Source: Sandaracinaceae bacterium (GTDB lineage: Bacteria > Myxococcota_A > Polyangia > Polyangiales > Sandaracinaceae). Taken from it: a stretch of DNA of 64,000 nucleotides. The notes beneath the pieces were generated by a model that was given only the letters and a program-made list of their open reading frames with translations, ran no database searches and was not told the DNA's origin. A program made the position numbers and the translations under genes. Location: contig JAVJQK010000033.1 in assembly GCA_040218145.1 (NCBI GenBank), positions 124,001 to 188,000 of the forward strand, written 5' to 3'. Shown here one piece after another: positions 1-64,000 of this stretch (positions within the stretch are counted from its first letter, which is position 1; each line of letters begins with the position of its first letter).

Positions 1-264
1 GTGGAGGTCGAGGACGCCGGCCACTGGAGCTTCTCCGACCACGCGGGCCTGGTCGACCTCTTCGCCGCGGGCTGCGGCGAGGGCGAGCGGCAGACCTCGC
101 CGGGCGAGGCGTTCACGTACCTCGACAACGCGACCGCGCGGGACGTCGCGGCCGGGGTGGCCGCCGCCTTCTTCGGGCGCCACCTCCTGGACGACCCGGG
201 CGGCCTCACGCCCATCCTCCGCGGGCACCCGTCCGGCGTCACCACGGCGTCCCTGCGGGAGTGA
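1..264 (+). CDS. C-terminal fragment of an alpha/beta-hydrolase (5' end outside window)
   Basis: The frame is open from the first base and stops with TGA at 262-264, leaving 87 codons of the C-terminus. The motif Gly-His-Trp-Ser-Phe-Ser-Asp resembles the region around the catalytic histidine of dienelactone-hydrolase and PAF-acetylhydrolase-like enzymes. The helical tail after it (an Ala-rich segment and a Phe-Phe-Gly-Arg stretch) fits the last helix of that fold. The nucleophile and N-terminus lie outside the window, so substrate and localisation cannot be judged. The family call is inferred from a short motif; the coding status is well supported by codon bias. Confidence 0.6.
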   Translation: MEVEDAGHWSFSDHAGLVDLFAAGCGEGERQTSPGEAFTYLDNATARDVAAGVAAAFFGRHLLDDPGGLTPILRGHPSGVTTASLRE

Positions 265-302
265 GGCTTGCCTCGGCGCGGATGCGCGTTACCAAGTAGG
301 GC

Positions 303-776
303 GTGACGCGCACCTTCACCCTGGCGGAGGCGAACGCGCTCATCCCCCAGGTGGCCGCCATCCTCGGGCGTTCCGTGCAGCTGCTCGGTCGAGCGCAGGC
401 GATCGCGCGCCAGCTCGCCGAGGCGGGCGTGCACCCGACCGAGGAGGGCGTGCCCCCGGACGAGGACGAGCTGCCCGAGGACCGCCCGGAGCTCGCCGAC
501 GCCCTCCAGAAGGCGATCCTGCTCGGAGACACCGCCATCGAGCAGGGGCGGCTCCTCGAGTCGATGGGCGTGGTGATCCAGGACCTCGAGCGAGGCCGGG
601 TCGCCTTCCGCTCGGTCATCGACGGGCAGCGCGAGGTCTTCCTCAGCTGGCAGCTCGGAGAGCGGCAGATCACGCACTTCCACGAGGCGCACGCCGCCTT
701 CGTCGATCGTCGGCCGATCGAGGGGCACTCGTTCTTCCGGAGCCGCCAGCTGGTGCCGCCGCGCGACCACGATTGA
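303..776 (+). CDS. DUF2203 family protein
   Basis: This 157-residue soluble protein opens with Thr-Phe-Thr-Leu-Ala-Glu-Ala-Asn-Ala-Leu-Ile-Pro, the hallmark start of DUF2203. It ends with the family's other conserved block, where a Trp-x-Leu-Gly-Glu segment is followed by a His-x-x-x-Ala-x-Phe segment. Two helices in the first half are separated by an acidic linker, as expected for the family. No enzymatic role is known. The start is a GTG 38 bases after the upstream stop. A convincing Shine-Dalgarno is not visible. The next gene starts about 140 bases downstream on the same strand. Confidence 0.85.
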   Translation: MTRTFTLAEANALIPQVAAILGRSVQLLGRAQAIARQLAEAGVHPTEEGVPPDEDELPEDRPELADALQKAILLGDTAIEQGRLLESMGVVIQDLERGRVAFRSVIDGQREVFLSWQLGERQITHFHEAHAAFVDRRPIEGHSFFRSRQLVPPRDHD

Positions 777-873
777 GGGCGTCCGGATCCGAAGCTTCCG
801 TGGTACGTTGCGAGCGCGCTCCGGCGGGCCGTCGGCCCCTGCTCGCACGTGCGGCCTCGGGCCGGCCGGGGAT

Positions 874-918
874 CCGCCTCGCTCATGTCCGCCTCGCACT
901 TGTCCGCCTCGCTCATGG
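874..918 (+). repeat. Three tandem 15-base units carrying alternative start codons
   Basis: Units at 874-888, 889-903 and 904-918 share the core CCGCCTCGC. They end in CTCATGT, ACTTGT and CTCATGG contexts. Because the unit is a multiple of three, the start-type codons at 885 (ATG), 900 (TTG) and 915 (ATG) are all in frame with the following TPR gene. Confidence 0.85.
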
Positions 919-3900
919 ACGCCACCGCGCAAGAGCTCATCGCGCGCCTGCGACGCAATCCGGACGACCCGGAGGCCTTCGCGTCGCTGCGCGCGCACTA
1001 CCAGCGCATCGGCGACTACGCGTCGCTCGCCAACTTGCTCGAGGGCTGGGCCGGTCGCGCCTCGGATCGCGGCGCGGGCGCGCACGCGATGTACGAGGCG
1101 GGCGAGCTGGTCCTGGGCGCCCTCGCCGACCGGGAGCGCGCGGTGCGCATGTACGAGCGCGCGCTCACCCTCGACGCGCGGCATCAGGACGCCTTCCTCC
1201 GTCTGCGTGGGCTCTTCGAGGACGCGGGCGAGATGCGGCGCCTGGCCGACATGCTCGAGAAGCAGGCCGGCGCGCTCTCCAAGGCGGGGGCCGACCCGCG
1301 CGACGTGGCGCTGCTCTACCACCAGCTCGGAGAGATCTGGGAGCACCGCTTCTCTCGCGTGGACAAGGCCGTCAACCACTACCGGCGCGCCTTCGAGCTG
1401 GACCCGAGCTTCGTCGCCGCGCTCTACGCGGCGCGCGAGATCTATCGCGCGGCCGGGAACATGAAGGCGGCCGCCACGCTCCTCGAGAAGGAGGCGAAGG
1501 CGGAGCTGGACGGAGCCCGGCGCAACGCGCTCTGGCGAGAGCTCGCCCACCTGCGGGCGGAGCACCTCGACGATCAGGAGGGCGCGGCGCGCGCGCTGAA
1601 GCGGGCCCTGGCCGACGCGCCCGGCGACCTCGAGGTGATGAGCGACCTGGCGCGGGTCTACCTGACCCGGGCCGAGCGCACCGACGACGACCACGTGCGG
1701 GCCTCGGACCGACACCGCGCGGCCGACCTCCTCTACCAGATGGCCCAGCAGGTCCCGACGGACCACGCGCTCGCGTACCTCGAGCAGGCCCTCGACGCGC
1801 GGCCCGATCACGACGGCGCGATGCTCCTCTACGAGCGCATGGCGGGCGAGATCGGCCAGCCCGCGCGTCTGCCCCCCCGCTGGGTCGCCTACCTCGCGCA
1901 CGCGCCCGACCGGCCGGAGAGCGCGACGCGGCGCAAGCAGCTCGCGCAGGCCTACCTCGACGCGGGCCAGGTGGACTACGCGATCACCTGCCTCGAGTGG
2001 CTGCTGGACGCGGGGGACGCGGAGGCGGCGGAGCAGCTGGTCACCCTCTACCGGCAGGTGGGGCGGCACGACGACGTGGTCCGCGCGCTGGGCGTGGCCG
2101 CGCAGGGGCTGCCTCCCGACAAGCGCGTGCCTCGGCTCCGCGAGCTGGTGGCGGCGCTCCGCGACCGCGGCGAGCTGGAGCGGGCGGGGGAGCTGGGCGC
2201 GCAGATCCTCGACATCGAGCCGGGCGATCCGGAGGCCCTGCATCTCCTCGAGGAGAGCTGCCGCAAGACCGGCGACTGGACGCCACTGCGGAACGCGCTG
2301 CTGTCCGCGTCGCGGGTGAGCGGCTTGAGCGCGACCGAGCGCACCCAGCGGCTGAAGCAGGTCGCGTCGCTCAGCGAGAAGCACCTCGACGACGTCGACG
2401 GCGCGATCAGCGCCTGGCGCGGGGTCTCGGCCCTGGATCCGTCGGACGTCGAGGCGCGCTCACACCTCAAGCGCCTGCTGCGCTCGGCCGAGCGCTGGGA
2501 TCAGCTGGTGGAGCTGCTCGAGCGCGAGGCGCTGACCGTCACCGAGGTCGAGCCGAAGGCGGAGCTCTACCGTCAGGTCGCCGAGGTCCAGCGCGACCAC
2601 ATGGGCGACCTCGAGGCGGCGATCGAGGCGTACCGGAACCTCCGCGATCTGCTCCCCGGCGACGTCGACGCCCGCGACGCGCTGAGCGACGCGCTCGTCG
2701 AGGCGGGCGCGTACCTCGAGGCGATCCCGCTCCTGCGGCGGCGGATCGATCAGACCGGCGGAGACGAGCGGGCCCGGCTGCTGCGGCTGTTGGCCAATGT
2801 GCTCGAGGAGCACGTGGGCGACGAGGAGGGCGCGTTCGAGACGTGGGCGCGGCTCCTCGACGAGAACCCCGCCGACCTCGAGGCGATCGCACACATGGTG
2901 GCCATCGACGAGCAGGCGGGGCGGCACGAGCGGCTCCTCTCCACGCTCTCGTACAAGGCCGAGGTGCTCGAGCGCGACGAGAAGTCCGCGGTGCTCGTCC
3001 GCATGGCGTCGATCGCGGACGAGGCGCTCAATGACCTCGACCGGTCGGCGGAGCTCTACGGGCGGGCCCTGGAGCTGTCCCCCCGGAGCGTCGGCATCCT
3101 CGACGCCCTCTGCGCGGTCTACGATCGGGCGGAGCGCTTTCGTGACCTCGTGGTGCTGCTGCGCGAGACGGCGCAGCGCGAGGACGACGCCTCGCGGCGG
3201 GGCGAGCTCTACCGTCGGATCGCGCGGACCCTGGCCCACCCCGTCGGCAACGACGACGGCGCGGCCGAGGCGTGGCGCGAGGTGCTCGCGGCCGGGGAAG
3301 ACGAGGAGGCGCTGCGCTTCCTGCGCCGCCACGCGACCCGCAAGGACGACCCGGAGGCGCTGGCCGACGCGCTCGCGCGCCTCGAGCCGCTCATCGCGGA
3401 CACCGAGGAGCGCAAGGAGCTCTTGCTCGAACGCGCCGATGTGCTGGCGGAGCGGCTCGACCGTGACCGCGACGCCATCGTGTGCCTGCGCCGGGTGGTC
3501 GAGGAGCTCGCCCCCGATCACCTGGGGGCGCTGCAGCAGCTGTCGCAGCTCTGCGAGGCGCGGGCGGACCTGACCGGCCTGGCGGACGCGCTCTGGCGAC
3601 AGCTGGACGTGGTGGAGGACCCGGGGCTGCGCGTCCCCGTCGCCCGAAGGCTCAGCGATCTGCACGAGAAGGAGGCGCCCGAGGTCGCGCGCGCCGTCGA
3701 CGCGCTCTACGCGTGGGCGCAGGCCGACCCGGCGGACTCCGCGCCGCTCGAGCGCCTCGCCCCGCTCCTCGAGAGCGCGAGCCGATGGCAGGACCTCGTC
3801 GGCGTGCTCGACGCGCTGGCGGGGCGGCAGGACGACGAAGGCGCGGCCTCCCAGCTCGTGCGGCGGAGCGCCGAGATCGCGTACCGGCAGCTCGGAGACG

Positions 3901-6113
3901 TCGACGGTGCGTGGTCCCGGCTCGCGCCGCGCGTGGCCGACGGGGACGACGAGGCGGAGACGGATCTGCGCGCGCTGGCCAAGGGCGCGGGCCGGGCGGA
4001 GCAGCTCGCGGAGCTCTACGTCGGGTTCGCGAAGGAGCGGCCCGAGCACGACCAGCAGAAGCGGCGCTGGATGGACGCCGCGCGCGTCTACGAGGAGCAG
4101 CTCGACGCGACCTCGGACGCGCTCGAGGCCGTGCTCCGCGCCTTCGCCGTCGATCTCGACGACACCGAGGTGCTCGACGAGGCCGACCGCGTCGCGGAGC
4201 TGGGCCAGCTCTGGGAGCGGCTCGGGCAGGTCTACGAGACGCTGATCCGCCGCGCGGAGTCGACGCCGCAGAAGGTCGAGCTGCTGCTCCGACACGCGCA
4301 GCTCCTCGACACGCGGAGCGGCGACCCGAGCGCCGCGCTCGACCAGACCCTGCGCGCGTGCTCGCTGGCCCCCGAGGACGACGCCGTGCTGGCCCTCGCG
4401 GAGGAACGCGCACCCCGCGCCGGCCGCGCCGAAGAGCTGCTCATCACCTACGACAAGCGCAAGAGCGCGGCGGAGGACGACGCTGGGCGCGTCGAGGCGC
4501 TGCTGCGCGCCGCGCGCCTCTGCGAGACCGATCTCGGCGATCGTCAGCGCGCCGTGCACTACATGGCGCAGGCGATCGCGCTGACGGTCCGCTCGCCCGA
4601 GACCCACGCGTCGGTCGAGCAGCTCGCGCGCGAGCTCGACGAGGCCAGCGCCGAGGGCGGGCTTCGCCGCTCGCTGGTCGAGATCCTCGCCGCGCTGGCC
4701 GAGGACATGGAGGAGGACCCGGTCGGGGGCGCGCGGCTCCTCCTCCGCGCGTCGCGGCTGCTCCGGGAGGAGCTCGACTCGGCCACCGACGGCTTCGCGG
4801 TGCTGAAGCGCGCGGCGAGCTTCGCGCCCGGCGAGGACGAGGTGCTCGACGCGCTGACGCAGGAAGCGCACGCCCAGGGCAAGCTCGGCGAGCTCGACTT
4901 CCACCTCGCGCACCTGGTCGAGGAGGCGCTCGACAGCGCGACCGCGGCCGGGCTCTTGCGGCGGCGCGGGGAGCTGCTCGAGGAGAGCTTCGGGCGGCAC
5001 GCAGACGCGGCCGAGGTCTGGTCTCGCCTCTCGACCGTCACCTCCGGCGATCCCGACGCGAGGGCTCGGCTGCGGAGCGCGCTGCGACGGGCCGGCAAGC
5101 ACCAGGACCTGCTCGTCGCCCTGCAGCGAGACGTGCGCAGCGCGGAGAGCCCCGACGACGAGCTGACCCTCCGCAAGGAGGTCGCCCGGGTCTGGGACGA
5201 GGACCTGCAGAACCGACGGGAGGCGCTCGAGGCCTGGCAGAAGGTCGCGCGCGCGGCGCCCGACGACGCCGAGGCGGCGGCCGCGATCGCGCGGCTGGAG
5301 GAGAGCGGGCGCCGGGACGAAGAGATCAGCGACCTCGCCATCGTCGCGCCGCCGCCTCACTCGACCGACGAGAGCCTCGCGCCATCGAGCGAGGAGGCGC
5401 CGGCGAACGAGTTCTCCGACCTGACCGATCAGGAGGCCGTGGACTCCTCGCAGACCATGCTCGACGACGGCCTGCGCGAGGAGCTCTCTCGCGCCTTGCT
5501 GACCTCCGAGACGGTCGACACCACGCCCCCACCGAGCGAGGTGGAGACGGCGCAGGTGAAGCTGCCCTCCGCGCCGTCGCAGCCGCGGGAGATGGCGGCC
5601 GCGGAGGTCGCGCCGACGGAATCCACGCCCCCCGAGCTGCCGTCCGCCGTGGAGGTCGCGCCACCCGGACCGGACCCGCTGTCTCCCCGGGAGACGAAGA
5701 AGCTCTCCCCCGCCGATCTGCGACGGCCGTCCGAGGCGCCGCCGGCCGAGGGCCTCGACGAGGCGATGGACTTCGTCTCCACGCCCATGCCCGGCATGCC
5801 CGAGGCGGACTTCGAGGACGACTACACCGCGGTGGCGGACGACGTCTTCGACCAGCTCCGCGACGACTCCCCCGCGGGCTTCGAGCCGGAGATCGAGTCG
5901 CTCGGCACGGGAGAGATCGAGCTGCTCGAGGAGGCCGAGCCCGCCGAGGTCGCGTCGTTCGAGGCGCTCTCGGACGTGGTCGAGCTGGAGGACGATCTCG
6001 AGGAGATCGAAGAGCTCGAGGAGATCGAGGACATCGAGGCCCTCGACGACATCAGCGGGCTCGTCGAGCTGGACGACGAGGAAGCCGCGCCGCCCCGCAC
6101 CGACCGCGAGTGA
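915..6113 (+). CDS. Very large TPR-repeat protein with acidic C-terminal tail
   Basis: About 1,732 residues, almost entirely tetratricopeptide-like helical repeats. Residues 1 to about 1450 carry recurrent patterns such as Ala-x-x-x-Tyr-x-x-x-Leu and Ala-x-x-x-Trp-x-x-Leu, spaced about 34-40 residues. The last 300 residues are disordered, Pro/Glu-rich, and end in a strongly acidic segment (repeated Glu-Glu-Leu/Ile-Glu). No signal peptide is seen, so it is probably a cytoplasmic scaffold. The start is ambiguous: 849 (GTG), 885, 900 and 915 are in frame, and 915 was chosen because the preceding codons are repeat DNA. It ends 3 bases before the convergent lipoprotein gene. Such giant TPR proteins are common in Myxococcota; partner proteins are unknown. 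Confidence 0.85.
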   Translation: MDATAQELIARLRRNPDDPEAFASLRAHYQRIGDYASLANLLEGWAGRASDRGAGAHAMYEAGELVLGALADRERAVRMYERALTLDARHQDAFLRLRGLFEDAGEMRRLADMLEKQAGALSKAGADPRDVALLYHQLGEIWEHRFSRVDKAVNHYRRAFELDPSFVAALYAAREIYRAAGNMKAAATLLEKEAKAELDGARRNALWRELAHLRAEHLDDQEGAARALKRALADAPGDLEVMSDLARVYLTRAERTDDDHVRASDRHRAADLLYQMAQQVPTDHALAYLEQALDARPDHDGAMLLYERMAGEIGQPARLPPRWVAYLAHAPDRPESATRRKQLAQAYLDAGQVDYAITCLEWLLDAGDAEAAEQLVTLYRQVGRHDDVVRALGVAAQGLPPDKRVPRLRELVAALRDRGELERAGELGAQILDIEPGDPEALHLLEESCRKTGDWTPLRNALLSASRVSGLSATERTQRLKQVASLSEKHLDDVDGAISAWRGVSALDPSDVEARSHLKRLLRSAERWDQLVELLEREALTVTEVEPKAELYRQVAEVQRDHMGDLEAAIEAYRNLRDLLPGDVDARDALSDALVEAGAYLEAIPLLRRRIDQTGGDERARLLRLLANVLEEHVGDEEGAFETWARLLDENPADLEAIAHMVAIDEQAGRHERLLSTLSYKAEVLERDEKSAVLVRMASIADEALNDLDRSAELYGRALELSPRSVGILDALCAVYDRAERFRDLVVLLRETAQREDDASRRGELYRRIARTLAHPVGNDDGAAEAWREVLAAGEDEEALRFLRRHATRKDDPEALADALARLEPLIADTEERKELLLERADVLAERLDRDRDAIVCLRRVVEELAPDHLGALQQLSQLCEARADLTGLADALWRQLDVVEDPGLRVPVARRLSDLHEKEAPEVARAVDALYAWAQADPADSAPLERLAPLLESASRWQDLVGVLDALAGRQDDEGAASQLVRRSAEIAYRQLGDVDGAWSRLAPRVADGDDEAETDLRALAKGAGRAEQLAELYVGFAKERPEHDQQKRRWMDAARVYEEQLDATSDALEAVLRAFAVDLDDTEVLDEADRVAELGQLWERLGQVYETLIRRAESTPQKVELLLRHAQLLDTRSGDPSAALDQTLRACSLAPEDDAVLALAEERAPRAGRAEELLITYDKRKSAAEDDAGRVEALLRAARLCETDLGDRQRAVHYMAQAIALTVRSPETHASVEQLARELDEASAEGGLRRSLVEILAALAEDMEEDPVGGARLLLRASRLLREELDSATDGFAVLKRAASFAPGEDEVLDALTQEAHAQGKLGELDFHLAHLVEEALDSATAAGLLRRRGELLEESFGRHADAAEVWSRLSTVTSGDPDARARLRSALRRAGKHQDLLVALQRDVRSAESPDDELTLRKEVARVWDEDLQNRREALEAWQKVARAAPDDAEAAAAIARLEESGRRDEEISDLAIVAPPPHSTDESLAPSSEEAPANEFSDLTDQEAVDSSQTMLDDGLREELSRALLTSETVDTTPPPSEVETAQVKLPSAPSQPREMAAAEVAPTESTPPELPSAVEVAPPGPDPLSPRETKKLSPADLRRPSEAPPAEGLDEAMDFVSTPMPGMPEADFEDDYTAVADDVFDQLRDDSPAGFEPEIESLGTGEIELLEEAEPAEVASFEALSDVVELEDDLEEIEELEEIEDIEALDDISGLVELDDEEAAPPRTDRE

Positions 6114-6116
6114 GCG

Positions 6117-8405
6117 TCAACGGATCTGGATGATCTCGCGCGTGTCGTCGTCCCAGCCGTAGAGCGTCGCGCTCGCGGCGTCGAAGGCGAGGCCGTAGTT
6201 CGACGTCGATCCGCCCCAGCTCACGAGCGGCCCGGTGAACGGCGCCGCCGTGTCGAGGCCGCAGATGAAGTGCGCCGCTTCGGTGGCGCTGTTGACATAG
6301 AGCACGTCGGCCACGCCGTCGGTGTCGAGGTCGTGCGCGTGCACCGCGTTGCGCGTGGAGCTCAGGTCGATCAGGCCGCTCATCACCTCGGTGGCGAAGG
6401 TCGTCCGGTCCACGCGCACCACCTCGTCGCCGGTCTGGCACGCCGTGTAGAAGTAGCGCGTGTCGAGCGCGAGGCCCGTGCAGTAGCGGTGCGGAATGGA
6501 GCCGACGAGGGTCGCCGTGGCGGGCACCGACGGGGCGGCCAGCGGCACGCGCCAGATCTCGGTCGACACGGTCGTCGTGAACTCGTGCGTGATGAGGTAG
6601 AGGTCGGTCCCGTCCGAGACCGCGCTCCGGAAGTCGTCGGACGGGGTCGGCGAGAAGGTCGCGTAGTCCTGCCGGGTCCAGGTGGCCCCGCCGTCGCTGG
6701 TGATGCGGTAGAGCCGGCCCGTGCTCGAGCTGGTGCTGTCCACCGTGAAGACCTCCGAGCCCGCGACCGCCAGCTCGTAGCCCTGCTCGCTGAACGTCAG
6801 CGACGCGAGGGCCTCGATGTCCTCGGCCATGCCGCCCACCTTCGGGATCCGGTAGGTGTTCGACGATCCGCCCACGTAGAGGTAGCCCGTCGGGCTGTCG
6901 TCCGCGACGAGGTAGTACTCGCTGAAGGAGGTGCCCGAGAGGCTCGTCGAGAGCCGCGTGACCGTGGTGCCGACCATGCCACCCGACCCGGGCGCGCACG
7001 GCGGCACGACCTCGTTCAAGGTGAAGTCGAACGGGTTGACGAGCGGCATCGTGCCCGAGGTCGTGTCCGCGACGTAGAAGGTGTAGGTGGTGCCCGTCGT
7101 CACCGGGAACTGCCCGCGCAGCACGGTGGGCGAGTAGTCGGTCACGCACGACAGCTCCGCGGTCGTGCCGCAGGGCGCGTCGCTGACGACCACGACGTAG
7201 CGCGTGGACGCCGGCTTGGTCATCTCCCAGCTCACGAAGCCGTCGACGGTCGCGGTGTACTGCATCACCACGTCGGGGCCGTCGATGGAGGTGCCCGTGC
7301 AGCTCACGCCGGCGGTGAGGTAGTCGTTGCGCGAGGCGACCCAGTTGACGGTCTGGGTGCCCGTGGTCAGGACGATGACGTCGCCCGGCGCGCAGGTGTC
7401 GCCGCGTCCTCGGCACTGACCCATCTGGCAGTCCTCGGACGCGCAGTCCGCGTCGACCGTGCACGCGCCGCCGATCAAGCAGCCGGCGCAGAGCGAGCCG
7501 CCGCAGTCGATGTCGGTCTCGTCCTGGTTGAGCTCACCGTCCATGCAGGAGACGCAGAGCCCGTCGAGGCAGGAGCCGTTGAGGCAGTCCGCGTCGGCCA
7601 CGCAGGTCTGGCCGTCGACGCACGCGCCGCAGGTCGGCCCGCCGCAGTCCACGCCCGTCTCGTCCGCGTTGCGGACGCGATCCATGCACGAGACGCAGCC
7701 GCCGGAGATGCAGCGCATGTTCTCGCAGTCGACGTCGATGTTGCACGCCAGGCCGTCGCGACACGCGGGGCAGATGGAGCCGCCGCAGTCCACCGAGGTC
7801 TCGTCCTGGTTCTGCCGACGGTCGTTGCAGGCGGGGCTGGTGCACTCACCGGCCGCGCAGATGCCCGACACGCAGTCGTCGCGGTCGAGGCAGCTCAGCC
7901 CGCCCGCGCACTGCGGGCACATGTCGCCGCCGCAGTCGATGTCGGTCTCGCTCCCGTTCTGTCGACCATCCTCGCAGCTCGAAGCCGCGCACTCGCCGCC
8001 CCGGCAGCGCCCCGACAGGCACTCGTCGTTGGAGGTGCAGGTCTCACCGCCCGGGCAGAGCGCGCAGTCGCCGCCGCAGTCGGTCCCCGTCTCGGAGCCG
8101 TTGCGCACACCGTCGGTGCAGCTCGCCACGAGACAGAAGCTGCGCTCGCAGACGCCGCTCGAACAGTCCTGGGCCTCGCGGCACGGGTTGCCGGGCTCAC
8201 AGGCCGGACAGGAGCCGCCGCAGTCGATCCCGGTCTCGTCCCCCGCGCGGACTCCGTCGTCGCAGACCGGCTCCGGCGGACCCGCGTCGACGCCCGCGTC
8301 GAGCGTCATCGGGCCCCGGTCCGGGAGCGGCGGGATGACCGGCTCTCCGTCGCAGGCGGTGGTGATCAGCGCGGAGAAGGCCAGGAGGAACGAAGCGCGG
8401 CGCAT
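6117..8405 (-). CDS. Secreted lipoprotein with six DCGG-type Cys repeats and a propeller-like C-terminal region
   Basis: 762 residues. The N-terminus MRRASFLLAFSALITTAC is a lipoprotein signal with a lipobox cysteine. An Asp/Pro linker follows, then six repeats with the pattern Cys-x-Asp-x-x-x-x-Asn-x-x-Glu-Thr-x-x-Asp-Cys-Gly-Gly, each followed by a Cys-x-x-Gly-rich half repeat. The C-terminal 430 residues are Ser/Thr/Tyr-rich with recurrent short strand motifs (for example Asp-Thr-Arg-Tyr-Phe-Tyr), suggesting a beta-propeller or sandwich. The ATG at 8405 has GGAG seven bases upstream; an in-frame ATG at 8417 is possible. This is probably an outer-surface protein of unknown function. Similar repeats are typical of Myxococcota secretomes. 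Confidence 0.88.
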   Translation of the reverse strand: MRRASFLLAFSALITTACDGEPVIPPLPDRGPMTLDAGVDAGPPEPVCDDGVRAGDETGIDCGGSCPACEPGNPCREAQDCSSGVCERSFCLVASCTDGVRNGSETGTDCGGDCALCPGGETCTSNDECLSGRCRGGECAASSCEDGRQNGSETDIDCGGDMCPQCAGGLSCLDRDDCVSGICAAGECTSPACNDRRQNQDETSVDCGGSICPACRDGLACNIDVDCENMRCISGGCVSCMDRVRNADETGVDCGGPTCGACVDGQTCVADADCLNGSCLDGLCVSCMDGELNQDETDIDCGGSLCAGCLIGGACTVDADCASEDCQMGQCRGRGDTCAPGDVIVLTTGTQTVNWVASRNDYLTAGVSCTGTSIDGPDVVMQYTATVDGFVSWEMTKPASTRYVVVVSDAPCGTTAELSCVTDYSPTVLRGQFPVTTGTTYTFYVADTTSGTMPLVNPFDFTLNEVVPPCAPGSGGMVGTTVTRLSTSLSGTSFSEYYLVADDSPTGYLYVGGSSNTYRIPKVGGMAEDIEALASLTFSEQGYELAVAGSEVFTVDSTSSSTGRLYRITSDGGATWTRQDYATFSPTPSDDFRSAVSDGTDLYLITHEFTTTVSTEIWRVPLAAPSVPATATLVGSIPHRYCTGLALDTRYFYTACQTGDEVVRVDRTTFATEVMSGLIDLSSTRNAVHAHDLDTDGVADVLYVNSATEAAHFICGLDTAAPFTGPLVSWGGSTSNYGLAFDAASATLYGWDDDTREIIQIR

Positions 8406-8529
8406 AGGAGCTCCCATTCGAAGAGGCGGGTCGGTCGAAGACCTAGGACCAACGACGACAGGAGAAAGAAAGCACGCACGCCGACGGCGAGCACGCGAGC
8501 CCGTGAGTTCGTCGGGCGACGCGCCCGGG

Positions 8530-9591
8530 TCAGCGCCAGTCGCCGCGCAGGTGCTTCTCGGCGATCTCGGCCCACGGCCCGTCCGGGTCGAGCTCGAGGT
8601 AGGTCTTCCAGTGCGGCTTCGCGGCCGCGCCGTCGCCCAGGCTCTCGAGCGCCATGGCGAGGTTGAAGTGCGCGTCCGCGAAGCCCGGGTCGTGCTCGAC
8701 GGCCTGCGCGAAGCGCTCACACGCCTCCGCCATCTCGCCCCGCTCGAACGCGAGGAAGCCGAGGTTGTAGAGCGCCTCCGGCTGCTCCGTGTCCACCTCG
8801 AGCGCGCGCCGATAGAGCCGCTCCGCCTCCTCGAGGTCACCGCGGCGGTACCGCAGGTTGCCCCAGTTCGTCAGCGCGTTGGCCAGCATGGGGTCGAGGG
8901 TGATCGCCTCGCGGTAGCACGCCTCCGCCTTGTCGAAGGTGTGCTCGGCCTCGTCGAGCCGGCAGCCCTCGAGGTACTTCTCGTAGGCCATGCGCCGACG
9001 CTCGGGGTCGACCCGCTCGGGGCGGAGCACGCGGACGACGTCGTCGCGCAGGGTCTGGACCTCGAAGTCCATCGTCAGCTGCCCCGTCTCGGGCTCGAAC
9101 GCGTGGCTCTGGTCGCGGACCACGACCGACTGTCCCTCGGCCGTGATGCGCAGCTCGTTCAGCGGCCGCGTGACGGCGGGGAGCGTCTGGCCGAGCGCGT
9201 CGAGGCTGCGCCGCACCGCCGTCAGCGCGAGCCCGCGGTCGAGCAGCTCCTTCGCGGTCCGGATCGCGATGAGATCCTGGAAGGTGTAGTAGCGGCGGCG
9301 CCCGACCTTGCCCGACGGCTCGACGAACTTCGAGCGCGCCCAGTACCGGAGGCGCCCCTCGGGGATCTCGAAGAGGCGCGCGACCTCCTCCCGCCGGAAG
9401 AGCTCGCCGTAGGGCTCCGCGTGCGCGCTCCGACCGTGCGGAGGCGGCGGCACGGACTCGCTCGCCTTGTGCGGCGCCGCCTGCTCGGGCATCTCCGGCG
9501 CGTCGCTGCGCCGCCCACCGCCAGGGCCGAAGCTCACGTGGATGACGTTGTCCTCGATGACATCGTCGTGGATGACCTTGTCGTCGTTCAC
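8530..9591 (-). CDS. MerR-type HTH regulator with C-terminal TPR repeats
   Basis: 353 residues. Residues about 53-112 form a MerR helix-turn-helix and wing: an Arg-Arg-Glu-Glu-Val-Ala-Arg-Leu start, then Leu-Arg-Tyr-Trp, then a Gly-Arg-Arg-Arg-Tyr-Tyr wing. A middle domain of about 90 residues follows. Residues 225-350 then contain at least three TPR motifs, including Ala-Leu-Tyr-Asn-Leu-Gly-Phe-Leu-Ala. No Cys metal or drug-binding domain is present, so the TPR part probably senses a protein partner. The first 20 residues are an odd Val-Ile-His-Asp-Asp-type repeat. The GTG start at 9591 overlaps the stop of the upstream gene by four bases, so the two are probably co-translated. Confidence 0.85.
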   Translation of the reverse strand: MNDDKVIHDDVIEDNVIHVSFGPGGGRRSDAPEMPEQAAPHKASESVPPPPHGRSAHAEPYGELFRREEVARLFEIPEGRLRYWARSKFVEPSGKVGRRRYYTFQDLIAIRTAKELLDRGLALTAVRRSLDALGQTLPAVTRPLNELRITAEGQSVVVRDQSHAFEPETGQLTMDFEVQTLRDDVVRVLRPERVDPERRRMAYEKYLEGCRLDEAEHTFDKAEACYREAITLDPMLANALTNWGNLRYRRGDLEEAERLYRRALEVDTEQPEALYNLGFLAFERGEMAEACERFAQAVEHDPGFADAHFNLAMALESLGDGAAAKPHWKTYLELDPDGPWAEIAEKHLRGDWR

Positions 9592-10052
9592 GTCGCTCCC
9601 CCGCGCGAAGTCGCGTGCATCGAGCCCACGCCCACCGGGACCTCCAGGTCGACGTCGAGCAATAGCAGGGTTCCGTCTCGCCGGAAGGCGCTCTCGAGCT
9701 GCGCGGTGCCGACGGGACGATCCGGGAAGCGTCGATAGACCTCGCGACAGACCATGCGATGCGCTCGGATGCGCACGCGAACGGAGCTCTCGATCGCGTC
9801 GACGACGCGATCCAGCTCCTCCGCGTCGTCGAGGCCGCGGCAGCGGCGGCAGAGGTTGTCCAGGTCGAAGGTGATCATGATCGAGCCGTACCAGCGCTCG
9901 CCCGGATCACCGTCGAGCCCACCCTCGGTCAGGATCTCCGCCGCGCGGAAGAGCTCGTCGATCGCCTGGCGTGTGAGGGCCGAGCGATCCCCTCGGTGGA
10001 GCGCGCGAACGCGGCGAGCCCGCACGGGCGGTTTGAGGGGCGGCGGGACCAT
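9588..10052 (-). CDS. Hypothetical protein upstream of MerR-TPR regulator
   Basis: 154 residues with no family I recognise. It starts with ATG at 10052 and a Pro/Arg-rich N-terminus. It contains a Trp-Tyr-Gly-Ser-Ile-Met-Ile-Thr-Phe-Asp segment followed by Cys-Arg-Arg-Cys, a possible small metal or disulphide site. It ends in a beta-rich stretch. Its stop overlaps the GTG start of the MerR-TPR gene by four bases, which suggests a functional pair such as regulator and accessory factor. Codon bias supports coding on this strand. Confidence 0.7.
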   Translation of the reverse strand: MVPPPLKPPVRARRVRALHRGDRSALTRQAIDELFRAAEILTEGGLDGDPGERWYGSIMITFDLDNLCRRCRGLDDAEELDRVVDAIESSVRVRIRAHRMVCREVYRRFPDRPVGTAQLESAFRRDGTLLLLDVDLEVPVGVGSMHATSRGGAT

Positions 10053-10098
10053 CGCGATCGATCGTACCTTTCCCTACATCGCGGATCGAATTCGCGGC

Positions 10099-10269
10099 AT
10101 GGACGCCATCTACTCGCGGCTCGAGCGCGCGCCGCCCCGGGGAACGCGCGTCGGAGGATGGTCGCGCGCGTTCGCGAGGACGTGGGTCGAGGGCGACTAC
10201 GCGCCGCTCCGCTTCTCGCGCGGCGCGATCGAGGCAGACGCGGCCGACACCTGGCGTCTCACTCCGTGA
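10099..10269 (+). CDS. Possible small protein (56 residues)
   Basis: An ATG-initiated frame of 56 codons ending with TGA at 10267-10269, 16 bases before the metallophosphoesterase gene. About 52 of 56 third positions are G or C, matching the coding bias of the window. The product has three Trp residues and mixed charge, with no signal peptide or membrane segment. It lies in what would otherwise be a 233-base gap between divergent genes. No function can be assigned, and no good Shine-Dalgarno is visible, so this remains tentative. Confidence 0.4.
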   Translation: MDAIYSRLERAPPRGTRVGGWSRAFARTWVEGDYAPLRFSRGAIEADAADTWRLTP

Positions 10270-10285
10270 GGGCTAGTGTGCGCGG

Positions 10286-10948
10286 ATGCCTCCCGGCAAG
10301 CTCATCCCCGCCAACGCTCCGATGGCGTTCCTCTCGGACGTCCACGGCAACCTCCCCGCGCTCGAGGCGGTCCTCGCGGAGCTGGAGCGGCGCATGATCA
10401 GCTCGATCTTCGTCGCCGGGGATCTCCTCCTCGGGGGCGACGATCCCGTGGGCGTCTACAAGCGCCTCTCGCAGGTGGACGCCAGGTGCGTCCGCGGCCT
10501 GAGCGACACCGCGCTCGTGGAGATCTCGCCCGAGGATCTGACCCCCGAGAGCGAGTCGCAGCACGCCAAGGCGGCCGCGTTCCTGGAGACGCGCCGCGCC
10601 ATCGGCGAGCTCGCGCTGAAGTACCTCGAGAAGCTCCCGGTCACCCGACGCATCCCGATGATCGACGGCTCGGAGATCGTCATGGTGCACGGCTCACCCG
10701 CCGACCCGACGCTCGAGATGTCGCACGACATGAGCGACGAGGAGCTGAGCGCGCTCGTGGCCGACGACCCCGCGGACGTGATCGTCTGCGGCGCCTCCCA
10801 CGTCGCGTTTCAGCGAGACCTGGACGGCGTCCGCATCGTGAACGTGGGCAGCGTCGGGGAGGCCCCCGAAGGCGGCCACGCGCACTTCACGGTCATCACG
10901 CCCCGCATGGACGGAACGCTGATCGAGCAGTCGTGGGTCACGTACTGA
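10286..10948 (+). CDS. Metallophosphoesterase (calcineurin-like) family protein
   Basis: 220 residues. Signature motifs of the YfcE/PrpE-like class are in order: Phe-Leu-Ser-Asp-Val-His-Gly-Asn-Leu near residue 15, Val-Ala-Gly-Asp-Leu near 46, Val-His-Gly-Ser-Pro near 134, and Cys-Gly-x-Ser-His near 172. These supply the di-metal ligands. Compared with classical members the Gly-Asn-His-Asp block is replaced by Val-Arg-Gly-Leu-Ser-Asp, so the Asn/His pair is altered. A cytoplasmic phosphoesterase is likely; substrate unknown. It converges on and overlaps the next minus-strand gene by 11 bases. Confidence 0.85.
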   Translation: MPPGKLIPANAPMAFLSDVHGNLPALEAVLAELERRMISSIFVAGDLLLGGDDPVGVYKRLSQVDARCVRGLSDTALVEISPEDLTPESESQHAKAAAFLETRRAIGELALKYLEKLPVTRRIPMIDGSEIVMVHGSPADPTLEMSHDMSDEELSALVADDPADVIVCGASHVAFQRDLDGVRIVNVGSVGEAPEGGHAHFTVITPRMDGTLIEQSWVTY

Positions 10949-11354
10949 TCGCAGAGACGCGGCCGTAGACCAACCCCGCGCGCACCTGCAGGTCTCGCAC
11001 GCCCGCGCGCAGCAGCGACTCGCAGAGCTCTTCCCGGGACACGGTCGGCCGGCGCCCGATCCAGCGGCGGAGCCCGCGCGGTCGAGGCATCGCCAGCGCG
11101 ACGACCCCGCCCGATCGCACCCGGGCGCGGAGCGCGCGCGCGAGCGCCGCCACGTCGTCGCCGGCCGGATCGGTGCCCCACGCCGCGTCGAAGCGCTCGG
11201 GCTCCGTCCCCGTCGCCAGCGCCTCGAGCGCCTCGACCGCGACCACCCGGGAGAAGCCGGGCACGTCGGGCGGATCGCTCACGCCGACGACGAGCAGCGC
11301 GCCGCCGTCGACGATGGAGGCGACCAAGGGATCGAGAGACGCGACGCCGGCCAT
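10938..11354 (-). CDS. Hypothetical protein, possible methyltransferase-like remnant
   Basis: 138 residues without a recognised domain. The order of elements resembles the second half of a Rossmann methyltransferase without its SAM-binding loop: a hydrophobic strand near the N-terminus, then a helix, then Arg-Ser-Gly-Gly-Val-Val-Ala-Leu-Ala-Met-Pro-Arg-Pro, then a final helix and strand. The start is ATG at 11354, only seven bases downstream of the CorC-like gene, which suggests the same transcript. The assignment is weak; coding potential is good. Confidence 0.6.
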   Translation of the reverse strand: MAGVASLDPLVASIVDGGALLVVGVSDPPDVPGFSRVVAVEALEALATGTEPERFDAAWGTDPAGDDVAALARALRARVRSGGVVALAMPRPRGLRRWIGRRPTVSREELCESLLRAGVRDLQVRAGLVYGRVSAIST

Positions 11355-11361
11355 GACGCGA

Positions 11362-12684
11362 TCACTCCGCGGCGTGGACCGACTCGTCGTCGGACGGCGT
11401 GGGTCGGCGCAGGATCTCCACCCGGCGCACGTGGCGCTCGTCCGCCTCGCGCACGATCAGCTCGAAGCCGTGCGCCTGGATGGACTCCCCCTCGTCCGGC
11501 ACGCGACCCGCGATCTCCACGACCATCCCGCCGACCGAGTCGTAGTCGCCGACCGCGTCCTCGAAGTCCGCCTCGAGCTCCTCCGCCAGGTCGTAGACGC
11601 TGACCCGCGCGTCGACCCACCACCGACCGTCCGCGATCTCGCGGATCATCGGCTCCTCGGTGTCGTGCTCGTCCTGGATCTCGCCCACGATCTCCTCGAC
11701 GATGTCCTCGAGCGTGACGATGCCGCTCGTGCCGCCGAACTCGTCGACCACCACCGCGAGGTGGAAGCGGCGCGCCTGCATCTCTCGCAGGAGCTGACCG
11801 ATCTTGTGGGTCTCGGACACGAAGAACACCGGCCGCCGGATGATCCGGTCCAGGGTCTGCGCGTCCTTCAGGTCCCCGTCCAGCATGCCGTCCTTGAGCA
11901 TGCGGAAGAGGTCCTTCGCGTAGAGGATGCCCTCGATCTGGTCGACGCGATCCCGGAACACCGGGTAGCGGCTGTGGCCCTCGCGCACGATGCTCTCGAG
12001 CACGTCGCCGAGCGGCGTCCCGATCTCGATGGCCTTCATCTGGGTGCGCGGGACCATCACCTCGCGCGCCACGGTGTCCTTGAACTCGAGGACGCTCAAC
12101 AGCAGCTCCGCGAAGTCCTCCGGGATCGAGCCGCTCTCCTCGCGCTGCTCGATCATGTGCTCGACCTCGCGCACCGCGTGATCCCCCTCGCTCGGCGGCG
12201 GCGGCGCGGGGAAGCGACGGTTCAGGAAGAGCACGAGGGCGCCCAGCGGGACGCCGAACGGCCAGACGAGCAGCTCCACTGGCCGAAGCCAGCGCGCCAT
12301 CGGCAAGGTCCAGCTGACCGCGCGGGCGCGCGCCACCGCGCCGAAGCCGACCGCGAGCGCGGCGTAGAGGAGCGCCACCCCCGCCAGGCCGAGCCCCGTG
12401 ACCCACCACGGCCCGAGCTTGTCCGAGAGCCGGACGGTCAGCCCCACCGCGACGACGATCGCGATCACGCGCCCCGTCAGCAGCCGGGTGTGCAAGTGCG
12501 GCAGCTCGTTCAGGATGCGTGACGCGGTCCGCGCGTCGCGGCCCTCCTCCTCACCCGCCGCGAGGAAGCGCACCTCACCGAACGTGGTGATGGCTCCCTC
12601 GAGAGCGGAGAGGGCGGCACCCGCCACGATCGACGTGAGGATCGCGACGAGCTCGATACCTGGACCTTCGAGTGATTCGCTCAA
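11362..12684 (-). CDS. CNNM/CorC/HlyC-type membrane transporter-associated protein
   Basis: 440 residues in the usual order. An N-terminal DUF21/CNNM-like membrane domain has about four hydrophobic segments in residues 1-150. A cytoplasmic CBS pair (about 210-325) includes Pro-Arg-Thr-Gln-Met and Arg-Tyr-Pro-Val-Phe. A C-terminal CorC_HlyC domain (about 340-425) follows. Family members are linked to Mg2+ or Co2+ efflux and membrane integrity. The Val-Val-Asp-Glu-Phe-Gly-Gly-Thr motif preceding the second CBS motif is conserved. The DUF21 part is shorter than typical. Start ATG at 12684. A possible promoter lies about 100 bases upstream. Confidence 0.88.
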   Translation of the reverse strand: MSESLEGPGIELVAILTSIVAGAALSALEGAITTFGEVRFLAAGEEEGRDARTASRILNELPHLHTRLLTGRVIAIVVAVGLTVRLSDKLGPWWVTGLGLAGVALLYAALAVGFGAVARARAVSWTLPMARWLRPVELLVWPFGVPLGALVLFLNRRFPAPPPPSEGDHAVREVEHMIEQREESGSIPEDFAELLLSVLEFKDTVAREVMVPRTQMKAIEIGTPLGDVLESIVREGHSRYPVFRDRVDQIEGILYAKDLFRMLKDGMLDGDLKDAQTLDRIIRRPVFFVSETHKIGQLLREMQARRFHLAVVVDEFGGTSGIVTLEDIVEEIVGEIQDEHDTEEPMIREIADGRWWVDARVSVYDLAEELEADFEDAVGDYDSVGGMVVEIAGRVPDEGESIQAHGFELIVREADERHVRRVEILRRPTPSDDESVHAAE

Positions 12685-12789
12685 CGTGGCTCTCCGCCCG
12701 ATCCGCGGCCGCTTCCCCCGCTCCCCCGATGACGTACGGAGATCGAACGCGGCCGCGCCGATCTGGGCCTTCCCCAGTGGGCAGGGTCG

Positions 12790-12818
12790 AGATTAATCCC
12801 ACGAATCGGCCACCGCAA
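12790..12818 (-). promoter_or_regulatory. Possible sigma-70-like promoter for the CorC-like gene
   Basis: Read on the minus strand, a TTGCGG box is followed after 17 bases by TAATCT. This lies in an AT-richer patch about 100 bases upstream of the start at 12684. The boxes match the consensus only in part. No other signal is seen in this 168-base intergenic stretch. Confidence 0.3.
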
Positions 12819-12852
12819 GCAGTCGCGACCCGTCACCAAACAGAGGCGCGGC

Positions 12853-13581
12853 TCAGTCACGGAAGCAGATCGCTCCCATCTCGAGCAGCTCCACCAGGGT
12901 TCGGAGCGCGTCGAGCCGCTGCATGCTGCTGATGTCGATCAGCTCCTCGAGCGTGTGCGCTCCGTCCACGCGCGAGAGGAGGAAGCCAGCGCGGTGGTCG
13001 AGCCCGAGCCACCGGACCTCTTCGTCCTCCACCGCGAGCGCGGGGCGACGGTCGAGCGGGCCCAGGCGCGAGCCGTAGAGAGAGGCGAGCTTCTCGCGGC
13101 ACGTGCGTGAGATCCGCGCGGCCTCCTCGTGGCGCTCGTGCCGCCCGAGGATCAGCTCGGCCACCCGCAGGGCCGTGGTGTAGTCGCCGAGCGCGAAGCG
13201 ATCGTGCATCTCGGACGAGAGGTCGATGGTGGGGCTCGAGGGACGCGAGCGGCGGGCCACGAGGCCTAGCGCGCCAGCCTCCTCCTCCCCCTCGATCGGG
13301 AAGGCGGGCTGACTCGGAGGCCGCGAGCGCGACGGCCGCTCACGGGACCAGCCGTCCTGGACGTCGTCCGAGACGGTCGGCTCGGCCAGCTCCGAGGTGG
13401 CGGGCGGGAGGCGCAGCTCGCCGGCCTCCGGTGACGACTCCCCGTCGGTCTCGCCCGGGAGCAAGAGCGGCGGCGCGCTCAGACGAAGCGTCACGCGCTC
13501 GCGCTTCTTGAAAGGGCGGGAGGCCCCTTCTCGCGGAGGCGCGCCGTCTTCCTCGAGGTCGCTCTCCCCGTCCTCGCCCAT
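12853..13581 (-). CDS. Hypothetical third protein of the chaperone operon, with SRxDG-type C-terminal module
   Basis: 242 residues. The first 110 are charged, Pro-rich and apparently disordered. Residues 110-165 form a helical hairpin including Leu-Ile-Leu-Gly-Arg-His-Glu-Arg-His, TPR-like. The last 60 residues carry Gly-Phe-Leu-Leu-Ser-Arg-Val-Asp-Gly followed by a Leu-Glu-Glu-Leu helix and a Leu-Glu-Met-Gly-Ala-Ile turn. That arrangement matches, segment by segment, residues about 24-75 of the J-domain protein two genes upstream (Gly-Phe-Val-Leu-Ser-Arg-Ile-Asp-Gly). The start is only 8 bases after the DnaK stop, so it is surely co-transcribed. Function is unknown; it may act as a chaperone-operon adaptor. 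Confidence 0.75.
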   Translation of the reverse strand: MGEDGESDLEEDGAPPREGASRPFKKRERVTLRLSAPPLLLPGETDGESSPEAGELRLPPATSELAEPTVSDDVQDGWSRERPSRSRPPSQPAFPIEGEEEAGALGLVARRSRPSSPTIDLSSEMHDRFALGDYTTALRVAELILGRHERHEEAARISRTCREKLASLYGSRLGPLDRRPALAVEDEEVRWLGLDHRAGFLLSRVDGAHTLEELIDISSMQRLDALRTLVELLEMGAICFRD

Positions 13582-13589
13582 CGCGTCCG

Positions 13590-15416
13590 TCAGGCGATCT
13601 TGCCGACGACGCCCTTGAACATGCGCTGCGTGCGCGCGAGGGCGTCGATCTGCTCCTTCAGCGCCTGGGTGTCGCCCTGCTCCATGAGCTGCTGGGCGCG
13701 CTCCACGACCGCGCGGGCCTTCTCGATGGCGTCGCGCCCGAAGTCGCTGCCCGCGACCACTTCCTCGACCTTGGGGAAGAGCTTCTCGATCTCGGCGATG
13801 AGGGTCTCGGCCTCCTGCTTCGCCTTCTCGTGCTCTTCGTCCGCGCGCCGCGTGACCGCGTAATCGCGCGCGTCGTTCATCATGTCCTCGAGCTCGTCCT
13901 GGGTCAGGCCGCTCGTCGAGGTGACGGTGATGGACTGGGCCTTGCCGGTCTCGAGGTCCTTCGCGTGCACGCTGACGATGCCGTCCGCGTTGATCTCGAA
14001 GGTCACCTCGACCTCGACCTGGCCGGCCTGGGCGCGACGGAGCCCGGTGAGGATGAACTCGCCGAGCAGCTCGTTCTCGTCCGCGCGGCGGCTCTCGCCC
14101 TGCATGACGAGGATCTTCACCGCCGTCTGGTTCTCACGGACGGTCGTGAAGATCTTGCTGCGCGAGGTCGGGACGGTGCTGTTCTGCGGGATCAGCTCCT
14201 CGAAGTAGCCGCCCACGACCATGATGCCGAGGGTGTGCGGCGTGACGTCGAGCAGCACCATGTCGTGGCTCTCGTCGACGAGCGCCGCGCCCTGGATCGC
14301 CGCGCCGAGCGCGACGACCTCGTCCGGGTGCACGCCCTTGCAGGGCTCGCGCTCGAAGAACTCCGCCACCGAGGACTGCACGCGGGGCATGCGCGTCATG
14401 CCGCCCACGAGCACCACGTCCTCGATGTCTTCCTTGTCGAGGCCGGCCTCCTCGAGGGTCATCTCGCAGATCTGCACCGTGCGGGAGACGAGGTCGTCGG
14501 TGAGCTCCTCGAGCTGACCGCGGGTGAGGAGCTTCTGGAGGTGCAGCGCCTCGTTGCGCGCGCTCGAGATGATGAACGGGAGGTTCACCTCGGTCTCGAC
14601 TACGCTCGAGAGCTCGCACTTCGCCTTCTCGGCCGCGTCCTTGAGGCGCTGGAGCGCCATCCGGTCCTGCCGTAGATCGATGTCGTTCTCGGTCCGGAAG
14701 CCGTCGACCAGCCAGTCGATGATGCGCTGGTCGAAGTCCTCGCCGCCGAGGAACGTGTCGCCCGCGGTCGAGACGACCTTGAAGACGCCCGTCGAGCTGA
14801 TCTCCATGATGGAGATGTCGAACGTGCCGCCGCCGAGATCGTAGACCGCGATGGTGCGGTCGATGTTCTTGCCGAAGCCGTAGGCCAGCGCGGCCGCGGT
14901 GGGCTCGTTGATGATCCGGATGACGTCCAGACCCGCGATCGCGCCCGAGTCCTTGGTCGCCTGCCGCTGGCCGTCGTTGAAGTACGCGGGCACGGTGATG
15001 ACCGACTTGAGGACCTCCTGACCGAGGTAGTCCTCCGCGATCATCTTCATCTCCTGAAGGATCATCGCGCTGACCTCGGGCACGCTGTAGACCTTGTCGC
15101 GCAGCTGGAGGCGCGGGTCGTTGTGCGGGCCCTCGACGATGCGGTACGGCGCGGACGCCATGGCGTTCTGCACCTGGCTGCTGTCGAACTTCCGCCCGAT
15201 CAGCCGCTTGGCGGCGTACACCGTGTTCTCGGCGTTGGTGACGGCCTGACGCTTGGCGATGTGCCCCACGAGGCGCTTGCCCGCCTCGGTGATGGCGACC
15301 ATCGAGGGGGTCGTCTTGTACCCGCCACGGTTGGCGATGACGATGGGGGTGCCACCTTCAACCACTGCTACGCAGGAGTTGAACGTCCCCAAGTCGATGC
15401 CGATGACCTTCTCCAT
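13590..15416 (-). CDS. dnaK: Hsp70 chaperone DnaK (probable paralogue)
   Basis: 608 residues with complete Hsp70 architecture. The nucleotide-binding domain carries Ile-Asp-Leu-Gly-Thr-Phe-Asn-Ser at the N-terminus, Val-Pro-Ala-Tyr-Phe-Asn-Asp, [11 protein letters not shown] and Asp-Leu-Gly-Gly-Gly-Thr-Phe-Asp. The substrate-binding domain has the Asp-Val-x-Pro-x-x-Leu-Gly linker, and a helical lid closes the protein. The usual Gly-Thr-Thr-Asn-Ser phosphate loop is Gly-Thr-Phe-Asn-Ser here. The acidic Glu-Glu-Val-type tail is missing, making it about 30 residues shorter than E. coli DnaK. The start ATG at 15416 has AGGAG five bases upstream; an in-frame start 12 bases earlier is less likely. 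It sits between a J-TPR gene and an unknown gene, without grpE or a canonical dnaJ, so it is probably a specialised second copy. Confidence 0.92.
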
Positions 15417-15542
15417 GGGTCTCCTCAATCCGCCCTAGGAATGCGCCGGCCTCGGCCAGCTCGCACCAGACGCTCCCCAACACGGATCGGATACCACGAT
15501 TCGTGCCGAAAGCGATGGGTATTCACTTGTCGATGTCTGGTG

Positions 15543-17630
15543 TCAGCCATCCAGATCGCGAAGGAGATTCTCGACCATCTCGTCGCCTGGGTCCAGCGCT
15601 GCCGCGCGCTGGAGCACTCGACGGGCGTTCAGGTGGAGGCCCGCGGCGATGTAGATCCGACCGAGCGCGCGGAGATTGTCGATGTTCTCCGGCTCGAGCT
15701 CCGCCGCCCTCTGGGCGTAGGCCTGCGCCTTGTGGAGGTCCCCCTTCGCCTCGACGAGCGCCTCCGCGGCGAGGCGCGCGGCCTTCGCGTCGTGCGGGCG
15801 ACCGTCGGAGACCTTCGCCCAGCTGATGGCGGCCGCGCCCCACTTGCCGTGGCGCTGCTCGTAGAGGGCCTGCTCCTCGTAGGTGGTCGAGAGCGACGAG
15901 GCCAGCTCGGCGTTGAGCGCGGCGTGCTGCTCGCGAAGCTCCTCGTCTTCGGGCTCCAGCGCCACCGCGAGACGAAGCTCCTGCGCCGCCGCCGTGAGGT
16001 CTCCCTTGCGACGGGCCCGCTCGGCCATGAGCACGTGGCGCTGGACCCGATCGAGGCCGCCCGTCTGGGTCGCGCTCTGCTTCAGGCTCCCGGCCAGGCT
16101 CTTGAGCAGCCCTCGCCGGTCGCTCTTGGGCGGCGGATCCGTCGAAGGCGCCGCGGCAGGGTTCACGGGCGGGGACGACGAGCCCCCGCGGCGGACCGAC
16201 GCGGCGCGCGCGGCGTGGCGGAGCTTGCGCGCCATCAGCTCCTTGGCGCGCTGGAGCCCCGCCTCGGACATCTTCCGGTCGGGCGTGGCGTCGCTCGGGT
16301 CGGGCGGCTCCCTGCCCTCGGACGGCTCGGCCGTCTCGCTGGCGGCCTCCTTCGCGGCCGTCTCCTTCGCGGCCGTCTCCGCCTCGGCGGCCGACGCCAA
16401 CCGGCCCGCCGCGAGATCCGCCTCGAGCTTCGCGGCCTCCTCGGCCGCCCGGGAGGCCTCCTCTTCACCGAGGGCGTCGAGCTCCCCCGCGGCGCGCTCG
16501 ACGGCGCGCGTCTGGTCCTGGAGCCCGAGGTAGCGGTCGTAGTCGGCCCGGGGGCGCTTCTTGCCGAGCACCTCGTAGGCCTCGGTGAGGCGGTGGAAGA
16601 TCGCCTCCATCTTGGCTTTGTACGAGCCCAGCTTCTTCCGGAACATGGTGTCCGGGTGGAACACCTTCGAGAGGGTGAAGTACGCGTGCCGGATGTCCTT
16701 GCGGTCGGCGTCGCGCTCCACCCCGAGGACCCGGTAGTGGTCGAGCAGGTCGAGGGCGAAGTACAGGTCGTCGATGCGCTTGCGGCGCGCGGCGTCGAGG
16801 TCCAGGTCGTCGTCCTCGTCGACCTCCTCCGCGTCCATGGAGACGGCGTCGTCGGGCGGGGCCATGGCGTCGGCGTCGACCACGTCGGAGGTGTCCTCGT
16901 CGACCTCGTCCACCCCGTTCGGGGACGGCGGCGAGGGCTCGGGCTGGGCGTCATCGTCCATCAAATCCTGCGCTGCGTCGGCCAACGCGGCGGCGGCGTC
17001 GGCCAGCCCTTCCAGCTCGGGCGCTCCATCGGGCGCAACCGGCGGCGGGCGCACGGTCTCCGCCGTGCCGATGATCTCCGCCTCGTCGGCCTCTTCGGCG
17101 TACGCCTCCAGCTCTCGCTCCGCCTCGGCCAGCAGATCGTCCGCCTCGTCCAGCTCGCCGGGCGGGAACATGCTCCCCGTGTGGGAGGCCCTCGGGGGCA
17201 CGCTGGGGCTGCGCCGGCTGGTGTCGACGCGGTCCTCACGCGAGGAGACGCTCTTGTAGACGCCGTCGGTCGAGCGCGGCTTGGGCGCCGCCTTCACGAT
17301 GCGCACGGGCCCACGGCGGCGGCGGTTCGCCGGGATGCGGAGCGAGGGCGGCACCACGACCGCGCCCGACGGAGTGCGGGTGGGCGGCCGGCCCGTCGCT
17401 CGCGGCAGGCTGACCGACTCGCGGGCCCACTCGACCGCGCCGTGCTCGATCAGCTTGCGCACGACGTTGGTCACGTCCTCCTCGCCGAGGTTCGTCAGAT
17501 CGCCGAGCGTCGCGAGGTCGGCCGCGCCGTCGATGCGCGACAGCACGAACCCCTCCAGCGGAGAGAGCGGAAGCTCGGTGAGATCCACTCCGGCAACGAG
17601 CCGGGGAACTCTGGCGCTCTTTTCGACCAT
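15543..17630 (-). CDS. J-domain and TPR co-chaperone with N-terminal SRIDG module
   Basis: About 695 residues. Residues 10-75 form a small helical module (Leu-Ser-Arg-Ile-Asp-Gly). Residues 80-290 are Pro/Glu/Asp-rich linker. Residues about 295-365 are a J domain with the catalytic His-Pro-Asp tripeptide in Lys-Val-Phe-His-Pro-Asp and a Tyr-Glu-Val-Leu helix. A low-complexity Ala/Glu stretch follows, and the last 150 residues hold TPR repeats. There is no Gly/Phe-rich region or zinc finger, so it is a class C J protein. Start ATG at 17630; a TTG 33 bases upstream is in frame. The dnaK gene follows after 126 bases, implying it is the dedicated partner that stimulates that ATPase. Confidence 0.88.
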   Translation of the reverse strand: MVEKSARVPRLVAGVDLTELPLSPLEGFVLSRIDGAADLATLGDLTNLGEEDVTNVVRKLIEHGAVEWARESVSLPRATGRPPTRTPSGAVVVPPSLRIPANRRRRGPVRIVKAAPKPRSTDGVYKSVSSREDRVDTSRRSPSVPPRASHTGSMFPPGELDEADDLLAEAERELEAYAEEADEAEIIGTAETVRPPPVAPDGAPELEGLADAAAALADAAQDLMDDDAQPEPSPPSPNGVDEVDEDTSDVVDADAMAPPDDAVSMDAEEVDEDDDLDLDAARRKRIDDLYFALDLLDHYRVLGVERDADRKDIRHAYFTLSKVFHPDTMFRKKLGSYKAKMEAIFHRLTEAYEVLGKKRPRADYDRYLGLQDQTRAVERAAGELDALGEEEASRAAEEAAKLEADLAAGRLASAAEAETAAKETAAKEAASETAEPSEGREPPDPSDATPDRKMSEAGLQRAKELMARKLRHAARAASVRRGGSSSPPVNPAAAPSTDPPPKSDRRGLLKSLAGSLKQSATQTGGLDRVQRHVLMAERARRKGDLTAAAQELRLAVALEPEDEELREQHAALNAELASSLSTTYEEQALYEQRHGKWGAAAISWAKVSDGRPHDAKAARLAAEALVEAKGDLHKAQAYAQRAAELEPENIDNLRALGRIYIAAGLHLNARRVLQRAAALDPGDEMVENLLRDLDG

Positions 17631-17706
17631 GGGGACGGCTGCTCGGGTCGGAGTCGCACCCAACCTACCACCGATCCTGGGGTGGCCGGTAGCGAGTGCG
17701 AAACGC

Positions 17707-17720
17707 CTGTAACCCTACAG
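17707..17720. other. Small hairpin between argF and the J-protein gene
   Basis: CTGTA and TACAG arms flank a four-base loop within the 98 bases separating argF from the J-protein start. It is too weak for a terminator on its own. It is the only structure seen in this gap. Confidence 0.25.
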
Positions 17721-17728
17721 AAACCGAG

Positions 17729-18649
17729 CTAATCCGGCGCGTTTCCGACCAATTGCACCAGGAGCGCCTTTTGCGCGTGCAGGCGGTTTTCTGCCTGCTT
17801 CCAGACGCGGCTCCGCGGCCCGTCGATCACGCCGGCCGAGACCTCCTCGCCGCGGTGCGCGGGGAGGCAGTGCAGGAAGACTGCGTCGGGCGCGGCGCGT
17901 TCCATGAGCGCCTCGTCCACACAGAAACCGGCGAACGCGGCCTGCCGGATCGCGTTCTCCGCCTCCTGGCCCATGCTCGCCCAGACGTCGGTCGTCACGA
18001 CGTGGGCGCCTTCGACCGCCTCGACCGGATCGCGCACGACGGTGACCTCGGCCCCGAGCCCGCGCGCCTCCTCGACGATGCGCGCCTCCGGGTCGTAGCC
18101 CTCGGGACACGCGAGGCGGAGCTTCATGCCCGAGCGCGCCGCCGCGTAGATCCAGGAGTGGGCCATGTTGTTCCCGTCCCCGATCCAGGCGGCGGTGATG
18201 CCCTCGAGCTTGCCGAAGCAGCCGCGCACGGTCTGCATGTCCGCGAGGAGCTGGCACGGGTGGTAGGTGTCGGACAGGCCGTTGATCACGGGGATCGTCG
18301 CGTGCTCGGCGAGGGCCTCGATGCGGTCGTGGCCGAAGGTCCGATAGACCACCGCGTGCGCGTAGCCCGAGAACATGCGCGCCGTGTCGGAGAGCGGCTC
18401 GCCTCGGCCGAGCTGCGTGTGCTCGCTGATGAGCGTCAGCGGGTGACCGCCCAGCTCGTAGACACCGACCTCGAAGGAGACGCGCGTCCGCGTGGACGCC
18501 TTCTCCAGGAGGATGACCACGGTCTTGCCGTCCAGCGGCCGCGGGTGGGCGGGCGTGCCGCGCGCGGCGGCGAGGGCGTCCGCCCGGTCCAGCAGCGCGG
18601 CGAGCTGCGCCTCGCTCAGGTCGAGCAGGGTTCGAAAGTGCTTGGTCAT
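17729..18649 (-). CDS. argF: Ornithine carbamoyltransferase
   Basis: 306 residues, the normal length. The carbamoyl-phosphate loop Ser-Thr-Arg-Thr-Arg-Val-Ser-Phe-Glu lies near residue 50. His-Pro-Cys-Gln lies near 130. The ornithine-binding block Phe-Leu-His-Cys-Leu-Pro-Ala-His-Arg-Gly lies near 260. It converts ornithine and carbamoyl phosphate to citrulline in arginine biosynthesis. The ATG start overlaps the argD stop by four bases (ATGA), so argD and argF are translationally coupled. No regulatory site such as an ARG box could be recognised. Confidence 0.96.
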   Translation of the reverse strand: MTKHFRTLLDLSEAQLAALLDRADALAAARGTPAHPRPLDGKTVVILLEKASTRTRVSFEVGVYELGGHPLTLISEHTQLGRGEPLSDTARMFSGYAHAVVYRTFGHDRIEALAEHATIPVINGLSDTYHPCQLLADMQTVRGCFGKLEGITAAWIGDGNNMAHSWIYAAARSGMKLRLACPEGYDPEARIVEEARGLGAEVTVVRDPVEAVEGAHVVTTDVWASMGQEAENAIRQAAFAGFCVDEALMERAAPDAVFLHCLPAHRGEEVSAGVIDGPRSRVWKQAENRLHAQKALLVQLVGNAPD

Positions 18650-19854
18650 GCCTCGACGGTCTCCAGCAAGCGGCCCACGCGCGCCAGGGCCTCGTCGATC
18701 TCAGCCGCCTCGACGTTGAGCGGCGGCGCCATGCGCAGCACGGTGCCTCCCGCGATGGACGCGAGCATCTTCTCCTCGTCGCGGAGCCGACCGTAGATCT
18801 CTCGCGCGTCCACGGAGTCGGCCAGCCGGATGCCTTGGAGCAGCCCGTGGCCCCGCGCCTCGGCCGCGGCCGGCGCGCGCTCGACGACGCGGCGCAGCCC
18901 CGCCTGAAGGTGCTCCCCCATCGCCTTGGCGTTCGCGAGCAGGTCCTCTTCGTCCATGATGGACAGGACCGCGAGTCCGGCCGCGCAGGCGAGGGGGTTG
19001 CCGCCGAAGGTGCTGGCGTGTGTGCCCGGCGGCAGGCCGTCCGCGACGTGCTCCCGCACCGCGATGGCGCCGATGGGGAAGCCGCCGCCCATGCCCTTGG
19101 CGAGCGAGCAGCCGTCGGGGATCACGCCGCTTCGCTCGTACGCCAGGAAGGTGCCGGTCCGCCCGAAGCCGGTCTGCACCTCGTCGAAGAAGAGCAGCGC
19201 GCCGGCGTCGTCGCACACCTGCCGGGCCCCGCGGAGGTACGCGTCGCTCGGCACGATGATGCCGCCCTCGCCCTGGACCGGCTCGAGGAACACCGCCGCG
19301 GTCTTCTCGTTCACGGCCGCTCTCAGCGCCTCTAGGTCGTCGTAGGGCACGTGGTGGATGCCGCCGACCATCGGGCCCATGCCCTCGTGGTATTTCGGCT
19401 GCCCGGTGAGCGCGAGCGCGCCCATGGTGCGGCCGTGGAAGCTGTGCTCGGCCGCGACGATCTCCACCCGCTCGGGGCGGCCGTGCTCGAAGTGCCAGCG
19501 CCGGGCGAGCTTGAGGAGCGCCTCGTTCGCCTCGGTCCCGCTGTTCGAGAAGTAGACTTTGTCGAACGGCGTGCGCTCGGTCAGGGCGTGGGCCAGCTCG
19601 ATCGCGCGGTCGTTGTAGAACAGGTTCGACGTGTGCATCAGCCGGCCCGCCTGCGCCGCGATGGCCGCGGCCAGCTTCGGGTGCGAGTGGCCGACGCTGA
19701 GCACGGCGATGCCTCCGCTGAAGTCGAGGTACTCGTTGCCCTCGACGTCCTTCACACGGCAGCCCTTCCCCTCGCTCAGCACGAAAGGCGGGGGACGATA
19801 GTTCGGCAGCTGCGCGCCTTGCGCCAGCGCCACGAGCTCGGCGTTGGTGGCCAT
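18646..19854 (-). CDS. argD: Acetylornithine aminotransferase
   Basis: 402 residues, a class III PLP aminotransferase. Diagnostic motifs are Tyr-Leu-Asp-Phe-Ser-Gly-Gly-Ile-Ala-Val near residue 38, Asn-Ser-Gly-Thr-Glu-Ala-Asn-Glu near 100, Leu-Phe-Phe-Asp-Glu-Val-Gln-Thr-Gly-Phe near 215 and the PLP-lysine in Leu-Ala-Lys-Gly-Met-Gly-Gly-Gly near 245. It acts in arginine and possibly lysine synthesis. Neighbours argF (overlapping) and argB (1.9 kb away) support the arginine role. ATG at 19854 was chosen because it fits family N-termini; the frame runs upstream without a better start. Confidence 0.94.
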   Translation of the reverse strand: MATNAELVALAQGAQLPNYRPPPFVLSEGKGCRVKDVEGNEYLDFSGGIAVLSVGHSHPKLAAAIAAQAGRLMHTSNLFYNDRAIELAHALTERTPFDKVYFSNSGTEANEALLKLARRWHFEHGRPERVEIVAAEHSFHGRTMGALALTGQPKYHEGMGPMVGGIHHVPYDDLEALRAAVNEKTAAVFLEPVQGEGGIIVPSDAYLRGARQVCDDAGALLFFDEVQTGFGRTGTFLAYERSGVIPDGCSLAKGMGGGFPIGAIAVREHVADGLPPGTHASTFGGNPLACAAGLAVLSIMDEEDLLANAKAMGEHLQAGLRRVVERAPAAAEARGHGLLQGIRLADSVDAREIYGRLRDEEKMLASIAGGTVLRMAPPLNVEAAEIDEALARVGRLLETVEA

Positions 19855-20005
19855 GCGGGGGACATAGCACGAGGGGGCGCCCGCCCACCGCGCGAACCGA
19901 GGCGCCGCGCGTCGCGCGCCCGCTGTCGCACTGGCCGACATGCGCGTGCCCGGACCGTGGGCCCGCTCGATGGCGCGCCAGCTCGACACGTGAGAGGGTC
20001 GCCGA

Positions 20006-20791
20006 ATGCAGCTCTCGTTGGCGGCTTCGACGCTCCTCACCTTGACATGGGGCGCGACCACGCTCCTCCTCGCCCCCTCGGTCGCGCAGGCGCAGTGCGC
20101 AGAGGGACGGGTGGTCGGTCCGGACACCGGCGGCCGTTGCTGCTGGCCCGGCCAGCGCTTCGACGAAGAGTACGGGCGCTGCTCGGGGGCCCCGTCGGGC
20201 TGTCCCCCCGGCATGGGCGCCATGGGCGATGAATGCGTCGCGCGTCAGACCGCGCGCGTGGAGGGGGAGCCGGGCTACGACGACTACGCCGAGCAACCGG
20301 CGCCCGCAGCTGCCTCGGAGGGATGGTGGGGCGAAGACGATTCCACACCGAGTCAGCCGCCCGTCGCGCAGCGCACGGAGGCCTTCGACCAGACGCCGGC
20401 TCGAACCGAGCCCTTCATGGAGCTGTTGCAGGCCGGGATCTCGCTCCTGTCCATCGGGTATGGCGCGAGCCTCGGATTCGCGAGCGCCGCGGCCACGCAG
20501 GTAGACTCATGGACATACGATCCCACCAGCTGGCACTGGGGTCTGGTGCCGCTCATCGGTGGATTCGTCTGGGGCGCGGAGGACGAGGGGTGCTGCCCAC
20601 AGCCATCCTCGATGGGGCTGTACCTCGGCGTCCCGGCGGCGGGCGTGCAGGTCGTCGGGCTCGTGTTGACCATCGTGGGTGGGCTCGTGCGACGCCCGGT
20701 CGCCCGCAGCACGTCGCGGGACGAGGGCGGACGCCTGCGCCTGACGCGCGGCCCAGGAGAGGTCGGTCTCGGAGCTGCCTGGTATTTCTGA
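20006..20791 (+). CDS. Exported membrane protein with CCWPGQ Cys motif (duplicate copy 1)
   Basis: 261 residues. A signal peptide ends at Ala-Gln-Ala-Gln near residue 30. The next 45 residues are Cys-rich with Gly-Pro-Asp-Thr-x-Gly-x-Cys-Cys-Trp-Pro-Gly-Gln. A Pro/Glu linker and two hydrophobic segments (about 130-155 and 205-230) follow. It shares the whole layout with the next gene, so the pair arose by tandem duplication. The start context AGGGTCGCCG before ATG is also shared. The Cys motif recurs in secreted proteins of Myxococcota; its function is unknown. It is divergent from argD. Confidence 0.85.
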   Translation: MQLSLAASTLLTLTWGATTLLLAPSVAQAQCAEGRVVGPDTGGRCCWPGQRFDEEYGRCSGAPSGCPPGMGAMGDECVARQTARVEGEPGYDDYAEQPAPAAASEGWWGEDDSTPSQPPVAQRTEAFDQTPARTEPFMELLQAGISLLSIGYGASLGFASAAATQVDSWTYDPTSWHWGLVPLIGGFVWGAEDEGCCPQPSSMGLYLGVPAAGVQVVGLVLTIVGGLVRRPVARSTSRDEGGRLRLTRGPGEVGLGAAWYF

Positions 20792-20828
20792 AGCGTGCTC
20801 GTCGTTGCACTCACGAGGCGTGGTCAAG

Positions 20829-20886
20829 CCGTGATCTGGTGCCGACGCGCTGATCGGCGGTGATCTCGAGCAGCGAGCTGTGCTCA
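20829..20886 (-). pseudogene. Duplicated fragment of the argB 3' end
   Basis: Translated on the minus strand this stretch reads His-Ser-Ser-Leu-Leu-Glu-Ile-x-x-Asp-Gln-x-Val-Gly-Thr. The true ArgB C-terminus is His-Ala-Ser-Leu-Leu-Glu-Ile-Phe-Thr-Asp-Gln-Gly-Val-Gly-Thr. At base level 20831-20883 aligns with 21770-21822. It has lost its stop and frame, and so marks the boundary of a segmental duplication that included the upstream gene. Confidence 0.75.
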
Positions 20887-20933
20887 CGAGATTTTCGCTT
20901 TGCGGCGCCAGTGGCCTGTGTCAGGGTCGCCGG

Positions 20934-21749
20934 ATGCGATTCTCCTTTGCATCATCGGTCGCATCCATGCTCGGGGCGTTGACGCTCGCGGTCCTCGCGC
21001 TGTCCCCCGCGACGGGGGCGGCCCAGTGCGCGAGCGGGCGCGAGGTCGGCCCGGACACCGCCGGCCGCTGCTGCTGGCCCGGTCAGCGCTTCGACGACGA
21101 GCGGGGGCGCTGCGAGGGCCCGCCGTCTCGCTGCCCGTCCGGGTGGGGCGCGGCGGGGGACGAGTGCGTGCAGCAGGCGGCGCCCCCGAGCACGAGCACG
21201 GGCACGAGCACCGCGAGCGAGCCTCGCTACGGCGACTACGCGCCCCAGCCCGCGGCGGGCGCCCAGCCCTGGTACGGGGAAGCCGGGACCGGCTCGCCCT
21301 CCTATGGGCAGCCCGCGCCCGGGTGGGAGCGGCCGCCAGAGAGCACGCGCACCGAGCCGATCATGGGGGTGATGCAGACCGGGCTGATGTTCCTGGCCGT
21401 TGGCTTCGGCTCGAGCATGGGCTTCGCGATCGCGACGTCACAGCAGTACACCTACTACTCCACGCCGAGCTCCTGGCCGTTCGGCTTCGTGCCGCTCGTC
21501 GGCGGGTTCGCCTGGGGGATCTCCGACGCGAGCTACTGCTGCGGGTCGAAGCTCGGGCTCGCGCTGGGCATCCCGGCCTCCGTCGTGCAGCTGCTCGGCT
21601 TCGTGATGGCCATCGCGGGCGGCGCCGCGCGTCGTCCCGCGGCCGCGCCCGTGAGGCTTCACGGAGACCTCGACTTGCCCGCGCTGGGGAGCCCGCGCGT
21701 CACGGGAGGCCCGGGCGAGGCCGGGGTCGGCCTGGAGTGGAGCTTCTGA
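20934..21749 (+). CDS. Exported membrane protein with CCWPGQ Cys motif (duplicate copy 2)
   Basis: 271 residues counted from ATG at 20934. A signal peptide ends near Ala-Ala-Gln-Cys. The Cys module repeats Gly-Pro-Asp-Thr-Ala-Gly-Arg-Cys-Cys-Trp-Pro-Gly-Gln. A Ser/Thr/Pro linker and two membrane segments (about 140-165 and 195-225) follow. It is clearly paralogous to the gene ending at 20791, with longer linker and C-terminal tail. A longer frame begins 54 bases upstream but reads poorly. It converges on argB with 11 bases between the stops. Role unknown. Confidence 0.85.
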   Translation: MRFSFASSVASMLGALTLAVLALSPATGAAQCASGREVGPDTAGRCCWPGQRFDDERGRCEGPPSRCPSGWGAAGDECVQQAAPPSTSTGTSTASEPRYGDYAPQPAAGAQPWYGEAGTGSPSYGQPAPGWERPPESTRTEPIMGVMQTGLMFLAVGFGSSMGFAIATSQQYTYYSTPSSWPFGFVPLVGGFAWGISDASYCCGSKLGLALGIPASVVQLLGFVMAIAGGAARRPAAAPVRLHGDLDLPALGSPRVTGGPGEAGVGLEWSF

Positions 21750-21762
21750 GCTAGATCTAGCT
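21749..21762. other. Perfect 14-base palindrome spanning convergent stop codons
   Basis: AGCTAGATCTAGCT covers the last base of one stop codon and the first part of the argB stop on the other strand. It contains two CTAG tetramers. It has no loop or T-tract and is short for a terminator. Confidence 0.5.
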
Positions 21763-22630
21763 ACGCGGTGATCTGCGTGCCGACGCCCTGATCGGTGAAG
21801 ATCTCGAGCAGGGAGGCGTGGCGGGTGCGGCCGTCGATGACGTGCACCTTCTCCACGCCGGCGGAGATGGCGTCGAGCCCGCACTGCACCTTGGGGATCA
21901 TGCCGCCCTCGATGACGCCGTCGTCGATCAGGGTCGCGATGTCGGACGCGCTCAGGGAGGAGACGACGGCGCCCTCGCGGCCGCGGATCCCCTCGATGTC
22001 GGTCATCAGGACCAGCTTCGAGGCCTCGAGCGCGGCCGCGACCGCCCCGGCGACGGTGTCCGCGTTGACGTTGAGGGAGGCGCCGTCGTCGTCGACCGCG
22101 ACCGGGGCGATGACGGGGATGAACCCGCCGTCGACCAGCTGGTGCACGATCTTGGGGCGCACCTCGATCATGCGACCGACCCGCCCGGGGTCGACCTCGC
22201 GCCCGGCCTTGGTGCGCATCCGCTCGACCTTCTCGGCGAGCAGGAAGCCGTCGTCCTTGCCGCTGAGCCCGACCGCGCGGCCGCCGTGCCGGCAGATCAG
22301 CGACACGATCTCCTGGTTGATCTTGCCGCCGAGCACCATCTCGACGACCTCCATCGTGTGCTCGTCGGTCACGCGCAGGCCGTCGATCCGCTCGGACTCG
22401 ACCCCCATGCGCTTCAGCAGCTCGTCGATCTGCGGGCCCCCGCCGTGCACGACGATGGGGTTCAGGCCGACGTAGCGCATGAGCACGATGTCCCGGGCGA
22501 AGCTGTCCCGCAGCGCCGGGTCGATCATCGCGTGGCCGCCGTACTTGATGACGAAGGTCTTGCCGTGGAAGCGGCGGATGTAGGGGAGCGCCTCGTGGAG
22601 GATCGCCGCTTTCTCGATCAGCTGCTTCAT
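21761..22630 (-). CDS. argB: Acetylglutamate kinase
   Basis: 289 residues. Amino-acid-kinase motifs are Phe-Val-Ile-Lys-Tyr-Gly-Gly-His-Ala near residue 27, Val-Val-His-Gly-Gly-Gly-Pro-Gln-Ile near 62, Gly-Leu-Ser-Gly-Lys-Asp near 122 and Asn-Val-Asn-Ala-Asp near 180. It phosphorylates N-acetylglutamate, the committed step of cyclic arginine synthesis. The N-terminal helix before the first strand suggests the arginine-feedback-inhibited hexameric type. Length is normal. A decayed copy of its last 18 codons lies at 20829-20886. Confidence 0.95.
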   Translation of the reverse strand: MKQLIEKAAILHEALPYIRRFHGKTFVIKYGGHAMIDPALRDSFARDIVLMRYVGLNPIVVHGGGPQIDELLKRMGVESERIDGLRVTDEHTMEVVEMVLGGKINQEIVSLICRHGGRAVGLSGKDDGFLLAEKVERMRTKAGREVDPGRVGRMIEVRPKIVHQLVDGGFIPVIAPVAVDDDGASLNVNADTVAGAVAAALEASKLVLMTDIEGIRGREGAVVSSLSASDIATLIDDGVIEGGMIPKVQCGLDAISAGVEKVHVIDGRTRHASLLEIFTDQGVGTQITA

Positions 22631-22660
22631 GGCGGCGCCGAAGATAGCAGGCCGACCCGC

Positions 22661-23464
22661 TCAGGCGAGGGCGAGCAGCGCCGTCTCGCCGGTCTCCCCG
22701 TGCAGGCGCCTGATGGTGGTGAGCTTGGCGCAAGCGCGCTCGCCCACCGCGATCCGATGCGAGAACGCCGCCGCTCCGTCCGCCGTGGTCCCGATCAGCT
22801 GGGTCTCGACCGTCACCGCCTCGCGCGCGTTGACCCCGCTCGAGAAGCGCGCCTCCTCCGCCACGGCCGAGAGCGCGACCGGGTCGAGCCCCTCCGCGCT
22901 CATCGCGCGGGCCAGCGCCTCGTCCGCCCAGTCCACGTACGCGGGGTGGTTGACGTGATCGAGCGGGTCCATCCACGAGTGCCAGCACTCCAGCTCGAAG
23001 CGGTGCACGCGCCCCCCCTGACGCGGCGCGATCTCGGGCAGCTGCACCGGCGGCCCATGCTCTTCGACCTCGAACGCGCTCGACAGAGACTCCGAGGCCG
23101 GCGCGAGCTTCACGTCCGCGGTGACGTGGACCCACTCCTGGGTCGCGGACGCGACCGGCCCCGCCTCGCCCACCACCCGGCACTCGCGGCGAAAGAACAT
23201 CCCGCGGCGGAACCGGCTCGGCCAGGTCTGGCCCATCAGCGGCTCCCCGTAGAGGGTCTCGCGGTGGTGGATCACGGTCATCGATCGGACCACGAACGAG
23301 ACCTTCTCCTCGCGGTAGCGCTCGGGGGGCCAGCCCGCGGCGATCGATCCCCCGACGGCCACATCCTGGAACAGGCGCCAGAGATCACCGGCGCGAGCGG
23401 CCTCCCGGGGAGAGAAGGCCGAGCGGGGCAGGCTCACGGGTACGTCGAACACGGAGGACGACAT
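22661..23464 (-). CDS. Acyl-ACP thioesterase-like double hotdog protein
   Basis: 267 residues with two hotdog halves. The second contains Asp-His-Val-Asn-His-Pro-Ala-Tyr-Val-Asp-Trp, the signature of acyl-ACP thioesterase and 4-hydroxybenzoyl-CoA thioesterase folds. The Asn/His pair is expected to act in thioester hydrolysis. The first half has Gly-Asp-Leu-Trp-Arg-Leu-Phe-Gln-Asp in the FatA-like position. It would release fatty acids from ACP or CoA in the cytoplasm. It stands alone, 30 bases downstream of which argB begins in the same direction; the start is ATG at 23464. Confidence 0.8.
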   Translation of the reverse strand: MSSSVFDVPVSLPRSAFSPREAARAGDLWRLFQDVAVGGSIAAGWPPERYREEKVSFVVRSMTVIHHRETLYGEPLMGQTWPSRFRRGMFFRRECRVVGEAGPVASATQEWVHVTADVKLAPASESLSSAFEVEEHGPPVQLPEIAPRQGGRVHRFELECWHSWMDPLDHVNHPAYVDWADEALARAMSAEGLDPVALSAVAEEARFSSGVNAREAVTVETQLIGTTADGAAAFSHRIAVGERACAKLTTIRRLHGETGETALLALA

Positions 23465-23547
23465 AGCAGACCCGGGCGAAGCTCAAGGACTCGCGCTTCC
23501 ATCCGTTCGACATCCCAGGTCCGCCGCGCCCCGGGGAGAATCGAGAC

Positions 23548-25020
23548 ATGGTCAGAAGCGTCACACAGGAGCATCGCCGCAAGGATGTCGTCGCGTCGGC
23601 CGCCGCCGCGCGCATCGTCCAGGAGGCGGTGAAGCCCGACTGCTCCGCGGCCGAGCTCGCGGAGCTGGCGACGGCCGACCCGGGCTTCGCCCTGCGCCTC
23701 CTCTCCATGGTCAACAGCGCGGCGTACGGCCTGCCCAACAAGGTCACCGACGTGCGTCGCGCGGCCAGCATGATGGGCGTGCGCGGCCTGCGAAACCTCG
23801 CGCTGAGCCTGATCGTGGGCGACATGGCGCCGATGAACGAGGGCGGGCGGCTCCTGCTCGCCAACTCCGTCCGCCGCGCCGGCGCGGCCCGCGCGCTGGC
23901 CTCCGCCCTCGGCGAGCGCCAGCCGGACGAGTTCTTCACCGTCGGGCTCTTCCTCGAGAGCGGGCTGCTCGGCGTCGCGGCGGACGACCCGGAGGCGGCG
24001 GCCGCCCTCGGTGGGTGCCCCGCGAGTCACCGTGTGGTGCGCGAGCGCGCCGCGGGTCTGACGCCTCACCCGGATCGTGGCGCGGCGCTCGCCGAGCGCA
24101 TGGAGCTGCCCGAGACCACCATCGAGGCCATCCGACATCACCACGACGCCGAGATGCCCGAGGGGAGGATCGCCGCCGTGGCCTGGGTCGCAGAGCGCAT
24201 GGCCGCGGTCTTCGAAGGCGGCGCGCCGCAGCAGGCGCGGGACGCCGCCATCGCGGCCGCGTTTCAGCTCGGGCTGAGCGAGGCGCAGGCGATCGAGGTG
24301 CTCGACGCAATCCCGGCCCTGGTCCGCGACGGCGCGAGCGCCTTCGACCGAGACCTCGGCGATCAGGTCGATCTCGACGCGCTCATCGCCGACGCGAACG
24401 CGAGCCTGGTCGAGATGAACCAGCAGTACGAGGAGATCATCCGCACGCTCGAGGCGGTCATCTCCGAGAAGGAGGCGCTCGCGCACGAGCTCGAGGAGGC
24501 CAACGCCCAGCTCTCGATGCTCGCGAGCACGGACGCCCTGACCGGCTTGCCCAACAAGCGCGCGCTGACCCAGGCGCTGGCCCGCGACCTCGCGAAGGCC
24601 GACCGCCAGCAGGAGACGCTCAGCCTGGTGGTGGTCGACGTCGATCACTTCAAGAAGTTCAACGACACCTGGGGCCACTCCACCGGCGACGAGGTGCTCA
24701 GGGTGGTCGGGCAGGTCCTGAAGATGGGCGTGCGCACCGGCGACATGGCGGCACGCTACGGCGGCGAGGAGTTCGTCTTCATCCTCCCCAACACCGACGG
24801 CGACGGCGCCCAGGTCGTGGCCGAGCGCGTGCGGCGCAAGCTCGCGGGCACCGCGGTGCCCGGTCCGAAGGGCCCGCTCTTCGTGACGGCCAGCTTCGGC
24901 ATCGCCACGATCACGGGCCCCGGGTGCAAGGACAGCGCGGGGGAGCTCTTCGAGGCCGCCGACAAGGCCCTCTACGCGGCGAAGGAAGCCGGCCGCAACT
25001 GCGTGCAGCGCGCGGCCTGA
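23548..25020 (+). CDS. HDOD-GGDEF diguanylate cyclase
   Basis: 490 residues. Residues about 10-200 are an HDOD domain (Leu-Leu-Ser-Met-Val-Asn-Ser-Ala-Ala-Tyr-Gly). Residues 285-325 are a coiled coil (Val-Glu-Met-Asn-Gln-Gln-Tyr-Glu-Glu). Residues 325-488 are a GGDEF domain with intact Gly-Gly-Glu-Glu-Phe at 405-409. An Arg-Thr-Gly-Asp at 396-399, five residues before it, is a product-inhibition I-site. It should make cyclic di-GMP with feedback control. No signal peptide or membrane span is present, so it is cytosolic. The stop lies 4 bases from the convergent hslU stop. Confidence 0.92.
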   Translation: MVRSVTQEHRRKDVVASAAAARIVQEAVKPDCSAAELAELATADPGFALRLLSMVNSAAYGLPNKVTDVRRAASMMGVRGLRNLALSLIVGDMAPMNEGGRLLLANSVRRAGAARALASALGERQPDEFFTVGLFLESGLLGVAADDPEAAAALGGCPASHRVVRERAAGLTPHPDRGAALAERMELPETTIEAIRHHHDAEMPEGRIAAVAWVAERMAAVFEGGAPQQARDAAIAAAFQLGLSEAQAIEVLDAIPALVRDGASAFDRDLGDQVDLDALIADANASLVEMNQQYEEIIRTLEAVISEKEALAHELEEANAQLSMLASTDALTGLPNKRALTQALARDLAKADRQQETLSLVVVDVDHFKKFNDTWGHSTGDEVLRVVGQVLKMGVRTGDMAARYGGEEFVFILPNTDGDGAQVVAERVRRKLAGTAVPGPKGPLFVTASFGIATITGPGCKDSAGELFEAADKALYAAKEAGRNCVQRAA

Positions 25021-25024
25021 GCCG

Positions 25025-26463
<1,439 letters not shown>

Positions 26464-26467
<4 letters not shown>

Positions 26468-27012
26468 GCGCTCACCTCTTCCACGACGACCTCGCCGTTC
26501 GTATAGACACAGATCTCACCCGCGATGCGCAGCGCCTCGACGGCGATCTCCCGCGCGTCCTTCTCCGTGTGCCGGATGAGCGCGCGGGCCGCGGCGAGCG
26601 CGTAGCTGCCGCCCGAGCCGATCGCGATCACGCCCTCGTCGGGCTCGATGACGTCGCCCGTGCCGCTGACCAGCAGCGTGTTGTTGGCGTCCATCACGAC
26701 CAGCATCGCCTCGAGGCGGCGCAGGTAGCGGTCGGTGCGCCAGTCCTTGGCCAGCTCCACCGCGGCGCGCGGCAGGCTCCCGCCGTGCTCCTTCAGCTTC
26801 GCCTCGAAGCGATCGAGCAGGGTGAAGGCGTCCGCGCTCGCGCCCGCGAAGCCCGCCACCACCTCGTCCGACGCGATGCGGCGCACCTTGCGCGCGTGGC
26901 TCTTCATGACCGTCTGGCCGAGCGACACCTGGCCGTCTCCGGCCATCGCGGCCTTTCCGTCGCGGCGCACGGCCACGATGGTGGTGGATCGAAAGCGATT
27001 CTCTTCTTCCAC
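26464..27012 (-). CDS. hslV: HslUV protease peptidase subunit
   Basis: 182 residues with the proteasome-like core. [12 protein letters not shown] carries the catalytic N-terminal threonine. Gly-Asp-Gly-Gln-Val follows, then Gly-Phe-Ala-Gly-Ala-Ser-Ala-Asp-Ala. The GTG at 27012 was chosen because GGAGAG lies just upstream and the threonine then follows a nine-residue leader. The longer frame from 27066 would overlap fabD and give a leader of about 27 residues. Either way a short propeptide must be removed before the active threonine is exposed. It degrades unfolded proteins with HslU. Confidence 0.93.
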
Positions 27013-27040
27013 GGGCTCTCCGGGCAAAGGGAAGCGCAAG

Positions 27041-27901
27041 CTAGGGATCTCGACCATCGGCGTCAACGGCGCGTCCCATCCGGGAGACGGTCGCGGCGAC
27101 GTCGGCGGGCGATTCCACCCGGTGCAGGGCGAGGCGCGCGCCGAGGGTGCGACGCGCGAGCCCGAACGGCACCCGGCCCGGGGCGACGAAGATCAGGTCC
27201 GTGTAGCCGTCGTCGGCGAGCTGCCGCAGCGCGGGCGCGAACCGAACCGGCCGGACGAGGTCCTCGGCCAGCGCGTCCGCCACGCGCGCGTCGTCGAAGG
27301 CGGAGAGCGCCGCCGCGCGGAGCGGGGCCACCGCGGGCGCCATGGCGGGCGAGTGCCAGGCGCCGCTCACCCGGAGCGGCCGCTGGGGCCACGGGATCTC
27401 GCTCGCGAAGCGGCGCAGCGCCGCCGCGTCTCCGGAGACCACGGCCTCGTCCGGCGCGTTGTCCGCGGCGAGGCAGACGCCGGTCGTGAGCGCCGCCTCC
27501 ACCTCCTCGGCCGGCGCGCGCACGGCGAGCATCGCGCCGGCCTCGGACGCGCACGACCGCATCGCCCTCCCCCGCGTGGCCGCCAGCCCGATCGCGCGCT
27601 CTGCCGAGAGCCCCGCCTCCCACGCCGCCGCGCTCAGGGCCCCGAGCGAGTGGCCGAGGCACCGATCCGCGCGCAGCCCCGCCTGCTGCATCGCTTCGGC
27701 GCAGGCCCACGCCACCGCGACGAGGCTGGGCTGGAGGACCTCGGTCTGTCCGAGCGCGCGCCCGCCTCGCTCGATCGCGCGCCGGACGTCCAGCCCCGTC
27801 TCGCGCTCGACGATCGAGAGCAGCGAGGCGGCGCGCGGGAAGGCGAGCCCCATGCCCGGCTCCTCGGCCCCTTGCCCCGGGAAGATCCACGCCACGCGCA
27901 T
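27041..27901 (-). CDS. fabD: Malonyl-CoA:ACP transacylase
   Basis: 286 residues. Phe-Pro-Gly-Gln-Gly-Ala is at the N-terminus, the nucleophile Ser85 sits in Gly-His-Ser-Leu-Gly-Ala, and the catalytic histidine in Gly-Ala-Trp-His-Ser-Pro lies near residue 190. The Gln-Pro-Ser-Leu block lies near 57. It loads malonyl units onto ACP for fatty-acid or polyketide synthesis. It is not with other fab genes but precedes hslVU by 28 bases, so it may share their transcript. The type II synthase operon at 30-38 kb lacks its own transacylase and may use this one. Confidence 0.92.
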
Positions 27902-27945
27902 CCCCCGCCCATGCGAGTCCGCCGCGCGCGTGTCAAGAACGAGCG

Positions 27946-29514
27946 GTGGGCACCGCGAGCTGGATCCGCGCGCGGAGGACGCTGCCGAGGGAGTGGGACG
28001 CGATCGTCATCGGGGCCGGGGTCGGGGGGCTCGTCGCGGCCTCGCTCCTCGCCAAGCGTGGCCAGCAGCGCGTGCTGGTGCTCGAGCGCCACTACGTCGC
28101 GGGCGGCCTGACCCAGACCTTCACCCGGCGTCGCTTCCACTTCGAGGTGGGCGTGCACTACGTCGGCGACGTCGGCCACGCGCGCGCGCCGCTTCGCCGG
28201 CTCCTGGCCGACGCGACCGACGACGCCCTCGCCTGGAGCCCGCTCCCGCGGGTCTTCGACCGGATCCGCTTCGAGGACGCGGAGGTGGAGATCGCGGCCG
28301 GGGCCGAGGCGCTCCGGGAGGCGTACCTGCGCTTCGCCCCCACCGAGCGGGTCGCGATCGACCGCTACCTCGAGGATCTGTGGGCCTGCGCGCGCGAGGG
28401 CCCGGGCTATCTGCTCGCCCCGCCCGCGCACCGCGCGCGCTCTCCGTTTCGCCGCTGGTCCGACGTCACCACGGCCGAGCACCTGGACGCGCTGGGGCTC
28501 TCGCCCCGGCTCGCCGCCCTCGCCACGACCCACTTCGGGAACTACGGCGCGCTGCCCGACGTGAGCAGCTTCGCGGCCCACGCGATGGCGACGGCTCACT
28601 ACTTCTCCGGCGCGTCGTTCCCGGTGGGCGGCGGGGCCGCGATCACCGACGCGCTCACGGACGCGATCACGCGACGCGGCGGAGTGGTGGCCATCCGAGC
28701 GCCGGTCGAAGCCGTGCGGCGCGAGGGCGCGAGGGCGACGGGCGTCCGCCTGGAGGATGGAACGGAGCTGGACGCGCCGTTGGTGATCAGCGCGGTCGGG
28801 GCGCGCCTGACCTACGACACGCTGCTCGACGACGACGCCCCCGAGGTGGGCGCGATGCGAGAGGCCGTGCGCGCGATCGGCCCGTCCGCGGCCCACACCG
28901 CGCTCTACCTCGGCCTCTCCGAGAGCGCCGAGACGCTGGGGCTGAGCGGGGAGAACCGCTGGCTCTCCACGCCCACGCCGCTGCGAGACGGGGCGCGGCT
29001 CGAGGCCTGGATCGCCGGGGCCGAGGGCCCGGCCGGCCTCTTCGTCTCCTGTCCGAGCGCCAACGACCCCACGTTCGCGGCGCGCCACCCCGGCCGCGCC
29101 ACCGTCGTCGCGTCCGTGCTGCAGCCCTATGCCCCCTACGACGGCTGGAGCGAGAGCCGGCACCACCGCCGCCCCGAGGACTACGACACGACCAAGGCGC
29201 GGCTCTGCCGGGACGTGCTCGCCAAGACGCGGGCGCTCCTGCCCGAGATCGAGGGCGCCATCGAGCACGTCGAGATGTCGTCGCCGCTGACCACGCGCGC
29301 GTTCACGGGTCACCCGAGCGGCGAGACCTGCGGCCTGCTCCACAGCCCGGCCCGCTTCCGGAGCGCCATCGGCCCCCGCACGCCGCTCGAGGGGCTCTTC
29401 CTGGCGGGGCAGGACGCCTGGCTCTGCGGTGTGGGCGGCGCGGCGTTCGGCGGCCTCGCCTGCGCCTCGCTCGCCGTGAAGCGCGACCTCTTCCGCGCCG
29501 TGCTGTTCGGCTGA
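27946..29514 (+). CDS. FAD-dependent carotenoid/retinol desaturase-saturase family oxidoreductase
   Basis: 522 residues. The dinucleotide motif Val-Ile-Gly-Ala-Gly-Val-Gly-Gly-Leu lies near residue 21, followed by Leu-Glu-Arg-His-Tyr-Val-Ala-Gly-Gly-Leu-Thr-Gln. The histidine-rich substrate region has Val-Gly-Val-His-Tyr-Val-Gly. The C-terminal FAD block includes Leu-Phe-Leu-Ala-Gly-Gln-Asp. The layout matches CrtI-like and all-trans-retinol 13,14-reductase-like enzymes. The N-terminus is not a signal peptide. The start is GTG at 27946, 44 bases from divergent fabD. No crt genes are near, so the lipid or polyene substrate is open. Confidence 0.85.
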   Translation: MGTASWIRARRTLPREWDAIVIGAGVGGLVAASLLAKRGQQRVLVLERHYVAGGLTQTFTRRRFHFEVGVHYVGDVGHARAPLRRLLADATDDALAWSPLPRVFDRIRFEDAEVEIAAGAEALREAYLRFAPTERVAIDRYLEDLWACAREGPGYLLAPPAHRARSPFRRWSDVTTAEHLDALGLSPRLAALATTHFGNYGALPDVSSFAAHAMATAHYFSGASFPVGGGAAITDALTDAITRRGGVVAIRAPVEAVRREGARATGVRLEDGTELDAPLVISAVGARLTYDTLLDDDAPEVGAMREAVRAIGPSAAHTALYLGLSESAETLGLSGENRWLSTPTPLRDGARLEAWIAGAEGPAGLFVSCPSANDPTFAARHPGRATVVASVLQPYAPYDGWSESRHHRRPEDYDTTKARLCRDVLAKTRALLPEIEGAIEHVEMSSPLTTRAFTGHPSGETCGLLHSPARFRSAIGPRTPLEGLFLAGQDAWLCGVGGAAFGGLACASLAVKRDLFRAVLFG

Positions 29515-29523
29515 GGGGCGAGC

Positions 29524-30180
29524 TCAGCCGGTGGCGCGGCGGCCGGCCGGGATCGTCTCCCACGAGGCGAAGCGGCGGAGCGCGGTGCGGTCGTCGTACG
29601 GCGTCAGCCCGAGCTGCGAGAGCGCGCGGGCCACGTCGGCCTCCACGCACACGAAGGCGCGGCGCCCGAAGGTGCCGAGCACCTCGACGAAGCGGCGGTC
29701 GTGGTCGTGGCGCGCGAGCAGCACGTTGACGCCCTTCAGGATGGCCTCGGTGCGCTCGTCCGGGACGCGTCGGGTGTGGCGCGCCATGCGGGCGTGGCGG
29801 CTGATGCGAGACAGCGCGACGCGCTCCCCCGCGACCTCGACGATGAACGCGGTCTGGCTGCGGGCCGCGCGCCACGGCGCGAGCTGGGGCAGCGCGTGCG
29901 TGATCTGCTCGAGCACCTGGCCGGGGTCGATGTCTCTCCCGGGGACCTCGACGAAGCCGTTGCGCTGGCGGCGCCAGAGCGCCTCCGGCCAGTCGCCGTC
30001 GGCCAGGTGGAAGGAGTGCAACAGCTCCGCCACCGCCGTCGGCGCGACCGGCCGCGTGGCGGCCTTCCCGAGCACGCCGCCCGCCCACTTGGCGGTGACC
30101 TCGTGGAGCAGACCGACCTTGCGCAGGCGCGCCAGGAGCTCGAGCCAGCTCGGATGCATCAGGGGAAGGGGGCGCGACAT
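29524..30180 (-). CDS. Hypothetical protein downstream of the acyl-synthase operon
   Basis: 218 residues, soluble, with no recognised domain. It shows a helical first half, an Arg/His-rich segment (His-Ala-Arg-Met-Ala-Arg-His-Thr-Arg-Arg) near 130, and a beta-alpha-beta end with Arg-Arg-Ala-Phe-Val-Cys-Val-Glu. It lies 89 bases downstream of the kinase-like gene in the same direction, so it may be the last gene of that operon. ATG start at 30180 is preceded by a G-rich stretch (GGGGAAGGGGG). Coding bias is strong. Confidence 0.7.
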   Translation of the reverse strand: MSRPLPLMHPSWLELLARLRKVGLLHEVTAKWAGGVLGKAATRPVAPTAVAELLHSFHLADGDWPEALWRRQRNGFVEVPGRDIDPGQVLEQITHALPQLAPWRAARSQTAFIVEVAGERVALSRISRHARMARHTRRVPDERTEAILKGVNVLLARHDHDRRFVEVLGTFGRRAFVCVEADVARALSQLGLTPYDDRTALRRFASWETIPAGRRATG

Positions 30181-30269
30181 GACTTACCTCGCTGCGGAAA
30201 TCTACACCGCGACGTCGGCCGACCATGACACACCGACCCACACCGCGCGAGCCGAGTCGCGAGGCCGCC

Positions 30270-31337
30270 CTATTCGGGGGCGTCGTCGTCGATCTGGAGG
30301 GTCCCCAGCTCCTCCAGGTTGATCTGGTCGGTCGACTCTTGCTTCAGGCCCTTGGGCTTGGATCCTGCGCCCGCCGGCGGCGAGGGCGGCGCGCTCCGGC
30401 TCCCGCTGCGCTCGCTCGCTCGCGTCTTGGGCGGAGCGGGCGGCGGCGCGTTGCGCGGCAGGGTGCGCTCGATCTCCTTGGCGAGGGCGGGCGCGTCGGT
30501 GCTCTCGGGGAGCGAGCGCAGGAGCAGCTCGCACGAGCGCGCCATGGCCGCCGCCGTCTCGAAGCGCTCTCGCAGGTCCGACGCGAGGGCTCGCTCGATC
30601 GTGCGGAGGATCACGGGCGGCACGTCCTCTCGGATCAGCGCCAGGTCGACCGGACGGCCCGCCTCGAGCCGCTCCTTGAGCTCGTCCGGCATGACCGAGA
30701 AGTCGCTCGCGCCCGCCAGCACCGCGTAGAGCGTCAGCCCCGCGCCGAAGACGTCGACCGGCGGGGCCAGCCCCCCCTCGGGCGCCTCGACGCGCACGTG
30801 CCGCTCGGTGATCCAGGCCCCCGTCTCGCCGGTCTGCTCGAGCGCCGCGCAGACGCCGAAGCGGGTGACCACGGGGAAGCCGCTCCGGTCGAGGCGAACC
30901 GCCCGCGCGCCGATGCCGCCGTGCGCGAGGGGGCGTCCCTTGCCGTGCAGGGCGTGCAGGGTGAAGAGGAGGTCCTTCGCGATCGCGAGCAGGAACCCGT
31001 ACGGCGCGGGCGAGCCCTTCTCGTGGTGCGCCTCGACCCACTCCCGCAGCGTCGGGCCGTCGACCCAGTCCCAGACGAGGAAGGTGTCCTCGCCCTCCTC
31101 CACCACGTCGAGGAGGCGCTGAACGCCCGGGATCGCGGCGCGGCTCGCCTTGCCCTGCACGTCGATCAAGGCCTCGAGGAACGCGTCGCGATCCTTCAGC
31201 GGCGCGGTCAGGCGCTGGATGGCGACCTTCCGTCGCCCGGGGCCGACGTGTTGCTTCCCCTCGGAGACGGGGCCGAGGGGCGCGACCCACCTCTCGGGCC
31301 CGAGCTCGAAGCGACCGGCGAGCGTCTCCGAAGACAC
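30270..31337 (-). CDS. Degenerate protein-kinase-fold protein (pseudokinase)
   Basis: 355 residues. The order of a Ser/Thr kinase domain is recognisable over about 8-270: a beta-sheet lobe with Val-Ala-Ile-Gln, a hinge Leu-Val-Trp-Asp-Trp-Val-Asp-Gly-Pro-Thr-Leu, a catalytic-loop position reading His-Gly-Gly-Ile-Gly-Ala-Arg-Ala, an activation-segment position reading Thr-Arg-Phe-Gly, and an Asp-Val-Phe-Gly-Ala-Gly helix. The catalytic Asp and Asn, the DFG Asp and the VAIK Lys are all missing, and the glycine loop is lost. The C-terminal 90 residues are Pro/Ser/Lys-rich. GTG start at 31337, 26 bases after the lipoprotein gene. A binding or scaffold role in the acyl-synthase operon is inferred. 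Confidence 0.75.
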   Translation of the reverse strand: MSSETLAGRFELGPERWVAPLGPVSEGKQHVGPGRRKVAIQRLTAPLKDRDAFLEALIDVQGKASRAAIPGVQRLLDVVEEGEDTFLVWDWVDGPTLREWVEAHHEKGSPAPYGFLLAIAKDLLFTLHALHGKGRPLAHGGIGARAVRLDRSGFPVVTRFGVCAALEQTGETGAWITERHVRVEAPEGGLAPPVDVFGAGLTLYAVLAGASDFSVMPDELKERLEAGRPVDLALIREDVPPVILRTIERALASDLRERFETAAAMARSCELLLRSLPESTDAPALAKEIERTLPRNAPPPAPPKTRASERSGSRSAPPSPPAGAGSKPKGLKQESTDQINLEELGTLQIDDDAPE

Positions 31338-31363
31338 GTCGCGAGTATACCCGAATCCGCGGC

Positions 31364-32713
31364 TCACTCGGTCGCGCGTTCGAGCTCGCCGCGCACGACC
31401 GCGCGGACCGCGTCCGTGGCGTCCCGGCCCGTCGCGAGCGCCGACGCGACCTCGCTCGTGTCGAGCCCCGCCACCGCGCGGCCGTCCACCCAGATCCGCA
31501 GCGCGCGCGCGGGCCGATCCGCCACCGCCACCGCCCAGTGCCCGCGGTCGTAGATCAGCGTGTCGACGAAGGGGCGCGGCACCCGGGTCTCGCCCCCCGC
31601 CGTGATCACGAAGCGGCGGCCCCCGCGCCGCGCGAGGAAGGCGTGCCCGTCGGCGCCGAGCTGCAGCGCGCCCGCCCACTCCCCGCGATGCACCAGGGCC
31701 CCGTCGACCACCACCGCGGAGCCCGCGCCGCGTCGGTGACCCACGTAGCCCCAGCGCGCGCCGCGCGTCAGGGGGCCGTCCACCGAATCGAAGCGAGGCC
31801 CCGCCGACCCGCCCGGCCCGTGGACCCGCACTCCATCGTCCCGGCGGCACGCGAAGACGGGCGCGTTCGCCGGGGGCACGAGCGCGAGTCGCTCGATGGA
31901 AGGACAGCGCGCGGCCTCCCGGCCGTCCACGACGAGCGCGCCTCCCTGGCGCCACGCGACGGCGCCGCCGTCCGCCGCGATCACGAGGCCCTCCGCGCGC
32001 GGCGCCGCGTGTCGGCGGCTCCCGTGCACGACCGCGCGCCCCTCCGCCGTGTCCACGATCGCGGCCCACGTCGGCGCGTCGTCCGCCGCGGCCAGCTCCC
32101 GCAGGTCGTCGAAGCGTCCGGACACCTCCTCGTCCACGACGAGCGACGCGCCCTCCGCGTCGAACCCCGCGTAGACGACGAGCGCCCCCTTGGCCCCGAA
32201 CTCGAGGCCGAGCACGTCGTCGAACGCCGGCCCGACCCGACCGTCGACGACGGCGCGCGCGCCGCCTCCGTCCCGGCCGACGTAGGCGAGCCGGCGGCCC
32301 TCGCTCGCGAGAGTGATCGTGCCGGCGAGGATGGAGCGAAAGACGGGCCCGGCGTCTCCTCCGTCGACGACGCGCCAGCCCTCCTCGTCGAGCGCGGGAT
32401 AGGCGACGCGATCGCCGGCCACGGCGGGCACGCCGACCGCCTCGTAGGCGGGGCCGAGCGCGCGCCCGACGCCGACCCGCCAGCCCGCCTCGTCGCGCAC
32501 CGCGTAGACCGGCTCTCCGGACGCCGTCCACGCGAGCGCCTCGAGCCCCACCGCCTCCCACCGCCCGAGCACCTCACCGTCGAGCACCAGGCGCTGCACG
32601 TCGCCCACCTCCTCCACGCGCAGCTCGCGCGCGCGGTCCGGGCCCCGCCCGTGCCAGACGAGGGTCGGGGCGCAGCCCGAGAGGAGCAGGCAGGCGAGCG
32701 CGACGCAGATCAC
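31364..32713 (-). CDS. Lipoprotein with repeated VVDG-type strands (propeller-like)
   Basis: 449 residues. The N-terminus MICVALACLLLSGC is a compact lipoprotein signal with Cys14 as the acylation site. The rest consists of short repeats of the type Val-Val-Asp-Gly-x-x-x-Gly-Pro-x-Phe-Asp, about every 40-45 residues, as in WG or beta-propeller repeats. No enzyme motif is seen. GTG start at 32713 overlaps the dehydratase stop by four bases, so its product is made with the acyl-synthase enzymes. A cell-envelope acceptor or transport role is possible. Confidence 0.75.
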   Translation of the reverse strand: MICVALACLLLSGCAPTLVWHGRGPDRARELRVEEVGDVQRLVLDGEVLGRWEAVGLEALAWTASGEPVYAVRDEAGWRVGVGRALGPAYEAVGVPAVAGDRVAYPALDEEGWRVVDGGDAGPVFRSILAGTITLASEGRRLAYVGRDGGGARAVVDGRVGPAFDDVLGLEFGAKGALVVYAGFDAEGASLVVDEEVSGRFDDLRELAAADDAPTWAAIVDTAEGRAVVHGSRRHAAPRAEGLVIAADGGAVAWRQGGALVVDGREAARCPSIERLALVPPANAPVFACRRDDGVRVHGPGGSAGPRFDSVDGPLTRGARWGYVGHRRGAGSAVVVDGALVHRGEWAGALQLGADGHAFLARRGGRRFVITAGGETRVPRPFVDTLIYDRGHWAVAVADRPARALRIWVDGRAVAGLDTSEVASALATGRDATDAVRAVVRGELERATE

Positions 32714-33300
32714 GTTGGAAACGCGTCGGGGAGCGCGCTGGTGATCGCGCCGCGCGCGACGGGGCGCCCCTCCACCGTCGCCTCGACCTGGAACCGGCGC
32801 GCGCTGCCGAGGGCGCGCTCGAGGGTGACCCGATAGCGCAGCGTGCAGCCCGCGAAGACGGGCTCGGCGAGCTTCACGTCGATCGCGCCCGCGAGCCCCA
32901 CCCGCGCGGTGGGATCGGCGAGCTGCTCGACCAGCCCCGCCTCGATCTCCGAGGGCGCGCGCCGCCCGAGGCGGTGCCGGGCGTCGATGCCGCGGAGCGC
33001 GTCGAGCGCGTCGGCCTCCGTCAGCCCCCGCCGCTCGAAGCCCTCGACGATCGCGAGCAGCACGAGCAGCGCGTTGACGGCCTGCCCCATGCCCTCCACC
33101 GTGTAGACCCCGGGCCAGAGGCTCAGGCCGGGGAAGTGCCCCTCGAACACGGGCTCGTTGGCGGAGACCTGCTTGTGCCCCTCGAGCGTCGGCTTGGGGC
33201 CGCGCACGAAGCTGTCCACGCCGTCGAGGAAGAGGAACGGACGCCGGTGCGGGATGAGCCGCATCACCGTGTCGGCGCCGAGCTCGAGCCGCCGCGTCAC
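32710..33300 (-). CDS. Hotdog 3-hydroxyacyl-ACP dehydratase (FabZ/FabA-like) with insertion
   Basis: 196 residues. Pro-His-Arg-Arg-Pro-Phe-Leu-Phe-Leu-Asp opens the domain, Gly-His-Phe-Pro-Gly gives catalytic His55, and Val-Glu-Gly-Met-Gly-Gln-Ala gives Glu69. Compared with FabZ (about 145 residues), roughly 45 extra residues (about 87-135, Arg/Glu/Ala-rich) are inserted after the central helix. It would dehydrate 3-hydroxyacyl-ACP made by the ketoreductase upstream. GTG start at 33300 overlaps the ketoreductase stop by four bases. Confidence 0.85.
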   Translation of the reverse strand: MTRRLELGADTVMRLIPHRRPFLFLDGVDSFVRGPKPTLEGHKQVSANEPVFEGHFPGLSLWPGVYTVEGMGQAVNALLVLLAIVEGFERRGLTEADALDALRGIDARHRLGRRAPSEIEAGLVEQLADPTARVGLAGAIDVKLAEPVFAGCTLRYRVTLERALGSARRFQVEATVEGRPVARGAITSALPDAFPT

Positions 33301-34031
33301 GAAGAGAGCCCTCCGTCGACCACGAGGCTCTGCCCGGTGACGTAGCTCGCGTCGTCCGAGGCGAGGAAAGCCACCGCCGACGCGAGCTCCTCCGCCGCAC
33401 CCGGCCGACCGAGCGGGATGCGCTCGACCATGGCCGCCTTGCGATCCGCCGGCAGCCGCGCGGCCATGCCCGCGTCGAAGAGGCCGGGCACCACGGCGTT
33501 GACCCGCACGCCCTTGCCCCCGACCTCGGCCGCGAGGGTCTTGACGAGCGCCAGCACCGCGCCCTTGGACGCCGCGTAGTTCGCCTGGCCCGGGCTCGCG
33601 CGCAGGCCCGCCACCGAGCCCACGGCGACGACGCTCCCGCGCCCCGCCGCGATCATCGGCCGCAGCACGGCCCGCACGCACCGCATCGTCCCGTCGACGT
33701 TGGTCCGCAAGACGTCTCCCCACGCGTCGTCGCTCATCATCGCCAGGAACCCGTCGTGGTGCACGGCGGCCGCGCAGACCAGCACGTCGACCCGGCGATG
33801 GCGCGCGAGGACCCCGCGGAACGCCGCGTCCACCGAGGGCTGCTCGCGCACGTCGAGCTGCAGCGGCGTGGCGTTCGCCCCGCAGGTCGCGACCACGCGC
33901 TGCGCGTCCTCTTCCCGGCGTCGGTAGCCGACGTGCACGGAGGCGCCCTCGGCCGCGAGGCGCGCGCAGATGGCCGCCCCGAGCCCCCGCGAGCCGCCCG
34001 TGACCACGGCGACGCGGCCCTCGAGCCTCAC
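33297..34031 (-). CDS. 3-oxoacyl-ACP reductase (FabG-like SDR)
   Basis: 244 residues, classical short-chain dehydrogenase. The NADP-binding Thr-Gly-Gly-Ser-Arg-Gly-Leu-Gly is at 11-18, Asn111 is present, and the catalytic Ser139, Tyr152 and Lys156 are all in place (Tyr-Ala-Ala-Ser-Lys). The C-terminus Tyr-Val-Thr-Gly-Gln-Ser-Leu-Val-Val-Asp-Gly-Gly is typical of FabG. Its place between a GcvT-like gene and a dehydratase in an operon with KS and ACP supports beta-keto reduction on ACP. GTG start at 34031 overlaps the previous stop. Confidence 0.9.
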   Translation of the reverse strand: MRLEGRVAVVTGGSRGLGAAICARLAAEGASVHVGYRRREEDAQRVVATCGANATPLQLDVREQPSVDAAFRGVLARHRRVDVLVCAAAVHHDGFLAMMSDDAWGDVLRTNVDGTMRCVRAVLRPMIAAGRGSVVAVGSVAGLRASPGQANYAASKGAVLALVKTLAAEVGGKGVRVNAVVPGLFDAGMAARLPADRKAAMVERIPLGRPGAAEELASAVAFLASDDASYVTGQSLVVDGGLSS

Positions 34032-35053
34032 GCCCGCGCTCCGAACCGCGAGAGCGGAGGGAAGGCGATCTCGTCGCGCGTGGCGAACACGTGGCGGCGC
34101 GGGTCCACGTGCAGGCTCCGGTTCTCCACGAGCGGAGGCGCGACGACGCGGGCGCCCTCGTCGAGCACCACGCCGCCGTGCGCGATCTCCACGTCGATCA
34201 GCGCGCTGGCGACCTCCATGTCGATCGACTCGGAGCGCGCGCGGCGCACCACCTCGCCCACCGCCTGCCCGTTCAGGTGCAGCGTGCCCTCGAGCGGGGT
34301 CTCGGCGCGGACGTACATCAGCCGCCGCCGGACGCCGTCTGCGAGCCGCGCCTCGATCGCCGCCTTGCCCACCCAGTCGCGCTCGAGGTCGAGCCGCCAG
34401 CCGAGCTGCAGCTCGAGCGGCGTGACCCCGACCGGCACGTGCGCCGGGTCGAAGAACCCGTTCTCGAAGCGACACAGCGAGACCGCCTCGAGGGACACCG
34501 CCTCGCCGTCGAGGGCTTCGCCGTGGCGCTCGATGTCCGCCATCAGCGCGTCGGCCGCGTCGCGCTCCACCACGAGGTCGTAGCCGAACTCGCCGGTCTT
34601 GCCCGCGCGGACGCACAGGCCGTGGTCGACGCGGAAGAAGTTGAGGTAGGGGAGCGCCATCATGTCGTCCCCGAGCACCTTCGAGACGTGCTCCCAGGCC
34701 CAAGGGCCGTGCACCGACACGACGACGTGCGTCTCGCCCAAGTCTTCGAGCGTGGGCGCGCAGCCCGGCGGCAGGTGCGCCTCCACGTGCGCGCGCAGCG
34801 CCGCGGGAGAGAGGCCCTCGACCAGCAGCAGGTAGTCCTCGTCGTCCGCGCACACGAGCACGTCCGCGATCGGCCGCCCCGCGTCATCGAGCAAGAGCGA
34901 TTCCTTGACCTGCGCGTCCCGGAGGAACAGGCGCGAGGGGCAGAGGTGCAGGAGCGCGTCCCGCGCGTCTTCGCCCCGCAGGGCGAGCAGCGCGAGCTCG
35001 GGCGCGCGGCGCCACCCCACCGCCTCGCGGATCGCGGTCACGTCCGGGCTCAT
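34028..35053 (-). CDS. GcvT-fold (aminomethyltransferase-like) protein in an acyl-synthase operon
   Basis: 341 residues. The GCV_T architecture is visible: an N-terminal half with Ser-Leu-Leu-Leu-Asp-Asp-Ala-Gly-Arg-Pro-Ile-Ala-Asp-Val, a central Thr-Gly-Glu-Phe-Gly-Tyr-Asp segment, and Leu-Gly-Trp-Arg-Leu-Asp-Leu-Glu-Arg-Asp-Trp-Val-Gly-Lys, which aligns with the folate-site region of GcvT. A C-terminal barrel follows. The YgfZ Lys-Gly-Cys-Tyr motif is absent, and gcvH and gcvP are not present, so glycine cleavage is unlikely. It overlaps the ACP stop and the FabG start by four bases on each side. A folate-dependent C1 step or a non-catalytic role in acyl-chain modification is inference. Confidence 0.75.
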   Translation of the reverse strand: MSPDVTAIREAVGWRRAPELALLALRGEDARDALLHLCPSRLFLRDAQVKESLLLDDAGRPIADVLVCADDEDYLLLVEGLSPAALRAHVEAHLPPGCAPTLEDLGETHVVVSVHGPWAWEHVSKVLGDDMMALPYLNFFRVDHGLCVRAGKTGEFGYDLVVERDAADALMADIERHGEALDGEAVSLEAVSLCRFENGFFDPAHVPVGVTPLELQLGWRLDLERDWVGKAAIEARLADGVRRRLMYVRAETPLEGTLHLNGQAVGEVVRRARSESIDMEVASALIDVEIAHGGVVLDEGARVVAPPLVENRSLHVDPRRHVFATRDEIAFPPLSRFGARA

Positions 35054-35394
35054 CCCGCCTCCGCTTCTTCGATGGGCGAGTCGCTGGGCTCCACCCGGGT
35101 GATCCCCTCGGGCGGGTCCAGCACGAGCTCCACCACGGAGTGCACGGTGCGGAACGCCGACGGCCCCACCGCGCCCTCCGAGAACTGCAGCGAGAACTCC
35201 GCCTCGATGGCCACGACCAGCTCGACCGCGTCGACGGAGTCGAGCGCGAGGCCGGTGCCGAAGAGCGGCGCGTCGAGGTCGATGCGCTCGGGAGGCAGGG
35301 GCACGCGCAGCCGCTCCACCAGCATGTGCCGGACCCGGGTCAGCGCCTCCTCGCGTCGGGCGAGGTGCGCGCGCAAGCTGTCGTCCATCTCCAT
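35050..35394 (-). CDS. Acyl carrier protein
   Basis: 114 residues. Leu-Asp-Ser-Val-Asp-Ala-Val-Glu-Leu holds Ser53 as the phosphopantetheine site, between helices typical of ACP (Ile-Glu-Ala-Glu-Phe-Ser-Leu after it). A 25-residue acidic tail extends beyond the core. ATG at 35394 shares its first base with the ketosynthase stop (TGATG); a GTG three bases earlier is equally possible. It carries the chain for the fused ketosynthase, reductase and dehydratase in this operon. Confidence 0.88.
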   Translation of the reverse strand: MEMDDSLRAHLARREEALTRVRHMLVERLRVPLPPERIDLDAPLFGTGLALDSVDAVELVVAIEAEFSLQFSEGAVGPSAFRTVHSVVELVLDPPEGITRVEPSDSPIEEAEAG

Positions 35395-37256
35395 CACACG
35401 GACACCAGTACCACCGCGCAGCTGGCGTGGGGGGACGAACCGACGATCAAGCGAGCGCGTCCGGGCGGGAGCGAGGCGGCGAGCAGGGGCGCGAGGCTCT
35501 CCACGCAGCCGTCTGGCGCGACGACCGTCTCGACCGGCTCGGACAGCTCGGCCATGGCGAGCGCGCGCGCCGCGGTGTCGGTCGCGTCGTCGGGCCCGCC
35601 GAAGGCGACGCCCGCCACGCGCTGGCTCGCGGGTCCGCGGGGCTCGGGCTCGAGCACGAGCGCGCTCGCGCCTTCGGCCTCGTCGTCGGCCCCGCGCTCC
35701 CGCCACCCGCAGGCCACCATCACGTCCGCGTCCCGCCGCCGCGCGAGGTGGTCGGACGCGTAGGCGAAGGCGAGGAGCCCGCCGAGCCCCGGATCGCAGA
35801 GGGTGGTGGTCGGGCCGCGGAGGGCCAGCAGGCGGGAGACGGCGCCGCCCGGGGCGTGCAGCACCAGCCGGGCGAACGCTGGCGCGCTCGCCCGGGCCAG
35901 TCCGCCGCGCTCCACGCTCTCGCGAAACCGCTCCGCGGACTCCGGCGACACGAAGGCGGCGCCGCAGAAGATCCCCGCGCGCTCGCGCAGCGCGCCGCGG
36001 ATCCGGACCCCGGCGTCTTCGAGCGCGGCGCGCGTGGCGGCGAGCGCGAGGCGGGTCGCCGGATCGCTCTGGCGGAGATCGACGTCCGCCTCGAGCGCGG
36101 ACTCGTCGCGGGGCGCGCCGGCGCCGAAGCCGACGTGCGCGCGCCCGGTCAGGTAGATCGGTCGCGAGGGCGTGTCCGCCGCGCGAGGCTCGGGCCCGAA
36201 CGCGAGCACGGCGTTGGCGCCGCCGAAGGCCGAGCTGCTCGCGAGCGCGTGACGCACGGCGTGCGGCCGGGGTCGCTCGCCGCGGACGGGATCGGCGGGC
36301 CCGCCCGGGCGCCCGCCGCCCACGCGCAGGGTCGGCGGCACGGCGCCCTCGCGCATGCAGACGAGCGAGGCGAAGAGCTCCAGCACCCCGGCCGCGCCCT
36401 GGGCGTGCCCGAGCTGCGACTTGCTCCCGCTGATCGGCACGGCGTCGACGCGCGCGCCCAGCGCGGCCCGCAGCCCTCGGTGCTCCGCGTCGTCGTTCGC
36501 CGCGGTGCCGGTGGCGTGCGCGCTGACGTGGTCGATGTCGCCCGCGTCGAGCGCCGCGTCGGAGAGGGCGCCCCGGACCGCGCGCGCGATGCCGGCCCCG
36601 CGCGGCTCGGGGGAGGTCTCGTGCCAGGCGTCGCTCGCGAGCCCGTAGCCATGGATGCGCGCACGCGCCCCTTCGCGCTCCCGTTCGAGCACGACGAAGC
36701 CGGCCCCCTCGCCGAGCGTGGTCCCGCGCGTGTCGCCGAAGGGCGCGCAGGGAGCCTCAGCGAGCACGCCCAGCCGATGAAAGCCGGCGTACATCTCGGC
36801 GAAGAGCCGCTCGGCGCCGCCCGCGACCACCACGTCGGCGTCTCCTCGCGCGAGCAGATCGCGTCCGAGCCCGATGGCGTTCGCGCTCGACGTGCACGCG
36901 GTCGAGACCGTGAGCCGGGGCCCCTCCGCGCCGAGCGCCTCCGCGACGACGCGCGCCACGCCGACGATGTCGTGCGCCTCACCCTCGGTCGTGCCGGCCA
37001 CGACGGCGAGGCGGCGCGGCGAGACGGCCGGGCGGCCCGCGTCCTCCCACGCCTCGCGGGCCGCGGCGAGAGCCCAGTCGAAGCACGTGCCCGGCGCCTC
37101 GACGCAGCCGCCGAGGTGCACTGGAGCAAAAGGCGTGACATCGAAGCGGGTGACAGGCCGGATGCCGTGCCGTCCCGCGAAGATGGCGGCGCGCAGGGCC
37201 GGGACGCCCACGCCGAGCGCGCTCACCGCGCCGAGGCCGGTGACGACGACGCTCAC
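35394..37256 (-). CDS. Ketosynthase fused to a truncated, inactive ketosynthase half
   Basis: 620 residues. Residues 1-357 are a full beta-ketoacyl-ACP synthase with nucleophile Cys121 (Ser-Thr-Ala-Cys-Thr-Ser-Ser), His-Ala-Thr-Gly-Thr and Gly-His-Ala-Gln-Gly-Ala-Ala-Gly, so the Cys-His-His triad is intact. Residues about 365-620 resemble only the first thiolase half of another KS, and Gly stands where the catalytic Cys should be (Leu-Cys-Asp-Pro-Gly-Leu-Gly-Gly). It looks like a short chain-length-factor partner fused in cis; stand-alone short KS partners are known from aryl-polyene-type clusters. GTG start at 37256 overlaps the upstream stop by four bases. Confidence 0.88.
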   Translation of the reverse strand: MSVVVTGLGAVSALGVGVPALRAAIFAGRHGIRPVTRFDVTPFAPVHLGGCVEAPGTCFDWALAAAREAWEDAGRPAVSPRRLAVVAGTTEGEAHDIVGVARVVAEALGAEGPRLTVSTACTSSANAIGLGRDLLARGDADVVVAGGAERLFAEMYAGFHRLGVLAEAPCAPFGDTRGTTLGEGAGFVVLEREREGARARIHGYGLASDAWHETSPEPRGAGIARAVRGALSDAALDAGDIDHVSAHATGTAANDDAEHRGLRAALGARVDAVPISGSKSQLGHAQGAAGVLELFASLVCMREGAVPPTLRVGGGRPGGPADPVRGERPRPHAVRHALASSSAFGGANAVLAFGPEPRAADTPSRPIYLTGRAHVGFGAGAPRDESALEADVDLRQSDPATRLALAATRAALEDAGVRIRGALRERAGIFCGAAFVSPESAERFRESVERGGLARASAPAFARLVLHAPGGAVSRLLALRGPTTTLCDPGLGGLLAFAYASDHLARRRDADVMVACGWRERGADDEAEGASALVLEPEPRGPASQRVAGVAFGGPDDATDTAARALAMAELSEPVETVVAPDGCVESLAPLLAASLPPGRARLIVGSSPHASCAVVLVSV

Positions 37257-38227
37257 GCGTTCTGCGCCAGCCCCACGATGAGCACGATGAGCCCGACGAT
37301 GACCAGCGTGCCGCCCGGCGTCGCGCCGACGAGCGCCCCGATCGCCGCGCTCTCGGTCGCGATGCCGACGGCGAGCGTGAGGATCCCGAACACGACGACC
37401 CCCGAGCCCATCATCACGGCGCCCACCGCGATCTCGGGATCGCCAGGCCCGCCTACCTCTTCGACGGTGAGCGGCGCCTCGGACTCGGGCGGCGGGGGCG
37501 GAGTCGCGCCGCGCGGCTCACCGCTGGGGGCGTCCAGCCCGCGTCCCCCCGCGCTCGGCGGCACGCCGTCGCCCTCGAGGGCCTGCCACACCGACGCGAG
37601 CATCGCGCTCGCCGTCGCCTCCCGCGCGAAGGCGACGGGGCCGCCCTTCTGCGCGACGATCCGCTCGACCTTGCCCACCGTGTCGTCGATGACCGCGCCC
37701 ATCGACTGACGACGCGTCTTGGTCGCGACCTGGTGCGCCAGCTGCCGGAGCTTGACCCGGCTCGCGCGGTCGATCCCGGTCGCCTGCGCGTCGATCCACT
37801 CGGCCACCTGCATCGCCGCGTCCGGGCGCTCGCGGGTGGCTCGCTCCACGGACCTCCGCGCGCCCATCGGCATCCCGCCGAGGAGCGCGCCGAACTGGGC
37901 CACGCACTCGTCGAGGACGGGCAGCGCGTCGGCGAGCGCGCCCGCGAGCGGCCCGGGCAGCTCCGCGTCGCGGGGGATCGAGCGCGCGACGTCCGCCACG
38001 ACGAGCGCCTCGAGCCCGAGCCGGGTCATGCGGTCGAGGTGCGGATCGGTCGCGTCTCCGTAGAGGCTCGGCCCGGTGCGCACGCGCTGGCGGCCTCGCT
38101 CGAGCCGGTCGAGGAGCGAGGACGCGTCGGCCTGACTCAGCGGCACGCGGGCGCCGCCGCAGCCCCCCACCGTCATCCCCGCGAGCACTCCCAGGGTCGT
38201 TCCCGCGACGAACTCTCGGCGTTGCAT
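37253..38227 (-). CDS. Tat-type lipoprotein with C-terminal membrane segments
   Basis: 324 residues. The N-terminus has Arg-Arg-Glu-Phe-Val followed by a hydrophobic stretch and Val-Gly-Gly-Cys, a twin-arginine-like signal with lipobox. The middle 180 residues are helical. A Pro/Glu-rich linker (about 230-255) is followed by two very hydrophobic Gly/Val/Ile segments near the C-terminus (about 262-290 and 297-320). It is the first gene of the coupled operon with the ketosynthase. A membrane scaffold or export accessory role is inferred only from location; no family is recognised. Confidence 0.7.
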   Translation of the reverse strand: MQRREFVAGTTLGVLAGMTVGGCGGARVPLSQADASSLLDRLERGRQRVRTGPSLYGDATDPHLDRMTRLGLEALVVADVARSIPRDAELPGPLAGALADALPVLDECVAQFGALLGGMPMGARRSVERATRERPDAAMQVAEWIDAQATGIDRASRVKLRQLAHQVATKTRRQSMGAVIDDTVGKVERIVAQKGGPVAFAREATASAMLASVWQALEGDGVPPSAGGRGLDAPSGEPRGATPPPPPESEAPLTVEEVGGPGDPEIAVGAVMMGSGVVVFGILTLAVGIATESAAIGALVGATPGGTLVIVGLIVLIVGLAQNA

Positions 38228-38268
38228 GCGCCGACGCTACCCCCGGTTCGAGGGCCGCTCAATGCCCC

Positions 38269-38895
38269 TCACGCCGAGAGCCACCCCAACGCCAGCCGCT
38301 CGATGACCTCCATCGACGCCAGCAGATCGTGCCCGTCCCGCACCTCCGTGAGGGTCACGTTCGCGTGCGCGGCGGCCCAGCTCCGCGAGCCCTCGACGGG
38401 CACCTGCGTGTCTTCGGTCCCGTGCACGACGCGCGTCGGGCAGCGCACGGTCGGGAACGCCGGGTGCGCCGCGGCCTCCTCGTAGAAGGCGTAGTGCAGC
38501 GCGGTGGGCACCCCGGCGCCGTCCGGCACCTCGAGCGCGCCGTCCGCGGCCCAGCGCTCCATCGCCCCGTCGGGCAGGATGGTCTTCCAGCGCTCGACGA
38601 GATCGAACGCGGGACAGAGCAGCAGCAGCCGATCCACGCGCTCCGGTCGACGCGCGGCCCACGCCGCCGCGAGCCAGCCGCCGAGGCTGGAGCCGATGAA
38701 GCGCCACGGCGAGCCTTCGTCGTCGAGGGCATCGAGCCGCTCGAGCATGGCGCCAAGGCTCAGCTTCGCGAAGGAGGGCGCGTTCAGATCCGGCAGCGCC
38801 AGCTCCCGGCCCTCCGCGCGAAACACCTCCGCCAGCCGCTGCCCCTTCCGGGACTTCGGGCCGCTCGCGAAGCCGTGGAGGTAGGCGTACCTCAT
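38269..38895 (-). CDS. YqiA-like alpha/beta-hydrolase (esterase)
   Basis: 208 residues. Tyr-Leu-His-Gly-Phe-Ala-Ser-Gly-Pro near the start, nucleophile elbow Gly-Ser-Ser-Leu-Gly-Gly near 70, Asp in Gly-Thr-Glu-Asp-Thr-Gln near 165 and His in Asp-Gly-His-Asp-Leu near 190 complete the triad of UPF0227/YqiA-like esterases. ATG start at 38895 overlaps the cupin stop by four bases. The acyl-synthase operon begins 41 bases downstream in the same direction, so they may share a transcript. Confidence 0.85.
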
Positions 38896-39260
38896 CCTTC
38901 TCGGTTCGCCGCGTCGGGCTGGAAGGCCGGCATGCACACCGCAAAATACTCGGACTCCTGCTCGTAGGGGTTCGAGTAGCGGACGCGCACACCTGGCTCG
39001 ACCCAGAACGCCTGCCCGGCGAGCAGCTCCACCAGCTCGGGCTCGTCGCCGACCTCGATCTGCATGCGCCCCCGCACCATCACCGTCAGCTCGCCGAAGT
39101 CGGGGCGCTGCGCGGGCTCTCCCCACTGCGGCGGCGCGACCATGTGCGCGAGGCTGAAGCCCTCGGTCTGGGTGCTCACCTTTCCGAAGAGCTCCTCGAT
39201 GAGCTTGCCCCCCGGCGCCGGGATGCGCACCGGCTTCTCCACCAGCTTCCAACCTGCCAT
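38892..39260 (-). CDS. Cupin-domain protein
   Basis: 122 residues forming one double-stranded beta-helix domain: [10 protein letters not shown] in the first motif and [10 protein letters not shown] in the second. The usual His metal ligands of motif 1 are absent, so metal binding is doubtful. It is coupled to the esterase by a four-base overlap. Substrate unknown. Confidence 0.75.
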
Positions 39261-39325
39261 GGCATGGACCTACCAGTCCCCCGGCTTTCTGGCGAGCGGC
39301 CGCGGGGGTCCTCCATACTGGGACC

Positions 39326-40273
39326 GTGCAGGATCCCCTCGCGCAGCAGATCGCGCTCTTCGTCCGCTACCTGGAGACGGAGCGACGCAGCTCGCCGCGC
39401 ACCGTGGACACCTATCGACGCACGCTCGACCAGCTGCGCACGTGGGCCGCCGCCGAGGGCATGCCGCTCGACGCGGGCAAGCTCAGCGTGGTCGCCCTGC
39501 GCGGGTTCCTGGCCTCGCTCTTCGACACCAACGCGAGCAGCACGCTGTCGAAGAAGATCGCGACCCTGCGCACCTTCTACCGCTTCCTCGTGCGCCGGAA
39601 GATCACCAAGCAGAACCCGGCCGCCGTGCTGCGCTCGCCCAAGAGCAAGAAGACGCTGCCGCGCTTCCTCACCGTCGACGACGCGGTGCGTGTGGTCGAG
39701 GCGCCGAGCGAAGACCAGGGCCGCGACCCCCGGCTCGCGGCCCGCGACCGCGCGATGCTCGAGCTGCTCTGGGGGGCGGGCCTCCGCGTGAGCGAGCTGG
39801 CCGGGCTCACGCTCGCGCGGGCGGAGCGCAACCGGCGCACGCTGCGTGTCCTGGGCAAGGGTCGCAAGGAGCGCGTCGTGCCCTACGGGAAGCCCGCGGA
39901 GAGCGCGCTCGAGGCGTACCTCGCCGTGCGCGACGAGCTGCGCAACCCGAAGACGGGCGAGCAGCACCCGGAGGCGCTCTTCCTCGGGATCCGCGGAACC
40001 CGCCTGAGCGCGCGGCAGGTGCAGAACATCGTGCACCGCTACGGCGCCCTCGGGATGGGCCGCGGCGACCTGCACCCTCACACCCTGCGCCACACCTGCG
40101 CCACGCACCTGCTCGACGCGGGAGCCGACCTCCGCTCCATCCAGGAGCTCCTCGGCCACGCGAGCCTCTCGACCACGCAGCGCTACACGCACGTCACCGT
40201 CGACCGGCTGATGGAGGTCTACGACCGCGCGTTCCCGCTCGCGCACGACCCCCACCCGCACGACGAGGAGTGA
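39326..40273 (+). CDS. xerC: Tyrosine recombinase XerC/XerD type
   Basis: 315 residues. An N-terminal SAM-like core-binding domain (1-105) is followed by the catalytic domain. The Arg of Arg-Val-Ser-Glu-Leu, Lys in Gly-Lys-Gly-Arg-Lys-Glu-Arg, His-x-x-Arg in His-Thr-Leu-Arg-His, His in Leu-Leu-Gly-His-Ala and nucleophile Tyr in Gln-Arg-Tyr-Thr-His are all present. Length and full motif set fit the housekeeping Xer dimer-resolution recombinase rather than a phage integrase. GTG start at 39326; XerC versus XerD cannot be decided here. Confidence 0.9.
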
Positions 40274-40277
40274 GAGA

Positions 40278-40676
40278 CTACTGCCAGCCCGCGTCGGGCG
40301 GCGGCTCGTTGAAGACGCGGAGATCCTGGCCCGGGTTGTCGATCTCGATCCGGACCAGCCCGTCCCGCAGCGTCGCCGTCCACGTGTAGCCCTGGTAGAG
40401 CGACTGCTCGAGCCGACGCAGGGCCATCGGGCGGGGCTCCTCGCCGCGACGCAGCAGCACCCAGCGGTGCTCCTCCACGCCCTCCTGGCAGACGCGCGCG
40501 TCCTCTCGAACGCGCACACCGTCCGCGACCTGCCGCGTCTCGCGCTCCTCGTACGGGCAGGTCGCCTGGTCGAAGGCCATCTCGCTCCGGGCCATCAGGA
40601 TCATCGACCCGATCAGCACGACGGCCGGCGCGAGCGCGAGCGTCACGAGGAGCGGCTTCTTCCAGGCGCGCTTCAC
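40278..40676 (-). CDS. Small membrane-anchored hypothetical protein
   Basis: 132 residues. One N-terminal membrane segment (about 8-28: [12 protein letters not shown]) is followed by a soluble domain with two Cys (Thr-Cys-Pro-Tyr and Val-Cys-Gln-Glu) that could pair in the periplasm. No family recognised. GTG start overlaps the trmFO stop by four bases, so it is translated with trmFO. Confidence 0.7.
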
Positions 40677-42049
40677 GCCATCAGCCCCGAGGGAGCGATC
40701 GCGGCCGCGCTCCCCTCGACCTGCGCGCGCACCAGGCGAGCGCCGGTGGCGTCGAGCCAGCCCTCGAGCGCGTCGAGGGAGCGCGCCACCATGATGTCGC
40801 GCCGCTCGCGCTTGCCGAGCTTCTTGCGCCCCTCGGGGGTCGGCACGGGCGGGAACATGCCCCAGATCACGTTCGACGGCGCGAAGGTGGGCTTCTCCTC
40901 GTCCCGCAGATGGCGGACCAGGGCTCCGAGCGCGGTCGTCTCGGGCGGGTAGCCTTCCCCCGTCGCGAGCATCACGCCGAGCACGAGCCCGCACGCGGCG
41001 CTCTCGACGTAGCCCTCGACCCCGCTGACCTGCCCCGCGAGGTGCACGCCGGGGCGCGCCTTCAGCGAGAGGTCCTCGGTAAGCGCGCGCGGCGAGTCGA
41101 CGTAGGTGTTGCGGTGCACCGTGCCGAGCCGCTCGAACTCCGCATTCTCGAGGCCGGGGATCATGCGGAAGACCCGCTTCTGATCCGGCCACTTCATGCG
41201 CGTCTGGAAGCCGACCAGGTTGTAGGCGGTGGCGTGCTTGTTCTCCTGACGGAGCTGCACGACCGCGTGCGGCCAGCGGCCCGTCTTCGGGTCGGTCAGC
41301 CCCACCGGCTTCATCGGCCCGAACGAGAGCGTGCGCGGCCCGCGCTCCGCCATCACCTCGACGGGGAGGCAGCCCTCGAAGTAGCGCGCGTCCTCGAAGG
41401 CGTGCGCCTCGACCTTGCCCGCCTCGACGATCGCGGCGACGAACGCCTCGTACTCGTCCTTCGTGAACGGGCAGTTGACGTAGTCGTCGCCGTCGCCCTT
41501 GTCCCAGCGGCTCGCCTTGAAGACCTTGTCCCAGTCGATCGAGTCGGCCGCGACCACGGGCGCGATGGCGTCGTAGTAGGCGAGGTGCTCGGCGCCCACG
41601 GCGTCGGCGATGTCCCTCGCGAGCGCGTCGCCCGTGAGCGGCCCCGTCGCGATGACCACGGGGCGCGCGTCCGGGATGCGCTCGACCACGCGGTGCTCGA
41701 TGGTGATCCGCGAATGGGCCTCGACCCGGCGCGTGACCTCGGCGCTGAAGACCTCGCGGTCGACCGCGAAGGCGCCGCCCGCGGGGACCTGCGCGACCGC
41801 GCCCGCGGCCATGATGAGCGAGCCGGCGCGCCGCATCTCTTCCTTCAGCAGGCCGACCGCGTTGTGGAGCGCGGCGCCGCGGAAGGAGTTCGAGCACACC
41901 AGCTCGGCCAGGCCGTCGCCCTGCTGGGCCGCGGTGCGCTGCTCCGGCTTCTGCTCGACGAGGGTGACCTCGACCCCGCGCTCCGCGAGCTGCCAGGCGC
42001 ACTCGCAGCCGGCGAGGCCTCCGCCGACGATGGTGACGCGTTCCTTCAT
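40673..42049 (-). CDS. trmFO: tRNA (uracil-5-)-methyltransferase, folate/FAD-dependent
   Basis: 458 residues. Gly-Gly-Gly-Leu-Ala-Gly-Cys-Glu binds FAD at the N-terminus, and Leu-Val-Cys-Ser-Asn-Ser-Phe-Arg-Gly near residue 50 is diagnostic of TrmFO. The later blocks Ala-Tyr-Asn-Leu-Val-Gly-Phe-Gln-Thr and Gly-Val-Glu-Gly-Tyr-Val-Glu-Ser also match. It makes 5-methyluridine at position 54 of tRNA using methylenetetrahydrofolate. dprA lies 25 bases upstream, a neighbourhood also seen in Firmicutes. Confidence 0.95.
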
Positions 42050-42073
42050 GCCCCCGTTCGTAGCGCGGGGCCC

Positions 42074-42943
42074 TCACCCGCGCATGCACCATCCGGCGCC
42101 CTCCGGCCGCGCGAGGCCCTTGGCGGCGAGCCGCACCAGCGCCACCTGGACCTCGGGCGCGGACAGCCCCGTGGCCGCGGCGAGCACGTCGAGGTGGCGC
42201 GGGGTGGACTCGAGCGCGTCGTAGACGACGCCGAGCGCGCCCGTCAGAGGGGGCGGCGGCAAGGGCAGCGCGGCCTGCGGCGCGTCGCGGCCGAGCGCCT
42301 CCAGCAGGTCGGCCGCGCTCAGGCACGGGCTGGCGGCGCCCTTCGCGAGCAGCCGCGTCGTGCCCTGGGCGCGGAGATCCCAGGGCGAGGCCGGCACGGC
42401 GTAGAGGGGCCGGCCGAGGCTGACCGCGTGGCGCGCCGTGCTCAGGCTGCCGGAGCGGGCGGGGGCCTGCACGACGAGCACGAGGTCGGCGAGCGCCGCG
42501 ATGATCCGGTTGCGCTCGAGGAAGCGCGATTTGTAGGGCGGCTGCCCCGGCGGGGTCTCGCTCAGCCAGCCGCCGCCCGCCTCGACGATCTCGTCGAAGA
42601 GCCGCCGGCTGCGCGAGGGATAGGGCGCGTCGAGCCCCGCGGCCTGCACCACCCAGGTGGCGCCCTCTCCTCTCAGGGCGCCGCGGTGGGCCGCCGCGTC
42701 GACTCCATCCGCGCCCCCGCTCACCACGCCGACGCCCGCGCGCGCGAGCTCCTCGGCCAGGCCTTCGGTGAAGCGGAGCGCCTCCGGGTTCGCCCGCCGG
42801 GTCCCGACCACGGCCACGCTCGGCCCGGCGGGGAGGGAGCCGACGGCCCAGAGCTTGGCGGGAGGTTTGGACAGCGCGGCGAGCGAGGCGGGGTGCTCGG
42901 CGGCGTCGAGGAGGCGGGGTCTCGGCTTCATGCCGCGGCTCAT
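42074..42943 (-). CDS. dprA: DNA-processing protein DprA
   Basis: About 289 residues. Val-Val-Gly-Thr-Arg-Arg-Ala, [13 protein letters not shown], Phe-Leu-Glu-Arg-Asn-Arg-Ile-Ile-Ala and Ala-Arg-Ser-Gly-Ser-Leu are the Rossmann-fold DprA blocks. A winged-helix-like C-terminus follows (about 225-289). It loads RecA onto incoming single-stranded DNA in transformation. The start is uncertain: ATG at 42943 or 42931, or TTG at 42973. The N-terminal SAM domain of many DprA proteins is missing. Confidence 0.9.
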
Positions 42944-42999
42944 CGGCGCGACGCGGCCGAGGTTTCGCGCCAACGTCGCGATGGGCTATGTCACCCGCG

Positions 43000-44331
43000 A
43001 TGACGACGCTGGAGGCGAACTTCGACGGGCTGGTCGGCCCGACGCACAACTACGCGGGCCTGAGCTACGGCAACGTGGCCAGCACCTCGCACGCCGGCGC
43101 CGTCGCGTCTCCCGCTCGCGCGGCGCTGCAGGGGCTGTCGAAGATGAAGGCGCTCGCCGCGCTCGGCCTGCCGCAAGGCGTCCTGCCTCCCCAGGAGCGC
43201 CCGGACGTGCGGCTGCTGCACCACCTCGGCTTCCGCGGGAGCGACGCCGAGATGATCGAGGCCGCGGCGAAGGCCGACCCGACGCTCCTGGCGGTGGCGA
43301 GCAGCGCGTCGGCGATGTGGACGGCCAACGCCGCGACGGTGGCGCCGAGCCTCGACGCCGAGGACGGCCGCGTGCACTTCACCCCCGCCAACCTCATCGA
43401 GAAGGTGCACCGCGCGATCGAGCCCGAGACGACGGCGCGGGTGCTCTCGGCGATCTTCGCCGACCGGGAGCGCTTCGTGGTCCACGCCCCGCTGCCCGCC
43501 GCGTCGAGCTTCGGCGACGAGGGCGCGGCCAACCACACGAGGCTGACCCCGGAGGTGGGTGAGCCGGGCGTGCACCTCTTCGTCTACGGCCGCGAGGGCC
43601 TGCGCGGCGACCGGCCCGCGCCCCGGCGCTACCCCGCGCGACAGACGCTCGAAGCGAGCCGGGCCGTGGCGCGCTTGCATCGCCTCCCCGAGGCGCGCGC
43701 GGTCTTCGCCCAGCAGACCCCGGCCGTGATCGACCAGGGCGTCTTCCACAACGACGTCATCGCGGTGGGGCACGAGCGGGTGCTCTTCTTCCACGAGGAG
43801 GCTTTCCTCGACGAGGCGGCGCTGCTCGAGACGCTGGGCGAGCGCGTCGAGGGCTTCACCCCCGTGCGGGTCCCCGCCGCCGAGGTGTCCGTGCAGGACG
43901 CCGTGCGCTCCTACCTCTTCAACTCGCAGCTCGTGCGCCCGCCGGGGTGGGAGCGCCCGCTCCTGGTCGCGCCCGAGGAGTGCCGCGAGAACGACGCGGT
44001 GCGCGCGTGGATCGAGGCGAACGTCGGCGAGGGCCAGCCGATCGGCGAGGCGCGCTTCTTCGATCTGCGCGAGAGCATGCAGAACGGCGGCGGCCCCGCG
44101 TGCCTGCGCCTGCGCGTGGTGTTGACGGCGGAGGAGCGCGCGGCCGTCTCCCCCTGGATCGACGACGTGCACGACGCGCTGGTGGCCTGGGTGAAGCGTC
44201 ACTACCGCGACCGGCTGAGCGCCGACGATCTCGCGGACCCGCAGCTGCTCGACGAGAGCCGGACCGCGCTCGACGCGCTCACGCAGCTCCTCGGGCTCGG
44301 CAGCGTCTATCCGTTCCAGCAGAATCGTTGA
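43000..44331 (+). CDS. astB: N-succinylarginine dihydrolase
   Basis: 443 residues. The N-terminus [14 protein letters not shown] is the AstB signature, and Phe-Asn-Ser-Gln-Leu and [12 protein letters not shown] near the C-terminus carry catalytic residues. It hydrolyses succinylarginine in the AST arginine-degradation route. None of astA, C, D or E is nearby in this window. ATG at 43000 was preferred to the in-frame ATG at 42988 because it fits family N-termini. Confidence 0.94.
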
Positions 44332-44362
44332 CGCCGCGCGTCGGCGCTGATCCCATGTCGGC

Positions 44363-44890
44363 GTGGACTGGCAGCCCGTCGCCCTGCTCGCGCTCGCCGG
44401 GCTCGCGCTCGTCCAGACCCTACGCCTCTGGTGGGTGCGCGCGGGCGATCGGCGCCGCCGCGTCTTCCGGGCCAAGCGCGCCCAGGCGGGAGAGCGCGAC
44501 GCGGCGCGCCTCTTGAAGCGGCTCGGCTATCGCGTGCTCGAGCGCCAGGTGCAGGCCGAGGTCGTCTACACCCTCGACGGAGCGCCAGAGGCGTTCGCGC
44601 TGCGCGGCGACCTGCTCGTGCGGCGGAGCGGGGAGACCTTCCTGGTCGAGGTGAAGACCGGCGAGCGCGAGCCGAGCCTCCGCTCCTCGGCCACCCGCCG
44701 ACAGCTGCTCGAGTACGCGCACGCCTTCGACGTCGACGGCCTGCTCCTCGTCGACGCCACGACCGGCGCCGTGCACGAGGTGCGCACCCCCGCCACACGC
44801 GCCGCTCGCCCGCGCGCGGGGCTCGGGTGGGTCTTCGCGGTCGTCGCGCTGGGCGCGCTCGGCGCCTGGCTCGTGACCCGCGCGGGCTGA
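44363..44890 (+). CDS. Membrane-anchored PD-(D/E)XK nuclease-like protein
   Basis: 175 residues. An N-terminal membrane segment (about 5-22) is followed by a soluble domain with Gly-Glu-Arg-Asp-Ala-Ala-Arg-Leu-Leu, Leu-Gly-Tyr-Arg-Val-Leu, then Gly-Asp-Leu-Leu-Val and Phe-Leu-Val-Glu-Val-Lys-Thr-Gly. The Asp and Glu-x-Lys pattern is that of restriction-like or NERD-type nuclease folds. A second hydrophobic segment (about 152-171) ends the protein. Start GTG at 44363. Nuclease activity is inferred from motif order only. Confidence 0.65.
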   Translation: MDWQPVALLALAGLALVQTLRLWWVRAGDRRRRVFRAKRAQAGERDAARLLKRLGYRVLERQVQAEVVYTLDGAPEAFALRGDLLVRRSGETFLVEVKTGEREPSLRSSATRRQLLEYAHAFDVDGLLLVDATTGAVHEVRTPATRAARPRAGLGWVFAVVALGALGAWLVTRAG

Positions 44891-45709
44891 CTACATACAG
44901 CGGCCGTAGGTCGTCGTGCCGATGGTGAGCCCGAAGGCGCAGGTGTCGGGGGCGGCGCAGTCTCCGTCGCTGCGGCACCACGCCGTGCACTGCCTCGGCC
45001 CACCCCCCGAGCTGGGCGGGCAGCTGTTGCCGCCGACGCAGTCGGGCTCGGTGCCGCAGACGTCGCCCGTGGCCGCCGTGCCCTCGGGCCGGCAGTTCGT
45101 GAAGTAGTCGCCGCTGCCGCGCGCCGTCTCGAGGATGGTGCAGCCGGCGCCCGACGGGCAGCCGGTGTTCGCGACGGGATCGCAGGCCGTGGTGCACGCG
45201 CGCGCGACGCCGAAGTCGATGAGGCAGCGGGAGCCCTCGCCGCCGACGCAGTCCAGGTCGTCCTCGCAGAAGCGCAAGCAGACGTCGAAGTCGGGGCCCT
45301 CGCCGCAGACGAAGCCGGCCGCGCACGCGTCGACCGAGCAGTCGCCGCCCTCCCCGCCCGCGCCGCTCGGAAGGCAGACCCGCTCCGAGCTGTCGTTCAG
45401 CGTGCAGCCCTCGCCCGCCGCGCACCCGCACTGCGGAGAGACGAGCCGGCACGGCGTGTCCTCGCAGACGCCGGAGTCGGGCGGGCCCGCGTCGGGGAGG
45501 CCGGTATCGGGGGTGGTGGCGTCCATCGGCGTCCCCGAGTCCTCCATGCCCGCGTCCATGGGATCGGTGATCCCCGAGTCGGCGAGACCCGAATCGATCC
45601 GGCCGCCGTCGGTGTCGGTCACGCCCCCGTCGGTCCGCGTGTCGGAGTCGCACGCCACCCACGTCAGCGCGCACATCAAGCAGAGGCCCCGGGCCCACGT
45701 CTTCGTCAT
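44891..45709 (-). CDS. Cys-rich lipoprotein with Asp/Gly linker
   Basis: 272 residues. A signal peptide with lipobox (Trp-Val-Ala-Cys) is followed by an Asp/Gly/Ser/Thr-rich linker (about 20-80) and then about 20 cysteines in EGF-like or follistatin-like spacing (for example Cys-Ser-Val-Asp-Ala-Cys and Cys-Gly-Thr-Glu-Pro-Asp-Cys). It should be a surface lipoprotein. It is convergent with the nuclease-like gene, with no bases between the stops. Function unknown. Confidence 0.82.
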   Translation of the reverse strand: MTKTWARGLCLMCALTWVACDSDTRTDGGVTDTDGGRIDSGLADSGITDPMDAGMEDSGTPMDATTPDTGLPDAGPPDSGVCEDTPCRLVSPQCGCAAGEGCTLNDSSERVCLPSGAGGEGGDCSVDACAAGFVCGEGPDFDVCLRFCEDDLDCVGGEGSRCLIDFGVARACTTACDPVANTGCPSGAGCTILETARGSGDYFTNCRPEGTAATGDVCGTEPDCVGGNSCPPSSGGGPRQCTAWCRSDGDCAAPDTCAFGLTIGTTTYGRCM

Positions 45710-45719
45710 GGACGCCTGA

Positions 45720-46661
45720 TTACCATCCCGGGGCGACGCCCATCCAGCGCTCCGCGAGCGACTCGAGGTCTCGCGCGTCCCCAGGCGGTCGGCGCGCGAG
45801 GAGCCACTTCAACGGCGCGAAGCGGTGCAGCAGCAAGTAACGCAGCAGGCTGCGCGCCAGCGCCACGCCTCTCGGACCGTCCCACTCGTAGCCGTCGAGG
45901 AAGGCGCCGAGCGCGTCGCCGTCGCCGCGCGTGATGAAGAACGCGACCGCCGCGAAGTCGTACTCGGGATCGCCAACCATCGCGTCGACGAAGTCGATGA
46001 GCCCCCTCAGCGAGCCGTCGGGCGCCGCGAGCGCGTGCCCCGGGCCGAGCTCGGTGTGGAGCAGCGCGGGGCGGCGCGCGCCACGCGGGACCGAGCGCAC
46101 GAACGCATCCACCCGGTCGAGCCACTCGCGGGGGGCGCCGCGCGCCTCCTCGATCGCGACCACGTCGCGGACCTGCGAGTCGAGGAAGGCGTCGAAGTCG
46201 GGCACCGCGAAGGGCACGGCCGGCGGCGGGGTGTCGTGCAGCGCGCGGACCGCCCGACCGAGCCCGCGCAGCGCCGCGTGCCGCGCTCCGGGAGCGAGGC
46301 CCTCGACCACCTGCTCGAGCGGCCGCCCCTCGACCCGCGTCTGCACGAGATGGAACCAGCCGTCGCGCTCCCCGTCTCCGAGCACCGCCGGGCCTGCGCT
46401 CCCCACGCACCCGAGGAGCCCGCGCTCCACCTCGAAGTCCGCGCTGCGATCGAGCGCCCCGTCCGCGCGCCAGAGCCGGTCGGGCGCGTAGAGCTTCACC
46501 ACGCAGTCCGGGTAGGCGAACACGGGCAGCGTCCCGTCCGCGACCGGACGAGGCGCGCCGCGCAAGCCGTGCCGCGAGGCGATGTGATCGAGCATCGGGG
46601 CCCAGACCGCCAGCTCTCCGCGCGCCGCGTCGAGCGCGTCCGGGTCGGACGGGAGGCTCAT
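45720..46661 (-). CDS. Aminoglycoside-phosphotransferase-fold kinase-like protein
   Basis: 313 residues. N-lobe with Val-Val-Lys-Leu-Tyr near residue 54. The catalytic-loop position reads His-Thr-Glu-Leu-Gly-Pro-Gly-His, where most APH/choline-kinase proteins have His-Gly-Asp. The metal motif Leu-Ile-Asp-Phe-Val-Asp and Asp-Pro-Glu-Tyr-Asp-Phe follow. The Asp to Glu change may weaken activity. ATG start overlaps the AlkB-like stop by four bases, so it is the third gene of an operon. Substrate unknown. Confidence 0.75.
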   Translation of the reverse strand: MSLPSDPDALDAARGELAVWAPMLDHIASRHGLRGAPRPVADGTLPVFAYPDCVVKLYAPDRLWRADGALDRSADFEVERGLLGCVGSAGPAVLGDGERDGWFHLVQTRVEGRPLEQVVEGLAPGARHAALRGLGRAVRALHDTPPPAVPFAVPDFDAFLDSQVRDVVAIEEARGAPREWLDRVDAFVRSVPRGARRPALLHTELGPGHALAAPDGSLRGLIDFVDAMVGDPEYDFAAVAFFITRGDGDALGAFLDGYEWDGPRGVALARSLLRYLLLHRFAPLKWLLARRPPGDARDLESLAERWMGVAPGW

Positions 46662-47185
46662 CGAAACGCGCGCCAGGTCAGACTGATGCGCGGCCCCGCG
46701 TGGCGCTGCCGCTTGATGGCGTGCACCCACTCCTCCTGCACGTCGTGCAGCATGTAGAGGAGCGAGCCCGGCGCGAGCTCCTTCGCCCAGCGGGTGTTCT
46801 CGTCGTCCTTGCGGCGGAAGGTGATCTTGCGGGCCGCGCCGAGCGAGACGATCCCGACGCCGGACTCCGGACGCAGATCGGTCGTGTCGTCGGCGTGGAA
46901 GCCCATCTTGCTGCGCCCGTCGAGGTAGTAGTTGAGCAGGCAGTTGTTGAAGCGGACCCCGAGCTTCGCCTCGAGCCGGTCCACGACCGGCGCCAGCGCC
47001 TCGTGCATCGGCGCCTCCGGGTAGACCATCTGCCGGTAGTTGTAGGGCCGACCGAACGAGGCCGTGAGCCGGGCCGACATGCTCCGGTCCCAGTCGATGG
47101 TGTCCCGCAGCGTCTCGAAGAGCGCGGCGTGCTCCGGCAGGAAGCCCTCGAAGACCTCGACGCGCGGTTCCATGTGCGCGCTCAC
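46658..47185 (-). CDS. AlkB-like 2-oxoglutarate/Fe(II) dioxygenase
   Basis: About 175 residues. The His-x-Asp pair in Gly-Phe-His-Ala-Asp-Asp, a distal His in Val-His-Ala-Ile-Lys-Arg and Arg in Ile-Ser-Leu-Thr-Trp-Arg are the iron and cosubstrate ligands of AlkB. Asn-Tyr-Tyr matches the substrate lid. It probably repairs alkylated nucleic acid. GTG at 47185 gives a four-base overlap with the upstream stop; ATG at 47173 is an alternative. Confidence 0.85.
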   Translation of the reverse strand: MSAHMEPRVEVFEGFLPEHAALFETLRDTIDWDRSMSARLTASFGRPYNYRQMVYPEAPMHEALAPVVDRLEAKLGVRFNNCLLNYYLDGRSKMGFHADDTTDLRPESGVGIVSLGAARKITFRRKDDENTRWAKELAPGSLLYMLHDVQEEWVHAIKRQRHAGPRISLTWRAFR

Positions 47186-47973
47186 CAGCGGTTGCGGAGC
47201 TCGCGGAGCTTCAGGAAGACCGTCTTGGCGTCCGGGTGCTCGGGCAGGTCGTCGAACGCCTCGCGCAGCTTCGCGATCACCGTCGGGCTCTGGAGCCGAA
47301 AGAAGGTGTTGATCTCCTTCTCGAGGCCCATGGTCGAGACGAGCGCCTCGTGCGGGTCCTGGCCCTCCACGTCGCCGAGGAGCGCCTTCGCGCGGTCGTT
47401 GTCGGGCTCGCGGTCGAGCGTGAAGCCGAGGTTGTTCGCGATGTAGTCGTGCCCCGGGTAGATGCGCGTCTCGTCGGGGAGCTTCGCGAGCTGCTCCGCG
47501 AACGTGCCGTAGAGCGCCTCGGGGTGGCCGCCGTTGTGGCAGTTGCCCGCGCCCGCGTTGAAGAGCGTGTCCCCGCAGAAGAGCGCCGGCGTGTCGGTCT
47601 TCGACAGCAGGCAGACGTGGCTCATCGTGTGGCCGGGGGTGTCGAGCGCCTCGAGCGCCACCCTCTTGCCCACCTTCACCACGTCCCCCGCGCCGAGCCC
47701 GACGTCCATCTCCCGGATGCGGTCCTTGGCGTTGGCGTGGGCGAGCACCTTCGCCCCCGTGGCCTTCACCATCGCCGCGTTGCCGCCCGTGTGATCCGGG
47801 TGCTCGTGCGTGTTGAGGATCTGGGTGATGGTCCAGCCGCGATCTTCGGCGCGCGCGAGGCACCTGACGTGATCGAGCGGATCGACGGCCAGCGCCTCCC
47901 CCGTCTCCGGGCACGCGATCAGGTAGTTGAAGTTCCGCCAGGGGTTCTCGGTCCAGATCTGCTCGACGATCAT
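47182..47973 (-). CDS. gloB: Hydroxyacylglutathione hydrolase (glyoxalase II)-like
   Basis: 263 residues. The metallo-beta-lactamase motif Thr-His-Glu-His-Pro-Asp-His lies at 55-61. His in Pro-Gly-His-Thr, Asp in Gly-Asp-Thr-Leu-Phe and His in Pro-Gly-His-Asp-Tyr follow. The C-terminal helical domain (Glu-Ile-Asn-Thr-Phe-Phe-Arg) matches GloB. It hydrolyses S-lactoylglutathione in methylglyoxal detoxification. Coupled to the AlkB-like and APH-like genes, it suggests an electrophile-damage response operon (inference). Confidence 0.9.
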   Translation of the reverse strand: MIVEQIWTENPWRNFNYLIACPETGEALAVDPLDHVRCLARAEDRGWTITQILNTHEHPDHTGGNAAMVKATGAKVLAHANAKDRIREMDVGLGAGDVVKVGKRVALEALDTPGHTMSHVCLLSKTDTPALFCGDTLFNAGAGNCHNGGHPEALYGTFAEQLAKLPDETRIYPGHDYIANNLGFTLDREPDNDRAKALLGDVEGQDPHEALVSTMGLEKEINTFFRLQSPTVIAKLREAFDDLPEHPDAKTVFLKLRELRNRW

Positions 47974-48011
47974 GGCTCGACCGTAGCGCGGTCGGCGCCT
48001 ACCGTCTCGCC

Positions 48012-48506
48012 GTGAGCGACGACGTCCAGCTGATCGACGCCGCGCTGCTCGACCGCGTCCTCGCGCGGGCCGAGGCGAGCCCGCGGCGACGCACGAACCA
48101 CAACTTCCACGCCGGGCCCGAAGACAACCCGCACCGCTTCCTCAACGTGATGATGCGCGACACCTACGTGCCGCCGCACCGCCACGTCACGCCGCCGAAG
48201 CCGGAGGCGTTCCTCGTCCTGCGCGGCGTCGCGACGGTGATCGTCTGGACCGAAGAGGGCCGGGTCCGGGAGCGGCACCGGCTCGGCGACGGTGGACCGC
48301 TCGGCATCGATCTCGCGGCCGGCCTCTGGCACTCGGTGCTGATCGAGAGCGACCACGCGGTGATCTACGAGGTCAAGCCGGGCCCCTGGGATCCGTCGAC
48401 GGACAAGGACTTCGCCTCCTGGGCGCCGCGCGAGGGCGATCCCGAGGCGGTGACGTTCATGGAGCGCCTCCGTCGGGGAGATGCCGACTTTTCCGATGCG
48501 GAGTAA
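48012..48506 (+). CDS. WbuC-family cupin metalloprotein
   Basis: 164 residues. Thr-Asn-His-Asn-Phe-His near residue 28, then Pro-His-Arg-Phe-Leu-Asn, Pro-Pro-His-Arg-His-Val-Thr-Pro-Pro-Lys and Trp-His-Ser-Val are the typical WbuC-type blocks, giving a His cluster for metal binding. WbuC genes are often found with O-antigen genes, but none is here. GTG start at 48012; divergent from gloB with 38 bases between the starts. Confidence 0.88.
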   Translation: MSDDVQLIDAALLDRVLARAEASPRRRTNHNFHAGPEDNPHRFLNVMMRDTYVPPHRHVTPPKPEAFLVLRGVATVIVWTEEGRVRERHRLGDGGPLGIDLAAGLWHSVLIESDHAVIYEVKPGPWDPSTDKDFASWAPREGDPEAVTFMERLRRGDADFSDAE

Positions 48507-48555
48507 GCTGATTCTCTTTCTGACCGGTCGCCTCTGACCCCACGTCTGGATCGTC

Positions 48556-49929
48556 ATGTCCCCCGAAGCCTGGAGCCCGGAGTCCTGGAAGCGGCGCGAA
48601 GCCGCGCAGGCCACCCACTACGCAGATCCGCGCAGCCTCGACGCCGTCATCGAGAAGCTTCGCTCCCTCCCCCCGCTGGTGACGTCATGGGAGATCGAGC
48701 GCCTCAAGGAGCAGCTCGCGGAGGCCCAGGAGGGCAAGCGCTTCGTGCTCCAGGGCGGCGACTGCGCCGAGACCCTCGCGGACTGCCGTCCGGACGTCAT
48801 CAGCAACAAGCTGAAGATCCTCCTGCAGATGTCGCTCGTGCTCGTGCACGGCACGATGAAGCCGGTCGTGCGCGTGGGTCGCTTCGCGGGGCAGTACGCC
48901 AAGCCTCGCAGCCGGCGCATGGAGACCCGGACGAGCGGGCTCGGCGAGGAGATCTCGCTGCCGAGCTACTTCGGCGACCTCATCAACCGCTCGGAGTTCA
49001 CGCCCGAGGCGCGCACGCCCGACCCCAAGCTCCTGCTCGAGGCGTACGAGCACGCCGCGATGACCCTCAACTTCATCCGCTCGCTCAGCGCGGGCGGCTT
49101 CGCGGACCTGCACCACCCGGAGCAGTGGGACCTCTCGTTCTTCGAGCACGCGGATCTCCCGGCGGACATCCGCGCCGAGTACGAGCAGACCAGCCAGCAG
49201 CTCTCGGAGGCGCTTCGCTTCATGGAGGCGCTCGGCGAGATCTCGGTGGACGAGCTGTCGCGGGTGACCTTCTTCACCAGCCACGAGGGCCTCAACCTCC
49301 ACTACGAGTCGGCGCAGACGCGGCGCGTACCGAGGCGTCAGGGCTACTACGACCTGACCGCGCACCTGCCGTGGGTGGGCGAGCGCACCCGTCAGCTCGA
49401 GGGCGCGCACCTCGAGTTCTTCCGCGGCATCCGCAACCCGGTCGGCGTGAAGATCGGCTCGGGCTGCGACCCGGACGAGCTGCTCCGCACCATCGACGTG
49501 CTCAACCCCGCCGACGAGCCGGGCAAGCTCGTGCTCATCGCGCGCATGGGGGCCTCGAAGGTGGGCGACGTGCTGCCCGGCCTCGTGCGCCGCGTGAAGG
49601 CGGAGGGCCGCCGCGTGCTTTGGATCAGCGATCCGATGCACGGCAACACACGCAGCACCGACGGCGGCATCAAGACGCGCTCGTTCGACGACATCATCGC
49701 GGAGCTCGAGACCGGCATCGACGTGCACGCGGCCGAGGGCACGGTGTTCGGCGGCGTGCACTTCGAGCTGACGGGCGACGACGTGACGGAGTGCGTCGGC
49801 GGCGCGGCCGGCGTGACGGAGGCGGATCTGTCGACGAACTACGCCTCGCTCTGCGACCCCCGACTCAACTACCGCCAGTCCCTCGAGATGGCGTTCCGCA
49901 TCGCCCGCCGCCTCCGCGGCGCGAGGTAG
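48556..49929 (+). CDS. aroA_II: 3-deoxy-7-phosphoheptulonate synthase, class II
   Basis: 457 residues, class II (plant-type). Phe-Val-Leu-Gln-Gly-Gly-Asp-Cys-Ala-Glu, Arg-Val-Gly-Arg-Phe-Ala-Gly-Gln-Tyr-Ala-Lys-Pro-Arg, Phe-Thr-Ser-His-Glu-Gly-Leu-Asn-Leu-His-Tyr-Glu and Asp-Pro-Met-His-Gly-Asn-Thr are diagnostic. It makes DAHP at the entry of the shikimate pathway. The stop TAG at 49927-49929 is inside a 16-base repeat. ATG start at 48556. Confidence 0.95.
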   Translation: MSPEAWSPESWKRREAAQATHYADPRSLDAVIEKLRSLPPLVTSWEIERLKEQLAEAQEGKRFVLQGGDCAETLADCRPDVISNKLKILLQMSLVLVHGTMKPVVRVGRFAGQYAKPRSRRMETRTSGLGEEISLPSYFGDLINRSEFTPEARTPDPKLLLEAYEHAAMTLNFIRSLSAGGFADLHHPEQWDLSFFEHADLPADIRAEYEQTSQQLSEALRFMEALGEISVDELSRVTFFTSHEGLNLHYESAQTRRVPRRQGYYDLTAHLPWVGERTRQLEGAHLEFFRGIRNPVGVKIGSGCDPDELLRTIDVLNPADEPGKLVLIARMGASKVGDVLPGLVRRVKAEGRRVLWISDPMHGNTRSTDGGIKTRSFDDIIAELETGIDVHAAEGTVFGGVHFELTGDDVTECVGGAAGVTEADLSTNYASLCDPRLNYRQSLEMAFRIARRLRGAR

Positions 49930-49975
49930 CGACCGAGTATTCTAGCGACAAAGTGTTCTAGCGACAAAGTATTTT
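49927..49975. repeat. 16-base direct repeats between class II DAHP synthase and SUFU genes
   Basis: Two full units AGTATTCTAGCGACAA (49936-49951) and AGTGTTCTAGCGACAA (49952-49967) are flanked by partial units before (TAGCGACCG from 49927) and after (AGTATT to 49973). The stretch is far more AT-rich than its surroundings. It could be an operator for the next gene or a replication-slippage product. Confidence 0.8.
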
Positions 49976-50055
49976 CCCGATTCCGTCAGTTCACCCTCCG
50001 GCGCTCCGTCGGTCCTGCACCCCGCGCGGTGCGGGGCCACTCGAGAGGGGGGAAC

Positions 50056-50817
50056 ATGAGGAACGGGGAAGATGGCGCCGCCTGCCGCGAGGGGCGGCGC
50101 AGGGGGCGGCGCAGGGCCAATCGCAGGGCCAACCGCAAGGGACGCGGCGAGATGGAGGCGCGGCCGCTTCGTCCGCGGAGCGCGAAGGGGCTGGTCGCCT
50201 GCATCACCGAGCAGATGGAGCGGCTGGTGGGGCCGGCGCAGTACGTCCTCCACGACCGGAGGTCCGCCGACATCCACTCGGACATTCACCTGGACATTCA
50301 CGTGGTCCCGGCCAACCCGAAGCGGCCGTACACCACGCTCTACACCACCGGGCTCAGCCAGAAGCGCATGAAGGTGCCCCCCTGCGGGTGCGGTGGAGAC
50401 GGCTACGCGGAGCTGATGATCACCCTGCCCGAGAGCTGGCCCATCGAGCCCGACACGCGCGGCGAGCATCTCACCTGGCCGGTCGCGTGGCTCCGGGATC
50501 TCGCCCTGTATCCCCACCGGGCCGGCACCTGGCTCGGGTGGGGTCACACCCTCCCGAACGGCGATCCGCCCGCGCCGCTGGCCGAGAACACGGCGCTGTC
50601 GGGCGTGCTGCTCCTCCCGCCGCCGAGCTTCGAGCGGCCGCAGCTGACGCACCCGAACGGCGCGCCGATCGACTTGCTCGCGCTCATCCCGCTGCACCGG
50701 GCCGAGCTGGACTTGAAGCTCGAGGAGGGCATCGACGCGCTCGTCTCCCGCCTCGCGCTCTACAACATGACCGAGGTGGTCGACGTCAACCGCCCCGACG
50801 TCACGCGGATGCCGTAG
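50056..50817 (+). CDS. SUFU (suppressor of fused) domain protein
   Basis: 253 residues. The first 35 are basic (Arg-Arg-Arg-Gly-Arg-Arg-Arg), encoded by G-rich near-repeat DNA. From about residue 40 the SUFU domain runs to the end, with Asp-Ile-His-Leu-Asp-Ile-His-Val-Val, Leu-Tyr-Thr-Thr-Gly-Leu-Ser, Tyr-Ala-Glu-Leu-Met-Ile-Thr-Leu-Pro, Trp-Leu-Gly-Trp-Gly-His-Thr and Leu-Ser-Gly-Val-Leu-Leu. Bacterial SUFU proteins often serve as immunity proteins of polymorphic toxins, but no toxin is adjacent. ATG at 50056 follows a G-rich ribosome-binding site; ATG at 50152 is an alternative. The stop abuts the next convergent stop. Confidence 0.85.
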   Translation: MRNGEDGAACREGRRRGRRRANRRANRKGRGEMEARPLRPRSAKGLVACITEQMERLVGPAQYVLHDRRSADIHSDIHLDIHVVPANPKRPYTTLYTTGLSQKRMKVPPCGCGGDGYAELMITLPESWPIEPDTRGEHLTWPVAWLRDLALYPHRAGTWLGWGHTLPNGDPPAPLAENTALSGVLLLPPPSFERPQLTHPNGAPIDLLALIPLHRAELDLKLEEGIDALVSRLALYNMTEVVDVNRPDVTRMP

Positions 50818-51639
50818 CTAGCGCTGACGGATCCAGGCGGCGCAGGCGTCCCAGAGAGGGCGGGCGCGCGGGTCGGTGACGAGTCCCATGTGGGAGAGGT
50901 CGTCGACGACCCGGTGCTCGACGTCCGCGGCGGAGAGCGCGAGGAAGCGCTCGACCGCGGCGGGATGCGCGAGCAGGCGGTCGGCGCGGCTGGAGTACGC
51001 GAGCACGGGCAGCGTGGCGCGGGCGAGCGCGTCCTCGTAGCCGAGCCGGTCGGCTCGCCACATCTCGACGAACTGCCGCACGTACGGCTCGGCCTCCGCG
51101 TCGGTCCCCTGGCCGAGGCCGGGCGCGTCCCAGTAGCCGCGCAGCCGCGTGGCCGCGTGCCAGATCCGCAACGTCGCGCCCTTCGCGCAGCGAGCGAGCA
51201 GGCGGGGCTCGAGCGACGGCGTCCAGAGGTTCGGCGCGAGCGCGACGAGGGCGTCGGGCGGGTCGCTCAGCCCGGCCGCGATCAGCGCGGCGTGGCTCAC
51301 CAGGCTGTGGCCGAGCACGATGACCGGCCTGCCCGCGGCGAGCTCGCGCCCGCGACGCACCATGGCCGGGACGTCGAAGCGGACGATGTCGTCGTAGCGC
51401 CAGCGGCCGCCCTCGTCCGCGCTCGGGCCGCTCGCTCCGTGGCCCCGGACGTCGAACGCGACGACGTCGAGCCCGGCCGCGGCGAGCGCGCTGAGCAGGC
51501 CCCCGCCACGAGGGCGGTCGAGGGTGCGCCGGTCGACCATCATCGCGTGCCCGCAGACGACCACCGGGCCGTCCCCGGGGTGGCGTACGCCGTGGAGCCG
51601 CCAGCCGTCCTCGGCGCGGACGCTGATGGGCTCCGTCAC
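50818..51639 (-). CDS. Alpha/beta-hydrolase
   Basis: 273 residues. An oxyanion block Val-Cys-Gly-His-Ala-Met, the strand-helix Phe-Asp-Val-Arg-Gly-His-Gly-Ala-Ser-Gly, nucleophile Ser in Gly-His-Ser-Leu-Val-Ser-His, an acid residue near Ser-Ser-Arg-Ala-Asp-Arg and His in Leu-Ser-His-Met-Gly complete the fold. The start GTG at 51639 overlaps the upstream stop by four bases, pairing it with the AttH/CrtC-like protein. Lipid or ester substrate likely but unknown. Confidence 0.85.
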   Translation of the reverse strand: MTEPISVRAEDGWRLHGVRHPGDGPVVVCGHAMMVDRRTLDRPRGGGLLSALAAAGLDVVAFDVRGHGASGPSADEGGRWRYDDIVRFDVPAMVRRGRELAAGRPVIVLGHSLVSHAALIAAGLSDPPDALVALAPNLWTPSLEPRLLARCAKGATLRIWHAATRLRGYWDAPGLGQGTDAEAEPYVRQFVEMWRADRLGYEDALARATLPVLAYSSRADRLLAHPAAVERFLALSAADVEHRVVDDLSHMGLVTDPRARPLWDACAAWIRQR

Positions 51640-52649
51640 GCGCGCGGATCCAGGAGCGGCACCCCCTCGGGCGCCGCGTCCGTCAAGATCTCGAACGCCG
51701 CGCGGTGCGCGCTGGTCAGCGTGCGCGTCTGGCCTCCCGTCGTGACCGTGAGCGCGCACTCGGCGATCTTGCTGTTCAGGCAGATCTTCACCCCGCCGGG
51801 CGGGTTCAGGTACGGCAGCGCGATGAAGGCCTCGCGCGGGGCGTGGATCCAGCCGTCGATCGACACGTCGCGGTCCCTCGCCCCGAAGCGCCACTCGAAG
51901 GGCGCGTAGCGACCGCGGGTGCGGCGCAGCGCCTTGCCGATCGTGTCGAAGCGGTGCTCCCGTCCGTCGAGACGCAAGCAGAGCACGGTGCTGCGGGGCG
52001 TGTGGATCGGGCCGAGCTTCACCTGCGCGGTGGCGACCTCCAGGAAGGCCTCGGGATCCTCGTCGAAGCCGGCCACCTGCCCCCACGCGTAGCGGTCGGT
52101 GTGCTGGCTGCCCCAGTTGTGATTCTGGCTCCCGACCCAGTCGTCGATCTCCCAGCGCTCTCCGTCCACGTCGAGCGTCCCACGGAAATGGGCCAGCGGC
52201 GCCCCCACGAGCGCCTTCGCCTTGGGGAAGGAGGCGCCGTAGAGCTTGGGGTCGAGCAGCAGCAGCGGCGGCTCGGCGCTCTCGTAGGCCAGCGTCCACG
52301 CGATCGCGTGATCCCCGCTTCGCGCTCCCCCCTCGAGCCGGCCCTCCTCGAGCTGCGCGTCGGCGATCGTCACCGCGAGCGCGCTGGGGTCGAATGCGCA
52401 GCGCTCGATCGGGTGCTCCTCCTTCACCGCGACCACCCGGTCCCGCTCGCCGTCGAAGGTGATCGCCCAGAGCTCACCGATGGGCCGCGCGCTGCTCGAC
52501 TCCGGAGCTCGGGGCGCGAAGAGGGTGTAACGGATCCAGAACGCGAGCGGGCGCGTAGGGTGATTGGCTCGCTGGAACCACGACTCGTAGTGGCCGCGAG
52601 CGTCGGCTTGGTCCCAGCGTGCTCCATTCCAGCGATCGCGCTCGCGCAT
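51636..52649 (-). CDS. AttH/CrtC-like (lipocalin-type) hydratase-family protein
   Basis: 337 residues. Gly-Ser-Gln-Asn-His-Asn-Trp-Gly-Ser and Tyr-Ala-Trp-Gly-Gln-Val resemble the motif of hydroxyneurosporene synthase (CrtC)/AttH-like double beta-barrel proteins. It is rich in strands and aromatic residues, with Trp-x-Ile-x-Asp-Trp before the motif. No signal peptide was seen from the chosen ATG at 52649; the frame extends to 52721. It is coupled to the hydrolase gene downstream. Activity on a terpenoid or lipid is inference. Confidence 0.7.
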   Translation of the reverse strand: MRERDRWNGARWDQADARGHYESWFQRANHPTRPLAFWIRYTLFAPRAPESSSARPIGELWAITFDGERDRVVAVKEEHPIERCAFDPSALAVTIADAQLEEGRLEGGARSGDHAIAWTLAYESAEPPLLLLDPKLYGASFPKAKALVGAPLAHFRGTLDVDGERWEIDDWVGSQNHNWGSQHTDRYAWGQVAGFDEDPEAFLEVATAQVKLGPIHTPRSTVLCLRLDGREHRFDTIGKALRRTRGRYAPFEWRFGARDRDVSIDGWIHAPREAFIALPYLNPPGGVKICLNSKIAECALTVTTGGQTRTLTSAHRAAFEILTDAAPEGVPLLDPRA

Positions 52650-52738
52650 GAGGGCCGTGTACGGTCCGCGCTGGGGCACGGCAAGGGCTGGCAAAGCTCG
52701 CCTCGGGGCTACCTGCCCCACCTCGACATGGGAGACAC

Positions 52739-53578
52739 ATGAATTTCGATACGATCTGGACCAACGCGCAGGAGAAGATCGGCGCGTTCGCGGGCGAGTA
52801 CGGCTTCGACCTGCTCGGCGCCCTCCTCATCCTCGTGGTCGGCTGGATGCTCGCCGCCTTCCTCTCGGGGCGCGTGCGCAAGCTCGCCGAACGATCGGGC
52901 AAGATCGACGCGACCCTCATCCCGGTGCTGTCCAAGATGGTCCGCCTCGGCCTGCTCGCGCTGGTGTTCGTCGCCACGCTCGACAAGCTCGGCGTGGACA
53001 CGGCCAGCCTCTTCGCGCTGGTGGGCGCGGCCGGCCTCGCGATCGGCCTCGCGCTCAAGGACACCGCGGCCGACGTCGCGGCGGGCATCGCGCTGTTGAT
53101 CTTGCGGCCCTTCAACCTGGGCGAGGCGGTCGAGATCGGCTCCTCCAGCGGCACCGTCGAGGAGATCGGCATCTTCCAGACGCGGCTGACGAGCTTCGAC
53201 GGCGTCCCCATCACCCTCAACAACAGCGGCGTGCGCACGAGCGAGATCAAGAACTACTCGCGCTCCGCCACCCGGCGCATCGAGTGGACGGTCGGCATCG
53301 ACTACGGCGCGGACATCGACGCCGCGATGCAGATCCTCCTCGAGACGGTGAGCGCCGAGGTTCGCGTGCTCGCCGAGCCGGCGCCGCTCATCGACGTGAC
53401 CAACCTCGGCGACAGCTCGGTCGACATCCTCGTGCGCGTGTGGTGCAACGCCCCGGACTTCTTCCCGACGAAGCTGGCGCTCGGCCGTCAGATGAAGCAG
53501 GCGCTCGACGCGGCCGGGATCGGGATCCCCTATCCGCAGCGCGAGATCCGCATCCTGAAGGACGAAGCCGCGGCCTGA
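52739..53578 (+). CDS. mscS: Small-conductance mechanosensitive channel MscS-like
   Basis: 279 residues. Three membrane segments (about 22-42, 62-82, 92-128). The pore helix Gly-Ala-Ala-Gly-Leu-Ala-Ile-Gly-Leu-Ala-Leu-Lys-Asp matches MscS TM3 and is followed by Arg-Pro-Phe-Asn-Leu-Gly-Glu. A beta domain and a mixed C-terminal domain follow. The usual Ile-Pro-Asn-Ser is Leu-Asn-Asn-Ser here. It releases solutes under hypo-osmotic shock in the inner membrane. ATG at 52739. Confidence 0.92.
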   Translation: MNFDTIWTNAQEKIGAFAGEYGFDLLGALLILVVGWMLAAFLSGRVRKLAERSGKIDATLIPVLSKMVRLGLLALVFVATLDKLGVDTASLFALVGAAGLAIGLALKDTAADVAAGIALLILRPFNLGEAVEIGSSSGTVEEIGIFQTRLTSFDGVPITLNNSGVRTSEIKNYSRSATRRIEWTVGIDYGADIDAAMQILLETVSAEVRVLAEPAPLIDVTNLGDSSVDILVRVWCNAPDFFPTKLALGRQMKQALDAAGIGIPYPQREIRILKDEAAA

Positions 53579-53602
53579 TCGCCGCCCCATCCACCGTCAC
53601 CT

Positions 53603-53631
53603 GGGGGGGAGGCGCGCGCTGGCCCCCCCCC
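53603..53631 (+). terminator. Possible hairpin after mscS
   Basis: A run of seven G (53603-53609) pairs with a run of C starting at 53623, with a loop of about 13 bases, 25 bases after the mscS stop. There is no clear T-tract, so intrinsic termination is uncertain. Confidence 0.3.
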
Positions 53632-53659
53632 TGCGCCGGTGCTACGCCGTTCGTTTCGA

Positions 53660-54100
53660 ATGAGCCGGCCGGACGAGATCGAGGCGCATTTCGCCACGCT
53701 GAAGACCTTCTTCCTGGAGAAGATCCCCTTCAACCGTGTGCTCGGCATCGAGATCGTTGAGCTTTCCCCCGGTCGCGTGGTGCTCTCCATCCCGTTTCGG
53801 GACTCGCTGATCGGCGACCCGGTGCGTCCCGCGCTCCACGGCGGCGTCATCAGCGCGCTCGCCGACACCTGCGGCGGCTGCGCCGTCTGGTCGGTCCTGA
53901 GCGACGAGGACCGCGTCTCCACCATCGACCTGCGCGTGGACTACCTCCGTCCCGGCCGCCTCGAGGCGCTCCACTGCCTCGGCGAAGTTCAGAGGGTTGG
54001 CAATCGGGTCGGCGTGGCACAGATCTCCCTATTCCACCCTTCGGATCCCGGCGAGGCGGTGGCCGAGGCGAAGGGCGTCTACAGCGTGAAGCGGGCTTAG
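53660..54100 (+). CDS. PaaI-like hotdog thioesterase
   Basis: 146 residues. His-Gly-Gly-Val-Ile-Ser-Ala-Leu-Ala-Asp-Thr-Cys-Gly-Gly is the catalytic helix signature of the PaaI family. Thr-Ile-Asp-Leu-Arg-Val-Asp-Tyr-Leu-Arg-Pro follows. It would hydrolyse acyl-CoA thioesters. ATG at 53660; an earlier in-frame start at 53639 gives seven more residues. It ends 7 bases before helD and may be co-transcribed. Confidence 0.88.
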   Translation: MSRPDEIEAHFATLKTFFLEKIPFNRVLGIEIVELSPGRVVLSIPFRDSLIGDPVRPALHGGVISALADTCGGCAVWSVLSDEDRVSTIDLRVDYLRPGRLEALHCLGEVQRVGNRVGVAQISLFHPSDPGEAVAEAKGVYSVKRA

Positions 54101-54107
54101 GTACACC

Positions 54108-56555
54108 GTGAGCGGACTCAGCGAAGAGCACTCCCCCTCCCCCGCCCCTCCGGGCGACGACGAGCTCCAGCGCATCAGCGCCGAGGAGGAGCGCGTGCTC
54201 GCCCGTGTCCAGAAGCACCTGGCGGCGCGCGAGATGCGCCCGGCCAACGAGGGGCTCGACTACGACGCCGAGCTGATCGCGCTCCGCGACCAAATCAACG
54301 AGGCGCGCCTCGAGGACATCCCGCCCCTGATCGAGGAGATGGAGCGCCTGACCGAGGTCGCCTCGCGCCGCGCGAAGGTCACCGAGGGCTTCGTCGACCC
54401 GCGCTCGCCGTACTTCGGCCGGATGGTCCTCGAGGAGAACGACCGCAAGCGCGAGGTCCTCATCGGCCGCTCGACGTACCTGCACGGCAAGACCGGCATC
54501 CGCATCGTCGACTGGCGAGACGCGCCGGTCAGCCGCCTCTACTACCGCTACGAAGAGGGCGACGAGTACGAGGAGGAGTTCGGCGGCCGCTACGTCGAGG
54601 GGGAGATCCTCACGCGCCGCAGCCTCGCGATCAACGGGGGCGAGCTCCGCCGCATCGGCGCGCCGCAAGGCACGTTCCTCCGGCGCAAGGACGGCACCTG
54701 GCTCCGCGCGGGCGAGAGCGCGCGACGGCTCGCGGGCGGCCAGGGCGCGGCGATGCGCGCCGAGGGCCACCATCAGCCGGGCAAGCTCGGCATCGGCCGC
54801 GACGACGACGGGCGCGAGGATCGCTACCTCCCCGAGATCACCGCGCTCATCGACCCGCGCCAGTTCGACCTCATCACCGCCAAGGACAGCGGCCTCGTGG
54901 TGATCCAGGGCGGCGCGGGCAGCGGCAAGACGACCATCGGGCTCCACCGGCTCGCCTACCTGAACTTCCAGGATCGCAAGCGCTTCCGGCCGGACAAGAT
55001 GCTCGTGATGGTCTTCAACCAGGCCCTCAAGCGCTACATCTCGCGCGTCCTGCCCGCGCTCGGCGTCAACGGCGTGCCGGTGCAGACCTACGAGCGGTGG
55101 GCGGAGAAGCTCCGTCAGCAGCACGTGCGCGGTCTGCCGCGTGAGTACGACGAGCTGACGCCGTCGACGGTGACCCGGCTCAAGAAGCACCCGCAGATGC
55201 TGATCGCGATCGATCAGCACGTGGCGAAGATCAGCGCCCGGGTCGCGGAGATGCTCGACCAGTCGCTCTCGGGCATCGAGGGCGGCGACGGCGCGCTCCG
55301 CGTCTGGAAGAAGCACACGGGCCAGCCCCTCGCGCAGCGCCTCGACGCCCTCGGGCGCTGGGCGCAGCCGGTGCGGGATCGCGACGGCGTCATCGACGAC
55401 TCGCGCACGCGCCCACTCGCGCTGCGGCACGCGGTCGAGCGCGTCGTGCAGCGCGGCAAGTCGATGGCGCACGACGTCCCCACCGCGTGGGCGGAGCTGC
55501 TGACCGATCTCCCCGCCCTGAAGCGGGTCTTCGAGGGCACCGGCCTGTCCGACGAGGAGATCGAGAGCGCGCATCGCTGGTGCACCCGCAAGTGCCCGAT
55601 GGTGCTCGCGAGCATCGACGAGAACCTCGCCAAGGAGCGCCACGGCCGGCAGCAGCGGCGCGGCAAGCGCCCACCCGAGGACTTCGACCAGCGCGCCCGG
55701 CGCGACGACCGCACCATGGGCATCGACGGCGAAGAGGAGCAGGAGGCCGCGCTCCTCGACCGCGAGGACGACACGCTGTTGCTCCGCTTCGTGCAGCGCC
55801 TGTGGGGCCCCCTCGTGCGCGGCAAGGAGCGGCTGGCGTACGAGCACGTGCTCGTCGACGAGGCGCAGGACCTGTCCCCGGTGGAGCTGGCCGTGGTCGT
55901 CGAGACCGCGAGCCGTCACCAGAGCATCACCCTCGCCGGCGACGTCGCGCAGCGCCTGATGATGGACAACGGCTTCACCGGCTGGAAGGACGTGCTCGGC
56001 CGGCTCGGGCTCGACCACGTCGCCGTCGAGCCGCTCCGGATCACCTACCGCTCGACCGCGCAGATCATCGAGTTCGCGCGCGATGTGCTCGGTCCGCTTC
56101 GGAGCGAAGAGGAGAACGACGCGCCCCGCCAGGGCGTGCCGGTCGAGCACTTCGAGTTCGGGCACGGCGGCGAGGCGGTCGCGTTCCTGGGCGAGGCGCT
56201 GCGCGACCTGATGGGGGCCGAGCCGCGCTGCTCGGTCGCGGTCATCGCCCGCTACCCGGAGCAGGCGGACCTCTACTATCAGGGCCTCGTCAACGCGGAG
56301 GTCCCGTTCATCCGGCGCATCGCGCGGCAGGACTTCCCCTTCAAGCCGGGCATCGACGTCACCGACGTGCGCCAGGTGAAGGGCCTCGAGTTCGACTACG
56401 TCGTGCTCCTCGAGGTCAGCGCCGCGAGCTACCCGGAGGACGACGAGGCGCGACACCTCCTCCACATCGCGGCCACGCGCGCGGCGCACCAGCTCTGGGT
56501 CGCGTCGACCGGCCAGCCCTCCCCGCTGCTGCCCGACACGCTCCTCGACCGCTGA
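54108..56555 (+). CDS. helD: HelD-type UvrD-family helicase / RNA-polymerase-associated ATPase
   Basis: 815 residues. N-terminal coiled coil (about 15-85) and a beta insert precede the ATPase. Walker A Gly-Gly-Ala-Gly-Ser-Gly-Lys-Thr is near 266. Asp-Glu-Ala-Gln-Asp-Leu-Ser is near 582. Ile-Thr-Tyr-Arg-Ser is near 645, and Val-Lys-Gly-Leu-Glu-Phe-Asp near 760. The coiled-coil plus split helicase layout matches HelD, which removes stalled RNA polymerase. GTG start at 54108. Confidence 0.88.
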   Translation: MSGLSEEHSPSPAPPGDDELQRISAEEERVLARVQKHLAAREMRPANEGLDYDAELIALRDQINEARLEDIPPLIEEMERLTEVASRRAKVTEGFVDPRSPYFGRMVLEENDRKREVLIGRSTYLHGKTGIRIVDWRDAPVSRLYYRYEEGDEYEEEFGGRYVEGEILTRRSLAINGGELRRIGAPQGTFLRRKDGTWLRAGESARRLAGGQGAAMRAEGHHQPGKLGIGRDDDGREDRYLPEITALIDPRQFDLITAKDSGLVVIQGGAGSGKTTIGLHRLAYLNFQDRKRFRPDKMLVMVFNQALKRYISRVLPALGVNGVPVQTYERWAEKLRQQHVRGLPREYDELTPSTVTRLKKHPQMLIAIDQHVAKISARVAEMLDQSLSGIEGGDGALRVWKKHTGQPLAQRLDALGRWAQPVRDRDGVIDDSRTRPLALRHAVERVVQRGKSMAHDVPTAWAELLTDLPALKRVFEGTGLSDEEIESAHRWCTRKCPMVLASIDENLAKERHGRQQRRGKRPPEDFDQRARRDDRTMGIDGEEEQEAALLDREDDTLLLRFVQRLWGPLVRGKERLAYEHVLVDEAQDLSPVELAVVVETASRHQSITLAGDVAQRLMMDNGFTGWKDVLGRLGLDHVAVEPLRITYRSTAQIIEFARDVLGPLRSEEENDAPRQGVPVEHFEFGHGGEAVAFLGEALRDLMGAEPRCSVAVIARYPEQADLYYQGLVNAEVPFIRRIARQDFPFKPGIDVTDVRQVKGLEFDYVVLLEVSAASYPEDDEARHLLHIAATRAAHQLWVASTGQPSPLLPDTLLDR

Positions 56556-56572
56556 GAGCCACTCCGGGTCAC

Positions 56573-56619
56573 GTGAGCACGTCTGGTGAGCACGTCTGGT
56601 GAGCACGTCTTGTGAGCAC
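56573..56619. repeat. Four 13-base units with GTG codons at the RluA-RlmI start
   Basis: The unit GTGAGCACGTCTG begins at 56573, 56586, 56599 and 56612 (last unit partial). Only the GTG at 56599 is in frame with the following gene. Thirteen is not a multiple of three, so each unit changes frame. Confidence 0.85.
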
Positions 56620-58284
56620 AGAGGGAGCACCGCGCTGACCGAGGCGCGGCGGCGGCGCTTTCCGGCGCTGGATCCCGCGCGCATCCTCTACGAAGACGAC
56701 GCGGTGATCGCCCTCGACGCGCCCGAGGGCGTGCCGAGCCAGTCCGCGGACCCGGCGCACCCCGACGACCTCGTGTACCGCCTGAAGGTCTTCCTCCGCG
56801 ATCGGGACGGGAGCGAGCCCTACCTCGGGAGCCACCAGCGGCTCGACCAGGACACCTCCGGGGTGATCCTCTACGCGTTGGACAAGCGCGCGAACAAGAG
56901 CCTCGCGGCGCAGTTCGAGGGCCGCGCGGTCGACAAGCGCTACGTCGCGGTCGTCGAGGGGTGGAGCGGCGGCGGGAGGCGGCTCGAGCACCAGCTCGTG
57001 CGGGGGAGGGACGGCAACACCGTCGTGGCCGGCCCCCGCGATCGTCGCGCGAAGCGCGCCGTCACCCACGTCGAGGTGCTCGAGCGCGCCGGCGGCCGCG
57101 CGCTGCTCGCGCTCCGGATCGAGACGGGCCGGACGCACCAGATCCGCGCCCAGCTGGCCGCCTCGGGCGCGCCGATCCTCGGCGACCGTCTCTACGGCGG
57201 CGCGCGGGCTCCGCGGCTCATGCTGCACGCCGCGCGCCTGTCTCTCCGCCACCCGCTCGAGGACACCCCGCTCGCGATCGACGCGCCGACGCCGCCGAGC
57301 TTCCTCCGGGCCCTTCGAGGCGAGGAGCGCGAGCCCGTGTCCGACGCCCTCGCGCGCGCGAAGGAGCGCCGCTGGGGCCTCGCCCACCGCGCCGACACCA
57401 CGGCGTTCCGGCTGGTCAACGAGGGCGGGGACGGCCTGCCCGGCCTGGCGGTCGACGTCTACGACGACTGGGCCGTGGTGCACGTCTACCGCGACGACGC
57501 GCCGCTCGAGCCCCTGCTCGACGCGCTCGACTTCCGCGGCGTCTACCTGAAGCAGCGCCCGAAGCAGGCCAACGTGATCGTCGACGGCCGAGACGAGCGA
57601 TACGCGCCGAGCGAGCCGGTACGGGGCGCGCCCGCGCCCGACCCCCTCGTCATCCACGAGCACGGCGTCCCCTACCGCGTGCGCCTCGGTGAGGGCCTGA
57701 GCACGGGCATCTTCCTCGACCAGCGCGACAACCGCGCGCGCGTCCGTGAGCTCGCCGCGGGCCGGCGCGTGCTCAACCTCTTCAGCTACACCTGCCCCTT
57801 CTCGATCGCCGCCGCGTCCGGAGGCGCCGCGTCGACCCTGAGCGTCGACGCCTCGGCGCGCCTGCTCGAGTGGGGCGAAGAGGGCCTCACGCTCGCGGGG
57901 CTCGCGGGCTCACAGCACGCCTTCTTGCAAGCGGACTGCTTCGAGGCCCTCGAAGGCATGGCCGCGCGCGGCGAACGCTTCGACCTCATCTGCTGCGACC
58001 CGCCGACGTACAGCCGCACCAAGGCAAGCCGATGGACGAGCGGCACCGACTGGGTCGCCCTCGCCGCCGCGTGCCTGCGCGTCCTGTCGCCGGGCGGCCA
58101 CCTGCTCGCGTGCAGCAACGACCGCCGCATGCCTCACAACAAGTTCCGTCGCTATCTCCACGAAGGCGCGCGGGAGGCGGGCGTGAGCCTCGCGCAGCTC
58201 AAGGACCTCCCGTGCCCCCCCGATTTCCCGCCTCCACTGGGACGGGAGCCGCACCTGAAGTCGCTCCTCGCCCGCGTAGGCTGA
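56599..58284 (+). CDS. RluA-type pseudouridine synthase fused to RlmI-type rRNA methyltransferase
   Basis: 561 residues. Residues 20-225 are an RluA-family synthase: catalytic Asp in Arg-Leu-Asp-Gln-Asp-Thr-Ser-Gly, plus Gly-Arg-Thr-His-Gln-Ile-Arg. No S4 domain is present. Residues about 235-561 are an RlmI/RlmK-like SAM methyltransferase with Asn-Leu-Phe-Ser-Tyr-Thr near 392 and Cys-Asp-Pro-Pro-Thr-Tyr near 463. Both parts should act on 23S rRNA. The only good start is GTG at 56599, inside a 13-base tandem repeat. Confidence 0.88.
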   Translation: MSTSCEHRGSTALTEARRRRFPALDPARILYEDDAVIALDAPEGVPSQSADPAHPDDLVYRLKVFLRDRDGSEPYLGSHQRLDQDTSGVILYALDKRANKSLAAQFEGRAVDKRYVAVVEGWSGGGRRLEHQLVRGRDGNTVVAGPRDRRAKRAVTHVEVLERAGGRALLALRIETGRTHQIRAQLAASGAPILGDRLYGGARAPRLMLHAARLSLRHPLEDTPLAIDAPTPPSFLRALRGEEREPVSDALARAKERRWGLAHRADTTAFRLVNEGGDGLPGLAVDVYDDWAVVHVYRDDAPLEPLLDALDFRGVYLKQRPKQANVIVDGRDERYAPSEPVRGAPAPDPLVIHEHGVPYRVRLGEGLSTGIFLDQRDNRARVRELAAGRRVLNLFSYTCPFSIAAASGGAASTLSVDASARLLEWGEEGLTLAGLAGSQHAFLQADCFEALEGMAARGERFDLICCDPPTYSRTKASRWTSGTDWVALAAACLRVLSPGGHLLACSNDRRMPHNKFRRYLHEGAREAGVSLAQLKDLPCPPDFPPPLGREPHLKSLLARVG

Positions 58285-58296
58285 CCAGCGGTCCCC

Positions 58297-60156
58297 TCAG
58301 TCCGGGCCCGAGACGCACCGCCCCCGCACGCAGTAGAGCGGCGAGCAGCAGTCCGCGTCGTTTCGGCAGTCGCCACACGCGCCATCGATGCACGCTTGAT
58401 TGTCGCAGTCTCGACACGAGCCGCAGCCGCCGGGTCCGCCGCCGTCCGGGACGCCGGCATCGGGCGAGGGCCCCGGCGTGGTGGGGCAGTCGTCGGCGAG
58501 TCGCGTCGCCTGGAGGTCGTAGTGGATCGTGGTGTCGCTGCTCGCGTCGTAGGAGTAGGCGAAGATCGCGCCGTACATCTCGAGGGGGGCGCTCACCTCG
58601 ACCGGACCGTTGGGCGCGTAGAAGAGCCCGTTCATGTCGGCCCGCACGGAGAGGCGCACGGCAGGGTCCGGGGGACGGGCCGGATCGGGCCCGCAGACGC
58701 CGCCCGAGCATGTCCCGCCACAACACTCCGCCCCGTCGACGCAGGCCGCGCCCTCGTGATGGCAGGGTCCGTCGACGTAGAACCGCGTGGCCGCGGGGTA
58801 CGCGGGGCTACCGATCGACAGACTGCCGCTGTCGGTGAGCTGACCTCCCACGAACACGTCCAGGGTCGCCCCGGGGTCGACCGCCAGCAGCAGAGCCGCG
58901 CTGACGTCCACGTCTCCGCCGATGAACAGCGCGGCGTTGCCGTGAACCGCGATGGTGACCGGCCGTGACGCGCGGATGGCGCTCAGATAGTAGCGCCCGC
59001 ACGGAAGGTCCAGGCGTACGGGTCCCGCGGGGGCGGCCAGCGCGTCGGGATCGAGGCCGATCAGCGCGTCATCGTTCGCCGCCGGATCCGCGTAGTGGTC
59101 GATCATGGCGCCGATGGGGAGGATGTCCGCGGGCGCGCACGCACACGGAGGCGGCACGGAGACCGGCCCCTCGATGCACGACGCGGCCACGACGTCGGCC
59201 GGGACCGCGGCGCAGGAGGGCGTGTACAGGTCGCCCCCGAAGGTCGCGCCGCCGCGATCGAAGGGTCCGCCGATGTAGCCGTCTCCGTCGACGACGGTGT
59301 TCCCGCGGCCCTCGAAGGCGGACGCGACGCGGAGCGCCTGCGTGATCGCGTAGCGCCCCGAGCCGGCCTGGAACCCGGACGCCCCCGCGACGCGGAGATC
59401 GCCTGTCGCGGTGAAGCGACTGCTCGAGCCGACCGTCCCGTTCGCGCCCACGCTGCCGCCCGGGAGGCCAGGGACGTAGGGCCCGCGCGTGCTGTCGAAG
59501 GCGTCGAAGAGCGCCGGCGCGCTCAACCCACCGACGTCGTGACACGCACAGAGCGCGTGGGTGAAGGAGAGCGCCGCGATGCGCCCGCTGCAGCGCGCGC
59601 CGTCCGGGGTGAAGAGCTCGAGCGGTCGACCGTCCGCGCAATCCGTCGGCCCGGGCCCGACCGGGATCACGTCGACGCAGCGACCGTCGCTGCAGCCGGT
59701 GCCGGAGGCGCAGGGCGAGTCGCAGGCGTCGCAGTGCGCGCTGTCGCTTCGGAGGTCCACGCAGCGATCGCCACACAGGGTGAGGGGTGGCGGGCAAGTG
59801 TCGGTACATCCGCTCGAGACGCACGCCTCGCCAGCCGCGCAGGCCGCGCCGCAGCCCCCGCAGTTGCGCGGGTCAGCGGCCGTGAAGATGCAGGCCCCAT
59901 CGCAGAGAGAGAAACCGCGCCGGCACGCCGGCCCCGCGTCGGTGACCCGAGCGTCGGCGCCGCCGTCGGTGGGTGTCACGTCCGCGTCGGTCGGGGACCC
60001 GTCGAAGGGGCGCGCCGCGTCCATCCCGTCCACCCCGGCGTCGGGGCGCGGCGTCGCGGCGTCGTCCACCTCGCCGACGACGTCGGAGCAGGAGCACCCC
60101 GCGGCCAGCGCGAAGCACAGGTTCACCGCGAAGATCATGGTGCACGTCGAACGCAT
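58297..60156 (-). CDS. Large Cys-rich lipoprotein
   Basis: 619 residues. The signal peptide ends at Ala-Ala-Gly-Cys. An Asp/Pro linker (about 30-75) follows, then paired Cys modules (for example Cys-Gly-Gly-Cys-Gly-Ala-Ala-Cys), a beta-rich central region of about 300 residues, and a Cys-rich C-terminal tail (Cys-Gly-Ser-Cys-Arg-Asp-Cys). The start ATG at 60156 has AAGGAGA upstream. It is probably a surface protein; the central part is reminiscent of a beta-helix or adhesin-like domain, but no family is certain. Confidence 0.82.
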   Translation of the reverse strand: MRSTCTMIFAVNLCFALAAGCSCSDVVGEVDDAATPRPDAGVDGMDAARPFDGSPTDADVTPTDGGADARVTDAGPACRRGFSLCDGACIFTAADPRNCGGCGAACAAGEACVSSGCTDTCPPPLTLCGDRCVDLRSDSAHCDACDSPCASGTGCSDGRCVDVIPVGPGPTDCADGRPLELFTPDGARCSGRIAALSFTHALCACHDVGGLSAPALFDAFDSTRGPYVPGLPGGSVGANGTVGSSSRFTATGDLRVAGASGFQAGSGRYAITQALRVASAFEGRGNTVVDGDGYIGGPFDRGGATFGGDLYTPSCAAVPADVVAASCIEGPVSVPPPCACAPADILPIGAMIDHYADPAANDDALIGLDPDALAAPAGPVRLDLPCGRYYLSAIRASRPVTIAVHGNAALFIGGDVDVSAALLLAVDPGATLDVFVGGQLTDSGSLSIGSPAYPAATRFYVDGPCHHEGAACVDGAECCGGTCSGGVCGPDPARPPDPAVRLSVRADMNGLFYAPNGPVEVSAPLEMYGAIFAYSYDASSDTTIHYDLQATRLADDCPTTPGPSPDAGVPDGGGPGGCGSCRDCDNQACIDGACGDCRNDADCCSPLYCVRGRCVSGPD

Positions 60157-60231
60157 CGGGTCTCCTTCTCTCATCCAGATCGGGTCGCAGCCCAGCCGGC
60201 CTCCGTTCCATGTCCGGGGTCGCAAAAAGCT

Positions 60232-60390
60232 TCACGAGAACGTCGCCGGGTCGCGATCCGGGGCCAGCGAGTCCCTCCACCGAGGGTGCCAGGGGGCCAC
60301 GTGACCGCGGCGGGCGTAGCGCGCGTCCTCTCGCCGCCACCAGAGCTCAGCACCTCGTCCTGTATCCACCTCGCGGCGACGGCAGCGGCG
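60232..60390 (-). pseudogene. Decayed C-terminal fragment of a PhyH-type dioxygenase gene
   Basis: Read on the minus strand from about 60369, one frame gives [45 protein letters not shown], then Arg-Trp-Arg-Asp-Ser-Leu, and a TGA at 60232-60234. The intact gene at 62524-63540 ends with nearly the same peptide. The preceding Ile-Gln-Asp-Glu-Val-Leu lies in another frame, so a frameshift separates it. Upstream the similarity stops in simple-sequence DNA. Confidence 0.7.
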
Positions 60391-60472
60391 ACGACAACCG
60401 CGCCCGCTTCCGCTTCCGCGCCCGCAACCGCGCCCCGGCGTGGGGGCGGCGGCGTGGGGACGCTCTTCGTCT

Positions 60473-60525
60473 TATCGTCATTCGCGAAACCCATCGGGAT
60501 CATGGGGGTTATCCCGATGACGATA
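60473..60525. other. Overlapping inverted repeats
   Basis: CATCGGGAT (60492-60500) and ATCCCGATG (60511-60519) form a perfect 9-base stem. TATCGTCAT (60473-60481) and ATGACGATA (60517-60525) form a second, outer 9-base pair that shares three bases with the first. Two competing hairpins are possible. Confidence 0.5.
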
Positions 60526-60624
60526 TGACGATCAGCGTCCCCCCTCTTCGGGGCACGCTTCGATCCGCCGGAGGACGCTTCCTCGGCGTGCTCGAAGCGA
60601 ACGTGGGGCTGCTGATGGCGGGAG

Positions 60625-60869
60625 GGCTCTACCTCGCGTGGCGCTCCCGTTCGCGTTCGTAGGGCGCGACGTCGACCTCCATCGGAGGGTTTGACGAACG
60701 AATAGGATCGTCCCCGACGCTCCGAGCGCTGGCTCTACCTCGCGTGGCGCTCCCGTTCGCGTTCGTAGGGCGCGACGCCGACCTCCCTCCATCGGAGGGT
60801 TTGACGAACGAATAGGATCGTCCCCGACGCTCCGAGCGCTGGCTCTGTCCCCGACGCTCCGAGCGCTGG
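60625..60869. repeat. 106-base tandem duplication plus a partial third copy
   Basis: Unit 1 (60625-60730) and unit 2 (60731-60840, with a four-base CTCC insertion) are almost identical. A third, 29-base fragment ending in GAGCGCTGG follows at 60841-60869, directly before the period-15 array. No gene is evident inside. Confidence 0.85.
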
Positions 60870-60873
60870 CTGC

Positions 60874-61336
60874 AACGCGAACGGCAACGCGAACGGCAAC
60901 GCGAACGGCAACGCGAACGGCAACGCGAACGGCAACGCGAACGGGAACGCGAACAACGGCAACGCGAACAACGGCAACGCGAACAACGGCAACGCGAACA
61001 ACGGGAACGCGAACAACGGCAACGCGAACAACGGCAACGCGAACAACGGGAACGCGAACAACGGCAACGCGAACAACGGCAACGCGAACAACGGGAACGC
61101 GAACAACGGGAACGCGAACAACGGGAACGCGAACGGCAACGCGAACAACGGGAACGCGAACAACGGGAACGGCAACGGCAACGGCAACGCGAACAACGGG
61201 AACGCGAACAACGGGAACGCGAACAACGGGAACGCGAACAACAGGAACGCGAACAACGGGAACGCGAACAACGGGAACGCGAACAACGGGGAACGCGAAC
61301 AACGGGAACGGGAACGGCAACGGCAACGCGAACGGG
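60874..61336. repeat. Long period-15/12 array (AACGCGAACAACGGS and AACGCGAACGGC)
   Basis: By direct count there are about 22 copies of the 15-base unit and 8 of the 12-base unit. A short AACGGC run and a single extra G at 61291 interrupt it. All other units are multiples of three. The array has no spacers and no start codon; it holds no recognisable gene. Confidence 0.92.
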
Positions 61337-61340
61337 CAAC

Positions 61341-61472
61341 GGATGCGGCTGCGGATGCGGCTGCGGATGCGGCAGCGGGTGCGGCAGCGGGTGCGGATGC
61401 GGATGCGGGTGCGGATGCGAATGCGGGAGCGGGCGCGGCAGCGGATGCGGGCGCGGCAGCGGATGCGGGAGG
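61341..61472. repeat. Hexamer-like array (GCGGAT/GCGGCA/GCGGGT)
   Basis: Degenerate six-base units of the form GCGGNN run for about 130 bases directly after the period-15 array. The open frame here reads Ala/Asp/Gly-rich. No gene is supported between 60391 and 61611 apart from repeats. Confidence 0.8.
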
Positions 61473-61611
61473 CGATACGGTCACGCCTGCTATCCCGAGG
61501 GCCCGCAGCGCCGGGGCGTGTCGATCCGAACGGCGCGCCAGTCTGGGGTCGGAGCCCAGCGAAGAACGCGGAGGGTGACTCCGACCGCAGCCGGAGCCCC
61601 CCTCGCTTGGC

Positions 61612-61938
61612 TCACCCGCGATGCATCAACTTCCACATCGTCGCGCGCGCCTTGTCGGCCCAGTCCGCGGGCCCTTCGACCGCCTCGTCACTCACGTACC
61701 CGAGCGCGGCCGCGGAGAGCAGCCAAACGCGGGTCTCGCCCGCCGACCCGTAGGCCGTGCCGAACCGCTCCCGCTCGTGCCCGCCGCCCCGCCGCTCGCC
61801 CTCGGCCAGGTTCCCGACCACGCTCGCCGCGCTGTCCCGCATCTGCCGAGCCAGGTTCTTGTCGTGCTTCGCGACCTCTTCCCAGATCGGCTTCATCGAG
61901 CGCAGCCAAACGATCGCTTCTTCGGTGATTCGGAGCAT
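61612..61938 (-). CDS. Four-helix-bundle protein (S23/avd-like family)
   Basis: 108 residues. Arg-Asp-Ser-Ala-Ala-Ser-Val-Val-Gly-Asn-Leu-Ala-Glu-Gly is the family's central motif, followed by Ala-Tyr-Gly-Ser-Ala-Gly-Glu-Thr and Ala-Ala-Leu-Gly-Tyr. The fold is a four-helix bundle as in 23S-rRNA intervening-sequence proteins and the Avd accessory proteins of diversity-generating retroelements. Here there is no reverse transcriptase or rRNA. The gene sits between two simple-sequence arrays. Role unknown. Confidence 0.85.
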   Translation of the reverse strand: MLRITEEAIVWLRSMKPIWEEVAKHDKNLARQMRDSAASVVGNLAEGERRGGGHERERFGTAYGSAGETRVWLLSAAALGYVSDEAVEGPADWADKARATMWKLMHRG

Positions 61939-62200
61939 GTGCTCATCCGCTCTGAGGCGACCCAGATGTCGACCTGACGCCCTTCGTCCTCACACCGCCC
62001 GCCGCAGGACGCGGGTGGGCTAGTCAAGGACGAGGGCCCGTAGGGCCCGAAGCCAGCCGCAGGCTGGGGCCGCAGGCCTCCTTTACTCGCCCGCACGCGT
62101 CCGGCACCGTCGAGGGCGGAGGACGAGCGCCATTCACATTGCTGGGTGCGAGACGCGGACCGTCTAGCCCAGCAGGCGAGCGGAGAGCCGGCGACCCGGG

Positions 62201-62447
62201 GAGCGGTCACGGCAGCGGATGCGGCAGCGGGAGCGGCAGCGGACTCGGCAGCGGACTCGGCAGCGGACTCGGTCGCGGTCGCGGTCGCGGATGCGGACTC
62301 GGTCGCGGACGCGGTCGCGGATGCGGACTCGGCAGCGGACGCGGATGCGGACTCGGGAGCGGCAGCGGATTCGGGAGCGGACTCGGGAGCGGATCCGGGG
62401 AGCGGGGACGCGAGCAGATGCGGCGGCGCGAGCAGATGCGGAAGCGG
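62201..62447. repeat. Second hexamer-like array (GCGGAC/GCGGCA/TCGGGA) right of the four-helix gene
   Basis: About 250 bases of degenerate GCGGNN and NNCGGN units. They end with two copies of GCGAGCAGATGCGG. Between 61939 and 62200 nothing else is recognisable apart from short GC-rich inverted segments near 62030-62075 (GGGCCCGTAGGGCCC). Confidence 0.8.
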
Positions 62448-62523
62448 AGCAAGAACCAGGAGCAAGAGTGGCTGGTCGCTCCAGCCCTTTCCCCGCCTGG
62501 TCCCGGCACAACCCAGGCGAGCT

Positions 62524-63540
62524 TCAGCTGGCCTGATGCTTCTCGAGCGAGTCCCGCCACACGGGATGCCACGGCGCGACGTGCCCCCGCCTCGCGTAGC
62601 GCGCGTCCTGCCGCTCCCACCAGCGTCTCAGAATCGCGTCCTGCACATGCCCCGCGCCTGGCGGTGACGGGAGGGCGAGCGCGCCGAACGGGTTGGGCCG
62701 GACGTAGGCCCAGAGCTCGAGCCGGGACGCGGGGCCGCTGGCGTGCCCGCGCGCGTGGAAGCCATGCGTGTCGGCCACGACGAGGGTGTTGGCGGGGACC
62801 GCGAAGTCGATCGGCGCTTGGAGACCGAGGCGCTCGCGGTCCGCTTCCGTCAAGCGAAGCGAGCCGCGCGCCGAGTAGCTGTCGCGGTCGGACACCGCGT
62901 CCAGGCTGCGCTCGCGCTCCCAGCGGAGGCGCTCCAGGGTCAGCCGGTGGGAGCCGGGCACGAAACGCAGCGGGCCCGCATCGGGGGCGACGTCCTCGAG
63001 GAACAGCCACGCCTTGGCCGTCGCGTGAAAGGTGTCGGAGTGGAGGTGCTTCTGCGGATCGGGCGCGGCGCGGCGGACGCGGTTGAGGATCTGCTGCACG
63101 TAGAAGAGCGGAGGCCAGGTCGAGCCCGCCGCGTAGGCGACGACGCGGCGGAGGCGTGGGTCGCGCACCGCGCGGCCGATGGCCGGCATGCGACGGCGCG
63201 TCGCGCCATCCAGCAGCACGCGGTGCGTCAATGTGTCTCCCTGCACGCACTCCCGCACCTGGCCCCGGTACGCGCGCGCCTCCCGCAGCGCGGCCTCGAA
63301 CGTGGCGGGCGGGAGGAAGCGCTCGATCTTCACGAAGCCGTCTCGCGCGAAGTCGCGCCGCACCGACGCGTCGACCATGGGCGCCAGCTGCGCGCGGCGC
63401 GCCGACACGCAGGCGTGCGCGAGCGCGACGCGGGCCGCGTGCAGGCCGAGGCGGTTCAGGTGTGGATCCCCGAGGATGGGGTTGTCGCGGAAGGACTTCC
63501 CCTGCCCGAAGACCTGGGCGAGCGCGAGCAGACGGTTCAC
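62524..63540 (-). CDS. Phytanoyl-CoA dioxygenase (PhyH)-family oxygenase
   Basis: 338 residues. After a 45-residue N-terminus the PhyH domain has Phe-Ala-Arg-Asp-Gly-Phe-Val-Lys-Ile. The iron ligands lie in His-Leu-His-Ser-Asp-Thr-Phe-His and Asp-Thr-His-Gly-Phe-His, the 2-oxoglutarate Arg in Ala-Ser-Arg-Leu-Glu-Leu, and Phe-Val-Pro-Gly-Ser-His precedes them. GTG start at 63540 overlaps the upstream stop by four bases. It likely hydroxylates a small molecule; a decayed copy of its last 45 codons is at 60232. Confidence 0.88.
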   Translation of the reverse strand: MNRLLALAQVFGQGKSFRDNPILGDPHLNRLGLHAARVALAHACVSARRAQLAPMVDASVRRDFARDGFVKIERFLPPATFEAALREARAYRGQVRECVQGDTLTHRVLLDGATRRRMPAIGRAVRDPRLRRVVAYAAGSTWPPLFYVQQILNRVRRAAPDPQKHLHSDTFHATAKAWLFLEDVAPDAGPLRFVPGSHRLTLERLRWERERSLDAVSDRDSYSARGSLRLTEADRERLGLQAPIDFAVPANTLVVADTHGFHARGHASGPASRLELWAYVRPNPFGALALPSPPGAGHVQDAILRRWWERQDARYARRGHVAPWHPVWRDSLEKHQAS

Positions 63541-64000
63541 GAGACGATCAGCACGCTGCACGGGAAGCGCGTGGCCACGCTGCGCTCGCCGAGCCGATCG
63601 GAGAGCGCGCTGCCGCGCGGCACGAGCAGGAGTCCCCCCGGGCTCTCGGCCACCGCGCGCCGCACGGTCGCGGCCCGGACGTCGATCATGCGGCGCGAGG
63701 CCTGCGCGCGCTCGGCGCCCGGGACGAGCCACACCTCGAGCTTCGCGCCCCGCTCCGCCAGCGCCTCGCCGACCCCCAGCGCGCGCTCCGCCGCCGGGCT
63801 CCCGTCGAAGAGCACCCGCACCGGCGCGCGACGGGCCGCCCGCGGGGACGAGCCGCCCCAGCCGATCAGCGCGACGTCCCCCTCGACGAAACGAGAGAAC
63901 AGCCCCGAGGCCGGCCCGCGCTCGACACGGAAGGCCCGCAGCTCGCGCTCGACCACCTCGCGCGCGCGGGCCGCGATGGCGCGCCACTCCCGCTCGATCT
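63537..64000 (-). CDS. Universal-stress-protein-like protein (5' end outside window)
   Basis: The frame is open to the window edge. From the right edge the sequence starts with a helix (Glu-Arg-Glu-Trp-Arg-Ala-Ile-Ala-Ala-Arg) and continues into an alpha/beta domain with Val-Arg-Val-Leu-Phe-Asp-Gly-Ser-Pro, Ala-Leu-Gly-Val-Gly-Glu-Ala-Leu and a C-terminal Cys-Ser-Val-Leu-Ile-Val-Ser. The order resembles one UspA half. An internal GTG at 63956 is a possible start, but the upstream codons look coding. It is coupled to the PhyH gene. Confidence 0.65.
   Translation of the reverse strand, partial: IEREWRAIAARAREVVERELRAFRVERGPASGLFSRFVEGDVALIGWGGSSPRAARRAPVRVLFDGSPAAERALGVGEALAERGAKLEVWLVPGAERAQASRRMIDVRAATVRRAVAESPGGLLLVPRGSALSDRLGERSVATRFPCSVLIVS

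Follow-up and report, generated by a model that had tools for sequence, protein, structure and literature searches.

A single-chain ketosynthase with a half-size chain-length-factor-like domain as probable condensing enzyme of a cyl-like operon in Myxococcota

What is the role of a ketosynthase that carries, in the same chain, a second ketosynthase of half size in which the catalytic cysteine is missing? This question is raised by a gene located in the window, as we call the whole stretch of 64,000 nucleotides of Sandaracinaceae bacterium DNA that was analysed. According to its sequence this is one intact gene, in which a putatively active FabF-type ketosynthase (KS) is followed in frame by a KS relative of about 256 aa. 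Its parts are the following, the second half being named after the chain-length factors (CLFs) with which it is compared below:

35394-37256, minus strand: fused KS-CLF gene, a single ORF of 620 aa that starts with GTG and is free of internal stops
36186..37256, minus strand: KS half, residues 1-357, catalytically complete by motif (PF00109 and PF02801; C121, H247, H284)
36894..36896, minus strand: codon of the catalytic Cys121, in an STACTSS motif
36165..36185, minus strand: short linker, residues 358-364, between the halves in the structure model and in frame in all homologues
35394..36164, minus strand: half-size CLF-like half, residues 365-620 plus stop (PF00109, E 3e-8; structure model; Foldseek)
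35787..35789, minus strand: Gly490 codon, aligned with the catalytic Cys; no family member has Cys in this column

The N-terminal half matches both halves of the KS domain in Pfam, and Cys121, His247 and His284 are invariant across 22 homologues, in agreement with an earlier sequence-only reading that had described a full first KS with this cysteine and both histidines. When compared to FabF structures with VIA-align, 352-356 residues of this half were aligned with a Z of about 56 and an rmsd of 1.5. As for the C-terminal part, it matches PF00109 when searched alone, and no KS C-terminal domain of Pfam was matched by residues 365-620. PF00109 was matched by 20 out of 20 family members of this part, and none of the 20 matched any other Pfam KS family at E<=1. 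The column of the catalytic Cys, in which that reading had seen a Gly, is indeed occupied by Gly490 in the window and by other residues in the homologues, with Cys in 0 of 22. The same reading held that the C-terminal part aligns with the first KS half only, and this is true of the Pfam match but not of the profile and the structure model, which show that parts of the second thiolase half persist (strands 545-553, 576-579, 601-607 and 612-619, and helix 558-568). In the predicted structure, the first thiolase half is kept and the second one is reduced to some strands and one helix. The C-part profile also matches full-size CLFs (6smo_C, 6kxd_B and 1tqy_B).

The AlphaFold model of the whole chain, built on a shallow alignment of 22 homologue rows, has a pLDDT of 89.9 and a pTM of 0.94 and packs both halves together, with the inactive half placed against the active KS as in a heterodimer, which is the one-chain arrangement that the sequence-only reading had named as support. 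The best whole-chain PDB match in Foldseek is 6riw, the KS-CLF didomain of PfaC (TMq 0.79), and the listed single KS chains reach a TM of at most 0.55, which argues that both halves superpose jointly; the whole-chain VIA-align rows span residues 1-360 only, and the evidence for two jointly packed domains comes from Foldseek and the pTM. Modelled alone (pLDDT 90.5), the C-part aligns with the KS fold over 253-255 residues (Z about 26, rmsd 2.3-2.6), and its top Foldseek match is the ishigamide CLF 6kxf_B. By prediction the protein is therefore a one-chain pseudo-dimer with a KS/CLF interface, and the joint packing in the model, together with the PfaC didomain as best match, suggests that the second half is a CLF in cis, reduced like ApeC.

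The fusion belongs to an operon of seven genes, all on the minus strand and with successive overlaps of 1-4 nt, in the order exported protein, KS-CLF, ACP, GcvT-like protein, SDR ketoreductase, FabZ-like dehydratase and lipoprotein. Besides the KS-CLF gene, it contains:

37253..38227, minus strand: first gene, probable exported protein of a family without name (Tat/lipobox-like start, C-terminal hydrophobic stretches)
35050..35394, minus strand: ACP of 114 aa with a DSVD attachment motif (PF00550)
34028..35053, minus strand: GcvT-like (CylF-like) protein with a folate-binding domain (PF01571, E 9e-25)
33297..34031, minus strand: ketoreductase (KR), FabG/CylG-like SDR (TIGR01830, E 2e-70, with 237 bits, under the NCBIfam cut-off of 298; S-Y-K motif visible)
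32710..33300, minus strand: dehydratase (DH), FabZ/CylZ-like hot-dog protein (PF07977 and FabZ models; His of GHFPG and a downstream Glu)
31364..32713, minus strand: last conserved gene, probable lipoprotein of a family without name, homologues of which close the operon in 12 loci

The KS-CLF gene overlaps the exported-protein gene by 4 nt, and its stop shares one base with the ACP start. The two families that flank the operon (37253-38227 and 31364-32713) lack a Pfam assignment and are conserved along with it. The exported protein had no Pfam match; a homologue of it is encoded close to the fusion in 16 of 21 loci, with further ones outside the order; the lipoprotein homologue of locus L068 gave a weak beta-propeller signal (PD40, E 4e-5). 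No enoyl reductase gene was found among the operon genes, nor a second KS or an aryl-starter ligase in the conserved operon by Pfam and by inspection of the relatives' loci. In several relatives (including L068, L073, L074 and L076) an acyltransferase gene sits between SDR and FabZ, and it is absent from the window (32710-34031) and from L063-L066, with no room left between these two genes. As the KS sequences of these five loci form one group in the KS tree (support 98), the missing acyltransferase is consistent with a single loss. Since the operon lacks the malonyl transferase that most of its relatives encode, the ACP is expected to be charged by the housekeeping FabD in the organism of the window.

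The fused layout, in frame, without stops and never with Cys in the C-part, is present in 24 of the 183 genomes of the order. Fusions of full length are common in Myxococcota: searching the whole phylum gave more than 30 full-length fused matches, some of them with other neighbours. The aligned homologues are 35-60% identical, except for the sister assembly, and a search of genome contigs gave a near-identical Sandaracinaceae MAG as its sole match. The operon order is conserved in relatives of the order Polyangiales and partly in other Myxococcota, and KS-CLF genes accompanied by ACP and GcvT are also found outside the order within the phylum. Fused KS-CLF genes were moreover found in Streptomyces, Priestia and Vibrio, by tblastn on plasmids, and in Enterobacter, reached through the GcvT search, and their two-part layout was checked with profiles. 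With PfaC as a further case, and contrary to the expectation of the sequence-only reading that a cis fusion would be unusual, KS-CLF fusion as such is known and not rare. The Priestia and Enterobacter proteins are 24-38% identical to those of the window operon, and the second half of their fusions has about 390-440 aa, in comparison with which the myxobacterial fusion looks like a reduced form. In the KS tree, from which ApeO and ApeC are absent, one branch (98) unites the GcvT-linked fusions of myxobacteria with two others, nearly all fusions are separate from FabF with moderate support, and those of Enterobacter and Priestia do not group with the myxobacterial ones.

These searches also revealed other clusters. 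Enterobacter and Rahnella plasmids (L118:1201-18963 and L119:2611-19044) carry a GcvT-ACP-KR-DH cluster, with the fused KS-CLF annotated in Enterobacter, and this cluster adjoins filamentous-hemagglutinin-like and ShlB/FhaC-type genes and an ABC transporter. In loci L103 and L111, two fused double-KS genes that belong to another type follow each other directly, the upstream one having a divergent KS half. In a Vibrio coralliilyticus plasmid (L117:5578-7782), a fused KS-CLF of 734 aa is clustered with a phenylalanine aminomutase, in what is presumably an andrimid-type cluster.

Taken together, we consider it most likely that the single-chain KS-CLF performs the condensations in a cyl-like (granadaene-type) operon devoted to iterative synthesis of a conjugated polyene. 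In this scheme the N-terminal KS would carry out decarboxylative condensations on ACP-bound chains, and the dead half-size C-domain would stand in for the partner subunit of a KS dimer, contributing to the closure and shape of the substrate tunnel and, by a role that we infer from CLFs, fixing chain length. After each elongation by the KS-CLF, the SDR would reduce and the FabZ-like enzyme dehydrate, and as the operon has KR and DH but no enoyl reductase, the ACP would end carrying a conjugated polyene acyl chain. The GcvT-like protein probably acts on this ACP-bound chain. One Asp of its folate site is invariant in the myxobacterial alignment rows, and GcvT-like homologues are located near the fused KS-CLF in Enterobacter and Priestia. 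In two loci (L070:8464-9768 and L081:5898-7202), one 434-aa ORF encodes both the ACP and the GcvT-like protein, and elsewhere the two genes adjoin wherever both are present. It has been proposed that CylF generates ammonia for ornithine (PMC6985545), and the ACP-GcvT fusions point instead to the ACP-bound chain as the substrate of CylF-type enzymes.

Other explanations have to be weighed against this one. That two genes were wrongly joined, or that the second half is an unrelated domain, seems extremely improbable: the only in-frame GTG close to the junction is codon 350, but the homologues show neither stop nor frameshift there and the second half has the KS fold in the model, so that both readings are refuted at the level of sequence and predicted fold. 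Chance or a frameshift is likewise excluded by the in-frame layout in the 24 genomes and by the excess of synonymous over non-synonymous codon changes, 29 to 8 in the whole gene, when the window is compared with the sister assembly L009. The C-half could instead be a second KS in decay that serves structure or stability and has no part in setting chain length, as might be expected from its few invariant residues and its lower mean column identity in the family alignment (44% vs 51% for the KS half). However, it has been retained across distant genomes, it shows 10 synonymous vs 3 non-synonymous codon changes with respect to L009, and it is packed in the model like a CLF, and we regard this possibility as unlikely.

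The remaining alternatives keep a working partner for the KS and change the pathway. The protein could be the condensing enzyme of an aryl polyene cluster, with ApeO and ApeC fused in cis, and the sequence-only reading had compared the second half to the short KS partners of polyene-type clusters. None of the C-part members (0/20) matched the Pfam family specific to the ApeC type, which we take to be PF13723, all of them being PF00109 proteins as described above, and membership in this class was dropped for this reason. The resemblance in size holds, as ApeC is about half the size of its KS and keeps the first thiolase half while the second is almost lost (PMC8358021), and aryl polyene clusters have KR, DH and ACP in common with the window operon. 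The neighbours, however, match the cyl/granadaene core and not that of aryl polyenes, with a GcvT-like protein present and neither a second KS nor an aryl-starter ligase, which makes this origin quite improbable. The protein could also be a KS-cyclization factor of the AmcF-AmcG type (cispentacin/coronafacic acid), performing one elongation and a ring closure. The NCBIfam AmcF model spans the entire N-part in one stretch (E 2e-51), two relatives of the C-part touch the AmcG model (best E 0.001), and AmcG also lacks functional motifs and some CLF secondary structures (PMC10698177). But the AmcF score is 175 bits against a cut-off of 325, the C-part of the window does not match AmcG at E<=1, and the operon has an SDR ketoreductase and no visible starter ligase of the AmcH type. 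As the NCBIfam cut-offs were not reached, membership in this class was dropped too, and we find the reading very improbable.

With its CLF of 256 aa, the single-chain protein is the smallest KS-CLF among those compared here. The fusion fixes the 1:1 pairing of KS and CLF genetically, and it could be a handy model for the control of chain length by CLFs. Fused genes could escape pipelines that search for a KS gene next to a CLF gene (e.g., PMC10132072). A literature search found no paper on KS-CLF fusion, on the combination of GcvT with a ketosynthase or on PDB entries 9s5h/9s5i, and none on point for cyl-like operons in Gram-negatives.

Several known systems share features with the window protein. 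PfaC, from polyunsaturated fatty acid synthases (6riw), also joins KS and CLF in a single chain, but it is part of a multidomain synthase and its CLF is full-size, whereas the window protein is a stand-alone product of 620 aa whose CLF is half-size and whose operon encodes ACP, KR and DH as separate proteins, and it is not assigned to the PfaC synthases for this reason. In ApeO-ApeC (6QSP) the CLF is half-size, with one thiolase domain mostly kept as in our C-part, but ApeC is a separate subunit and its cluster has other contents, and in AmcF-AmcG the KS also has a reduced partner without motifs, again as separate subunits. The plasmid clusters of Priestia megaterium and Enterobacter bugandensis are like the window in having the fusion near GcvT-like, ACP, FabZ and FabG-like genes. 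In gene content the window operon resembles cyl operons. Their product, granadaene, is a polyene known as the orange pigment of group B streptococci. The cyl core comprises ACP, CylD, CylG, CylZ, CylF and CylH/I and makes this polyene of twelve alkenes; CylE has been reported as universal in cyl operons, which are recorded from Gram-positive phyla plus one Chloroflexi genus (PMC6985545). By domain content, the window operon holds together the ACP, KR, DH, GcvT-like CylF and KS set of Streptococcus agalactiae and relatives, and several of its relatives also have the acyltransferase of the cyl core; the comparison is made through domains and the published gene content of the S. agalactiae operon. 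In the conserved operon no CylE was recognised by domain searches that had no CylE profile, and no ABC genes corresponding to the CylA/B exporter are among its members, for which reason we refrain from calling it a granadaene operon. It further differs in its two extra exported or lipoprotein genes and in its host, a Gram-negative myxobacterium, to whose phylum it would extend the granadaene-type core. Through the ACP-GcvT fusions, the part played by CylF becomes open to direct testing. It is possible, and we propose it tentatively, that Myxococcota have a Gram-negative, CylE-less branch of the granadaene type in which a minimal single-chain KS-CLF produces a new membrane polyene, with CylF-type folate chemistry taking place on the ACP-bound chain and not serving the supply of ammonia for ornithine.
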